From Nodosilinea sp. P-1105 (lineage in GTDB: Bacteria; Cyanobacteriota; Cyanobacteriia; Phormidesmidales; Phormidesmidaceae), in NCBI RefSeq assembly GCF_012911975.1, contig NZ_SMDQ01000048.1:1-43901 (forward strand): a stretch of 43,901 bases of DNA. The letters are read 5' to 3'. Numbering within the stretch: the stretch's first letter is position 1; every line of letters begins with the position of its first letter. A model generated the notes under the pieces. It had not been told where the DNA came from, did no database searches, and saw nothing but the letters and a program-made list of their open reading frames with translations. This document shows positions 1 to 43,901 of this stretch, one piece after another. Position numbers and translations under genes: made by a program.

Positions 1-162
1 TCCTTGAGTTGCACCATACACCTGCTCTGTCAGAACAGTGCAAATATACTGAAATTCTGTTTATCCGAACAGTATTGAGGTATTTACCCAGTTATAACCG
101 CATTGAGCTAATTCGGCCAAGTGATCAGGGGATTGGTTAGCCCCGCTGCAGTTAGCGAGTTC

Positions 163-196
163 AGACCTCCGGTTTTTTCCAAAAACCCGGAGGTCT
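163..196. repeat. Strong inverted repeat just downstream of recG
   Basis: The arms AGACCTCCGG (163-172) and CCGGAGGTCT (187-196) are perfectly complementary, and the T-run and A-run between them can extend the stem. The hairpin lies 8 bases past the recG stop codon. Neither strand has a T-run after the stem, so it is not a classical intrinsic terminator. An mRNA 3'-end stabiliser or a dispersed palindrome are both possible. Bases 1-162 contain no gene I can support. Confidence 0.6.
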
Positions 197-204
197 CACG
201 CCGC

Positions 205-2694
205 TCAAGTCATAATCGCGCCACCCATCAGTTTTTCATAGCGCCGCTGGTGCTCCTTTGCCAGCTTGGGGCAGCGGGCCAGCTCTGGGTCGTCCTTCAG
301 CAATGCTTCCGCCGCTTCCCGGGCCACCATCAGCACATCTTGGTCTTCAATCAGGCTGGCCAGGGCAAAGTCCGGCAGGCCCGACTGGCGGGTACCCAAC
401 ACCTCCCCGGGGCCGCGAAACCGCAGGTCCATCTCGGCAATAAAGAAGCCATCCTGGGACTGTTCCAGCACCTTCAGCCGTTGTAAGGCTGTCTCGCTAC
501 GGCTGCTGCTCATCAGCAAGCAAAAGGACTGGGCCGCCCCCCGGCCCACCCGGCCCCGCAGTTGGTGGAGTTGCGATAGGCCAAACCGTTCCGCATGTTC
601 AATCAGCATCACCGAGGCGTTGGGCACATCCACCCCCACTTCCACCACCGTGGTGGATACCAGAATGTGGGTCTCCCCAGCCCGAAAGGCGGAAATGGCC
701 GCGTCTTTTTCAGCCGATGACAGGCGCCCATGCAGCAACCCCACCTGAAACTCAGGAAAGATCACCTCCGCTAGCTGGCGGTGCTCCTCCACCGCCGACT
801 TCAGGTCCAGCTTTTCCGACTCTTCCACCAGGGGTAGCACCACATACACCTGGCGGCCCTGGGCCATTTCCCGCTTAATTAGGTCGTAGGCGTGGTGCCG
901 TTCTCGGCTGGTCATCAGGGTGGTTTGGATCGCCTTGCGTCCGGGGGGCAGCTCATCAATTTGGCTGACGTCGAGATCCCCGTGCAGGGTCAAAGACAGG
1001 GTGCGAGGAATGGGCGTAGCGGTGAGGGTGAGCACATGGGGGTTGGCCCCTTTGCGCATTAGCCTGGCCCGCTGCTGCACCCCAAACCGATGCTGCTCGT
1101 CAATCACCACCAGGCCCAGCTCGCGAAACTGGACCGGGTCTTCAATTAGGGCGTGGGTGCCGACTAAAATCGGCAGTTCTCCGGTGGTCAGTTGCCCCAG
1201 CATTTGGCGGCGTTTGGCGGCCCGGGTGGAGCCAGTCAACAGCTCGACGGGCAGGTGCAGCTGGGTGAACCACTCCACCAGTTTGCGGTAGTGCTGCTCG
1301 GCCAGCACCTCGGTGGGGGCCATTAAGGCGGCCTGGTACCCGGCCTGAATCGCCGCCAGGGTAGCAATTACCGCCACGACGGTTTTACCGGAACCCACAT
1401 CCCCCTGCACCAGGCGATTCATCGGCACGGGCTTTTGCAGGTCGGCCAAAATGGCGTTGACCACCCGCTGCTGGGCGTTGGTGAGGCTAAAGGGCAGAAT
1501 GCTGTAAAAGTTGTCGATCAGCTCCCCAGTAGGGGCCAGGGTAATGGCGGTTTGTTGGGCCTGCTGCTGTTGGCGGCGACGCAGCAGCCCCAGTTGCAGG
1601 TAGAAAAATTCGTCGAAAATCAGGCGGCGACGGGCCTGGGCTAGCTGATCTTCATCGTCGGGAAAGTGGATTTGGCCGATCGCCTGCTTCAGCGGCACCA
1701 GTTCATGGCACTGACGCAGGTCCACGGGCAGGGGGTCTGGCAGCTCAGCTACGGCGGGTAGGGCGGCGGCGACGGCCTTGCGCACCAGGTCCGCTGGCAC
1801 CCCCTCGGTGAGGGGGTACACCGGCACCAGGCGGCCAATGGTGAGGGACTCGATGCGATCGCTGAGGCTATCCAGCACCTCCAGGTGCGGATCGTCCAGG
1901 GTGACCCCATACTTCCCCTGCTTCACTAGCCCAGAGGCGGCCACGATCGCCCCCTGGGGATACTGGCGTTTTTGCTGGTGCTGCCAGCTGGGGGTGGCGT
2001 AGCGGTTGCCGGGGTAGAACCGGTTGAGCTTCAGGGTGCCGCTGCCGTCGGACAGCTGAAGCTCAAAAATGGTGAGTTTTTTGTTGCGGGGGCTGGTGAA
2101 ACAGTTGACCCGCTTGACGCTACCGACAATGGTGACGGTTTCCCCTGGGTTCAAGTCACGAATTTTCACCTGCTGGGCGTAGTTGATGTGGTCTCGGGGG
2201 TAGTAGTAGAGGATGTCTTGGACCGTGAGCAGGCCCAGCTTGGCCAGGCGATCGCTGTTTTTAGGCCCGATGCCCTTCAGGTAGGTGAGGGGCTGGTCCA
2301 GGGTGGGGAGCCGACTGGGGGCCGTGGTAACGGCTACTGCAGTGGTGGGGGGGCGAGCCGGAGGCTTTTCCTGGGTGCGACCGGCGCGAATGGTGGCATG
2401 CCGTTCTAGCAAACGCTGGTTTTGGTGCAGAAATCGACGGGTTTCCGCCACCAGATGCTGCCGCTGGGCAAAGCTGAGGTCGCTGTAGCGACTGTACTGT
2501 TGGCCCAGAGCTTGCCAACTCTGCTGTTGTTCGGCGGGAAGGATGGCGGGGGGGTGGCTAAGACTTTCCCCTAAAAACCGACTAAAGGTTTGCTGCTTAC
2601 CCACCAGATCATTGAAACCACTGTCGGCCTCCACAGACAGCGCCCGCTGCAGCCTGGTCCAGTCGGGGGAGGATGGTCGTGCCTCAGAGGTCAT
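205..2694 (-). CDS. recG: ATP-dependent DNA helicase RecG
   Basis: RecG is a superfamily 2 double-strand DNA translocase that remodels stalled replication forks and Holliday junctions in the cytoplasm. The 829-residue product has an N-terminal extension of about 120 residues, typical of cyanobacterial RecG. A wedge/OB-fold domain follows (starting near LDQPLTYLKGIGPKNSDRL), then helicase motifs: Walker A GDVGSGKT, motif II DEQHR, motif III TATPIPRTL and motif VI QLRGRVGRG. It ends in the RecG-type C-terminal segment. It is the last gene of a minus-strand run from rpsB. The hypothetical gene upstream ends 30 bases before its start, so cotranscription is likely. Length and motifs are complete and nothing suggests inactivation. 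Confidence 0.97.
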   Translation of the reverse strand: MTSEARPSSPDWTRLQRALSVEADSGFNDLVGKQQTFSRFLGESLSHPPAILPAEQQQSWQALGQQYSRYSDLSFAQRQHLVAETRRFLHQNQRLLERHATIRAGRTQEKPPARPPTTAVAVTTAPSRLPTLDQPLTYLKGIGPKNSDRLAKLGLLTVQDILYYYPRDHINYAQQVKIRDLNPGETVTIVGSVKRVNCFTSPRNKKLTIFELQLSDGSGTLKLNRFYPGNRYATPSWQHQQKRQYPQGAIVAASGLVKQGKYGVTLDDPHLEVLDSLSDRIESLTIGRLVPVYPLTEGVPADLVRKAVAAALPAVAELPDPLPVDLRQCHELVPLKQAIGQIHFPDDEDQLAQARRRLIFDEFFYLQLGLLRRRQQQQAQQTAITLAPTGELIDNFYSILPFSLTNAQQRVVNAILADLQKPVPMNRLVQGDVGSGKTVVAVIATLAAIQAGYQAALMAPTEVLAEQHYRKLVEWFTQLHLPVELLTGSTRAAKRRQMLGQLTTGELPILVGTHALIEDPVQFRELGLVVIDEQHRFGVQQRARLMRKGANPHVLTLTATPIPRTLSLTLHGDLDVSQIDELPPGRKAIQTTLMTSRERHHAYDLIKREMAQGRQVYVVLPLVEESEKLDLKSAVEEHRQLAEVIFPEFQVGLLHGRLSSAEKDAAISAFRAGETHILVSTTVVEVGVDVPNASVMLIEHAERFGLSQLHQLRGRVGRGAAQSFCLLMSSSRSETALQRLKVLEQSQDGFFIAEMDLRFRGPGEVLGTRQSGLPDFALASLIEDQDVLMVAREAAEALLKDDPELARCPKLAKEHQRRYEKLMGGAIMT

Positions 2695-2724
2695 AGCGCT
2701 TGATTGATAGCTCCCATTCGCTGG

Positions 2725-3981
2725 CTAGCGATGCTTAGATGTATTGTCGTACCATACGGCCCGCCAAGCCTGCTCGGCTTCGGCGATCGCCAGTTCCCGC
2801 TGAGCTTGCTTATATTGCTTGCCCACCTTGCGCAATCGCCCCAGGGTCGTGCGCAGCTTGCCCCGCCACAGGGAGGCTTGCACATCGGCAAACTCAATAT
2901 CTGACAGTCGTAGGTTAATGGCGGCCAGGTGGGTCATCGTACCCCCCAGTAGTTCCGGCTGCATCCCACTGGCCTCATCCGCCTCCGGGGATGGCTGATC
3001 ATCTTCTGATTGATCCCGCAGTTCCACTAAGGCTTCCCAGGAGGTGCTCAAGGTCGACGGCTTAGAGTCCTCGTCCTCAGTCTGATCATTGCTGTCGCTG
3101 GCCTTGTCCTCCTGGTCCAAGACCTCATCCATATCCCCAGCCATGGCCACCAGAACATTCAGCAGGTTCGGCACCGGGTGACCATGATCGGCATCACGAT
3201 CGGCCGCTGTGGCCGCCTCCAGCACCTCCTCCGGTAAGTCAGGCAGCACCTGGGCCGCTTGCAGACATTGATTAATTTGGTTAGAGATCTGCTGTAACAC
3301 ATTGCGAATGCGCTGTTCCAGCCGTAAGTGCTGCTTGGCGAGCTGGGTTGGGGTGAGGCGATCGCCCGTAAACAGTGGATCTTGAAGGGCGTCCTCCACC
3401 TTGTCGGCCATGGCGGCTAGCAACACCGACTGAATCAGCGATCGGGGGGGCATTGCCGCCGCTGACTCAGCCTCAGCGATCTCTGACGGGCTGGCTTGGT
3501 CGGTCGCGGCCAGTGCTGCCGAAGCAGATGCTGCTGAGTCGGGCTCTAGGGTGGCATCAGACGGTGGGTCGTCAGCCTCTGCCCCCTTTGCTTCACCCGT
3601 TTCCCCGGCTTCCTCTGCTTCCCTGGCTTCCTCTGCCTCTTCCTGTTCCATCGCCTGCAGAGCTTCTAGGGCCGCTTGGGCCGCCTCCTGCTCCTCTTGA
3701 TCAGGCTCCATCAGATTTTGCAGCCAGTCTTGGGCTTTACGTCCTAGCCGCTGAATATCTTGCTGTAGCTTTTCCCGCCCTTTCACCGACAGGGCTAAAA
3801 ACGCTTCGGGATAGATTTGGGTACAAAGGTGATAGGTGGCAATCACCCCTTGGCGGCGCACAGCATGTCCCAAAATTCCCAAATAGCTACTGTACAGCTC
3901 CTTAAAATCAGCAGCTAGGGAAGCCGTGGCTGCTTCCAGGGCGTCAATGTCTTTGCGAATCGTCTCAACCGACCTGACCAT
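2725..3981 (-). CDS. Conserved cyanobacterial hypothetical protein (acidic linker)
   Basis: This 418-residue protein lies between tsf and recG on the same strand. I do not recognise a domain of known function. Residues 1-95 look helical and globular. Residues about 97-185 are a low-complexity Glu/Ala/Asp-rich stretch that is probably disordered. A second helical block covers about 185-260, another acidic stretch about 285-350, and a helical, basic C terminus follows. There is no signal peptide or membrane segment, so it is probably cytoplasmic. The same position between tsf and recG is, to my recollection, occupied by an uncharacterised gene in other cyanobacteria, suggesting a conserved but unknown role. 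The start at 3981 (MVRSVETI) is the first in-frame ATG. Confidence 0.85.
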   Translation of the reverse strand: MVRSVETIRKDIDALEAATASLAADFKELYSSYLGILGHAVRRQGVIATYHLCTQIYPEAFLALSVKGREKLQQDIQRLGRKAQDWLQNLMEPDQEEQEAAQAALEALQAMEQEEAEEAREAEEAGETGEAKGAEADDPPSDATLEPDSAASASAALAATDQASPSEIAEAESAAAMPPRSLIQSVLLAAMADKVEDALQDPLFTGDRLTPTQLAKQHLRLEQRIRNVLQQISNQINQCLQAAQVLPDLPEEVLEAATAADRDADHGHPVPNLLNVLVAMAGDMDEVLDQEDKASDSNDQTEDEDSKPSTLSTSWEALVELRDQSEDDQPSPEADEASGMQPELLGGTMTHLAAINLRLSDIEFADVQASLWRGKLRTTLGRLRKVGKQYKQAQRELAIAEAEQAWRAVWYDNTSKHR

Positions 3982-4035
3982 GCCGCTGTCTTTTCCTAAT
4001 CAATGTTTGATTATAGTGTGCCCCAACTCACCCAG

Positions 4036-4072
4036 CAAAAAGGGGAGCCTTGCAAACCGCCGCTCCCCCCTT
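4036..4072 (-). terminator. Intrinsic terminator downstream of tsf
   Basis: On the minus strand a stem (GGGGAGC, complement of 4062-4068, paired with GCTCCCC, complement of 4042-4048) is followed directly by TTTTT (complement of 4037-4041). It lies about 35 bases past the tsf stop and before the next gene. This is a good Rho-independent terminator, so the rpsB-tsf transcript may be largely separate from the hypothetical-recG pair. Confidence 0.75.
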
Positions 4073-4103
4073 GGGCAATTCGATAGTGATACTAATCTGC
4101 CAG

Positions 4104-4766
4104 CTACTTTTTCTTGCTGGTTTGGGCCGCCACTTCCTCAGCAAAGTTAGTTTCCTCTTTCTCGATGCCTTCACCCAGCACAAACCGGGAGAAGCGTCGC
4201 ACCTGAATATTTTCCCCTAACTGGGAAACCGCCTGCTTCACTAATTCTTCCACAGAAATATTCTGGTCCTTGATGAAGGGCTGATCCATCAGAGAAAGCT
4301 CCTTCAGCCGCTTTTCAATCCGGCCTTCCACAATTTTCTCGCGGATATTGGCTGGCTTTTTACCCAGATCATCGCGCCCCATTTCGATCTCTTTCTCTTT
4401 GGCCACGATCGCCTCAGGAATATCGCTAATACGCACATATTCCACATTAGGACAAGCGGCAATCTGCATCGCCACATCCCGTACCAGGCTTTTAAATTCA
4501 TCCCGACGGGACACAAAGTCGGTTTCACAGTTGACTTCCACCAGTACGCCGACCCGGCCACCGGTGTGAATGTAACTGTCAACCAGTCCTTCCGATGCTA
4601 CTCGGCCCTCTTTCTTCGCAGCTGAGGCAATGCCCTTCTGCCGCAGCCACTCAATGGACTTTTCGACGTCGCCATCATTTTCTTTCAGGGCTTTTTTACA
4701 GTCCATCATGCCTGCGCCCGTTTTGTCGCGCAGGTCTTTGACTAACTTCGCAGAAATTTCTGCCAT
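4104..4766 (-). CDS. tsf: Translation elongation factor Ts
   Basis: EF-Ts is the guanine-nucleotide exchange factor for EF-Tu. The 220-residue protein has the N-terminal UBA-like domain ([20 protein letters not shown], residues about 7-26) and the signature [10 protein letters not shown] near residue 82. The dimerisation subdomain is short, as is normal for cyanobacterial and plastid EF-Ts, compared with about 283 residues in E. coli. The C terminus is Lys-rich (SKKK). A purine-rich GGAAGG precedes the ATG by 9 bases. It follows rpsB on the same strand after a 223-base spacer, the usual rpsB-tsf order. Confidence 0.97.
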
Positions 4767-4833
4767 GGTGCTTTACCTTCCTAACGCGCTACCGTCAACT
4801 TAAGTACATCTCGCTGACCCAATCCAGCTTAAA

Positions 4834-4910
4834 CCGAAGCCAAACTTCGGGAAAGCCAAAGCCCTTTCTACCCCGTTAGCCAGACCTAACGGATCTATAG
4901 CGACAGATCC
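4834..4910 (-). promoter_or_regulatory. Cluster of three short hairpins in the rpsB-tsf spacer
   Basis: The 223-base rpsB-tsf spacer contains three consecutive short inverted repeats: CCGAAG/CTTCGG (4834-4839, 4845-4850), CCGTTAG/CTAACGG (4873-4879, 4886-4892) and GGATCT/AGATCC (4891-4896, 4905-4910). The last two share bases and so are mutually exclusive. None is followed by a T-run on the minus strand. They could act in RNA processing or partial attenuation between rpsB and tsf; this is inference. Confidence 0.4.
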
Positions 4911-4989
4911 AGAGATCCAGACAGGTCGAACAGCATGGAGCTAGACGTGGCTGAGAGCCTCCCATCTATACATCTATATCAGACTCGTC

Positions 4990-5763
4990 CTATTCAGACT
5001 CGTCATCAGCTCCCGGGGCATCGTAGTCGTAATCGTCTTCGGCCCCATCATAATCATCGTAATCCTCATCGGGGGCGCTACGACCGTGGGATCCTTCATA
5101 AATGGCATCCGCCAGCTTACCCAGAATCAGCTTAATGGAACGGATGGCGTCGTCATTGCCAGGAATGGGCACATCCACCAGGTCGGGATCGCAGTTGGTA
5201 TCTAGCAAGGAGATGATCGGAATCCCCAGCTTATGACACTCGGATACCGCGTTATATTCCCGCTTGATGTCAACGATGATGGCCACATCAGGTACCTTGC
5301 GCATGGTTTTGATGCCACCCAGGTACTTTTGCAGCTTTTCCAATTCACGGCGAAGCACCGCTGCTTCTTTTTTAGGGCGCAGGTCAATCGCCCCAATCTC
5401 TTCCATCCGCTCCAGCTCTTTGAGGCGATCTGCCCGAGACTTAATTGTGGCCCAGTTGGTTAACATCCCCCCCAGCCAGCGCTGGTTGACATAGTGGGAA
5501 CCACAGCGGGAAGCTTCTTGGGCGACAATACCCGCCGCCTGGCGCTTGGTGCCAATGAATAAGAACTTTTGCCCATTGCCCGCTGCATCCCGCACAAAGC
5601 CATAGGCTTCTTCGATCAGCTGGGCGGTTTGCACCAGGTCAATGATATGAACCCCATTGCGGGAGGTGAAGATGTATTGATCCATCTTCGGGTTCCACCG
5701 ACGAGTTTGGTGCCCAAAGTGAACCCCCGATTCTAGTAGTTCGGGTAGGGTAATAACAGCCAT
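4990..5763 (-). CDS. rpsB: 30S ribosomal protein S2
   Basis: S2 is a structural protein of the small ribosomal subunit. The 257-residue product starts [27 protein letters not shown] with the S2 signature, followed by the characteristic FIGTKRQA and [10 protein letters not shown] motifs. The last 25 or so residues are a strongly acidic Asp/Tyr/Glu tail ([17 protein letters not shown]), an extension seen in some cyanobacterial S2 proteins. On the minus strand AGGAG sits 8 bases before the ATG, fixing the start. It is the first gene of the rpsB-tsf pair and has a structured leader upstream. Confidence 0.98.
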
Positions 5764-5792
5764 TTAGGTTTTCTCCTTTCGGGTTTATCCAC

Positions 5793-5838
5793 CATCCGAA
5801 CGCTCCCTCAATTAGCAAGAGACCCGAAATTTCGGATG
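5793..5838 (-). promoter_or_regulatory. Structured 5' leader of rpsB
   Basis: The rpsB leader contains an 8-bp inverted repeat (CATCCGAA at 5793-5800, TTCGGATG at 5831-5838). The palindrome CGAAATTTCG lies at about 5825-5834 and overlaps the distal arm, so two alternative folds are possible. S2 autoregulates rpsB-tsf through the leader RNA in other bacteria. A similar role here is an inference from position and pairing only. Confidence 0.4.
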
Positions 5839-5910
5839 TGCGATTTTGACAACCTTACAAAGATAACATAAATGAGCGACATCTTTCTATCAGGCTGTTT
5901 TGCCTTGGTC

Positions 5911-6834
5911 CTAAAGCGAATTTTGAAAGTTAGTTGGCCCTTCGTAACCAGAGCGTTGGGCTAACGCTTGCAGGGACTGAGCTCCTGATAAACGCTCGCC
6001 ATTAATCTCCCAGGTGGGATAGCCGGTAATGCCTGCTTCCTGGCATTCTGGAGTTTGACTCTGCCCGTCAGATTGGGAGCATTCGACATAGTTAATCAGT
6101 TGAGCTGCTGCTTGGCCGAAAAGCTGCTTCTGATCCTGGCAGTGGGGGCACCACCAAGCACCGTAGAAGATGGCGCCCGTATCTGTTAGGTGCTGAGCCA
6201 GGGCAATTTCGGCAGGGCCAGACTGGGTGGTCACTTCAATCACGGGTTGCCCATCAGCCCCGGTTGCCGTGGTGGGTTGGCCGACATTGGCGTAAACGCC
6301 TAGGGTGCCGACAAAAACGACCACGACGGTGATTAGGCCGATAAAGAAGGGCTGGGACCAATCCGGCCAGTCTTGGCCAACTAGTGCCATTCCAAATAAG
6401 CCGGTGGATAGCAAGGCCGAGCCAATGCAGTACAGACAGGCGGCCTGAATTTCCGCCGTGAGTAGGTACATCAGGTAGCCACTGAAGACCATCATCGCGG
6501 TGCCACCGATGAACAGCAGCGGCTGGGTCCAGGTCATCAGCTTGGCCCGCAGCTCTTTCTGCTCAGGCATCCGCACCAGTAATGGGGCGATCGCCAGTAC
6601 GACCATGCCCAGATAAGCCAGGAAGCCAAATAGTGCCAGGGGCTGCCCAAACACGGTGGCATAGGGACTGGATAGGACAATATCGCAGCCCTGGGTGGGG
6701 CAGGCGGTGGTATTGCCTGTGAACGCAATCACAGTTAAGTAAGCTGTGACTGCAGCTCCGATGGCGGCTAACCCAGCCATCAATGGGCGAGCATAGCGGT
6801 TAATCCAGGGAATGTCCTTTTTACGACGTGGCAT
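5911..6834 (-). CDS. Vitamin K epoxide reductase-thioredoxin fusion protein
   Basis: VKOR-family proteins reduce quinones and drive disulfide formation in proteins outside the cytoplasm. This 307-residue protein has an N-terminal four- to five-helix membrane VKOR domain (about 15-185) and a C-terminal thioredoxin-like domain (about 195-300). Visible cysteines are the loop pair C45/C50 (CPTQGC), the active-site CLYC (C133/C136) near the membrane, the thioredoxin CPHC (C229/C232) and a further pair C252/C264. This is the architecture of the cyanobacterial VKOR homologue of known structure. It probably oxidises substrates in the periplasm or thylakoid lumen using plastoquinone. An exported peroxiredoxin gene lies upstream on the same strand, 112 bases away. 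Confidence 0.93.
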   Translation of the reverse strand: MPRRKKDIPWINRYARPLMAGLAAIGAAVTAYLTVIAFTGNTTACPTQGCDIVLSSPYATVFGQPLALFGFLAYLGMVVLAIAPLLVRMPEQKELRAKLMTWTQPLLFIGGTAMMVFSGYLMYLLTAEIQAACLYCIGSALLSTGLFGMALVGQDWPDWSQPFFIGLITVVVVFVGTLGVYANVGQPTTATGADGQPVIEVTTQSGPAEIALAQHLTDTGAIFYGAWWCPHCQDQKQLFGQAAAQLINYVECSQSDGQSQTPECQEAGITGYPTWEINGERLSGAQSLQALAQRSGYEGPTNFQNSL

Positions 6835-6946
6835 GTCCTAATCTCCTAATACCTGACAGCAGGTTTATAGTAAGTTCAGCTCGGGATCTAGGGTTTTCCC
6901 ACTGGCAAAACTCCAGGTCTGGCCTGGGAGTTGGTCTACATTACGG

Positions 6947-7510
6947 CTAAGCGTTCTGCAAATCGTCTAAAGTGGCTAACACTTCTTGGCTATGGATGGC
7001 CGGGCGCACGCCTAAAAAGCGGGCTCTGAGCATGCCATCAGGATCGATTATATAAGTGTGACGCAGGGAAGCGGCCCCTAGCCACGATCCATAGGCTTTA
7101 CTCACCATCCCTTTGGGATCAGACAGCAGGGGAAACGCTAACCCTTCGGCATCGCAAAACTCGGCGTGGGAGTTGACACTGTCGGCACTAACACCAATCA
7201 CTTGAGCATGGCGAGCCTGGTATTCGTCTAGATCTCGCTGAAACCGTTGGGCCTCTAGGGTGCAGCCGGAGGTAAAGTCGCGGGGATAGAAGTACAGCAC
7301 CACCCACTGGTCACGATAGTCTGCCAGGGAAACAGAGCCATCGCCCGCATTGGTGGGCAGGGTAAAGTCAGGGGCAGGACTGCCCAGGGGAAGTTGGGGG
7401 CCGCCCAGGGCCAGGGCCGGGGGTGCCCACAGCAACCCACTAAACCAGCCCAGGCAAATCGTTAAAACCAGTTGAAGTAAGTGGCGACGACCGATCATAG
7501 GCATCCTCAT
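6947..7510 (-). CDS. Exported peroxiredoxin (BCP/PrxQ-like)
   Basis: Peroxiredoxins reduce H2O2 and organic hydroperoxides through a reactive cysteine. The 187-residue product begins with basic residues and a hydrophobic stretch ending near ALA (about residue 35), a likely signal peptide for lumen or periplasm. The catalytic motif P76-xxx-T80-xx-C83 (PRDFTSGC) is intact. The usual PrxQ partner cysteine five residues on is absent. The only other mature cysteine is C119 (AEFCDAEG), so the resolving chemistry may be 1-Cys or use C119. It lies upstream of the VKOR-Trx gene on the same strand, and VKOR-Trx could be its redox partner. The first ATG is used; internal ATGs nearby are possible. Confidence 0.9.
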   Translation of the reverse strand: MRMPMIGRRHLLQLVLTICLGWFSGLLWAPPALALGGPQLPLGSPAPDFTLPTNAGDGSVSLADYRDQWVVLYFYPRDFTSGCTLEAQRFQRDLDEYQARHAQVIGVSADSVNSHAEFCDAEGLAFPLLSDPKGMVSKAYGSWLGAASLRHTYIIDPDGMLRARFLGVRPAIHSQEVLATLDDLQNA

Positions 7511-7673
7511 GTTCTTTACTAAAGTTTACATGAGGTGGCTGGCGATCGCCCCCCCAGCCTTTAAGGGCATTCTATAAAGTTGTCGTTTAGGCGGTGGCAG
7601 CCCCAGTAAAACCAGGTTAAGTTGACCAGAGATCTCTGAATTCTCCTCCCTTCTGTCCTCTACTGTCTTGTCC

Positions 7674-8495
7674 ATGAGGCTCCTAATCCCCAGTCCTTTC
7701 ACCGTAGAGGCAGTAACGGTGAGCATTCGTGATTTACCTCAGGAACTGGCAGGTTGTCGCATCGTCCAACTATCGGATTTCCACTACGACGGGGAGCGAC
7801 TCGCTACCCCTTTGCTCGAAGCCGTCATTGCCCAGGTCAACGCGCTCAAGCCTGATCTGGTGGCTCTAACGGGAGACTATGTCACCACCGATCCGGCCCC
7901 AATTTTTCGGCTTATCCCTTATTTGCAGCAGTTGCAAAGTCGTTATGGCACTGTGGCTGTTTTGGGTAACCACGACAATATGAGTCGTGGGGGCCGTCAG
8001 ACGATTTTGCAAGCGCTGCGCCGGGCTGGTATTCAGGCCCTGTGGAACCAGGTGGCCTATCCGTTAGGTCCAGGGCTGCCGGTGGTGGGCCTCGCTGACT
8101 TTTGGTCTACCGAGTTTGACCCCACTGGGGTAATGGCCGCTATCCCTGAGGCTGTACCCCGGCTGGTACTTTCCCACAATCCCGATAGTGCGGCAGAATT
8201 AAGGTCCTATCGGGTGGACTTACAACTGTCAGGGCACACCCACGGCGGCCAAATTGTGTTGCCTGGGCTAGGGCCTGTGCCGGCTTTGACCCAGGCCTTG
8301 AAGCAATCCACCTGGGCTAGGCTGCCGTTTGTCAACCAGCAGTGTATTAAGGTAGTGCATCACTGGGATTGGGTCTCGGGGCTATATCAGGTGGGGGATA
8401 ATCAGCTTTACGTAAACCGGGGGCTGGGCACCTATGCCCCAGGCCGATTTCGCTGCCCGCCGGAGGTTACGTTGGTAAGGCTGGTGGGGGAGTGA
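7674..8495 (+). CDS. Metallophosphoesterase
   Basis: This calcineurin-like phosphoesterase (YkuE/YaeI-like) has about 273 residues. Metal-binding motifs are in order: QLSDFHYDG (D and H), LTGDYV (GD), LGNHDN (GNHD), LSHNPD and SGHTHGGQ (GHTH). These define a complete two-metal centre. The related family includes lipid A and undecaprenyl-type phosphoester hydrolases, but the substrate cannot be told here. A TTG at 7668 extends the frame by two codons; I prefer the ATG at 7674, though no clear ribosome-binding site supports either. It is transcribed divergently from the peroxiredoxin gene and is followed by repeat-rich DNA. Confidence 0.92.
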   Translation: MRLLIPSPFTVEAVTVSIRDLPQELAGCRIVQLSDFHYDGERLATPLLEAVIAQVNALKPDLVALTGDYVTTDPAPIFRLIPYLQQLQSRYGTVAVLGNHDNMSRGGRQTILQALRRAGIQALWNQVAYPLGPGLPVVGLADFWSTEFDPTGVMAAIPEAVPRLVLSHNPDSAAELRSYRVDLQLSGHTHGGQIVLPGLGPVPALTQALKQSTWARLPFVNQQCIKVVHHWDWVSGLYQVGDNQLYVNRGLGTYAPGRFRCPPEVTLVRLVGE

Positions 8496-8501
8496 TGGGG
8501 T

Positions 8502-8637
8502 GGATGGGGGGATGGGCGCTGCCCTGAGCTTGTCGAAGGGGGGATGGGGGGATGGGCGCTGCCCTGAGCTTGTCGAAGGGGGGATGGGGGGATGGGCGCT
8601 GCCCTGAGCTTGTCGAAGGGTGGATGGGGGGATGGGG
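8502..8637. repeat. 40-bp tandem repeat, three copies plus a partial
   Basis: A 40-base unit containing GATGGGCGCTGCCCTGAGC followed by TTGTCGAAGG recurs with period 40 (GATGGGCGCT at 8511, 8551 and 8591), with a partial fourth copy. It starts directly after the phosphoesterase stop codon. The core CTGAGCTTGTCGAAG is also present, singly, at 8802-8816 and inverted at about 29810 and 29900. Confidence 0.85.
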
Positions 8638-8831
8638 AAGGTGGGGAGGTGACGGGGTGACGGGGTGGATAGGTGGTAGACGCGGAGCGGCTTCCCGCAG
8701 GGTAGGGTGGATGCGTAGGGGCGGACCTGTGTGTCCGCCCTGGTGGGGGAATGGGGAAGAGGAGAATTTTGGATTTTGGCATCCCCTCCTGGGAGGCCTG
8801 TGCTGAGCTTGTCGAAGTAGGCAGGGGTGGG
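8628..8831. repeat. Dispersed repeat block, inverted copy at 29880-30106
   Basis: About 200 bases that recur as the reverse complement at 29880-30106 with only small indels and substitutions. Shared landmarks in order are a G-rich GATGGGG array, the TAGACGCGGAGCGGCTTCCCG motif, the palindrome GGGCGGAC/GTCCGCCC (8719-8726, 8733-8740), the AATTTTGGATTTTGGCATCC segment and the CTGAGCTTGTCGAAG motif. No coding potential is credible; open frames here are repeat-derived. Confidence 0.85.
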
Positions 8832-8961
8832 TTTGCGAGAATTTTGGATTTTGAATTTTTCCTTTGCTACGCACGGGCTACGCCCTACGTTTTTCTGTTT
8901 TCGTTTTTCGTTCTCCAGGTTCGTAGGGGCAGACCTGCGTGTCCGCCCTGGCGGGAAATGG
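8832..8961. repeat. Repeat-derived spacer with second GGGCGGAC-type palindrome
   Basis: The spacer before the Rieske gene holds an A/T-rich stretch, a GCTACGCACGGGCTACGCCC motif and a second imperfect palindrome (GGGCAGAC 8927-8934, GTCCGCCC 8941-8948, one mismatch) related to the one at 8719-8740. I see no gene. Confidence 0.6.
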
Positions 8962-9993
8962 CTAGGCGGTAAACGATCGCCCTAGACCCAGCTTGGCCAA
9001 CAGTTTGCGGTAAGTGATGGAGCTTTTGTCCCCAGCAATATGGACTTCATCGGCCAGGTTAATCGGTAGATCTTCTGGCCAGAGTTCTTCTACGATCACT
9101 TTATCTTCGCCAAACACTTGATGATTGAAGGCCAAGGTATCTTCGAGGGAAGCATCTTTGTCGAAGTTGCGGCAGAGGGGCGAGAATACCCGAGTTTTGC
9201 GGGCCGATACGGGACAGGCGGCATTCAAAATGTGCAGCATGCCCTCTGGGAAGGTGACCGACAGCTTGACGGTAAACGGCAGCCACACCTGAAACAACCG
9301 TCGCCACTGAAAGTCAGGGGGGCTGAGGTGCTTGTACCCATGGGGTAGGTTGCTCACGGTACTGACATAGTCGGCGGTAAAGCCGCCGTCGGTATAGGCA
9401 ATCGGATAGTCAGGCACTTCTGGGTTGTCGCTTTCCCCAAAAGAAGCTTTATGAACAAAGGCAAAGTGGCTGACATCCAAGAACCCTTCCACCTGCCGGC
9501 CGGCGGCGGCCTCCAGGTGAACCGAGTCGGGAACAATGGGGATGTAGTCAGGATCGTCCCAGGCGTCAAAGTCTGGAAATGGCACTGGACCGTTGTCCAC
9601 CAGGCGTACCCAAATCAGCCCGTACCGCTCCTGGACCGGGTAGGTGGTTAACCGCAATCGGTTGGGAATAGCGGCATCGGGGGCTGCCGGAATGCAAATA
9701 CACTGCCCGGCGTCGGTGTAGCGCACCCCGTGATAGGCGCAGACCAGTTCTCCTTGCTCGACCCAGCCCAGGCTGAGGGGGGCACCCCGATGCAAGCACA
9801 GGTCTCGGGCAGCAGTGACCTGGCCATCTTGGGTCCGATATAGCACCAGCCGTTCGTCCAACAGCCGTGCCCCTAATGGCTTGTCAGCGGTAACCTCTTG
9901 GGAAAAGGCCACCGGGTACCAAAATGGAGCCAGGGCTTCCCAATCGGAGGGGCTAAAGGTGCAGTCCCGAGGCAGAGTAATGGCGGTTGGCAT
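8962..9993 (-). CDS. Rieske-type aromatic ring-hydroxylating oxygenase
   Basis: The 343-residue protein has an N-terminal Rieske [2Fe-2S] domain with ligands C66-x-H68 (CLHRG) and C85-xx-H88 (CAYHG), and a mononuclear non-haem iron site D173-xx-H176-x4-H181 (DVSHFAFVH). This is the VanA/pheophorbide-oxygenase-like oxygenase layout, which needs a separate reductase. No ferredoxin or reductase gene lies next to it, so it may use photosynthetic ferredoxin. The substrate is unknown; a chlorophyll breakdown-like or aromatic substrate is possible. The ATG at 9993 begins MPTAITLPRDC. It stands alone, with 189 bases separating it from the hydrolase gene upstream. Confidence 0.9.
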   Translation of the reverse strand: MPTAITLPRDCTFSPSDWEALAPFWYPVAFSQEVTADKPLGARLLDERLVLYRTQDGQVTAARDLCLHRGAPLSLGWVEQGELVCAYHGVRYTDAGQCICIPAAPDAAIPNRLRLTTYPVQERYGLIWVRLVDNGPVPFPDFDAWDDPDYIPIVPDSVHLEAAAGRQVEGFLDVSHFAFVHKASFGESDNPEVPDYPIAYTDGGFTADYVSTVSNLPHGYKHLSPPDFQWRRLFQVWLPFTVKLSVTFPEGMLHILNAACPVSARKTRVFSPLCRNFDKDASLEDTLAFNHQVFGEDKVIVEELWPEDLPINLADEVHIAGDKSSITYRKLLAKLGLGRSFTA

Positions 9994-10182
9994 AGGATTA
10001 GTTTTGGATCAGAACTGTGGGTAGGCGCGGTAGGCAAAAGTGTGCTGGCCACAGCTAGATTACGGCTTACCTTTGACGGTGGACTGTATTGCTAGTTACC
10101 CCAGAGCATGAGTACAATCTGCCCAGTCCCCAGGAGTCTTGGCGCTTGGACGGAGATTTTGGCGTTGTGGTTCTGGCCCTGT

Positions 10183-10983
10183 TCAGGAGGCTAAGGGTTC
10201 CAGGGAAGGGTGGGGCAGAGCGCCTTGGGTCGCCAGGATTTCGCCCAGACTGATGTGATCTTCCAGCAGGCTGATGTGGCCACTGTGGGGCAGGGCATGA
10301 ATGTGCGCATTGGGCAGCAGGGTGGCTAGACGCTGGGCCTCGGCCAGGGAAGGTAGCAGGCGATCGCTCTGGGAGGCGACCAGCAAGGTTTGGGCTGTGA
10401 CTCGGTGCAGTTGTAGGGGTTCTAACCGAAACTGGTGTAACAGCGATAGCCGCCAGGCCGCACTTTTCTGGGATACAGCACCCATGGCCTCGAATAGGGC
10501 GGACTGATGGGGGCGGGAAATCCGGCTCAAGTTGGCCAGCAGGGGGAGGCTGCTGAAGGCCGAGGTTTTGTACAGAGGAGATGCCACCCAGGCTGTGAGG
10601 TTGGCCACCCAGTGCAACCAGGGCAAGCGGTGAAAGGATGAGGCGGAGTTAATCAAAATTAAGTGGCGAGCCAGGGTAGGGGCTTGAGCCACCATCTGTA
10701 AGGCCAGACAGGCCCCGAAGGATTCGCCACAAAGGTAAAGGGAGCGATCGCCCAGCTCTTGGTGAATTAATCGCAACACCTGGGTCGCTAACCGATCCCA
10801 CGGGGAAAGGTCATCTGCTGCTATGGTCAGGCAGCGAATATCAACATGGGGCTGTAAGTCGGGCACCTGCCGGGTAAATAGCCGACCGCTACCGTCCAGT
10901 CCAGGTAGATAGACAAACAGGGGTTTGTGATCATTGGGCGGCACTGGGGCTAACAATTGGAGAGATGGAGACGGCTGTGACAT
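10183..10983 (-). CDS. Alpha/beta-fold hydrolase (esterase/thioesterase-like)
   Basis: The 266-residue protein has the alpha/beta-hydrolase fold: oxyanion-region motif YLPGLDGSG (about 25-33), nucleophile elbow GESFG with S88, a likely acid D207 (SQSDRL) and histidine H236 (HSGHIS). The N-terminal half (PGLDGSG...DIRCL...YLCGESFGACLAL) resembles the esterase domain of plant phytyl ester synthases of the ELT family; this is from memory of those proteins. An acyltransferase gene lies 26 bases upstream on the same strand, so the two are probably cotranscribed and may act on acyl lipids or phytyl/quinol esters. The exact substrate is not known. Confidence 0.85.
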   Translation of the reverse strand: MSQPSPSLQLLAPVPPNDHKPLFVYLPGLDGSGRLFTRQVPDLQPHVDIRCLTIAADDLSPWDRLATQVLRLIHQELGDRSLYLCGESFGACLALQMVAQAPTLARHLILINSASSFHRLPWLHWVANLTAWVASPLYKTSAFSSLPLLANLSRISRPHQSALFEAMGAVSQKSAAWRLSLLHQFRLEPLQLHRVTAQTLLVASQSDRLLPSLAEAQRLATLLPNAHIHALPHSGHISLLEDHISLGEILATQGALPHPSLEPLAS

Positions 10984-11009
10984 AGGTGATGACCATCGTG
11001 GGCAGCGGC

Positions 11010-11786
11010 TTAACAGCCAGTGCCGTGGAGCAGGGTAGCGATTTCATTGTGGCAAGAGGCGGTAATATCGGCCACCAGCGAGCTTACCCCTGGGCGGCGA
11101 TCGCGCGATCGCAGTCGACTGTCCACCCGGATTGGACGACCAATCCGCAGCTCCACCTGACGATAGACCACGGCTGGGTGCCACCCCGACTGCTGAAACA
11201 GCGGCTCAGAAGCGTCAAACCAGCTGAGCCAGCGTAAAGGGACCTCAATGCCGCTGGTTTCTTGCTGAGAGGCGATCGCTACCGGCACAATGGCCAATTC
11301 ATCTACGGGTGCCCGTAGGGCTAAATGGGCAAACCCCCGGTGAAACCGACTGAGACTATTGGGGGAGGTGCGCTGTACCATCGGCGTTGCCCCTTCCGGG
11401 AAAATACCCACAGACTCCCCCTGACGCAAGGCAGTCAAGGCTTGACGAAAAAATCGGGTTTGGCCACTGCCAGGGGCATCTAAGGGTAAACAATCCAAAA
11501 CCTTAATCAGTTCCCGCAGACCAGGCACTTGTCCCATGTAGTGGTGGCAGGCAAATCGAACCGGACGATTTACGACCCGCATCAGCAGGGGAGCGTCCAT
11601 AATACTGCGATGGTTACTCACGATTACCAGCGGTAAGTCCGCCGGCAATCGATCTTGGCCTTGAATGGAAACCTGCACCTGGGAGAAGGCCAATAGCCAG
11701 CGAGACCAGTCCAGCGGGGTAGCGGTAGGGGCAGTGGGTAAATGAAGTGGGCCAAAGGTTGGAAAAAGAGATGGAGCTGCAACCAT
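11010..11786 (-). CDS. PlsC-type lysophospholipid acyltransferase
   Basis: This 258-residue protein belongs to the 1-acylglycerol-3-phosphate O-acyltransferase superfamily. The catalytic motif NHxxxxD is N58-H59...D64 (SNHRSIMD), and the substrate-binding motif FPEG is at 129-132 (IFPEGATP). It transfers an acyl chain from acyl-ACP to a lysolipid or other alcohol at the membrane. No strong transmembrane helix is obvious, though residues about 25-45 are amphipathic. It is the first gene of a pair with the alpha/beta hydrolase, with 26 bases between. The extended N terminus (residues 1-40) and the partner gene make a specialised lipid role as likely as bulk phosphatidate synthesis. Confidence 0.88.
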   Translation of the reverse strand: MVAAPSLFPTFGPLHLPTAPTATPLDWSRWLLAFSQVQVSIQGQDRLPADLPLVIVSNHRSIMDAPLLMRVVNRPVRFACHHYMGQVPGLRELIKVLDCLPLDAPGSGQTRFFRQALTALRQGESVGIFPEGATPMVQRTSPNSLSRFHRGFAHLALRAPVDELAIVPVAIASQQETSGIEVPLRWLSWFDASEPLFQQSGWHPAVVYRQVELRIGRPIRVDSRLRSRDRRPGVSSLVADITASCHNEIATLLHGTGC

Positions 11787-11975
11787 TCAGTACTCAGTCA
11801 GGTCCCTGAATCAAGCATTGCTGCGTTAATCAGATAAGAATCCAGGGGTGTACGTTATATAACTTAACAAAGTTTTAAGAAAACTGTTGCCTCTAGAGCC
11901 CTGAGTGTGCAAAATCGCATCGTGGAACTCCCCATGACCAGCAAATAGGCAGGCCCAGGGATGAACGACGCGGCT

Positions 11976-12617
11976 TTATGCGGCTAAAAACTGTTCAAAC
12001 TCTCGCAGGGCCACGCTAGAGCCCATGGCCCAGGCCTTCTCCACATAATCGGGCAATAAATTTTTAACATCCACTGCGGGAAATGTCGGACTACTAGAGC
12101 GGTCCTCATAGCCCTCAGCAGTCAGCCCATAGATGCTCAAACACCCCTGTCGGTAAATCCAAACCTCTGGGACTCCCAGGGTTTGGTAGACCTCTAGATC
12201 CGTCAACGAGGTCATGTCCATCTCAATGACCAGATCGGGTGGGGGGTCAGTGGCCAGATCAAGGCGATCCTTACCCAGGACCGCTTGCCAATTTGCGATA
12301 TAAAAGCAGGCATCCGGTTCCGCCCCGGCCTCTTGCAGGCGCTTCAGGGTGACCGGGTCGTAGCTGTGCCAGTCTCGACTTTGATGGCGCAGCAGAGCTT
12401 TAACCAAATCGACCAACGTGTCAATCCGATTACCGTGACTGGCCATTGGTGCCATGAGTTGAATTTGGTGAGTATGACCGTTGAACCGAATTTTGATCGC
12501 CGCATCATCACGACGGCTCTCTAACAGCGCCTCATAGTCATCCCAGGTTTGATCCTGCAGGGTTACCTCACTCCCTGGGGGGAGTTGAATGTACTCTCGG
12601 CTAACGGTTAGCACCAT
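11976..12617 (-). CDS. Uma2-family (DUF820) restriction-endonuclease-fold protein
   Basis: Uma2/DUF820 proteins have a PD-(D/E)XK nuclease fold, are very numerous in cyanobacteria and are mostly uncharacterised. The frame is open up to 12755, but I choose the ATG at 12617 (MVLTVSREY), giving 213 residues. AGAGGA lies 8 bases upstream, and the extra N-terminal residues do not look like the family. The core motif DLVIEMD is present (position of the catalytic D/E), and GVPEVWIYR matches the family strand. The usual Lys between them is not obvious (LTDLEVYQ), so activity is uncertain. The longer frame would run through the ssb terminator hairpin, another reason to reject it. Confidence 0.85.
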   Translation of the reverse strand: MVLTVSREYIQLPPGSEVTLQDQTWDDYEALLESRRDDAAIKIRFNGHTHQIQLMAPMASHGNRIDTLVDLVKALLRHQSRDWHSYDPVTLKRLQEAGAEPDACFYIANWQAVLGKDRLDLATDPPPDLVIEMDMTSLTDLEVYQTLGVPEVWIYRQGCLSIYGLTAEGYEDRSSSPTFPAVDVKNLLPDYVEKAWAMGSSVALREFEQFLAA

Positions 12618-12703
12618 TGGACGTTTCCTCTGGATATCTTCTCTCATATTATCCGGAGCTATCCCCAACTCTCGCATAGGCCAAAAAGCAATCCGCCAAA
12701 CCT

Positions 12704-12750
12704 CACGAAAAAGAGTCGCCTCCAGCGTTACACATTGCAGGCGACTCTTT
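12704..12750 (-). terminator. Intrinsic terminator downstream of ssb
   Basis: A perfect 12-bp inverted repeat (AAAGAGTCGCCT at 12710-12721 and AGGCGACTCTTT at 12739-12750, 17-base loop) lies 43 bases after the ssb stop. On the minus strand the distal arm ends in a run of five T. It fits a Rho-independent terminator for the transcript carrying ssb. Confidence 0.75.
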
Positions 12751-12792
12751 GACATTTAAGGGGGACTGAAATTACATTGGGGCCTGGATGAA

Positions 12793-13248
12793 TCAGAACG
12801 GAATGTCGTCGTAGCTGGGGTTGCTGGCCGGGTCGCTGGGGGGGGGAGAGGCCGCAGGAGAGGTAGCAGGAGAAGCCACCTGGGGGCTGGGGGAAGCCGC
12901 CGGATTGGGGGTGACCGCTGGCGGTGCCATGGTCATGGTGCCCAGGGAACTGACGTCATAAATACGCTGAACCGTCATTTCCGCCTGCTTCTCTTTAAAA
13001 CCTTCGGGGCGGTCAAACACAGTCATGGAGAGCCGCCCCTCTAGCAGCACCCGTTGACCGGCCCGGTAGTTCTCTTGGATTTCCTGGGCCAGGTTGCCCC
13101 AGCCCACCACTTTCATTTGAGCAGAGGGATCCCCCTCCTTGATACCGGGAAACTGGACCACAAATTCAGCCACAGGGGTCTGGTTATCTGAGGTGTAGCG
13201 CAGCTGGGGAGCCTGCACAATTTCTGCCATTAACAGACAGTTGTTCAT
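12793..13248 (-). CDS. ssb: Single-stranded DNA-binding protein
   Basis: SSB coats single-stranded DNA during replication and repair and recruits partners through its acidic C-terminal tip. The 151-residue product has an OB-fold (residues 1-105; [40 protein letters not shown]), a Pro/Ala/Ser-rich flexible linker (about 110-140) and the canonical DDIPF tip. The start codon overlaps the stop of the guanylyltransferase gene (ATGA, 13245-13248), so translation is coupled. The sequence is of the divergent cyanobacterial SSB type with residues before MAEI. A terminator follows. Confidence 0.95.
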
Positions 13249-15776
13249 GGGCTAACAACCTCCTTGATCCCCTGTTCTTTGTCGATAAAGTCTTGGACTT
13301 GGCTTTGATACTGGGCCAGAGTCACATCTAGCCACTCCCGGTTTTCGCTGTTGGCGAAAATGTGAACCAGGGGTTCCCCGGCATCTGGCAACACCAAAAT
13401 CCAGTCGTCGGGGTTATCCCCCAAAACCTTGACACCATCGATTAATTCTAGCTTTTCTGGCGGATGCTCTTCAACCAGGTAGCGCATCAGCGCCCCTTTC
13501 ACGGTCCAGGGACAGCGCAGGGTTTGGATGCGGTAGCCAATACGGGGCAGGTCAGACCAGATTTGCCCCAGAGACCGTTTCTGTAAGGTGAGAATCTCGA
13601 TCAGCTTAGCGACGCAGAACATGGCGTCAAAGCCGGGATGCAGCTCTGGGAAGATAAAGCCCATGTCGCCACTACCCCCCAGCACCACGTTGGGATTTTC
13701 CTGGCAGGCTTCCATTAGGGCGGTGGGATTCGCTTTGGTGCGAATCACCTGACCATCGTGGCGACGGGCGATTTGCTCAACCGCGCCAGAGGTATGGACG
13801 GGCACGACGATGGTACCTCGGGGATGGGTGGTCAACATCATATGGGTCATCAGGGCAGTGAGAATTTCCCCTCGGATGGGGGAGCCCACTTCGTCTACCA
13901 AGATCAGTTGCTCACCGTTGGCAGATACCTGGACCCCAAAGGTGGCCCGCAGGGACTGTACCACTTGTCCCAACTGTCCCAGCATCACATCCCGTTCGTC
14001 GTTGGATAGGGCTAACTGGCGCAGGCTGGCATTCAGGACGACGGCATCGCAGTCAAATTTGCCTAAGATTTGGGGTAAAACGGCCCCAGAGACCGCATAG
14101 ACATAGTCAATAACGACTTTGGCTTGGCTGCTGATCAGCGCCTCTACATTCAGGTGCTTTTCAAAGGCGGTGGCGTAGGTGGAGACCACTTGGCTGGGGT
14201 AGGCAACGGTACCAATTTCGTGAATTTGCGATCGCCGTAGGTCTTCTTTAAAGTAGGCCCCTTCAATCTTTTTCTCTTTGCTCTTGGGAATATCAATGCC
14301 ATGTTCGTCGAAAAATTCGATCAGGATGTAGTTGGGCCGATCGGGATGCAGGCGCACATGGATGCCCCCGGCTACGCCCAGCTGGGCCAACACACTGCGG
14401 GCCACAGGAATCGCGGTCGCCTCTAGGTTTTGGACGTTCACCCCCACGGACATCAGACCGGCAATCAGCGATCGCGACACCATCCGAGAAATACTGCGTT
14501 GATCCCGAGACACCGTCACATGGGACCCAGGCTTAAGGGTAGACCCATAGGCCGCCCCCAGTTTCACCGCAAATTCGGGGGTAATGTCGATATTGGCTAA
14601 CCCAGACACCCCCCGCTGACCAAACAAGTTACGCTGGGCCGTATTGCCCCAAATGAGATTAATGTTCAAAGTTGCACCTGACTCAATTCGCTTACTCGGC
14701 CATACCCGCACCCCAGGACTAATTTGCGCCTCTTCCCCAACGGTAGAGAGCGGGCCAATCACAGCCCCCTCGAGTACATGAGAGCGGCGATCAACCCGAG
14801 CCCCCCGGGCGATAATGCAGGCCCGCAGGTGGACCTCATCGCCAATGATGGCGCCATTCCAAATGATCGGCCGCTTTAGATCAGCATCACTGCCAATGGT
14901 GACATTGTCGCCAATCACAGTCCCCGGCTCCAAAATGGTGCGAGGGCCAATGCGGCAATTGTTGCCAATTAGCACAGGGGGATGAATCTGGACGGACGGA
15001 TCTATCTGGGTATTTTCCCCCATCCAGACCCCAGGGGATGTTTCCTGATAAGCGTAATCAACCACCACTTTTTGGTGCAGGGCATCGTACTGGGACTCTC
15101 GGTAGGCATCTAAGTGGCCCACATCACACCAATAGCCATCGGCCACATAGCCAAACATTGGTTCCCCTTTCTCCAGCAACGTAGGGAACAAATCTTTGGA
15201 AAAATCAGATTCCTGGTTTTCAGGCAGGTATTTCAGCACCTCTGGTTCCAGAATGTAGGTGCCTGTGTTCACCGTGTCCGAGAAAATTTCACTGGTGGAA
15301 GGCTTCTCTAGAAACCGCTGAATCCGATTGTCACCGTCCGTAATTACCACCCCGAACTCAATCGGGTTGGGCACCCGAGTCAGCACTAGGGTAGCCTTTG
15401 CCCCCTTTGCCTTGTGGAACCGAATCGCCGCTTGCAAGTCAAAGTCAGTGACGCCGTCCCCACTAATGACCAAGAAGGTGTCATCCAACAGATCGGCAAT
15501 ATTCTTAACACATCCGGCGGTGCCCAGCGGCTGATCTTCTTCCACCGCATAGGTCATCTGAATGCCAAAGTCACGACCATCGTGAAAGTAATCGCGCATC
15601 ACATCCGGCAGGTAGAAGAGTGTCGCAATAATCTCAGTGATACCGTTACGCTTCAGCAGATTGACGATGTGCTCGGCAATGGGGCGGTTAAGAATCGGCA
15701 CCATTGGTTTGGGCAAGTCACAGGTTAAGGGCCGTAGACGAGTCCCTGAACCACCGGCCATTAGCACTGCACGCAT
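13245..15776 (-). CDS. Mannose-1-phosphate guanylyltransferase / phosphomutase-like fusion
   Basis: This enzyme makes GDP-mannose for cell-surface polysaccharides. The 843-residue protein has an N-terminal nucleotidyltransferase ([12 protein letters not shown] signature, residues 7-18; about 1-235), a left-handed beta-helix hexapeptide region (about 250-375) and a phosphomannomutase/phosphoglucomutase-like domain (about 385-830). The phosphomutase part lacks a recognisable SHNP phosphoserine loop ([14 protein letters not shown] stands in its place) and the DGDGDR metal loop ([10 protein letters not shown]). Its mutase activity is therefore doubtful. AGGAGG lies 4 bases before the ATG. Its stop overlaps the ssb start by 4 bases. 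A fusion of this length is conserved in cyanobacteria. Confidence 0.93.
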
Positions 15777-16061
15777 ATATCCTCCTTCCTGCTACTCAAT
15801 TGCCCCTAGATACCCATCGGCCCCATGAGTTCTGCCCCATGAGTTGAGATGGGCCATGATCAGTGAAAACCTAGGGCTCTGGTTTGAAAACCTTTGACTA
15901 ACCCCGGTAACCCTAACGTTGACTATGCTTCCCTAGATAGAGTAAGCCGAGACCTACGCCTTAATCTCTATCTCAGGTGTGATCACCAATGGTCCCTCCT
16001 GCGGTTAGCCAACGTTGGTATTGTAGAAGATAGAGGACAATGGTTGATAGAAGGAGTAATC

Positions 16062-16244
16062 ATGGAGACATTGGTTGTGTTGGTATTGGTCGGCCTATAT
16101 GGCGGTGGCGTTTGGAAATTCTGGACTGGCTTTGACCGTACCAGTTTTAGCGACGGCAAGGTGAAGTTTTCGCTACTGTGGCCTGTGTTTTTTGCCTTAA
16201 ACAAGTCTTACCGCGAAAATTTTAACCGTGCCCTGAAAGGATAA
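16062..16244 (+). CDS. Small single-pass membrane protein, unknown function
   Basis: A 60-residue protein starting METLVVLVLVGLYGGG. The frame is open further upstream to 15894, but AAGGAG at 16051-16056, 5 bases before this ATG, fixes the start. Residues 2-20 form one hydrophobic helix; the rest is basic/aromatic (VKFSLLWPVFFALNKSYRENFNRALKG) and likely faces the cytoplasm. I know of similar short uncharacterised proteins in cyanobacteria but no function. It ends 10 bases before the methyltransferase gene, so they are probably cotranscribed. The 285-base spacer upstream (15777-16061) carries a direct repeat CCCCATGAGTT (about 15821 and 15836) and nothing else I can name. Confidence 0.75.
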   Translation: METLVVLVLVGLYGGGVWKFWTGFDRTSFSDGKVKFSLLWPVFFALNKSYRENFNRALKG

Positions 16245-16254
16245 CGCCATCAGC

Positions 16255-16953
16255 ATGCAACCATCGATCGCAGACCCCTCCCCCTGGGCAGGGCAGCTTC
16301 AAGCTGTGGCCCAGCGCTATAACCAGGAATTTTCTGGCCAACCCTTCGATCTGCCTGCTGAGGTAGAAGAGATGCTGGTGTTCCATGACTGGGTATCGGG
16401 GGCGCTGTCGTCCCGCATTGCTACCCCATTCTGGGAGGTGGTGCAGCCCCGTAAGCGCGATCGCTGTTTAGATATTGGTTGCGGGATTAGTTTTCTCGTC
16501 TATCCCTGGCGGGAGTGGGATGCCCTGTTTCATGGCCATGAGATTAGTACTGTGGCCTGTCAAGCCCTGACGGCTCGGGGGCCACAGCTGAACTCGAAAT
16601 TGTTTAAAGGAGTGAAGCAAGCTCCGGCCCATCGCCTAGAGTACGACGGGCAGTTGTTTGACCTGGTAATAGCTACGGGCGTGAGCTGCTACTACCCTGC
16701 TGCCTATTGGGATACGGTACTGGGTCAAATCAAGCGGGTGCTGAAGCCGGGTGGTTGGCTGCTGTTTGACGCGATCAATCCAATGGCTCCATTGGCAGAA
16801 AGTTGGGCCATTTTAGAAACCTACTTAGGGGCCGAAGTCTACCTGGATGACTTAGACCAATGGCCCACACTCGTGAAGGCGGCTGGCGGTCGGGTGATGT
16901 CTCACCGGGACTATGAGCTGTTTCGGCTGTTTAAGGTGAAGTGGGGTGGCTGA
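16255..16953 (+). CDS. Class I SAM-dependent methyltransferase
   Basis: This 232-residue methyltransferase carries motif I CLDIGCGISF (71-80), an acidic motif II region and the post-motif FDLVIATGVSCYYPAAYW, followed by LKPGGWLLFDAINPM, a typical motif III/IV. The target (small molecule or quinone-like) cannot be deduced. It follows the small membrane protein after 10 bases. The start ATG at 16255 has no strong ribosome-binding site, which fits translation from the preceding gene. No signal peptide is present. Confidence 0.88.
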   Translation: MQPSIADPSPWAGQLQAVAQRYNQEFSGQPFDLPAEVEEMLVFHDWVSGALSSRIATPFWEVVQPRKRDRCLDIGCGISFLVYPWREWDALFHGHEISTVACQALTARGPQLNSKLFKGVKQAPAHRLEYDGQLFDLVIATGVSCYYPAAYWDTVLGQIKRVLKPGGWLLFDAINPMAPLAESWAILETYLGAEVYLDDLDQWPTLVKAAGGRVMSHRDYELFRLFKVKWGG

Positions 16954-17081
16954 CAAATTAGCCTCACCAGGCTGTGGCTGATAGATGTGCCCAAGAATCC
17001 ATGAGCCATCTAAAAAATTTGAGATACCATGGCGGCTGATGTCATCAGTGGTGACCAGGGCTTGCCTGGGAAGAACAGCGA

Positions 17082-17825
17082 ATGGTATTGGGCTTGCGGA
17101 CAACAGGATACCGGTTAGCAGCCTGTTTGGTGCTGGGGGTAAGTCTGGCTGGGGGACTGGCGGCTTGCGGTGGGACCAATGCTGAGGTCGATAGCCCCCT
17201 ATCAACTGAGGCCACCGTCGAGCAATCATCCCCCGACGCTATGGGAAGCTTTAATGAAACGGTGATTGAACCGGTGCGGCGCGCCACCCTGGAAACCCAA
17301 CAACCTGGGGCTCAGGTGAATGTGCGATCGCGCCCTACCACCGAATCGCCATCCCAAGGGATGGCTGCCGGGGGTGATCCAGTGGATTTACTACGCTTGG
17401 CTCGGGGCCGGGACGGCTACACCTGGTACTACCTGACCACGGTTAACGGCGGCACTGAGGGCTGGGTGCGAGGCGACTTTGTCGACACCAGCAGCCCAGC
17501 GGCCACCCAGGCCACCGCGCCAGCCGCCACCTCGACTAGCCCCTGTGGCGACGATCGCCAGGAAGCCTACTTTGAGACCCGTTCGTTTATGGTGTACCTG
17601 TGCAGTACCGACCAGGGGCTACGCTATGTGGGCACCGAAAAAACGACCCAAGAGGCGCTGGTTACCCAGGATGTGCACCAGGCCCAAGACACCTATATCG
17701 CCATTGACGGCCGGGTGCAGTACCACATCAATGAACAGACTCTGGCGGTATACCAAATTTCCAACGGCAGCTACAGCCAGATGACAGCAGAACCCGTCCT
17801 CCGCCACGAGCAGTTTTTGTACTAG
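17082..17825 (+). CDS. SH3-domain lipoprotein
   Basis: The 247-residue protein begins with a lipoprotein signal peptide: a hydrophobic stretch (12-25) and lipobox L26-A27-A28-C29. An SH3b-like domain (about 78-140; QVNVRSRP...GWVRGDFV) follows, then a Thr/Ala-rich linker. The C-terminal domain has two cysteines (SPCGDD, VYLCST) and may form a disulfide-bonded beta fold. Bacterial SH3 domains often bind cell wall, so an envelope anchor role is likely. It is convergent with the ctp gene, the two stop codons being separated by one base. Start choice: ATG at 17082 gives a clean signal peptide. Confidence 0.8.
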   Translation: MVLGLRTTGYRLAACLVLGVSLAGGLAACGGTNAEVDSPLSTEATVEQSSPDAMGSFNETVIEPVRRATLETQQPGAQVNVRSRPTTESPSQGMAAGGDPVDLLRLARGRDGYTWYYLTTVNGGTEGWVRGDFVDTSSPAATQATAPAATSTSPCGDDRQEAYFETRSFMVYLCSTDQGLRYVGTEKTTQEALVTQDVHQAQDTYIAIDGRVQYHINEQTLAVYQISNGSYSQMTAEPVLRHEQFLY

Positions 17826-17826
17826 C

Positions 17827-19227
17827 CTATTGCCTCGGTAATTCTAAGGGCTGCTCAACCCGGCCCAATTGACTGGGGCGTTCAGAACGAGTAGGAATAG
17901 GCTGCTGGGCCGCGATGGTTTGCTCTAGCACCTCGGCGGCCCGCATGTACTGGGTATCAGCTTCGGTACCCAATTGGTCTGGATTGCTAAACAGTTCCCG
18001 CCGCTGGCGATCGCTCAACTCTACCGTCACATCCGGGGTGATGCCCTTAGTGCTGATGTCAGTGCCGTTGGGGGTGTAATAGTGGGCCACGGTCACCGTC
18101 AGCCCTGAACCGTCAGCTAAACCATGGAGAGACTGAACCAAGGCTTTGCCATAGGTGGTAGTGCCCACTACGGTGGCCCGATTGTTATCCCGTAAGGCAC
18201 CGGTAACAATCTCACTGGAGCTGGCAGACCGGCCATCCACCAACACCGTCAGTGGTAGCTGGGTCAAAGCGGTACGATTGGCTGAAATGGCATCGTCTTT
18301 GCCATTGCGATCGAGGGTACGCACGATTGGGCCATGCTGTAACCACATGCGGCTAATGTCAATGCTGGCCAGCAGTAGCCCTCCGGGGTTACCGCGCAAA
18401 TCCAGCACAAACCCTTCTACCCCCTGATCCACCAGGCTCAAAATCGCCCGTTCCATTTGGTCAGCGGCATGGGCATTGAACTCGATCAAGCGAATATACC
18501 CAATGGGGCGATTGCCTACTGTCTTCAGGGCATACTCCGCCGTCGGTACTTCAATCCGAGCTCGGGACAACACCACCGTACGGGAGGTGCCATCCCGTGA
18601 CACTGTCAAGGTCACTTGGGAACCTTCGCTACCTCGCAACAGCTGGGTTACCCCTTCTGCTGTATAACGCTCCGTGCTTTGGCCGTTCACCACCATAATC
18701 CGATCGCCCACGGCTAAGCCACTGCGCTCCGCTGGCGAATCTGGCGATACCTCAGTGACAAGCACCGCCCCAGTTTGCTCATCCCGCCGTAGCCGTACCC
18801 CAATGCCAGAAATTTCCCCTGAGGTTTGCTCCGTTAGGTCAGAATACTCTGAGGGCGCTAAAAAGCGGGTGTAGGGGTCATTTAATTGACGCAGCGCACC
18901 GCGTAGAGCCCCATAGGCGGCTTCCCGGGAGGTGTACTCAGCCCCGAGTAAGTCTTGGCGGACCCGTTGCCAGTCCACCTGGTTAAAGTCACCGTCCACA
19001 TATTCTTGATGAACAATTTGCCAAGCCTCGTCTAGGACGGCTTTGGGACTATCCTGAAACTCGCTGGTCGGGGCTTCGGCCCGCACAGCGGTTCCCAGGG
19101 CTAGGGTGGTGGCCACTGCCAGTGACGGCAACGCCATCGCCTTTATGGCGATCGCCCAAGCAGAGCTGGGCCAGGAAGTAGGGGTGAAGGCGGTGGTTGG
19201 AGCTTGAGGTTGAAACGTTACCGACAT
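17827..19227 (-). CDS. ctp: Carboxyl-terminal processing protease (S41 family)
   Basis: Ctp proteases cut C-terminal tails of exported proteins; in cyanobacteria one paralogue matures the D1 protein of photosystem II. The 466-residue product has an N-terminal export signal (about 22-50, ending AVRAEA), a helical domain, a PDZ domain (about 130-210; GIGVRL...VSPDSPAERSGLAVGD) and the S41 core. The catalytic Ser336 in GRSASSSEI and Lys361 in TTYGKA are 25 residues apart, matching the known Ser/Lys dyad spacing. The C terminus carries an extra Gln/Pro-rich tail. Which paralogue (CtpA, B or C) this is cannot be told without comparison. Confidence 0.93.
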   Translation of the reverse strand: MSVTFQPQAPTTAFTPTSWPSSAWAIAIKAMALPSLAVATTLALGTAVRAEAPTSEFQDSPKAVLDEAWQIVHQEYVDGDFNQVDWQRVRQDLLGAEYTSREAAYGALRGALRQLNDPYTRFLAPSEYSDLTEQTSGEISGIGVRLRRDEQTGAVLVTEVSPDSPAERSGLAVGDRIMVVNGQSTERYTAEGVTQLLRGSEGSQVTLTVSRDGTSRTVVLSRARIEVPTAEYALKTVGNRPIGYIRLIEFNAHAADQMERAILSLVDQGVEGFVLDLRGNPGGLLLASIDISRMWLQHGPIVRTLDRNGKDDAISANRTALTQLPLTVLVDGRSASSSEIVTGALRDNNRATVVGTTTYGKALVQSLHGLADGSGLTVTVAHYYTPNGTDISTKGITPDVTVELSDRQRRELFSNPDQLGTEADTQYMRAAEVLEQTIAAQQPIPTRSERPSQLGRVEQPLELPRQ

Positions 19228-19406
19228 AGGCGTTTACCGGCAATGGCGAGGGGTTAGCAAAAACAGTTGGACACATTTTGACCGATCAATCGGTCCTTTG
19301 ACGAGAAATCTATAGATTCCCTCAGGATTTTCAGTGAACTATCTAACTGGCATCATTAGCCTGACCTGAATCGGCCCAGCCAACGACAGGGTAGAGTCGT
19401 CCTGGG

Positions 19407-20099
19407 CTAGAGCTGAAAGTCTTGGTTGAAGGTGTTACGGGTCATGGGTTGTCTAATCTCCAGCCCCTCTCCCCCTAGCAGGGTTAAGGCTTGGCCATCG
19501 ACGGACAGCCAGACCGAGGCACTCGGATCAAAGGCGGTGGCTGTGTAGATCACCTGGCCCAGACGACCGATCATCGAGGCACTGCCGCCACCGGTTTCAA
19601 AGGCACTCGATAGGTTGACATGCACCCCATCCGCCTTCACTTCGGCTGACAATAGGCGAGTGTCCTCAGGAATGGTGCTAAATGCATCCTGACTGGGGTC
19701 TCCAGACTGAGCCAGCAGGGCCTCAAAGGCCGCTGCCACCTGGGCTGATGAGGAAGCATCCCTGGGGATAGCCACCGTTTGGGGCACCAACTGGAACCCA
19801 GTGCCATCATCCTTGAGCCAGTAAACTTGGGTATCCACATCAGCGGACGGCGCCTGGGCCACGGGGTCGGAATCAGGGGTGTCTGGGGTTGCAGCTGAAT
19901 CATCCGGGGTGGTTGTATCCGGTAGGGGGGTAGTGATTTCAGGCGGAATATCCAGGGTAGGAAATTCGGCCACGGGTGGTCTGGGATTCAGGGTCCGCCA
20001 GGTGAACCAAGCCACCGAGCCCCCTGAAGCCAGAACCAGGGTAATCAGGCCCACTAAAATACCCAGGGGAATTTGCCGGAGTCTAGTTTTGTAGTCCAT
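19407..20099 (-). CDS. GerMN-domain membrane-anchored protein
   Basis: The 230-residue protein has an N-terminal membrane anchor (about 12-32), a Pro/Thr/Asp-rich flexible linker (about 38-85) and a GerMN domain (about 90-210; TQVYWLKDDGTGFQLVPQ...GVHVNLSSAFETGGGSASM...VWLSVDGQ). GerMN domains occur in spore germination and envelope proteins of many bacteria; cyanobacterial members are uncharacterised but probably work in the periplasm near peptidoglycan. It stands between ctp and the DUF2993 gene, all on the minus strand, with gaps of 179 and 99 bases. Confidence 0.85.
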   Translation of the reverse strand: MDYKTRLRQIPLGILVGLITLVLASGGSVAWFTWRTLNPRPPVAEFPTLDIPPEITTPLPDTTTPDDSAATPDTPDSDPVAQAPSADVDTQVYWLKDDGTGFQLVPQTVAIPRDASSSAQVAAAFEALLAQSGDPSQDAFSTIPEDTRLLSAEVKADGVHVNLSSAFETGGGSASMIGRLGQVIYTATAFDPSASVWLSVDGQALTLLGGEGLEIRQPMTRNTFNQDFQL

Positions 20100-20198
20100 G
20101 GTGGGTCTCCCAAACGAGATGATGGCGCCGAGGGCTCGATCTGAAAGCTCTAGTTCGATCTTAGGCTAAGTTTTAGGCTAAGGGAGAACCTGAGACCT

Positions 20199-21035
20199 CT
20201 AGGGGGGGGATGGGACAGCTTGTGTAGCTGTCTGCCCCGCCAGCAGTGGCGAGGTTGGCTCTATTCTGGCAAAGATAACCAGATCTAGCTCATTGTCTCG
20301 CACTTTAAACTCCAGCACCCGGGCGATTAAGCCCAGGGCTTCTAGACGCTTGAGCGTTAACTGGTTGCTGATGCCATCCACCACAGCCGTCAGCAGTTGG
20401 GGCGGGATGTCTTCCCCATCGGCGGTGAGGACCGGGTCAACCAACTGGAACCGATGGCCATTGACAATCGCGAGTCCTAGATCGATCACAAGGGCAATAT
20501 CTTCGTTAGCCACCCGGTCTTGCAAATCGACCATGACGCGCAGGCGATCGCCCTCTAGAAACACCACAGATGGATTGGCCAAACCATAGCGGTTAAGCTC
20601 GCGATCGTCCACCGGCCCAGGCAGACTAAATCGCAGCGTTTGTAGCCAATCGTCTACCTGGTCCGACTGCAGAAACTGGTTAAAATCATCCGCCTGGAAC
20701 CGCAGCCGCAGGGCCGCCTGGGCCGGTTCGTCCAGCACCAATTCCCCCCGCTGTAGGCGACCCACGTCAATATCCACCACGTCTGTTTCTAGATCAATGG
20801 CGGCAATGCGCAGATCCGGCAATTGTCGTAAATAGATGCCCCGCCCGGCCACCCGAGCCTGATCGATCCGGCCACGCAAAATCTGGAAATTGGGGACATT
20901 GTCTACCCTGACCTGAATTTGTTCTGCCCCGGCCAGTTGATCACGAATGGCGTTGACCGCCAGGGAATCGACCACTGTCCCCACTGGGGCCACAATCGCC
21001 AACAACGTCGCCACAATTGCGGTCAAGATCTCCAT
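20199..21035 (-). CDS. DUF2993 family protein (LmeA-like, envelope)
   Basis: The 278-residue protein matches the DUF2993 family: N-terminal hydrophobic helix (about 3-20) then beta-rich domain with motifs such as VDSLAVNAIRDQLAGAEQIQVRVDNVPNFQILRGRIDQARV. Relatives in actinobacteria bind phospholipids or aid lipomannan maturation; cyanobacterial function is unknown, probably lipid binding at the inner membrane. Its ATG overlaps the proS stop codon by one base (TGATG, 21033-21037), so translation is coupled to proS. The pairing with an essential synthetase gene says more about expression than function. Confidence 0.85.
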   Translation of the reverse strand: MEILTAIVATLLAIVAPVGTVVDSLAVNAIRDQLAGAEQIQVRVDNVPNFQILRGRIDQARVAGRGIYLRQLPDLRIAAIDLETDVVDIDVGRLQRGELVLDEPAQAALRLRFQADDFNQFLQSDQVDDWLQTLRFSLPGPVDDRELNRYGLANPSVVFLEGDRLRVMVDLQDRVANEDIALVIDLGLAIVNGHRFQLVDPVLTADGEDIPPQLLTAVVDGISNQLTLKRLEALGLIARVLEFKVRDNELDLVIFARIEPTSPLLAGQTATQAVPSPP

Positions 21036-22846
21036 CAGCCAATCAACTCCTCATCGATCCAGCTTTTAATCAGGCTGACCACAGCGGTAATCGCCACCTC
21101 CTGCACGATGCCTGTGGCCCGTTCCGCTACTTCCACCTTGCCGTCGCCCAGGGCCCGCCCGGTGACAATCCGATAGGGAATGCCAATTAAATCGGCATCT
21201 TTAAACTTGACCCCAGCCCGCTCATTGCGATCGTCCAGCAGGGTTTCCACCCCAGCGGTATTCAGTTCCTGGTACAGCTTGATGGCTGCCGTGACTTGCA
21301 GATCATCCCCCATGTTAGGAATCACCACGATCGCCTGGTAGGGGGCAATGGCCACGGGCCAGATAATGCCATGTTTATCGTAGGACTGCTCCACCGCCGC
21401 CTGGGCCAGCCGGGATACCCCCACCCCGTAGCAGCCCATCATCAGCGGTAGCTCTTCCCCAGACTCGCTGGTGTAGGTGGCCCCCAGGGCCTGGGAATAT
21501 TTCGTCCCTAGCTGGAAAATATGGCCAATTTCAATACCCCGAGCTGTTTCTAGGGTTTGGTTAGGATCATGGCAGGCGCGATCGCCCGCCATTGCCTTGC
21601 GCACATCCACCACGGTTTTGGGCTGGGGAAAGTCCGTTCCCCAGTTACCCCCCACGGTGTGGTACCCCGACCGGTTAGAACCCGTGACAAAATTTTTCAG
21701 ATTAACCGCCGTTTGATCAATCAGCCGCAGAAACTTGGGCTCTAAGTCGCTTACCCCCGGTTTAATGTAGTCATCAGCCAAGTTAGGAGCAATATAGCCC
21801 AGGGGCAAGGGTCTGGCGGCCCAAGCCTGTTGGGCGTCAGCATCAGGCACCTCCAAAGACAGCAGGGTTGTCCCCCCATAGTTAGCCGCCAGATTGGTCA
21901 GAGCGTTGGTCAGCTTCACCTCGTTCACGTCCTGATCCCCCCGAATACTGACCAGCACCAGCACCCGCTTACCACTGTCAAATCCGGCTTGGTAGAGCAC
22001 GTTTTTGACAATTTGCGTGGGGGAACACTGGAGAAACTTAGCCAGCGATTCAATGGTCGGGGTGTTAGGGGTATCTAGGGTCTCAAAGGTGGTAAACGGC
22101 GATGGAGCAGCGTCCACCGGTTGAGAGACCGCCTTTTCTACATTGGCGGCATACTGACCATCAGCGGTGTACAACACCTCATCTTCCCCGGCTTCCGCCA
22201 ACACCATAAACTCGGTGGACCCCGACCCACCAATGGCCCCAGAGTCGGCATCTACTGCTCGAAACTCTAGGCCACAGCGGCGCAGGATATTGCTGTAGGC
22301 ATCGTACATATCCCGATAGGTTTGCTTCAGGCTAGGGGCATCGGCATGGAAGGAATAGCCATCTTTCATGATGAACTCCCGGCCCCGCATCAACCCAAAG
22401 CGGGGACGGATTTCATCCCGGAATTTGGTTTGAATTTGGTAGAGATGCAGCGGCAACTGCCGGTAGGAGCGGATCATATCTCGAGCTATTGCCGTAATCA
22501 CCTCTTCGTGGGTCGGCCCTAGCCCCATCTCCTGCTGGCGGCGGTCTACCAGGGAGAACATGATGCCCTCGGCCTTGGTATAGGTATCCCAGCGGCCTGA
22601 CTCTCGCCAGAGATCAGCGGGTTGCAGCTGCGGCAGGAGACATTCTTGGGCCCCGGTTGCGTTCATTTCGTCGCGGACAATGGCCGAGATTTTGGTCAGC
22701 ACCCGCCACAGCAACGGCAGATAGGCATATACCCCGCTGGCAACGCGACGCATGTACCCGGCCCGCAATAGCAGCTTGTGGCTCGGAATTTCAGCCTCTG
22801 CCGGGTCTTCCCGCAGGGTTACAAACAGCATTTGGGACAAGCGCAT
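21035..22846 (-). CDS. proS: Prolyl-tRNA synthetase (bacterial type)
   Basis: ProRS charges tRNA-Pro in the cytoplasm. The 603-residue protein is the bacterial form: N-terminal class II catalytic core ([36 protein letters not shown]; motif 2 [25 protein letters not shown]), the YbaK-like editing insertion (about 225-390), motif 3 ([10 protein letters not shown]) and the C-terminal anticodon-binding domain. GGAGA lies 10 bases before the ATG. Length agrees with the family. The DUF2993 gene follows with a one-base overlap. Confidence 0.97.
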
Positions 22847-23207
22847 GTACGGGAAATCTCCAACGTGATTAGGGGAAAGGGGGAATGGCTCTGTGGCACT
22901 AACTCTGTGGCACTGAATTAAGGCTGGTGGGCACTACCCTAGGGCTGATGGGTCAGTGGGTGCCCTCTAAGCATAATAAAGGACAGGCTATCCCTCTGAA
23001 TCGTCTGAACCGCCTGAATGTCCGCTAAAGTGTCTAAACAGCTTGGGTGATCTTTCGGGACCACTGCGATCGCGCCCTGACATTGGTCGGCGGCATCATT
23101 GGGCTAGCCCCTGCATCGGTGGCTCAGGACTTTTGAGTCATCAGGCCGGGAAGTGCCACTGCTGGCGTTGGCCCATCCCTAATCGTCTCTTGTAAGTTCT
23201 GCAAATA
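22847..23207. other. 361-base divergent spacer proS / phoH
   Basis: The spacer separates two divergent genes and must hold their promoters. It contains a direct repeat CTCTGTGGCACT (about 22889 and 22906), a hairpin with arms GGGCAC/GTGCCC around 22930-22965 and one HIP1-like GCGATCGCG. A 29-codon open frame at 23047-23136 has no ribosome-binding site and I do not call it. No other gene is seen. Confidence 0.5.
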
Positions 23208-24533
23208 ATGAAAAAAGTTTTTGTGCTCGATACCAACGTATTGCTCCATGATCCGATGGCAATGTTCAGGTTCGAGGACAACGATGTGGTTTTACCGATC
23301 ACCATTATTGAAGAACTGGATCGGTTCAAAAAAGACACTGATGACACCGGTCGCAACGCCCGCTATGTGTCTCGCACCCTAGATGACTTACGCCAGCAAG
23401 GGTCCCTGGTTCACGGCATCCCGTTAGCCGAAGGCGGCTCCCTGAAGGTGGCCCTGTGCCACCGAGACACCCTGATGCAGTTGCCCGCCGAACTGGAAGG
23501 GGATAAGGGGGATAACGCCATTTTGGCCGTGGCCATGGAGTACCGCCATCAGTATGATCTACCGGTGGTTCTGGTTAGCAAAGATACTAACCTGCGGATC
23601 AAGGCTGACACCCTGGGGTTGGTGGCTGAAGATTACGAAACCGATAAAGTTGACATTGACGATCTCTATACCGGCACGATTGAGGTGATGACCTCGGCTG
23701 AGGCCATGAGCGAGCTATTTGGGGATGGCCATTTACACCTGGACCGGCCGTTTTACCCCAACCAGACGATCACCCTGGTGGATGAGGCTAACCCGACCCA
23801 CACCGCCCTGGCCTATGTGCAGGGGGAGCACGGCAAGCTCTTACCCCTGGGCAAACTGCCCCATAGTGGGGTGTCACGGGTCCAGCCGCGCAACCGGGAA
23901 CAGCGCTTTGCCTTTGAGCTGCTGCTACAAGATCATATTTCCCTGGTCACCCTGGTGGGCAAGGCGGGCACCGGCAAAACCTTACTAGCGATCGCGGCGG
24001 GGGTGCAAAAAGTCGCTGACGAGCGGCTCTACTCGCGGTTGTTGATTGCGCGACCGATTGTTCCCCTGGGGCGCGACATTGGCTACTTGCCGGGCGACAT
24101 CATGGAAAAACTCAACCCCTGGATGCAGCCCCTTTACGACAACTTTGACCTGATTTTTGGTACCCAGGACACTCGAGGTAAGCCTGATCACTGGCGACGT
24201 GGCCACCAGGACATGATCGATCAAGGACTACTGCAAATTGAACCGCTGACCTACATTCGGGGGCGATCGATTCCCAAGCAGTTTTTAATTGTCGATGAGG
24301 CCCAAAACCTTACCCCCCACGAGGTGAAAACCATCCTCACCCGGGCTGGGGAGGGCACCAAAATTGTGCTGACTGGCGATCCTGAGCAGATCGATAATCC
24401 CTATGTGGACGCCTCTAGCAATGGCCTGACCTACGTGGTGGAACGGTTTAAGGGGGAAGCCCTGGCGGGGCACATCACCCTGACCAAAGGGGAGCGATCG
24501 GCGCTAGCGGAGCGATCGGCGTTGCTGCTTTAG
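23208..24533 (+). CDS. PIN-PhoH family ATPase/ribonuclease
   Basis: PhoH-like (PhoH2) proteins fuse a PIN ribonuclease domain to a PhoH ATPase/helicase and act in RNA turnover; in other bacteria the gene pairs with an antitoxin. This 441-residue protein has a PIN domain (1-150) with acidic residues D8 (VLDTN), E35/E36, D102 (KGDNAI) and D126 (SKDTN). The PhoH domain (about 225-435) has Walker A GKAGTGKT (251-258) and Walker B LIVDEAQN. Catalytic residues look intact. No small antitoxin gene is seen upstream. The ATG at 23208 gives the expected start MKKVFVLDTNVLL. Confidence 0.93.
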   Translation: MKKVFVLDTNVLLHDPMAMFRFEDNDVVLPITIIEELDRFKKDTDDTGRNARYVSRTLDDLRQQGSLVHGIPLAEGGSLKVALCHRDTLMQLPAELEGDKGDNAILAVAMEYRHQYDLPVVLVSKDTNLRIKADTLGLVAEDYETDKVDIDDLYTGTIEVMTSAEAMSELFGDGHLHLDRPFYPNQTITLVDEANPTHTALAYVQGEHGKLLPLGKLPHSGVSRVQPRNREQRFAFELLLQDHISLVTLVGKAGTGKTLLAIAAGVQKVADERLYSRLLIARPIVPLGRDIGYLPGDIMEKLNPWMQPLYDNFDLIFGTQDTRGKPDHWRRGHQDMIDQGLLQIEPLTYIRGRSIPKQFLIVDEAQNLTPHEVKTILTRAGEGTKIVLTGDPEQIDNPYVDASSNGLTYVVERFKGEALAGHITLTKGERSALAERSALLL

Positions 24534-24725
24534 GCAATTTGCTGCTTTGGATGACACAAAACGTTACAAAATTTGGTGGCTTGTCATAACCGGTCTGTGT
24601 CTGTAGGGTTGAATACCTGGATCCCTTAACCTTTCTTGAATAGAAATTAACCTTTATGGGAACCTGCCCAGGGCCAGGAATGAACCTGCTAGGATCGCCA
24701 CCAATAGACTAGAACGGGAGATACT

Positions 24726-25235
24726 ATGACTCGCTTTCTTGTGGCAACCGTCGATGGAGCCAGGGCTAGTTTCTTAACCTTAGAGCCGCTGATTGCTCCA
24801 GAGTTTGAGTCAGGCCCGGATTTGATTGAGCGCTGCACCCTAGCGAATCCAGCCCTGGAAATGGCCGGTCAAGAGTTGTGGGCTAACTCCAAAACCGGGC
24901 GCAACCGCAGCAGTGGCAGCAAGGGACACAACTACGACGACCACCGCAACAACCACCTGGTGGAGTTCGAACGGCGCTTTGCCCAGGCGATCGTCAGCCG
25001 CATGGATGAACTGATTGCGGAATATAGCTTGAATACTGTCATTCTGGTGGCTGAGCCCCAAATTCTTGGTATTTTGAGAGAAACCTTACACAGCAGCAAT
25101 GGCCGCTCAGTCCAGATTCACGACATGGCCAAGGATTTATGCTGGATGAAGCCCCGGCAACTGCACGACTACCTGGCGCAAAAAGACCTGCTGCCCGCTC
25201 ACCAGGTGGCGATGACCGGTAGCCGCGCCCGGTAA
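24726..25235 (+). CDS. Host-attachment family protein (baeRF-related)
   Basis: The 169-residue protein resembles the family named for attachment to host cells (PF10116/baeRF group), distant relatives of the peptide-release-factor fold. Recognisable parts are the N-terminal strand TRFLVATVDGARASFLTLE, the basic linker SGSKGHNYDDHRNNH (His/Asp-rich) and the C-terminal VILVAEPQILGILRE...IHDMAKDLCWMKPRQLHDYL. The role in a cyanobacterium is unknown; the family name should not be read as function. GGGAG lies 6 bases before the ATG. It is convergent with hemC (26 bases between stops). Confidence 0.78.
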   Translation: MTRFLVATVDGARASFLTLEPLIAPEFESGPDLIERCTLANPALEMAGQELWANSKTGRNRSSGSKGHNYDDHRNNHLVEFERRFAQAIVSRMDELIAEYSLNTVILVAEPQILGILRETLHSSNGRSVQIHDMAKDLCWMKPRQLHDYLAQKDLLPAHQVAMTGSRAR

Positions 25236-25261
25236 GCGAGGCGATGGCGATCGACGTTGCG

Positions 25262-26236
25262 CTAACGACTCTCAGCGGTAATCTCATCTAAAATCACCTG
25301 GGCACCTTCGGCTCGCAGTTGCTTTGCGAGTTGGGTGCCCAGGTCATCGGCCGTTTGGGCGGGCCCCTGGACCGTGTTCTGAATCACCCGTTGGCCATCT
25401 AAGCTGGCCACCAACCCGGTCAGGGTCAGGGTGTCGTCCTCCAGGACGGTATTTACCCCAATCGGCACCTGGCAGCCCCCTTCCAGCTCGCGCAAAAAGG
25501 CCCGTTCCGCCAGACAGCGGGCGGTGGTCGGTGCGTCCGATAGCACACTCAACAGAGCCAGGATTTCTTCATCCCCGGCTCGACATTCAATCCCCAAGGC
25601 TCCCTGCCCCACCGCATGGAGGGAGATGTCAGCGGGCAAGATTTCATGGATGCGATCGCCCATATCCATCCGCTGTAAGCCAGCTACCGCCAAAATAATG
25701 CCATCGTAGCCCCCCTCGTCTAGCTTGCGCAGGCGGGTATTCAGGTTGCCGCGAATATCTTTGAAGGTCAGGTGGGGGTAGTGGTGCCGCAGTTGGGCCA
25801 GCCGCCGCAGGGAGGAGGTGCCAATCACCGCCCCTTCTGGTAAGGTGGCCAGGGTTTTATCCTTATTTTTCTCGTGCATCACCAGGGCATCGGCGGGGTC
25901 TTCCCGCTTAGTGACACAGCCCAGCATCAGCCCCTGGGGCAGGCGGGTGGGCAAGTCTTTGAGGGAATGGACCGCAAAGTCACTGTCTCCCCGCAGCATC
26001 GAGTCTTCCAGTTCCTGGGTGAACAGCCCTTTGTCGCCAATTTTCGACAGGGAAACATCCAGGACCTTATCTCCCTGGGTGTCCATGGTGACCACCTCAA
26101 AGGCCAATTCAGGGAAGTGCCGCTGTAACTCATCCCGCACCCAGTGGGTTTGAATCAGCGCCAGCTGGCTCTTGCGAGACACGATCCGAATGGTGCGCTT
26201 GGGGGTAGAAACGGTAGAGGATGCGGTGGATTGCAT
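25262..26236 (-). CDS. hemC: Porphobilinogen deaminase (hydroxymethylbilane synthase)
   Basis: HemC joins four porphobilinogen units into hydroxymethylbilane for haem, chlorophyll and bilins. The 324-residue protein shows the family landmarks [14 protein letters not shown], the conserved [45 protein letters not shown] and the dipyrromethane cofactor cysteine C255 in [11 protein letters not shown]. The enzyme is complete and cytoplasmic. The N-terminal 13 residues before RTIRIVS are a short Ser/Thr extension. It is convergent with the host-attachment gene and divergent from the TPR gene. Confidence 0.97.
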
Positions 26237-26571
26237 AGTCCGTGAAAAAAGGGTTGCTAACGGGTATCAGAATACAGATGAAGGGTTGAGCCGAGACGCT
26301 GAACTGGCCGCTGAAACGATTCAGATACCTGGACTCGATATCTGGACTGCGCCGCTTCTGGGGCTAAACCGGCTCACCGTCACCGAATCTTAAGGTTACA
26401 GTAATCTGGTTCTCTGGTTAGGACAGCCGGGCTAGATGTTAAGGGGTTGTCACACTTACGGCTATGATCCGGTGCAGAGGCGTCTACACTCTGAGACTGG
26501 GCTCTGGGACTTGATCTGGAATCTATGTTTGTACCAACCACCAACGGCAGCGAATAGGGGTTACTGGTTTG
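26237..26571. promoter_or_regulatory. 335-base divergent spacer hemC / TPR gene
   Basis: Bases between the divergent hemC and TPR genes. A possible -10 box TATGAT lies at 26463-26468 on the plus strand, without a good -35 at standard spacing, so it is only a weak promoter candidate for the TPR gene. I see no gene, hairpin terminator or riboswitch here. Confidence 0.3.
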
Positions 26572-27843
26572 ATGTGTGTGCGGCTTTTCGATCACAAGTG
26601 GCCCCTACCGCCCTGGCGGGGATGGGTGTTGGCCATTGGTCTGGGCTTCGTCATCCTGGGGCCGCTGCCGCATTCTCCGCTGCGGCCTACTTTGGTTCAA
26701 GCCCAAGCGCTGCGGCCCGAGTTGCGCGATCCCTTTTTGGCTGACCCCCTGGAGGACGATCCCCGGGACCCGCTGTTGCCGATGCCATTGGTGGATCGCC
26801 CCCTCAGCCCGCTGGAGCTGTTAGCCTTGGAGGCTGATCTGGACGAACGGTTACAGGCGGCGGAGGCGCTACTGGCGGCTGGCCAGGATGACGAGGCGAT
26901 CGCCCTGTGGTTGCAGGACGTGCGACTGCGGCGGTTACTGGGGGTGGATGCGGAGTTGGCTGCGATGCAGCGGTTGGCCCCTCGCCTGCGCGATCGCAAT
27001 GCCACCGAATCCCTACAGCTCCTCTCCCTACGGTTAGAGGTGGTGCAGGCCGCGTTGGCGGCAGCCGACAGCCTCACCCCAGAGCGTCAATTGCTTTTAG
27101 CAGACACCTACCGCCAGTTGGGCAACTCCCCGGCGGCGATCGCCCTGCACCAGGATCTGGCAGAACAGGCCCAGGCCGCCGGTAACCTGAGGCAGTATCA
27201 AACCCAGCTGGAAACCGTGGCCGACCTGGAAGCCCGCCAGTTTGCCTTTGCCGCCGCCGCCACCGCCTACGGTGACCTGGCCGACTTGGCCCAAACCGCC
27301 GAAAACCAGAGGGACGAAACCCGTTACCTGAAGGCTCGTATCCATAACCTGGAGCAGGGACAACGCCTGGAACCAGCCCTGGAGGCACAGCAGCGCTTAC
27401 TGGCCCTCTACACCGCAGATGAGTCCCAGTGGCCGTTGATTCCGCCGTTGCAGCACCAAATGGCCCAGAACTACCGGGCTCTGGGCAACCTCGATACCGC
27501 TTCTCGCTCTTACCAGGCGGCCTATATTAATGCCATCGACCAGGACCAGTTCAATGTGGCCGCCGAGGCGATCCGGGAGCTGGCCGACCTGTACAAAACC
27601 CTGGAGCGCTGGGCTGACGTGCGCTACCTTTACGAGCAGCTGATTTTGGTGGAACAACAGGCCTTCAGCGCCTATGGACTGATGGATGCCTTTGACCAGT
27701 TAGGGCAGCTGTACGAACTCATCGATGATCCCGAGGCAGCCCTGGAGGCCTATCGAGAGGGGTTGATTTTGGCCCGACATCTGAACCATCGTCAGGACTA
27801 CTTTGAAATGCAGATTGATCGACTTACCGAGGAGACAACCTAA
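26572..27843 (+). CDS. Exported tetratricopeptide-repeat protein
   Basis: The 423-residue protein has a signal peptide (hydrophobic WRGWVLAIGLGFVILGPLP, then VQAQA) and a Pro/Asp-rich N-terminal segment. A long helical region from about residue 75 onward is made of degenerate TPRs (for example RQLLLADTYRQLGNSPAAIALHQDL, MAQNYRALGNLDTASRSYQAAYI, LADLYKTLERWADVRYLYEQLI, YELIDDPEAALEAYREGLIL). It probably scaffolds proteins in the periplasm or lumen. A TTG at 26569 could add one residue; I use the adjacent ATG. The TIGR03792 gene starts 2 bases after its stop, so they form an operon. Confidence 0.85.
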   Translation: MCVRLFDHKWPLPPWRGWVLAIGLGFVILGPLPHSPLRPTLVQAQALRPELRDPFLADPLEDDPRDPLLPMPLVDRPLSPLELLALEADLDERLQAAEALLAAGQDDEAIALWLQDVRLRRLLGVDAELAAMQRLAPRLRDRNATESLQLLSLRLEVVQAALAAADSLTPERQLLLADTYRQLGNSPAAIALHQDLAEQAQAAGNLRQYQTQLETVADLEARQFAFAAAATAYGDLADLAQTAENQRDETRYLKARIHNLEQGQRLEPALEAQQRLLALYTADESQWPLIPPLQHQMAQNYRALGNLDTASRSYQAAYINAIDQDQFNVAAEAIRELADLYKTLERWADVRYLYEQLILVEQQAFSAYGLMDAFDQLGQLYELIDDPEAALEAYREGLILARHLNHRQDYFEMQIDRLTEETT

Positions 27844-27845
27844 CT

Positions 27846-28160
27846 ATGGTGGTGGAATGGTTAACCTTCGCTGTAGATCCTGACCATCGGGAAACCTTTA
27901 TTCAGGTAGATAATGACATCTGGACGGCCTCCCTCAGCCAATACCCGGGGTTCATTTCTAAAGAAGTGTGGATTTCCCCCGATCTGCTGGACCAGGTGGT
28001 GTTAATCATGCGCTGGCAAACCCGGGACCAGTGGAAAGCCATTCCCCCTGCCGAACTGGACGCCATCACCCAACGGTTTGACGCCGCCCTGCCAGGGATC
28101 AGTTACCGGATGATTGATGCCCGGGAATACCAGGTGCGGCGGTACCCTGAAATGTACTGA
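27846..28160 (+). CDS. TIGR03792-family cyanobacterial protein (ABM-like fold)
   Basis: The 104-residue protein matches the cyanobacterial TIGR03792 family: MVVEWLTFAVDPDHRETFIQVDNDIWT at the start, PGFISKEVW, and LIMRWQTRDQWKAIP. The pattern resembles the dimeric alpha/beta barrel monooxygenase-like fold, but no function is known. It has no export signal. It follows the TPR gene with 2 bases between stop and start, so it is translationally linked to it. Confidence 0.88.
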   Translation: MVVEWLTFAVDPDHRETFIQVDNDIWTASLSQYPGFISKEVWISPDLLDQVVLIMRWQTRDQWKAIPPAELDAITQRFDAALPGISYRMIDAREYQVRRYPEMY

Positions 28161-28346
28161 AGAGGTTGGTCTAGTATTGCCTGGTAGACATATGACCACT
28201 GTTGCTGAGGGTGTCAGGTGTCAGGAATGGTGGGCTGACTTATGCCTCAGAGCCTCGGAGTACTAGCTGCCATCGACAGGATGGCATTACCGTGTCGAAA
28301 TAGGGGCTAATAGCCCAGTTGATCGTCTACCCCAGAGAGATGTTCT

Positions 28347-29207
28347 GTGCCTAGCGTTAACCCCCTCAAACAGGCCATTGTGACCTGGCCCCACTGGCGT
28401 ACCCTGGCCCTGTATGGCCTGCTGCTGCTGATCGCGATCGCCATGGTATTTCCGATGGTGTGGCTGTTCAGCACCTCCTTCAAAGGCCCGGAGGAAAGCC
28501 TGCTGACCACCCCACCCCAGTTGATTCCCCGAGATCCTACCCTGGACAACTACCGTCGGGTGTGGCAGCAAAACCCCTTCGGCCAATACTTTCTCAACAG
28601 CACCATTGTGGCCGTGCTAACGGTGGTGATTAACCTAGTGCTATGCTCCCTGGCCGCCTATCCCCTGGCCCGGTTAGCCTTTCGGGGCCGCGATTTGATT
28701 CTGGCGCTGATTGTGGCCACCATTATGATTCCCTTTCAAATCGTGATGATTCCCCTGTACATCCTGGCGGTGAATCTGGGCCTGCGCAACACCTATGCTG
28801 GGCTGATCCTGCCCTACCTGGCCTCTGCCTTTGGCATTTTTTTAATGCGCCAGGCGTTTCAGGGGGTGCCCAAAGAACTGGAAGAAGCCGCCCGAATGGA
28901 CGGCTGCTCTGACCTGGGCATCTGGTGGAATGTGATGATTCCCGCCACTCGCCCAGCCCTGGTTACCCTGGGCATTTTCGTGTTTATCGGCACCTGGAGC
29001 GAGTTTCTCTGGCCGCTGATTTTGCTAGACCGGCCGGAACGCTATACCTTGCCCCTGGGAGTGGCCCAGTTGGCGGGCAGCTTTTCCCTGGACTGGCGAT
29101 TGGTGGCCGCCGGGTCAATTTTGTCGGTCCTGCCTGCGATCGCGGTGTTTGTGCTGTTGCAACGGTTCATCTTGCCCACGGAAACCAGCAGCGGTGTCAA
29201 AGGGTGA
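28347..29207 (+). CDS. MalG-type carbohydrate ABC transporter permease
   Basis: This 286-residue inner-membrane protein has six predicted helices and the permease EAA motif (EAARMDGCSDLGIWWNVMIPATRPAL, about 189-214), which contacts the ATPase. It is the MalG-like half of a CUT1-type sugar importer. No MalF-type partner, ATPase or binding protein is in the window, so it is an orphan whose partners must be encoded elsewhere. The start is a GTG at 28347; an ATG 6 bases upstream is out of frame. The 186-base spacer before it holds no gene. Confidence 0.92.
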   Translation: MPSVNPLKQAIVTWPHWRTLALYGLLLLIAIAMVFPMVWLFSTSFKGPEESLLTTPPQLIPRDPTLDNYRRVWQQNPFGQYFLNSTIVAVLTVVINLVLCSLAAYPLARLAFRGRDLILALIVATIMIPFQIVMIPLYILAVNLGLRNTYAGLILPYLASAFGIFLMRQAFQGVPKELEEAARMDGCSDLGIWWNVMIPATRPALVTLGIFVFIGTWSEFLWPLILLDRPERYTLPLGVAQLAGSFSLDWRLVAAGSILSVLPAIAVFVLLQRFILPTETSSGVKG

Positions 29208-29270
29208 GGCACTGACAGACCAACCAACGGCTGAAAGATGGCTCTACCACAGCGATCGCCGCTCGACACC

Positions 29271-29309
29271 TGCTATACTACTCAACAGTAATACATAAAG
29301 TTTTGTATT
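29271..29309 (+). promoter_or_regulatory. Candidate promoter and operator of the ArsR-type gene
   Basis: An extended -10 box (TGC then TATACT, 29271-29279) is followed by an imperfect palindrome AATACA-N8-TGTATT (29290-29309, 16 of 20 positions symmetric). The palindrome falls at the expected transcription start, about 40 bases before the ArsR-type start codon. ArsR/SmtB repressors typically bind such 12-2-12-like repeats in their own promoters, so autoregulation is a reasonable inference. Confidence 0.5.
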
Positions 29310-29350
29310 GACTGCCCCGGATTTGCCCCTGAGTTGTTCGTTATCGGTTT

Positions 29351-29761
29351 ATGCCCATGGTTTCTTCCGCTCCGGCCCAGACGTCTGCCGTTGCCGATAG
29401 TGATTGCCTGTTGGTCAAGCTTTCCCCAGATACCCTGCAACTGGTGGCTGACTTTTTTAAGGTGCTGTCAGAGTCCAGTCGGCTGCAAATTGTCTGCTCC
29501 CTCAAGCAGGGGCAGAAAAATGTGTCTGAAATTATTGAAGCCACCGGCCTGGGGCAGGCCAATGTGTCTAAGCACCTGAAAATTTTGGCCCAGGCCGGGA
29601 TCGTCAGCCGCCACCAGCAAGGGGTGTGCGTTTACTACAGAATTGCCAATGCCTTTGTGTTTGAGCTTTGCGAACTGGTCTGTGACTCCCTGTCGGTACA
29701 GATTCAGCAACAGTCTGAGAAGATTGCCCACCTTGATGCCTTTCGGCAGCCGTCTAGTTAG
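29351..29761 (+). CDS. ArsR/SmtB-family transcriptional regulator
   Basis: The 136-residue winged-helix protein has the family core: LADFFKVLSESSRLQIVCSL-type helices, recognition helix GLGQANVSKHLKIL and wing GVCVYYRIAN. Cysteines occur in the helix before the wing-helix (IVCSL, near residue 50), in the wing (GVCVYY) and in the C-terminal helix (ELCELVC). No SmtB-type alpha5 DxH...HxxE zinc site and no ArsR-type ELCVCDL motif is visible, so a thiol-based or sulfur-sensing (BigR/SqrR-like) mode is more likely than classical metal sensing; this is inference. An ATG 6 bases further on is an alternative start. Confidence 0.88.
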   Translation: MPMVSSAPAQTSAVADSDCLLVKLSPDTLQLVADFFKVLSESSRLQIVCSLKQGQKNVSEIIEATGLGQANVSKHLKILAQAGIVSRHQQGVCVYYRIANAFVFELCELVCDSLSVQIQQQSEKIAHLDAFRQPSS

Positions 29762-29789
29762 GGGCAGGTGTTAGGTGTTAGGTTTCGAG

Positions 29790-29935
29790 CTGACCCACCC
29801 CTGCCTACTTCGACAAGCTCAGCACAGGCCTCCCAGGAGGGGATGCTGAAACCGGAAATTCAAAATCCAAAATTCGGACTGACCCACCCCTGCCTACTTC
29901 GACAAGCTCAGCACAGGCCTCCCAGGAGGGGATGC
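29790..29935. repeat. 89-bp-spaced direct duplication of a CTTCGACAAGCTCAG segment
   Basis: The 57-base segment beginning CTGACCCACCCCTGCC occurs twice, at 29790-29846 and 29879-29935, with period 89. The intervening bases include A-rich AAAATCCAAAATTC runs. It lies directly after the ArsR-type gene. Confidence 0.8.
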
Positions 29936-30106
29936 CAAAATCCAAAATCCAAAATCCAAAATTCTCCTCCTTCCCCATTCCCCCACCAGGGCGGACACAC
30001 AGGTCCGCCCCTACGCATCCACCCTACCCTGCAGGAAGCCGCTCCGCGTCTACCACCCATCCACCCCATCACCCCATCACCTCCCCACCTTCCCCATCCA
30101 CCCATC
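29880..30106. repeat. Inverted copy of the 8628-8831 dispersed repeat block
   Basis: This block is the reverse complement of 8628-8831, sharing CTTCGACAAGCTCAG, the AAAATCCAAAATT run (longer here), the palindrome GGGCGGAC/GTCCGCCC (29989-29996, 30003-30010) and GAAGCCGCTCCGCGTCTACCA. The last motif is repeated once more at about 30121. The C-rich CCATCCACCC array runs on to the permease start at 30191. Its translation in frame with the permease is an artefact. Confidence 0.85.
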
Positions 30107-30190
30107 CACCCTACCCTTCGGGAAGCCGCTCCGCGTCTACCACCCATCCACCCCCTCCCCCCATCCCCCCACCACTCCCCCTCCCCTCCC

Positions 30191-30982
30191 ATGTTGCAAA
30201 AGTCTCTCAAACTGTCGCGGGTGATGCTGTCGGTCTACTACGCCTATATGGTGGAGTACCGGGCTGAGCTGTTGTTTTGGGTGTTGTCGGGCACCCTGCC
30301 GTTGATTCTGATGGGCCTTTGGGCTGAGGCCGCCCAGGGTGGGCAGTTTGCCCTGGGCCCCACGGAGCTGGTGCAGTATTTTCTGGCGGTGTTTTTAGTG
30401 CGCCAGTTCACGGTGGTGTGGGTGATTTGGGAATTTGAGCGAGAGGTGGTGGAAGGTAAGCTATCCCCCTATCTGTTGCAGCCGGTGGACCCGGTATGGC
30501 GGCACTTCTTTAGCCATGTGGCTGAACGGTTTGCCCGGTTGCCGTTTGCGTTTGTGCTGGGGGGGCTGTTTGTCGTGCTTTACCCAGATGCGGCTTGGTG
30601 GCCTACCCCTGGCAATCTGGGGCTGGGGCTGTTGGCGGTGATACTGGCGTTTTGTCTGCGGTTTGTGATGCAATACACCTTCGCCCTGGCGGCGTTTTGG
30701 ACTGAGCGGGCCACGGCCATCGAACAGTTTTCGTTTTTGCTCTATACCTTTTTGTCGGGGATGATTGCCCCTTTAGCCTTGTTTCCTGATAATGTGCGGG
30801 CCGTGGTGCTGTGGACCCCTTTCCCCTACTTGATTTACTTTCCGGCTAGCCTGTTGACGAATCAGGGAGACGATATTGTGCAGGGGTTTGTGGTGATGCT
30901 GCTGTGGGGCAGTGGCTTTTTTGTGCTTAACCGCTGGCTGTGGCGGCGGGGGCTGCGGCAATACTCTGGCATGGGAGCTTGA
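30191..30982 (+). CDS. ABC-2 type transporter permease (first of a pair)
   Basis: The 263-residue integral membrane protein (MLQKSLKLSRVMLSVYYAYMVEYRAELLFW) has about six hydrophobic helices and the conserved mid-protein segment IWEFEREVVEGKLSPYLLQPVDPVWRHFF typical of the DUF990/ABC-2 permease family. The frame is open back to 29768, but that part is translated repeat DNA, so the ATG at 30191 is the real start. The second permease starts 3 bases after its stop, and the two presumably form a heterodimer. No ATPase gene adjoins them; the substrate is unknown. Confidence 0.9.
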   Translation: MLQKSLKLSRVMLSVYYAYMVEYRAELLFWVLSGTLPLILMGLWAEAAQGGQFALGPTELVQYFLAVFLVRQFTVVWVIWEFEREVVEGKLSPYLLQPVDPVWRHFFSHVAERFARLPFAFVLGGLFVVLYPDAAWWPTPGNLGLGLLAVILAFCLRFVMQYTFALAAFWTERATAIEQFSFLLYTFLSGMIAPLALFPDNVRAVVLWTPFPYLIYFPASLLTNQGDDIVQGFVVMLLWGSGFFVLNRWLWRRGLRQYSGMGA

Positions 30983-30985
30983 TGG

Positions 30986-31768
30986 ATGCAACGGTATTGG
31001 CAGGTGCTGCGGCTATTTTGGGGTACGGCGATCGCGGCTGAACTAGAATACCGGCTCAATTTTATTGTGGCCACCGTCACCAGCCTGGGCGGGCTGGCCG
31101 GTAGTTTGTTTGGCTTGTTTTTGTTCTACCGCACTGGCTACCAGTTCCAGGGCTGGAGTTGGGAGGCGGCGCTGCTGGTGCTGGGTACTTTCACCATGCT
31201 TCAGGGGTTCTCGGCCATGGTGCTGATCCCTAACCTGAACAAAATTGTCACCCAGGTGCAGGAAGGAACCCTTGACTTTGTGCTGCTCAAGCCGATTAGT
31301 TCACAGTTTTGGCTCTCCAGTCGGGTACTGTCCCCCTGGGGGCTGCCGGATGTGCTGTTTGGCGCGATCGCGATCGTCTACGGCGGCACTCAACTGGGTC
31401 TGCAACCCTGGAACTATCTGGTTGCCCTACCGCCTTTGGCCTTTGGGGCCATCAGCCTTTATAGCCTCTGGTTCATGTTGGGGGCCACCAGCATTTGGTT
31501 TGTCAAAATCTACAACGTCACCGAGGTGTTGCGCGGGCTGCTGGAAGCGGGCCGTTTTCCAATCGTGGCCTATCCGACCGCCTATCGCGTATTTTTTACC
31601 TTCATCATTCCAGTGGCGTTTCTCACCACTGTGCCAGCCCAAACCATGCTGAACCAATCAGGGGCAAGCTGGCTCCTGGCCTCTGGAATTCTGGCTGGGG
31701 CGTTGCTGTGGCTCTCGAATCGCTTCTGGCGGTTTGCCCTGCGATATTACACCAGCGCTTCTAGCTAG
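30986..31768 (+). CDS. ABC-2 type transporter permease (second of a pair)
   Basis: The 260-residue membrane protein has about six hydrophobic helices and the family segment LNKIVTQVQEGTLDFVLLKPISSQFWLSSR, matching the homologous loop of its neighbour (EGKLSPYLLQPVDP). It starts 3 bases after the upstream permease stop and ends with a basic cytoplasmic tail. The pair would need an ATPase supplied from another locus. Related two-permease systems export drugs, lipids or polysaccharide components, but no substrate can be assigned. Confidence 0.9.
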   Translation: MQRYWQVLRLFWGTAIAAELEYRLNFIVATVTSLGGLAGSLFGLFLFYRTGYQFQGWSWEAALLVLGTFTMLQGFSAMVLIPNLNKIVTQVQEGTLDFVLLKPISSQFWLSSRVLSPWGLPDVLFGAIAIVYGGTQLGLQPWNYLVALPPLAFGAISLYSLWFMLGATSIWFVKIYNVTEVLRGLLEAGRFPIVAYPTAYRVFFTFIIPVAFLTTVPAQTMLNQSGASWLLASGILAGALLWLSNRFWRFALRYYTSASS

Positions 31769-31807
31769 AGGCTAGTGGTCTATCAAGTTAAAGATGACGG
31801 GCTGAAA

Positions 31808-31873
31808 GGGTTTACGGTTCACGGGTTAAGGTCTACGGCTGGCCGTGAACCGCAGGCCGTAAGCCGTAAACCC
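31808..31873. repeat. Nested TTTACGG/TTCACGG inverted repeat
   Basis: Outer arms GGGTTTACGG (31808-31817) and CCGTAAACCC (31864-31873), and inner arms CGGTTCACGG (31815-31824) and CCGTGAACCG (31843-31852), are each perfect 10-bp complements. The element can fold into a long hairpin in the spacer 40 bases after the second permease gene. It may also act as a transcription end, but lacks a T-run. Confidence 0.75.
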
Positions 31874-31928
31874 CGGTTCGCAGCACCCGCCATGATCAGA
31901 TTGACTGAGCACTAGTCAATTCTAAATT

Positions 31929-32012
31929 TGTAGGTTGGGTGGCGCGCCAGCAGAACCCAACCAGGCTGACTGCTGTTGGGTGACCCTGCGTTTCACTCAA
32001 CCTACGGGACTG
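31929..32012. repeat. GTAGGTTGGGT-type dispersed palindromic repeat
   Basis: Contains GTAGGTTGGGT with complementary AACCCAACC, then GTTGGGTGA...TTTCACTCAACCTAC. This kind of short palindromic repeat is common in cyanobacterial spacers. A related but distinct element (ATGGGTT/AACCCAT with GTAGGATGGG in reverse) lies at 43735-43762. No gene is seen. Confidence 0.55.
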
Positions 32013-32071
32013 ATTGGCCACGTTTTTTGGGACCTCCAGAGACAGAACCCTCCTAAGGAAACAGTGCTCCA

Positions 32072-32186
32072 ATCGTAGGGTGGGCTCTGCCCACCAGCCC
32101 CAGGAAACACCCTCACAAGGTTTCTTCCTGCTCCATCGAAGGGCACCGCCGTTAGTCAACCGCTGGGATCTATACCGGCGTTCTAG
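32072..32186. repeat. 115-bp direct repeat, upstream copy flanking the CHAT module
   Basis: This 115-base segment is repeated in the same orientation at 42827-42941 with the same length and 6 mismatches by eye (about 95% identity). It starts ATCGTAGGGTGGGCTCTGCC, includes the palindrome GGTGGGCTCTGCCCACC and the stem GGAAAC/GTTTCT, and ends CGGCGTTCTAG. A divergent relative forms part of the 34969-35260 repeats. The remaining spacer to 32424 holds a hairpin (GCATCC/GGATGC near 32300) but no gene that I can support. Confidence 0.9.
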
Positions 32187-32424
32187 TGGGTGATTCGAGG
32201 GCTCGACTAAGCCAACAGCCCGCCAAAAATAAATTTTCGTAACGTTGCATAAAACAGCTGGTTAACTCCCCATACCAGGGTAGGAGGAAGCCGAGTGCAT
32301 CCTAGTTCTGGGATGCCATAGGGCGCTGTGGTAACGGCCTGGCGGCGATCGCTGGGGCTACCGCAACAGGTCCCTTGGCCTCGGCATCGAACTCATGCTG
32401 GCAACCAATACGTAGGAGGATGAA

Positions 32425-32514
32425 GTGTTTCAGGACACAACAATTGACATCCGTGGCCGTTTAACCGGGAGGTACTGGGGTAGTCTGTCCCTGCACGCGG
32501 ACAAGTTGGGCTAA
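32425..32514 (+). CDS. Candidate 29-residue leader ORF before the sigma-like gene
   Basis: A GTG at 32425 lies 5 bases after a perfect AGGAGG (32414-32419) and opens a 29-codon frame (starting FQDTTIDIRGRLTGRYWG after the initiator) that stops 14 bases before the sigma-like gene ATG. The ribosome-binding site is much better than that of the sigma-like gene itself. It may be a translated leader, or the ribosome-binding site may be fortuitous. No family is recognised. Confidence 0.35.
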   Translation: MFQDTTIDIRGRLTGRYWGSLSLHADKLG

Positions 32515-32528
32515 CCCCCTTTGGAGCC

Positions 32529-33806
32529 ATGACCTTATCCCTACAGGAGCTGATCACCGCTGTACAGGAAACCCCCTGGACGACTGAACCGGGGCGGCGC
32601 TACCTGGAAGAGTTGATTGGCCGCATCTTGAGAACCCCCTGTTTCTATCGCTCAGCCAGATCGCCCACGGCGGTGGTGATGGAGATTAACCAGCAACTGC
32701 GATCGCAGCTTTACCAGGACCTGGCCACCGCTATCCAGCACTACCCCAGGCGGCTCTCCCCCCGGGAGTGGGTTGAGGCCAAACGCCGTCAGATCTATCG
32801 AGCCGTACTGGATGACCACTGCCTCAACCGGCTGGCCTGGCAGGCCCAGGACTTTTTCCCCGAAAGCCCCCAGCGGCGACAGGCCCTAAACGAGCTGATT
32901 GAGGCCATCCAGCGCTCGGAAAAGCTGGCCCGAAATCGTCACCACTCCCCCACCTACGACGAAGCTGTGAGCCTTACCCTCAGCCATGTCTACGAAAAAA
33001 TTGACCAATACGACCGGCAGCGCAGCAACCTCATGGGCTGGGTCAACTACTGGCTGGGCATTCACCTGCGCCAGGCGGAAAAAGACCAGCTTGACCCCCT
33101 GAAGAGCAATTTCATGGCGCGACGGTTGCGGTGCAAAGCCTGGTTAACCCGCCTCGTCAAAAAAATCCGCCAGGAAGATCTAGACCGTTGGCTGTTCTTG
33201 GTTGGCCTGCGCTGGGATCCTGCCTCGCCTATTTTTGCCACAGGCCTGTTGGTGCTGGTGGGGTGTCTGTGGCTGGCCCGCCTGCGGATTGTGAACCCAC
33301 CCCAGGCGAATGCCCTGCTGTTTATTCTGGCGGATAGCCTCCTGGGCATCCAGATCTTTATGGATTCCCTGGAGGACAAAGAGATTGCGGTGCCCACTAC
33401 CCCTAAGGCCCTTAGCGATGGCGATCGCGTGTGGCTATACCTGATGAAGGATCCCCGTAACCGCTGCCAGGAGCACATCCGAGGCAGGCCCGATGTCACC
33501 TTTCAGATAATTGCCCTGGCTTACATGGATGGCGTCCCCTGGAACACCTTCTCCCAGCAGGTTGACGTCCCCGTCCCTACCCTCAGCAGCTTCTACCAAC
33601 GCCAACTGGAAAAACTAAGCCCCCTAATTCAGCAGGATTTAGAGGAATTAGATGATGAAGACCTGGGCGATTTAGACGATTTAAACGATCCCAATGACCC
33701 AGATGACTTAGACAACCCAGGCGATTTAGAAGATCCAAACAATCCAGACAACCCAAACAATTTAGAAGATCCAGACGATTGCCCAGATACCCGTTCTCCA
33801 CCTTAA
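32529..33806 (+). CDS. Sigma-70-like protein with hydrophobic insert and acidic tail
   Basis: The 425-residue protein resembles the cyanobacterial sigma-70-like family found beside CHAT/DUF1822 genes. Residues about 138-185 match a region-2-like helix pair (YDEAVSLTLSHVYEKIDQYD...WVNYWLGIHL), and residues about 322-366 match a region-4-like helix-turn-helix (FQIIALAYMDGVPWNTFSQ...VPVPTLSSFYQRQLEKLSP). Between them, residues 235-256 and 260-281 are strongly hydrophobic. Residues 368-425 are a low-complexity Asp/Asn/Pro/Leu repeat (LDDLNDPNDPDDLDNPGD). It may direct RNA polymerase or act as a regulatory DNA-binding protein; true sigma activity is unproven. It is the first large gene of the CHAT module. 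Confidence 0.7.
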   Translation: MTLSLQELITAVQETPWTTEPGRRYLEELIGRILRTPCFYRSARSPTAVVMEINQQLRSQLYQDLATAIQHYPRRLSPREWVEAKRRQIYRAVLDDHCLNRLAWQAQDFFPESPQRRQALNELIEAIQRSEKLARNRHHSPTYDEAVSLTLSHVYEKIDQYDRQRSNLMGWVNYWLGIHLRQAEKDQLDPLKSNFMARRLRCKAWLTRLVKKIRQEDLDRWLFLVGLRWDPASPIFATGLLVLVGCLWLARLRIVNPPQANALLFILADSLLGIQIFMDSLEDKEIAVPTTPKALSDGDRVWLYLMKDPRNRCQEHIRGRPDVTFQIIALAYMDGVPWNTFSQQVDVPVPTLSSFYQRQLEKLSPLIQQDLEELDDEDLGDLDDLNDPNDPDDLDNPGDLEDPNNPDNPNNLEDPDDCPDTRSPP

Positions 33807-33810
33807 GCCT

Positions 33811-33954
33811 TCGTAGGGTGGGCACTGCCCACCACTCAATAAACCTGTCCCACAGTCCTCGTAGGGTGGGCACCGCCCACCACTCAATAAACTTGTCCCA
33901 CAGCCCTCGTAGGGTGGACACCGCCCACCACTCAATAACCTTGTCCCCCAGTCA
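33811..33954. repeat. 48-bp tandem repeat with GGTGGGC palindrome, three copies
   Basis: Three 48-base units start at 33811, 33859 and 33907 (TCGTAGGGTGGGCACTGCCC then ACCACTCAATAAACCTGTCC). Each contains a GGTGGGC-act-GCCCACC stem, and the third has substitutions. They fill the whole spacer between the sigma-like and DUF1822 genes. Confidence 0.9.
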
Positions 33955-34011
33955 CCTTAAATGCCCCAGACAACCCAAACGATTAATTGCACCAGACTGG
34001 CCAAAACCGCC

Positions 34012-34956
34012 ATGATTATTGATATCCCCTTCCCCAAACCTTGTCTGAGCCCTACCATGATCCGCCTGACCACCACCGCCCATCAGTGGGCTGCTCAGTT
34101 TTGTAACCAACAGCGCCAGCCCCTGAAGGCTGAGCAGGTGTATCGCAATACCCTGGCTGTGTGGGCCGTCCACGAACTGCTTCGGGTCGAGGGCATCGAC
34201 AGCGACCTGGAGGCCAGCCATAGCTGGAATCTGATCTTTCAAACCTGTAGCGACGCAGCCGACCTGGTGCTGCCCAGCCAAGGTCGGCTGGAATGTCGCC
34301 CCGTGGACCCAGACGCCGCTGTGATGGCCGTCCCCCCCGAAACCTGGGAAGATCGCCTGGGCTATGTGGCCGTGCAATTGGACGACGCCCTGGAAACGGC
34401 GATGGTGTTGGGGGTAGTGGAATCGGTGCAGCAGGAAACCGTGGCCCTGGCGGACCTGCAAGACTTTGCCCCCTGGCTAGAGCGCTTGCGCCCCCAGAAA
34501 ACATCCCCCCCAGTTCCTGCCCTCACCCGCCTGCAAGACTGGCTGCAGGGCCAGCTCGACCAGGGCTGGCAAACCCTGGACAGCCTATTGCAGCCGCCCA
34601 CCCTGGCCCTGAACCCCCGCAGTGACCTGACCACCCGCGATCGCCCCCTGATCCGCCGAGCCAAACCCCTGGCCCTACCCTCCCTGGGGGAGGCGCAGAT
34701 TGTCCTGGCGGTGGCCGTGCTACCCCAAGCCGCCCCCTGGCCGATCGCCGTCAGCCTGGGCCCCCTACCCCCAGTCCAGTATCTGCCCCCAGACCTGACC
34801 CTGTCGGTGCTGGACCCAGACGGCGTAGCGGTGATGCAGGCCCAGTCCCGGGCCACAGAGCAGCTAACCCTGGAGTTTACCGGCGAGCCCGGCGATCGCT
34901 TCAGCGTCCAAATCACCCTGGGGGCCACCACCCTCACCGAAGCCTTTGAGATTTAA
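34012..34956 (+). CDS. DUF1822 family protein
   Basis: The protein (314 residues from this start) has the DUF1822 signature: TAHQWAAQFCNQQRQPLKAEQVYRNTLAVWAVHELL, followed by CRPVDPDAAVMAVPPETWEDRLGYVAVQLDD, and a C-terminal beta-rich domain (VLAVAVLPQAAPWPIAVSLGP...LTLEFTGEPGDRFSVQITLG). The family is restricted mostly to cyanobacteria and is of unknown function. It has no signal peptide, so it is probably cytoplasmic. The start is uncertain: ATGs at 33961, 34012 and 34057 are in frame and none has a good ribosome-binding site. The gene sits between sigma-like and CHAT-CHASE2 genes, which suggests a linked signalling role (inference). Confidence 0.85.
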   Translation: MIIDIPFPKPCLSPTMIRLTTTAHQWAAQFCNQQRQPLKAEQVYRNTLAVWAVHELLRVEGIDSDLEASHSWNLIFQTCSDAADLVLPSQGRLECRPVDPDAAVMAVPPETWEDRLGYVAVQLDDALETAMVLGVVESVQQETVALADLQDFAPWLERLRPQKTSPPVPALTRLQDWLQGQLDQGWQTLDSLLQPPTLALNPRSDLTTRDRPLIRRAKPLALPSLGEAQIVLAVAVLPQAAPWPIAVSLGPLPPVQYLPPDLTLSVLDPDGVAVMQAQSRATEQLTLEFTGEPGDRFSVQITLGATTLTEAFEI

Positions 34957-34968
34957 GCCTCTCGGTAA

Positions 34969-35223
34969 CCAGATCCCAGGGCTCTAGTAGGGTGGGCACT
35001 GCCCACCACCCTCAAGAAACGCCATCACCAGGTTTCTTCCGGCTCTATCGAAGCCAGATCCCAGGGCTCTAGTAGGGTGGGCACTGCCCACCACCCTCAA
35101 GAAACGCCATCACCGGGTTTCTTCCGGCTCTATCGAAGCCAGATCCCAGGGCTCTAGTAGGGTGGGCACTGCCCACCACCCTCAAGAAACGCCATCACCG
35201 GGTTTCTTCCGGCTCTATCGAAG
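34969..35223. repeat. 85-bp tandem repeat, three copies
   Basis: Three near-identical 85-base units start at 34969, 35054 and 35139 (CCAGATCCCAGGGCTCTAG, then GTAGGGTGGGCACTGCCCACC, then an AAGAAAC/GTTTCTT stem and GGCTCTATCGAAG). The bases after the third copy (to about 35258, GTTCGTCAGCCACTGGGATC) extend the similarity to the 115-bp flanking repeats at 32072 and 42827. Confidence 0.92.
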
Positions 35224-35301
35224 AGCATCGTTGTTCGTCAGCCACTGGGATCTTGGGGACTCATAACCAGCCAGATCCCAGGGGTCTAGGGTAGCCAGTC
35301 C

Positions 35302-35371
35302 CTGGTTCTGGTGGGCAGTGCCCACCCTACTTCTGCCTTCTGGTTCTGGTGGGCAGTGCCCACCCTACTTC
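35302..35371. repeat. Two inverted-orientation copies of the GGTGGGC palindrome unit
   Basis: CTGGTTCTGGTGGGCAGTGC followed by CCACCCTACTTC occurs at 35302-35333 and 35340-35371 (period 38). The core is the same palindrome as in the 48- and 85-bp units, read in the opposite direction. It lies directly upstream of the CHAT-CHASE2 start codon. Confidence 0.88.
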
Positions 35372-35403
35372 ATCCTTCTGCCTTTTGCCTTCATCCTTTT
35401 ACC

Positions 35404-37743
35404 ATGTCTCTCAAACGTGTTGTCCTCACCCTCAACGGCGATCTCACCCAGGGCTTTCAGGTGCGCCTAACCCTGGGCAGCCTGACGATCGCCCCCTCTA
35501 CCCCCGCCACCTACACCCCCCTGGTGGAAACCACCGGCCAGTTGCCCCCAGCCCCGGCCCTGGGGCAGGCCCTCCAGGACTGGCAACAGGTCTACCACCA
35601 ACTGCTGCTGCCCACCCGGGCCCTGCGGCCCCAGCGGATTCGCCACGATGGTTCCCTGGATTTGAGGACCGACTGTCGGCGGTTGGGGGATAGGGTGATT
35701 GCGCAGTTTCAGCGGTGGTTGCAGACGGAACCCTTTCAGCCGATTAACCTGCGCCTGCGGGAAGAACTGCATCGGGATGAGCCGATTCAACTGCTGATTC
35801 GCAGCTCCAATCCTGACCTGGCCCATCTGCCCTGGCATCGCTGGGACTTTGTGGAGCGCTATGGCCAGGTGGAGGTGGCCTTTAGCCCCCCCGATGCCGA
35901 CCGGTTGGCGGCCCCCACCCCTGACCCCACCGCTGGTAAGGTGCGGATTCTGGCGATTTTGGGCCACAGTGCCGAGATTGATGTCAGCCGCGATCGCGCC
36001 CTGCTGCAAGCCCTACCCGATGCCGATGTCACCTTTTTGGTGGAGCCCGACCGGGGGCAGCTCACCGATCAGCTGTGGGAGCAACCCTGGGACATTTTGT
36101 TTTTTGCCGGTCACAGCACCACCGATGCCCAGGCCGGGCGGCTGTACATCAACGCCACCGACACCCTGACCATCGACGAGCTGCGCTACGGTCTGCAGCG
36201 GGCGATTGCCCAGGGGCTGCAGTTAGCCATTTTTAACTCCTGCGATGGCCTGGGGTTGGCCCAGGCCCTAGGGGATTTACACCTACCCCAGATGATTGTG
36301 ATGCGGGAGCCGGTGCCCGATGCGGTGGCCCAGCAGTTTTTGCTGTACTTTTTGCAGGCCTTTGCCGCCAACATCCCCTTTTACCAGGCGGTGCGCCAGG
36401 CCCGGGAGCGGCTGCAAGGTTCAGAGCAGGCGTTTCCCTGTGCCAGTTGGCTGCCGATGGTGTACCAGCAATCTACTGCTCTGCCCCCCAGTTGGGCCGA
36501 TTTAGCCCAGCGCGATCGCCCTACCCCCCATCGCCCTAATCCCCTGTTGGCGCTGGTGGGGGGTGGTCTGGTAGCGGCCCTGGTGGTGGCGGCCCGCCTG
36601 GCGGGGCTGTTGCAGGGGGCGGAACTGGCGGCCTATGACCAGCTAATGCGCCTGAAGCCGGACCAGGGCCTGGATGATCGGCTGTTGATGGTAGAAGTGA
36701 CTGCCGAGGATGTGGCGAACCAAGATCCGGACGAACGGGGCGAGGCGTCCCTGTCCAATGCAGCCCTAGAACAGGTCCTGGACAAGCTCTTAGAGCATCA
36801 GCCCCGAGCCGTTGTCCTCGATATTTACCGGGAAGCCAGGGTGGGTGAAGGCCATGAAAATTTGGTCGATCTGCTACAACGACAGCAGGTGGTGTTCCCC
36901 TGTAGTCAACCCCTGGAAGAAGGTTTTGGGGTGCGTCCGCCCCCGGAACTTCAGCCCGATCAATACAGAATCCGCCTGGGGTTTACTAATTTTCCGGCGG
37001 ATGATGACGATGTTGTTCGCCGCCAGTCCCTCTATCAAGTGCCGGCAACCACATCGAACTGTCCAGCCGAATACTCACTGGCTCTGCAGGGTGTCCGCCA
37101 CTATCTCCATGGCGAAGGCATTGGGCTGGAGTGGACAGATGAGTCGATTTCCGCCATTCAATTTCAAGAGACTGTCTTTCCTCGCCTCCACCCCCACTTC
37201 GGAGGCTATCAGGGGGTAGAAGATACTGGGGAGCAAATTATGCTGAACTACCGCTCCTCGGCCCAGGGGGTGGCCCCAAGGGTTTCCCTCGGTGAGGTTC
37301 TGACCGATGAGGTGGACCCCAGCTGGATTGAAGGCCGCCTGGTGCTGATCGGCACCGTAGATCCCAGCTTTAAGGATGATCACCTTACGGCGGGGCACGG
37401 CAAAATGCGCGGTCTTCATATCCATGCCCATGCAGCCAGCCATTTGTTAAGCGCAGTATTGGACGGACAGCCCTTAATTTGGACCTGGTCAAACCCGGCT
37501 GAAATGGCCTGGATTGTCGCCTGGGGGGTGACGGGGGGAGGCATTGCCTGGGGCGTTCAGTCATTGAAGAAACGTAGCCTGGCGATCGCGACCGGGATCG
37601 TGCTGCTCTATGGTGGCAGCTACGGACTGTTTTTGTTGGGGGGCTGGGTTCCCTTAGTGCCAGCGGTGCTGGCCTTGACAGGCGGTGTGGTGGGAGGGGC
37701 AATGATGCCATCCCTGCTGAGCCGTACCCAGACGAACGATTAG
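35404..37743 (+). CDS. CHAT-CHASE2 membrane protein
   Basis: The 779-residue protein has an N-terminal region and CHAT (caspase-like) domain (about 1-355) with an intact dyad H237 (FFAGHS) and C280 (IFNSCDG). A transmembrane helix (about 380-400) is followed by a CHASE2-type sensor domain (about 400-690; YDQLMRLKP...LLMVEVTAEDV...VVLDIYRE). Two or three C-terminal hydrophobic helices end the protein (MAWIVAWGVTGGGIAW, AIATGIVLLYGGSYGLFLLG, PLVPAVLALTGGVVGG). By topology the CHAT domain should be cytoplasmic and CHASE2 extracytoplasmic. The frame is open to 35311 but that part is repeat-encoded; the ATG at 35404 begins MSLKRVVLTLNG. It probably converts an envelope signal into a CHAT activity (inference). 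Confidence 0.9.
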   Translation: MSLKRVVLTLNGDLTQGFQVRLTLGSLTIAPSTPATYTPLVETTGQLPPAPALGQALQDWQQVYHQLLLPTRALRPQRIRHDGSLDLRTDCRRLGDRVIAQFQRWLQTEPFQPINLRLREELHRDEPIQLLIRSSNPDLAHLPWHRWDFVERYGQVEVAFSPPDADRLAAPTPDPTAGKVRILAILGHSAEIDVSRDRALLQALPDADVTFLVEPDRGQLTDQLWEQPWDILFFAGHSTTDAQAGRLYINATDTLTIDELRYGLQRAIAQGLQLAIFNSCDGLGLAQALGDLHLPQMIVMREPVPDAVAQQFLLYFLQAFAANIPFYQAVRQARERLQGSEQAFPCASWLPMVYQQSTALPPSWADLAQRDRPTPHRPNPLLALVGGGLVAALVVAARLAGLLQGAELAAYDQLMRLKPDQGLDDRLLMVEVTAEDVANQDPDERGEASLSNAALEQVLDKLLEHQPRAVVLDIYREARVGEGHENLVDLLQRQQVVFPCSQPLEEGFGVRPPPELQPDQYRIRLGFTNFPADDDDVVRRQSLYQVPATTSNCPAEYSLALQGVRHYLHGEGIGLEWTDESISAIQFQETVFPRLHPHFGGYQGVEDTGEQIMLNYRSSAQGVAPRVSLGEVLTDEVDPSWIEGRLVLIGTVDPSFKDDHLTAGHGKMRGLHIHAHAASHLLSAVLDGQPLIWTWSNPAEMAWIVAWGVTGGGIAWGVQSLKKRSLAIATGIVLLYGGSYGLFLLGGWVPLVPAVLALTGGVVGGAMMPSLLSRTQTND

Positions 37744-37773
37744 ACCAATTTGATTACGCGAGGATTATTCGCC

Positions 37774-38571
37774 ATGAAATTTCGTTACCAACCTTCGGTT
37801 TTGGGCTTAGCCATGGGCCTGGGTTTGCTGACCAGCCTGGGACTACAGCCGGTCCAGGGAACTGAAGCCCCTGGAGCCCAGGTGAAGGCAGAAACGCCCA
37901 TTCAAGATCCTGACCCACCGGCTAGCGCCAACCGGGGTGCCCCGACCCGCCAGGTGGATGCAGGCACTCGCCGGTCTTGCGGTACCTTTGACCCCACCGA
38001 AACTGGCTTCTTAACTGCTCTGATTCCGGGGGATGGCCCAGCCCTGACCCTGGCCTCCCACCCCACGTTTTGGGCCTATGTCCCCTTTGATGCCGACGAT
38101 GTGGATGCCATGGAACTCTCGGTGCGCCCGGTGAATGAGGCTGACATTGCCACCGTCGATATCCCGGTGCCCGAGGCCTTGCCGGGGGTGGTGTCGTTGC
38201 CGATGCCCGAAACTGGGGCCGCCCTGGAGCCAGATGTGACCTACCAATGGGTGCTGCGAGTCTACTGCCGCAACGCCCCCCAGCCCATTCCTGACTTTCA
38301 TGTCATAGGGGCCGTCCACCGGGTAGAAGCCAACACCGCCCTACAACAGACCCTGGCCCAGGCCGACTCGACGGCAGAGAGGGTGGCGGTCTACCAGCAG
38401 GGTGGCCTGTGGTATGAGGCGCTAACGACGCTGGGCCAGCAATACAAAATGGAGCCGGATAATTCCGCGATCGCAACTCAATGGGCCACATTTTTGGAAA
38501 ATCTGGAGATCGACTGGCAAACCTTTAACATCGAATTCGACCTCACCACCCAACCCATCGTGATGGAATAA
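37774..38571 (+). CDS. DUF928 family exported protein
   Basis: The 265-residue protein begins with a signal peptide (MKFRYQPSVLGLAMGLGLLTSLGLQPVQG) and contains the DUF928 core: RRSCGTF, PTFWAYVPFDADDVDAMELSV, ALEPDVTYQWVLRVYCRN and VIGAVHRVEA. A C-terminal helical part (YQQGGLWYEALTTLGQQYKMEPDN) follows. Two cysteines (RSCG, YCRN) may form a disulfide. The family is cyanobacterial and uncharacterised, and typically neighbours CHASE2/CHAT and TPR genes. AGGA lies 9 bases before the ATG; a TTG at 37750 is a less likely start. It follows the CHAT-CHASE2 stop by 30 bases. Confidence 0.88.
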   Translation: MKFRYQPSVLGLAMGLGLLTSLGLQPVQGTEAPGAQVKAETPIQDPDPPASANRGAPTRQVDAGTRRSCGTFDPTETGFLTALIPGDGPALTLASHPTFWAYVPFDADDVDAMELSVRPVNEADIATVDIPVPEALPGVVSLPMPETGAALEPDVTYQWVLRVYCRNAPQPIPDFHVIGAVHRVEANTALQQTLAQADSTAERVAVYQQGGLWYEALTTLGQQYKMEPDNSAIATQWATFLENLEIDWQTFNIEFDLTTQPIVME

Positions 38572-38581
38572 AAACCCGTAA

Positions 38582-38644
38582 GGTGCATTCGCGGCCCCAT
38601 CTTTCGGGCAACCTCCCGCCTCTAAAGTTAAGCCGCAATGCACC
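38582..38644. repeat. GGTGCATT inverted repeat
   Basis: Arms GGTGCATT (38582-38589) and AATGCACC (38637-38644) enclose 47 bases just after the DUF928 stop. It may be the transcript end of the upstream genes or a small dispersed element. Confidence 0.5.
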
Positions 38645-38653
38645 GCCCTAGAT

Positions 38654-38854
38654 CTAAGTACACATAAGTCCTGAGACCCTTGTGGGCAGGGCTTTCCCTC
38701 CATCCCCCATCCCCTTCCTCCCAAAACGGGAGGAAGGGGGGCCGGAAACAGCCAGAAATGCTTGTCTTGCCTCCCCCACTCTACGAGAAGCAAGCTACGC
38801 CCATTTTTGGGAGAGGGGGACTGAGGGGGTGAGGGCCAAGATGTGTGTACTTAG
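38654..38854. mobile_element. MITE-like element with 11-bp terminal inverted repeats
   Basis: Perfect 11-base inverted repeats CTAAGTACACA (38654-38664) and TGTGTACTTAG (38844-38854) bound a 201-base non-coding segment. Inside is a perfect 12-bp hairpin CCCCTTCCTCCC/GGGAGGAAGGGG (38711-38722, 38728-38739, loop AAAAC) and the segment TTTTTGGGAGAGGGGGACTG, of a kind widely dispersed in cyanobacterial genomes. No clear target-site duplication is seen. It separates the DUF928 and TPR-CHAT genes. Confidence 0.6.
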
Positions 38855-38928
38855 TAGCCCAGAAAGGGACAGCAAGCCTGGGGATGCACAGCCCCTAAGC
38901 CGGTAGCATTCGATTTTTAACCCCCACC

Positions 38929-41900
38929 ATGAAGAACCCCCTCACAACCTCCCCAGCGATCTGTCTAGCCGCCTGCCTGGTGGGGGCCAGCCCGGCATTG
39001 GCCACTGCCCCTGACCCCGAACCCATTAACCTGGCCCAAATTAATCAAGATTCAACCTATCTCTCAGTCGCCGACTCTTTCTACCACCAAACCGCCGATC
39101 TCTATGAAGCAGGAGACTACGAACAGGCCCTGCGCCTATCCCAACGCGCCCTCGCTATTCGAGCTGCCCGTTTAGCCCCCGACCACCCGGCCATGGTCAG
39201 CAGCCAGAAACAGCTCGCAGCCCTTTACCAAGCCACTGGCCAAGCTGAAGAGGCGGCCCGTTTGGAGGAACAACTGGCAGCGGTGCCACCCCAACCAGAC
39301 AACGGTGGTGATGCTGCTGTGGATCGTTCCAGTGAGGACAATGCACCAGAATCATCCCCACAGCTAGCCGAGGCGGAGGATTTACTTCAGCAGGCCATAG
39401 AGCTCTATGAAGCCGGCCAATACGCCGAAGCTATCCCCTTGGCTGAGCAAGTCCTCGCTATTGTTGAAGCGCAATTAGGCTCTAACCACCCTGATACTGC
39501 TGGCAGTTTATCCTGGCTAGCGGCCCTTCATCATGCAATAGGCCGATATGTCGAGGCAGAGCCTCTGCATGAGCAAGCCCTGGCAATTCTTGAAACCCAG
39601 CTAGGTCCAGACCATCCCCGTTTGGCTACCAAGCTGAATAACCTGGCGGAGCTGTATCGGGCGATGGGCCGTTATAGGGAGGCGGAACCTCTCCATAAGC
39701 GGGCCCTGGCGATTCATGAAGCGCAGTTAGGTCCCGACCATCCGAGTGTAGCCACCAGCCTGAATAACCTGGCGGTTTTGTATCGAGCAATGGGTCGTTA
39801 TAGGGAGGCAGAAACCCTATTTGAGCGGGCCCTGGCGATTCATGAAGCGCAGTTAGGCCCCGACCATCCAAGTGTGGCTGCCAGCCTGAATAACCTGGCA
39901 TTGCTGTATTGGACTATGGGTCGTTATGGCGAGGCGGAACCGCTATATGAGCGGGCCCTAGCGATTGTTGAAGCACAGTTAGGCCCCGACCATCCCGCTG
40001 TAGCTACCAGCCTGAACAACCTGGCGTTGCTGTATAAGGATATGGGTCGTTATGGGGAGGCAGAACCGCTATATGAGCGGGCCCTAGCGATTCGAGAGGA
40101 ACAGTTAGGCCCCGATCATTCCGATGTGGCTCAAAGCCTGAATAACCTGGCAATGCTGTATCAGGAAATGAGCCGTTATGGCGAGGCGGAACCGCTATAT
40201 GAGCGGGCCCTAGCGATTGTTGAAGCACAGTTAGGCCCCTACCATCCCCATGTGGCCACCAGCCTGAATAACCTGGCGTGGCTGCATCAGGCTAGGGGGC
40301 ATTATGGGGAGGCAGAACCGCTATATGAGCGGGCCCTAGCGATTGTTGAAACACAGTTAGGCCCCGATCATTCCGATGTGGCCACCAGCTTGAATGGTCT
40401 GGCGGAGATGTATCAGGATATGGGCCGTTATGACGAGGCAGAACCGCTGTTTGAGCGGGCCCTAGCGATTGCTGAAGCGCAGTTAGGCCCCTACCATCCG
40501 AGTGTGGCTGGCAGCCTGCATAACCTGGCAGGGTTGTATCGAGCGATGGGCCGTTATAGGGAGGCAGAAACCCTGTTTGAGCGGGCCCTAGCGATTCGTG
40601 AAGCACAATTAGGACTCGACCATCCAAGGGTGGCCACCAGCCTGAATAACCTGGCGTTGCTGTATCTGGATATGGGTCGTTATAGTGAGGCAGAAACCCT
40701 ATTTGAGCGGGCCCTGAAGATTCGTGAGCAGCAGTTAGGACCCGACCATCCAAGTGTGGCCACCAGCCTGAACAATCTGGCGTTGCTGTATCTGGATATG
40801 GGCCGTTATGGCGAGGCAGAAACCTTTGTTGAGCGGGCCCTGAAGATTCGTGAGCAGCAGTTAGACCAGGATCATCCTAATGTCGCTGACAGTCTGTATC
40901 TCCTGGCGGCGCTGTATCAGACGATGGGCCGTTATAGTGAGGCGGAATCCCTATTTAGCCGAGCGGTTGATATCGAGGAAGCCAACTTAGCCCGCCTGCT
41001 GGCCATTGGCTCTGAACCCCAGAAACAGTCCTACATGGCCACTTTGACTGGCACAACCTACGCCATACACACCCTCGCCCTACAACTCGACAGCCCCCAA
41101 GCCCCCCACCTGGGCCTGACCACCCTACTACGTCGCAAGGGCCGCATCCTGGATACAGTGACCGATTCCCTGCGAATTGTGCGCCAGGAATTGGCCGATG
41201 ACCCCGAGGCCCAGGCTCAACTGGATGAGCTGATCGCAGTGCGCAGCCAACTGGCCACCCTGGTCACCCATGGGCAGGGGGAGCTGGAGCCCGAACAATA
41301 CCGCCAACGCTACGATCACCTCGTCCAGCAAGAGCAGGATCTAGAAAGTCGCCTCAATCGCCTCAGTTCAGCCTTTCAGGCGGTGAATGAACCTGTCACC
41401 ATCGCCGCTGTGCAGGCCCAGATCCCCGACGATGCCGCCCTAGTGGAATTCGTCCGGTACCGCTCCTATGACTTTGAAGCTGAGTTCATAGATCGCTGGG
41501 GAGACGATCGCTATGCCGCCTACATCCTCAAATCCACAGGCGAACCCCAGGTAGTTTATCTGGGCCCTGCCGAGGCAATCGTTTCCCTGGTGAGGGACTT
41601 CCGGTGGGCGCTCCAAGACTCTTCCCGGGAAGCCACAAAAACGGTCCATCCCAGTGGTCGTGCCCTCTATGCCCAAATCCTCCAGCCCCTGTCTGATTCC
41701 CTCAGCGAGGTCGATCACCTACTGCTCTCCCCCGATGGAGCCCTCAACCTGATTCCCTTTGAAGCCCTGGTCACCGACCAGGATCGCTACCTGATCGAAG
41801 ACTACCGCCTGTCTTACCTCACCTCGGGCCGTGACCTGGTGCGCCTCGGCGCCCTGCCCAATAGCCAGAACCCGTCGCTAATTGTGGCCAACCCCGACTA

Positions 41901-42687
41901 CAACCAAGCCGACACCCCAATCGCCGCTACCCCCGCCACCACCCGAGGTCAACAAAACCGCCGCTCTGCTGACCTGGCTACCCTATCGTTTGGGGCGCTG
42001 CCCGGCACCAAGACGGAGGTGAACGAACTGAAAGCCCTCTTCCAGCAAACGGCGTTGCCCCTTGATGTGCTCACGGGCCGCCAAGCCACCGAAACCCAGG
42101 TGAAGCAGGCCCAGGCCCCCAGCATTCTGCACATTGCCACCCACGGCTTCTTTCTGCCCGACCAGGAAGTAGAACTTACCCCAGCACCAGGATTTGGCCG
42201 CCTGGGGGATACCCCACCACCGGTACTCAACATCGAAAACCCGTTGATCCGCTCGGGGCTGGCCCTGGCGGCGGCAAATCCTCCCCGCCCTGCCCTGGAC
42301 GCCAACGAAGACGATGGCCTGTTAACTGCCCTGGAACTGGCGGGCATGGACCTCTACGGCACTCAACTGGTGGTGCTCTCGGCCTGTGAGACTGGGGTGG
42401 GCGACAACAGCAGCGGCGAAGGGATCTACGGCCTGCGGCGGGCCCTGGTGATGGCCGGGGTGCAAAGCCAGGTGGTTAGCCTCTGGCATGTGGCCGATGA
42501 CAGCACCGCCACCCTGATGAGTGACTACTACCAGCGGCTGCTGGACAGTGAAAATCCCGCAGGTCGCCATGAGGCGTTACGGGACGCGCAATTGGCCATG
42601 CTCCACGGCGATGACACGACCCGCCGTCATCCCTACCACTGGGCAGCGTTCATCGCCTCTGGAGACTGGCGTCCCCTGGAGTTTTAG
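38929..42687 (+). CDS. Exported TPR-CHAT protein (candidate caspase-like protease)
   Basis: The 1252-residue protein has a signal peptide (MKNPLTTSPAICLAACLVG...ALA, about 1-26) and degenerate TPRs to residue 179. Twelve tandem 42-residue TPRs of the kinesin-light-chain type (180-683; consensus EAQLGPDHPSVATSLNNLAL then LYRAMGRYGEAEPLYERALA) follow, then a helical linker with a coiled-coil (about 700-830). The C-terminal CHAT domain (about 900-1252) keeps both catalytic residues, H1072 (LHIATHGF) and C1153 (VLSACETG). TPR-CHAT proteins in other bacteria are proteases controlled by their TPR part. Export would place this one in the periplasm. It is the last gene of the module. Confidence 0.93.
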   Translation: MKNPLTTSPAICLAACLVGASPALATAPDPEPINLAQINQDSTYLSVADSFYHQTADLYEAGDYEQALRLSQRALAIRAARLAPDHPAMVSSQKQLAALYQATGQAEEAARLEEQLAAVPPQPDNGGDAAVDRSSEDNAPESSPQLAEAEDLLQQAIELYEAGQYAEAIPLAEQVLAIVEAQLGSNHPDTAGSLSWLAALHHAIGRYVEAEPLHEQALAILETQLGPDHPRLATKLNNLAELYRAMGRYREAEPLHKRALAIHEAQLGPDHPSVATSLNNLAVLYRAMGRYREAETLFERALAIHEAQLGPDHPSVAASLNNLALLYWTMGRYGEAEPLYERALAIVEAQLGPDHPAVATSLNNLALLYKDMGRYGEAEPLYERALAIREEQLGPDHSDVAQSLNNLAMLYQEMSRYGEAEPLYERALAIVEAQLGPYHPHVATSLNNLAWLHQARGHYGEAEPLYERALAIVETQLGPDHSDVATSLNGLAEMYQDMGRYDEAEPLFERALAIAEAQLGPYHPSVAGSLHNLAGLYRAMGRYREAETLFERALAIREAQLGLDHPRVATSLNNLALLYLDMGRYSEAETLFERALKIREQQLGPDHPSVATSLNNLALLYLDMGRYGEAETFVERALKIREQQLDQDHPNVADSLYLLAALYQTMGRYSEAESLFSRAVDIEEANLARLLAIGSEPQKQSYMATLTGTTYAIHTLALQLDSPQAPHLGLTTLLRRKGRILDTVTDSLRIVRQELADDPEAQAQLDELIAVRSQLATLVTHGQGELEPEQYRQRYDHLVQQEQDLESRLNRLSSAFQAVNEPVTIAAVQAQIPDDAALVEFVRYRSYDFEAEFIDRWGDDRYAAYILKSTGEPQVVYLGPAEAIVSLVRDFRWALQDSSREATKTVHPSGRALYAQILQPLSDSLSEVDHLLLSPDGALNLIPFEALVTDQDRYLIEDYRLSYLTSGRDLVRLGALPNSQNPSLIVANPDYNQADTPIAATPATTRGQQNRRSADLATLSFGALPGTKTEVNELKALFQQTALPLDVLTGRQATETQVKQAQAPSILHIATHGFFLPDQEVELTPAPGFGRLGDTPPPVLNIENPLIRSGLALAAANPPRPALDANEDDGLLTALELAGMDLYGTQLVVLSACETGVGDNSSGEGIYGLRRALVMAGVQSQVVSLWHVADDSTATLMSDYYQRLLDSENPAGRHEALRDAQLAMLHGDDTTRRHPYHWAAFIASGDWRPLEF
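39466..40977 (+). repeat. Twelve 126-bp tandem coding repeats (TPR array)
   Basis: The TPR-CHAT gene contains twelve consecutive in-frame 126-base units. Adjacent units share long identical stretches such as GAGCGGGCCCTAGCGATTGT and ACAGTTAGGCCCCGA, implying recent duplication or gene conversion. Because the array is so regular, antisense open frames appear across it; these are not genes. Confidence 0.92.
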
Positions 42688-42730
42688 CGGTCAGGAGGAT
42701 TGATCAATCTCGGCCTTACCCAGTAGACCC

Positions 42731-42798
42731 AGATCCCAGGGTTCTTCAATCCATTAGCCATAAATTGCAGAGGATGTTAGGGCAGAACCCTGGGATCT
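42731..42798. repeat. 14-bp inverted repeat downstream of the CHAT module
   Basis: AGATCCCAGGGTTC (42731-42744) and GAACCCTGGGATCT (42785-42798) are perfectly complementary across a 40-base loop, 43 bases after the TPR-CHAT stop. The AGATCCCAGGG core also starts the 85-bp units at 34969. It may mark the transcript end or be a mini-element; no T-run follows. Confidence 0.7.
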
Positions 42799-42826
42799 AT
42801 CGCCACTCTGGGATCTATCGCCTCAG

Positions 42827-42941
42827 ATCGTAGGGTGGGCTCTGCCCACCAGCCCCAGGAAACGCCCTTACAAGGTTTCTTCCTGCTCAATCGAAGGGCA
42901 CCGCCATTAGTCAACCGCTGGGATCTGAACCGGCGTTCTAG
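42827..42941. repeat. 115-bp direct repeat, downstream copy flanking the CHAT module
   Basis: Same orientation and length as 32072-32186, with 6 mismatches by eye. It ends three bases before the stop codon of the convergent truncated TPR gene. Together the two copies bracket the module from the sigma-like gene to TPR-CHAT, about 10.6 kb. Confidence 0.9.
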
Positions 42942-42943
42942 CG

Positions 42944-43558
42944 TTAAGGACTCCTTTCCAGGAAACGAAGCTGCTGTTCAATGATTTCCAGTAGCTCCAG
43001 TTGCTCTTGTTCTTTGGCCAGGTCTCTGGCCCTAAGTAAGGAATCAATGGCCTCTTGGCGATTGCCTTGCTCTAGCTGCGTCAGGCTGCGTTGAAATAAT
43101 ATGGACGGATCATTTGGTGCCCAGTGCAGGGCTTCGGCGTGGTTTTCCATGGCCGCTTCAAGCTGCCCTAGCTGGGTTTGCGTCAGAGCCAAGGCGCTAT
43201 AGGTGCGGGCGCGGAAGGGATTGATTTCTAGAGACTGTTCAAAGTGGACGATCGCGTTTGTAAGATCCTCTTGGCGAGCAAACAAAACCCCCAGGTTGTG
43301 ATGAACAGCGGCACTGTCGGGGTCTAGCTCTAACGCTCGTTCATATTTAGCTTTGGCGTCCGTCAGCTCGTCCTGGTGAGCCAGGGCAATGCCCCATGAA
43401 TTGTAGGCACTGGATAGGTTCGGATTGCGATCGAGGGCTTGCTGAGCCGCCGTGATTGCCGCCGCCGACTGACCATCCCTCGCCAGAGCAAAGCTCAGGA
43501 CACCATAGGCATGGGCATTATCAGGTTCCAGGTCGATGGCGGTCTGGGCGGTATCGAT
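42944..43558 (-). pseudogene. 5'-truncated TPR-protein gene
   Basis: The minus-strand frame from 43558 to 42944 codes for about five 34-residue TPRs (AQQALDRNPNLSSAYNSWGIALAHQDELTDAKAKYERALELDPDSAAVHHNLG, then MENHAEALHWAPNDPSILFQRSL) and ends RFLERSP. The repeat pattern already runs at full strength at its first codons, but an in-frame TAA (43559-43561) stops it, and no ATG or GTG start exists inside. The only start-like codon is a TTG at 43285, in mid-repeat. The gene therefore seems to have lost its 5' end where non-coding DNA begins; a shortened 113-residue product from the TTG is possible but unlikely to be the original. Confidence 0.7.
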
Positions 43559-43901
43559 TTATGGCTCGCATAAGTAGGTAGGCTCAATTATCTTGTAGAC
43601 GGGTTGTCTCCCTTCGGTATAAAATCAGCGGCGGGTGTGACGTTTGATTAGCCCCGGCTACTTATAAGTAGGTCAGCAGAATCTTGTGTGGGAATGGTTA
43701 GGCCCCGCCGTAGCGCATTAAAGGCTTGCCTCCCATGGGTTATGCTTCGCCAACCCATCCTACGGTAGTCTGAACTTGGAGTTGGTTTATTTCATCTTCA
43801 GGAGTAGACAAAAATGGCCGATAGGGGGTGTGATTTAAGCCGGGAAACCCTCTAAGTGAAAGGGACTGAGGGTTTGTGCTTTTAGTGACTGACGGGCAAG
43901 G
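43559..43901. other. 343-base non-coding, repeat-rich segment at window end
   Basis: I see no convincing gene. The segment holds a direct repeat ATAAGTAGGT (43570-43579 and 43664-43673), a perfect 14-bp palindrome CTACTTATAAGTAG (43658-43671) and an ATGGGTT/AACCCAT stem (43735-43741, 43752-43758) in a common dispersed repeat. It ends with a terminator-like hairpin AAACCCTC/GAGGGTTT (43845-43852, 43868-43875) followed by GTGCTTTT. A 13-codon frame at 43814 is too short to call. Confidence 0.5.

Follow-up and report, generated by a model that had tools for sequence, protein, structure and literature searches.

A stretch of cyanobacterial DNA from Nodosilinea sp. P-1105, 43,901 nucleotides long and analysed as a whole (hereafter the window), raises the question of whether a sigma factor can be held at the membrane by an element placed between its own two domains. 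The open reading frame at 32529-33806 (+) encodes a sigma-like protein of 425 aa, and the original prediction had noticed two long hydrophobic stretches between its region-2 and region-4 parts, read them as a possible membrane tether from which the factor would be released by cleavage, in keeping with CHAT proteins encoded nearby, and knew of no description of such a feature in the family. A soluble core burying these stretches, or charged residues at the same positions in homologues, was to count against it. By computation, the domain order of the protein is a helical N-terminal extension, a sigma2-like domain, an insert of ~110 residues, a sigma4-like domain and an acidic tail, laid out as follows (insertion scores here and below are on a membrane-insertion free-energy scale with provisional parameters):

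32529..32801, + strand, N-terminal helical extension, residues 1-91 (pLDDT block means 78-97 in helices)
32802..33083, + strand, probable sigma2-like domain, residues 92-185 (superposition on SigC region 2; Pfam Sigma70_r2 in the family)
33084..33416, + strand, insert with four predicted helices, residues 186-296 (no counterpart in insert-free relatives)
33096..33209, + strand, first part of the insert, residues 190-227 (model helices 190-212 and 215-227)
33231..33293, + strand, conserved transmembrane-type helix, residues 235-255 (insertion score -2.27; model helix 234-255)
33312..33371, + strand, second hydrophobic stretch, residues 262-281 (insertion score +1.81; 17-residue mean 2.08)
33417..33650, + strand, probable sigma4-like domain with HTH, residues 297-374 (Pfam Sigma70_r4_2 in the family; NCBIfam; pLDDT)
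33651..33803, + strand, acidic Asp/Asn/Pro-rich tail, residues 375-425 (lacking in 10 insert-bearing relatives)

The N-terminal extension (residues 1-91) is common to insert-free relatives of ~300 aa. Short tandem units of 9 and 54 bp (at 33634-33780) code for the acidic tail (residues ~372-425), and in the gap that separates the sigma-like gene from the following DUF1822 gene, at 33811-33953, a 48-bp unit occurs three times (92% match).

The window protein itself gave no Pfam match at E<=1, and against NCBIfam eight weak matches to sigma-factor models were obtained (E 0.018-0.17), seven inside residues 306-370 and one at 145-173. In its family, represented by the 51 members of alignment A4 (chosen from the loci at hand), Pfam Sigma70_r4_2 was matched at E<=0.1 in 24 members (best 2.3e-6) and Sigma70_r2 in 12 (best 8.5e-6). 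When the A4 profile was compared with solved structures, chains of the ECF factors SigE and SigK ranked first, at an E of ~0.25 that is not significant alone. In the AlphaFold model of residues 1-375 (mean pLDDT 84.3, pTM 0.59; block means >90 from residue 301 on, in the sigma4-like domain), residues 92-185 superpose on region 2 of M. tuberculosis SigC (2o7g; rmsd 2.4, 85/88 residues) with a Z of 7.4, a modest value, as a Z below ~13 may reflect an arrangement common in helical models; all 50 superposition matches listed are titled sigma factors or RNA polymerase complexes with sigma. Foldseek returned no PDB match to the model at E<=0.001 among 86 at E<=10, the first 15 being RNA polymerase or sigma entries (E 0.3-1.1) and 14-3-3 proteins and others coming thereafter. 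Taken together, the NCBIfam matches, the Pfam matches of the family, the A4 profile and the model superposition make it likely, not certain, that residues ~92-185 are sigma2 and residues ~297-374 sigma4.

By model and family matches, the protein has the sigma2 plus sigma4 composition of ECF factors (group IV of the sigma70 family). A sigma2-sigma4 linker of <50 residues is given as a further ECF hallmark in the available part of PMC8103513; here ~110 residues lie between the two domains, and we therefore term the protein ECF-like. No anti-sigma family was found by Pfam among the six window neighbours scanned.

Both hydrophobic stretches proved real, with Kyte-Doolittle 19-residue maxima of 1.99 (residues 232-250) and 1.77 (260-278) and a sigma-like domain on either side. 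On the insertion scale with its provisional parameters, negative scores for the first stretch come from 10/11 insert-bearing members (-2.27 in the window, -0.17 to -3.02 in nine others), the exception being genome G030 at +1.83; the second stretch of the window scores +1.81. As a yardstick, each of two ABC-2 transporter proteins encoded in the window has its seven best segments between -1.61 and +1.98, and the best segment of the DUF1822 protein reaches +2.55. A negative score is found in just one of 113 homologues of 195-333 aa, counted as insert-free by length, and there it belongs to an N-terminal stretch that may precede the true start; this contrast speaks for membrane attachment of the insert. 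The same holds for the way in which the first helix keeps its hydrophobicity in 10/11 members (19-residue mean 1.98-2.74; 1.36 in G030) at an identity to the window of 8-32% in nine relatives, a range that leaves out genome G475. When the inserts were shuffled, scores as low as observed arose in 6/300 cases for the window, whose value thus goes beyond chance, in 0-26/300 across ten members and in 113/300 for G030.

The second stretch behaves differently, with a 17-residue mean of 2.08 in the window versus 0.37-0.96 in the ten relatives, where sequences such as LLFEIAQQSLP and LLYEVAQELVDLPP form a more polar, amphipathic helix. Because strong hydrophobicity of the second stretch is confined to the window, one membrane-type helix is conserved, not two. 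The original prediction is thus partly supported: one hydrophobic helix is conserved (10/11), a pair of membrane helices as a family trait is not, and half of what was to count against it in homologues applies, the second stretch being amphipathic in all ten relatives. Lysine and arginine are more numerous in the 20 residues before the first helix than after it in 10/11 members (equal in G557). An excess of K+R on the N-terminal side is seen in many membrane helices whose N-terminal side is cytoplasmic; the resemblance points to a cytoplasmic sigma2 side and is a further point in favour of attachment. Elsewhere in the insert, R201, K203 and L206 (first part) and L264 and A268 (second-stretch helix) are invariant across the 6 rows of alignment A2.

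In the AlphaFold models the insert is of low confidence, with block means of 43-72 within residues 191-290 of the window protein, where neighbouring helices 234-255 and 257-282 are drawn, and of ~40-78 in the relative from G030, where it is not compact; the underlying alignments contained only two insert-bearing sequences, and neither model proves or excludes membrane insertion. The soluble core that was to bury the hydrophobic segments did not appear in them.

How widespread is the insert? Relatives of the sigma-like protein occur in 22/57 genomes at E<=0.001, 15/63 at E<=1e-8 and 44/388 at E<=1e-9. A search of genome contigs with the single window protein found none, and a search with an alignment gave 227 relatives, 80 of which were retained. 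Most of the relatives collected are ~200-330 aa long and without the insert, which is missing from all 13 insert-free relatives of alignment A1. An uninterrupted match across the insert was found in five genomes besides the window (G030, G155, G254, G195 and G386), and a profile of the insert (A3) matched in 3/36, 6/217 and 6/388 genomes, sets that overlap and contain the profile's own members. The total comes to 11 different genomes including the window, from three cyanobacterial families. Every insert-profile match in the three sets sits in a sigma-like gene (in the 217- and 388-genome sets, part of the first-look candidates were scored); the insert as a domain of other proteins was rejected on this ground. 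We also rejected a frameshift artefact, as the insert can be aligned over its whole length in 11 genomes and is under purifying selection in four close pairs (dN/dS 0.12-0.31); the latter is another argument for attachment. Over sigma4, dN/dS is 0.07-0.31 in three pairs (77 codons), and identity to the window is 37-42% in nine relatives. Frames are full-length in 10/11 members; the insert-bearing gene of G475 (L164 1779-2684) stops early at 302 aa, before sigma4, be it a pseudogene or an assembly fault.

On a tree of 60 rows, built with the insert columns removed, the 11 insert-bearers fall in an N-extended clade (97/98 support), beside insert-free N-extended forms. The insert label changes twice on the best tree and once in 10% of bootstrap trees, so that a single origin may still apply. 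The window and G030 sit on long branches whose grouping is weakly supported (89/22), which makes their placement unsure. Searches with the window protein at E<=1e-8 came back empty in all 25 same-genus genomes (G001-G025); the gene was therefore gained in the window genome or lost elsewhere, assuming that the contig belongs to this genome. Among viral contigs, 32 pattern matches included no relative; plasmids gave one match (24.5% identity, E 6e-8) without an annotated feature beneath, a phage library one match (E 0.21), and a defence library no match at E<=0.1.

The sigma-like gene is followed in the window by four genes, among which Pfam confirmed the CHAT neighbours of the original prediction:

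33961..34956, + strand, DUF1822 protein (PF08852, E 2.6e-52)
35311..37743, + strand, CHAT + CHASE2 protein with hydrophobic helices (PF12770, PF05226; helices scoring -1.88 and -0.29)
37750..38571, + strand, DUF928 protein (PF06051, E 9.5e-42)
38929..42687, + strand, TPR-CHAT protein (PF12770, E 9.6e-87; TPR families)

CHAT proteins we take to belong to the caspase superfamily, and His268 and Cys311 (window numbering) are conserved in 15/15 aligned CHAT partners. The CHAT-CHASE2 protein may start at the Met codon of residue 32 (~35404), and it is from residue ~35 onward that it aligns with relatives. In two genomes its counterpart is split into two reading frames (G254, L161 2896-5280; G030, L169 10563-12853). 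The DUF928 and TPR-CHAT proteins have N-terminal hydrophobic stretches (insertion scores +0.77 and +0.98) that look like signal peptides, and the TPR-CHAT protein may therefore act outside the cytoplasm.

DUF1822 adjoins the insert-bearing sigma-like gene in 11/11 loci, and a CHAT-module relative is nearby in nine of them, either directly after DUF1822 (window, G155, G254, G195 and G030) or 2.0-3.2 kb upstream of the sigma-like gene (G386, G418, G557 and G562), with intervening genes in all three upstream-type loci for which genes are listed. CHAT was not seen in ~8.9 kb upstream in G475 or on the 3.6-kb contig of G563. DUF1822 and CHAT are also present in 6/6 loci fetched for insert-free relatives (L170-L175), and the insert is therefore dispensable for the system. 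Elsewhere in the window genome lies another DUF1822/CHAT-CHASE2/DUF928 locus (L176 5727-11233, G000:C181), headed by a different sigma70-like protein of 405 aa (Sigma70_r4, E 1.3e-6) with ~160 residues between regions 2 and 4; homology of the insert to this sigma2-sigma4 region was rejected (profile comparison probability 5.8% and 1.2%).

This type of locus is known. According to the available part of a 2021 eLife paper (PMC8195603), EACC2-caspase genes vary in their C-terminal domain, of which CHASE2 is one example, and most of one set are accompanied by an ECF sigma factor and DUF1822; autopeptidase activation is proposed, with the ECF factor as a possible last step. The window has the same partners (a CHAT protein with CHASE2, an adjoining DUF1822 gene and the sigma-like gene), whereas an insert or membrane helix in the ECF factor is not mentioned in that part of the paper. 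Single polypeptides that combine a sigma factor with membrane helices are known as well: the accessible text of PMC8999054 describes IutY, ECF48/52/53 and ECF36 as membrane-fused ECF factors with helices in C- or N-terminal extensions. The window protein differs from these in that its helix lies between sigma2 and sigma4 instead of at an end, and no anti-sigma domain, such as would be fused in that class, was among the Pfam matches of the protein or of five insert-bearing relatives scanned. Regulation involves the sigma2-sigma4 linker in ECF238/CorE and ECF41 too, by way of a short motif in the linker and of domains at the C-terminus; the same portion of PMC8999054 mentions no membrane helix for them. 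In SigO-RsoA of Bacillus subtilis, sigma2 and sigma4 work as separate chains; these are two proteins, and neither an insert nor a membrane helix is mentioned for them in the available part of PMC8103513. No sigma factor with a membrane helix in this internal position, between sigma2 and sigma4, was found in the accessible portions of the literature on membrane-bound and ECF sigma factors and on DUF1822/EACC2 loci, in agreement with the original prediction; judged by these sources, it is the position of the helix inside the sigma2-sigma4 junction that differs.

Membrane tethering of the sigma-like protein is plausible, and we tentatively favour, as a possible account short of an established one, an ECF-like sigma70-family factor of an EACC2-caspase (CHAT)/DUF1822 locus that is attached to the membrane via its insert and held off until triggered. 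In the extra helical module directly after sigma2, helix 235-255 would be the anchor in the cytoplasmic membrane; behind it would come an amphipathic return helix, which in the window genome would also have turned hydrophobic. As both sigma domains must be cytoplasmic to work, the helix would most likely go in and turn back, in the manner of a hairpin or re-entrant element, rather than cross the membrane alone. The attached factor, beside a CHASE2-anchored CHAT sensor, would be in its off state through being unable to wrap RNA polymerase. Wrapping requires that the sigma2-sigma4 linker be threaded through the enzyme: ECF holoenzymes have it running through the active site and the RNA exit channel (PMC8103513, available part), and a membrane-held element at its sigma2 end should block this threading. 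Once the sensor is triggered, the partners (CHAT protease, DUF1822) would free or reshape the factor, and target genes would be directed. Domain order, conserved hydrophobic helix and locus are computed results, whereas membrane location, topology, off state and trigger are what we infer here; the helix could form a hairpin with the return helix, lie in the membrane surface or stay outside the membrane altogether. Against this account, no hairpin is apparent in the sequence and the K+R bias fits a lone crossing, one conserved helix by itself would leave sigma2 and sigma4 on different sides of the membrane, G030 has lost the strong helix (+1.83; 113/300 shuffles as low) and keeps the locus, and insert-free relatives have the DUF1822 and CHAT neighbours too. 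On the other side stand the sigma-like halves, the presence of the insert in 11 genomes of three families and the observations on helix, selection and charge given above, together with the DUF1822/CHAT loci and their His/Cys pair.

Somewhat less probable, and still a serious contender, is a soluble protein whose hydrophobic helix never enters the membrane and is either buried or used for docking, be it to DUF1822, to the N-terminal extension or to a further copy of the protein. The weak hydrophobicity of the G030 helix would suit it, as would the invariant L264 and A268, which a docking surface might show, and the constant neighbour DUF1822 (11/11), termed a TPR protein in the accessible part of PMC8195603. 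Against it are the insertion scores, which fall within the range of the window transporter segments, the lack of confident insert packing by AlphaFold, from alignments with two insert-bearing sequences, and runs of the FIFIFF type (G386). Such runs are uncommon in soluble proteins.

We consider it unlikely that two membrane helices make a hairpin tether from which CHAT proteolysis releases an active sigma factor. The hydrophobicity of both window stretches, modelled as neighbouring helices, and the conserved His/Cys pair of the CHAT partners agree with this; the second stretch, however, is amphipathic in 10/10 relatives, and proteolysis inside the insert would leave sigma2 and sigma4 on different fragments, which makes proteolytic release less likely. 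No support emerged for the release by cleavage of the original prediction, and a cut within the tether would separate the two domains. There is a slim chance that this separation is the point, with an integral-membrane sigma factor carrying its element at the sigma2-sigma4 junction, its halves kept apart at the membrane, and CHAT cutting the insert to give an active split sigma factor, comparable to the two proteins of SigO-RsoA.

Very improbable is a decaying or non-functional sigma-like protein with a freely drifting insert, as might be suspected from the patchy presence of the gene (0/25 same-genus genomes at E<=1e-8) and the early stop in G475, but at odds with the purifying dN/dS of insert and sigma4 and with the full-length frames in 10/11. 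Least credible of all is a lone crossing that leaves sigma2 inside the cytoplasmic membrane and sigma4 beyond it, so that the protein would not function as a sigma factor in that state, since the single conserved helix and its K+R bias (10/11) would allow it but sigma4 is conserved (37-42% identity; dN/dS 0.07-0.31) and its HTH would find no DNA outside.

In membrane-held sigma factors, as covered in the available part of the review PMC8999054, the membrane part is found at an end of the protein, or a separate anti-sigma factor does the holding. If the preferred reading of a membrane-attached ECF-like factor is true, a helix within the sigma2-sigma4 junction would keep a sigma factor inactive by another route, and it would tie cyanobacterial EACC2/DUF1822 loci, with their caspase-like genes, to a testable transcription switch.
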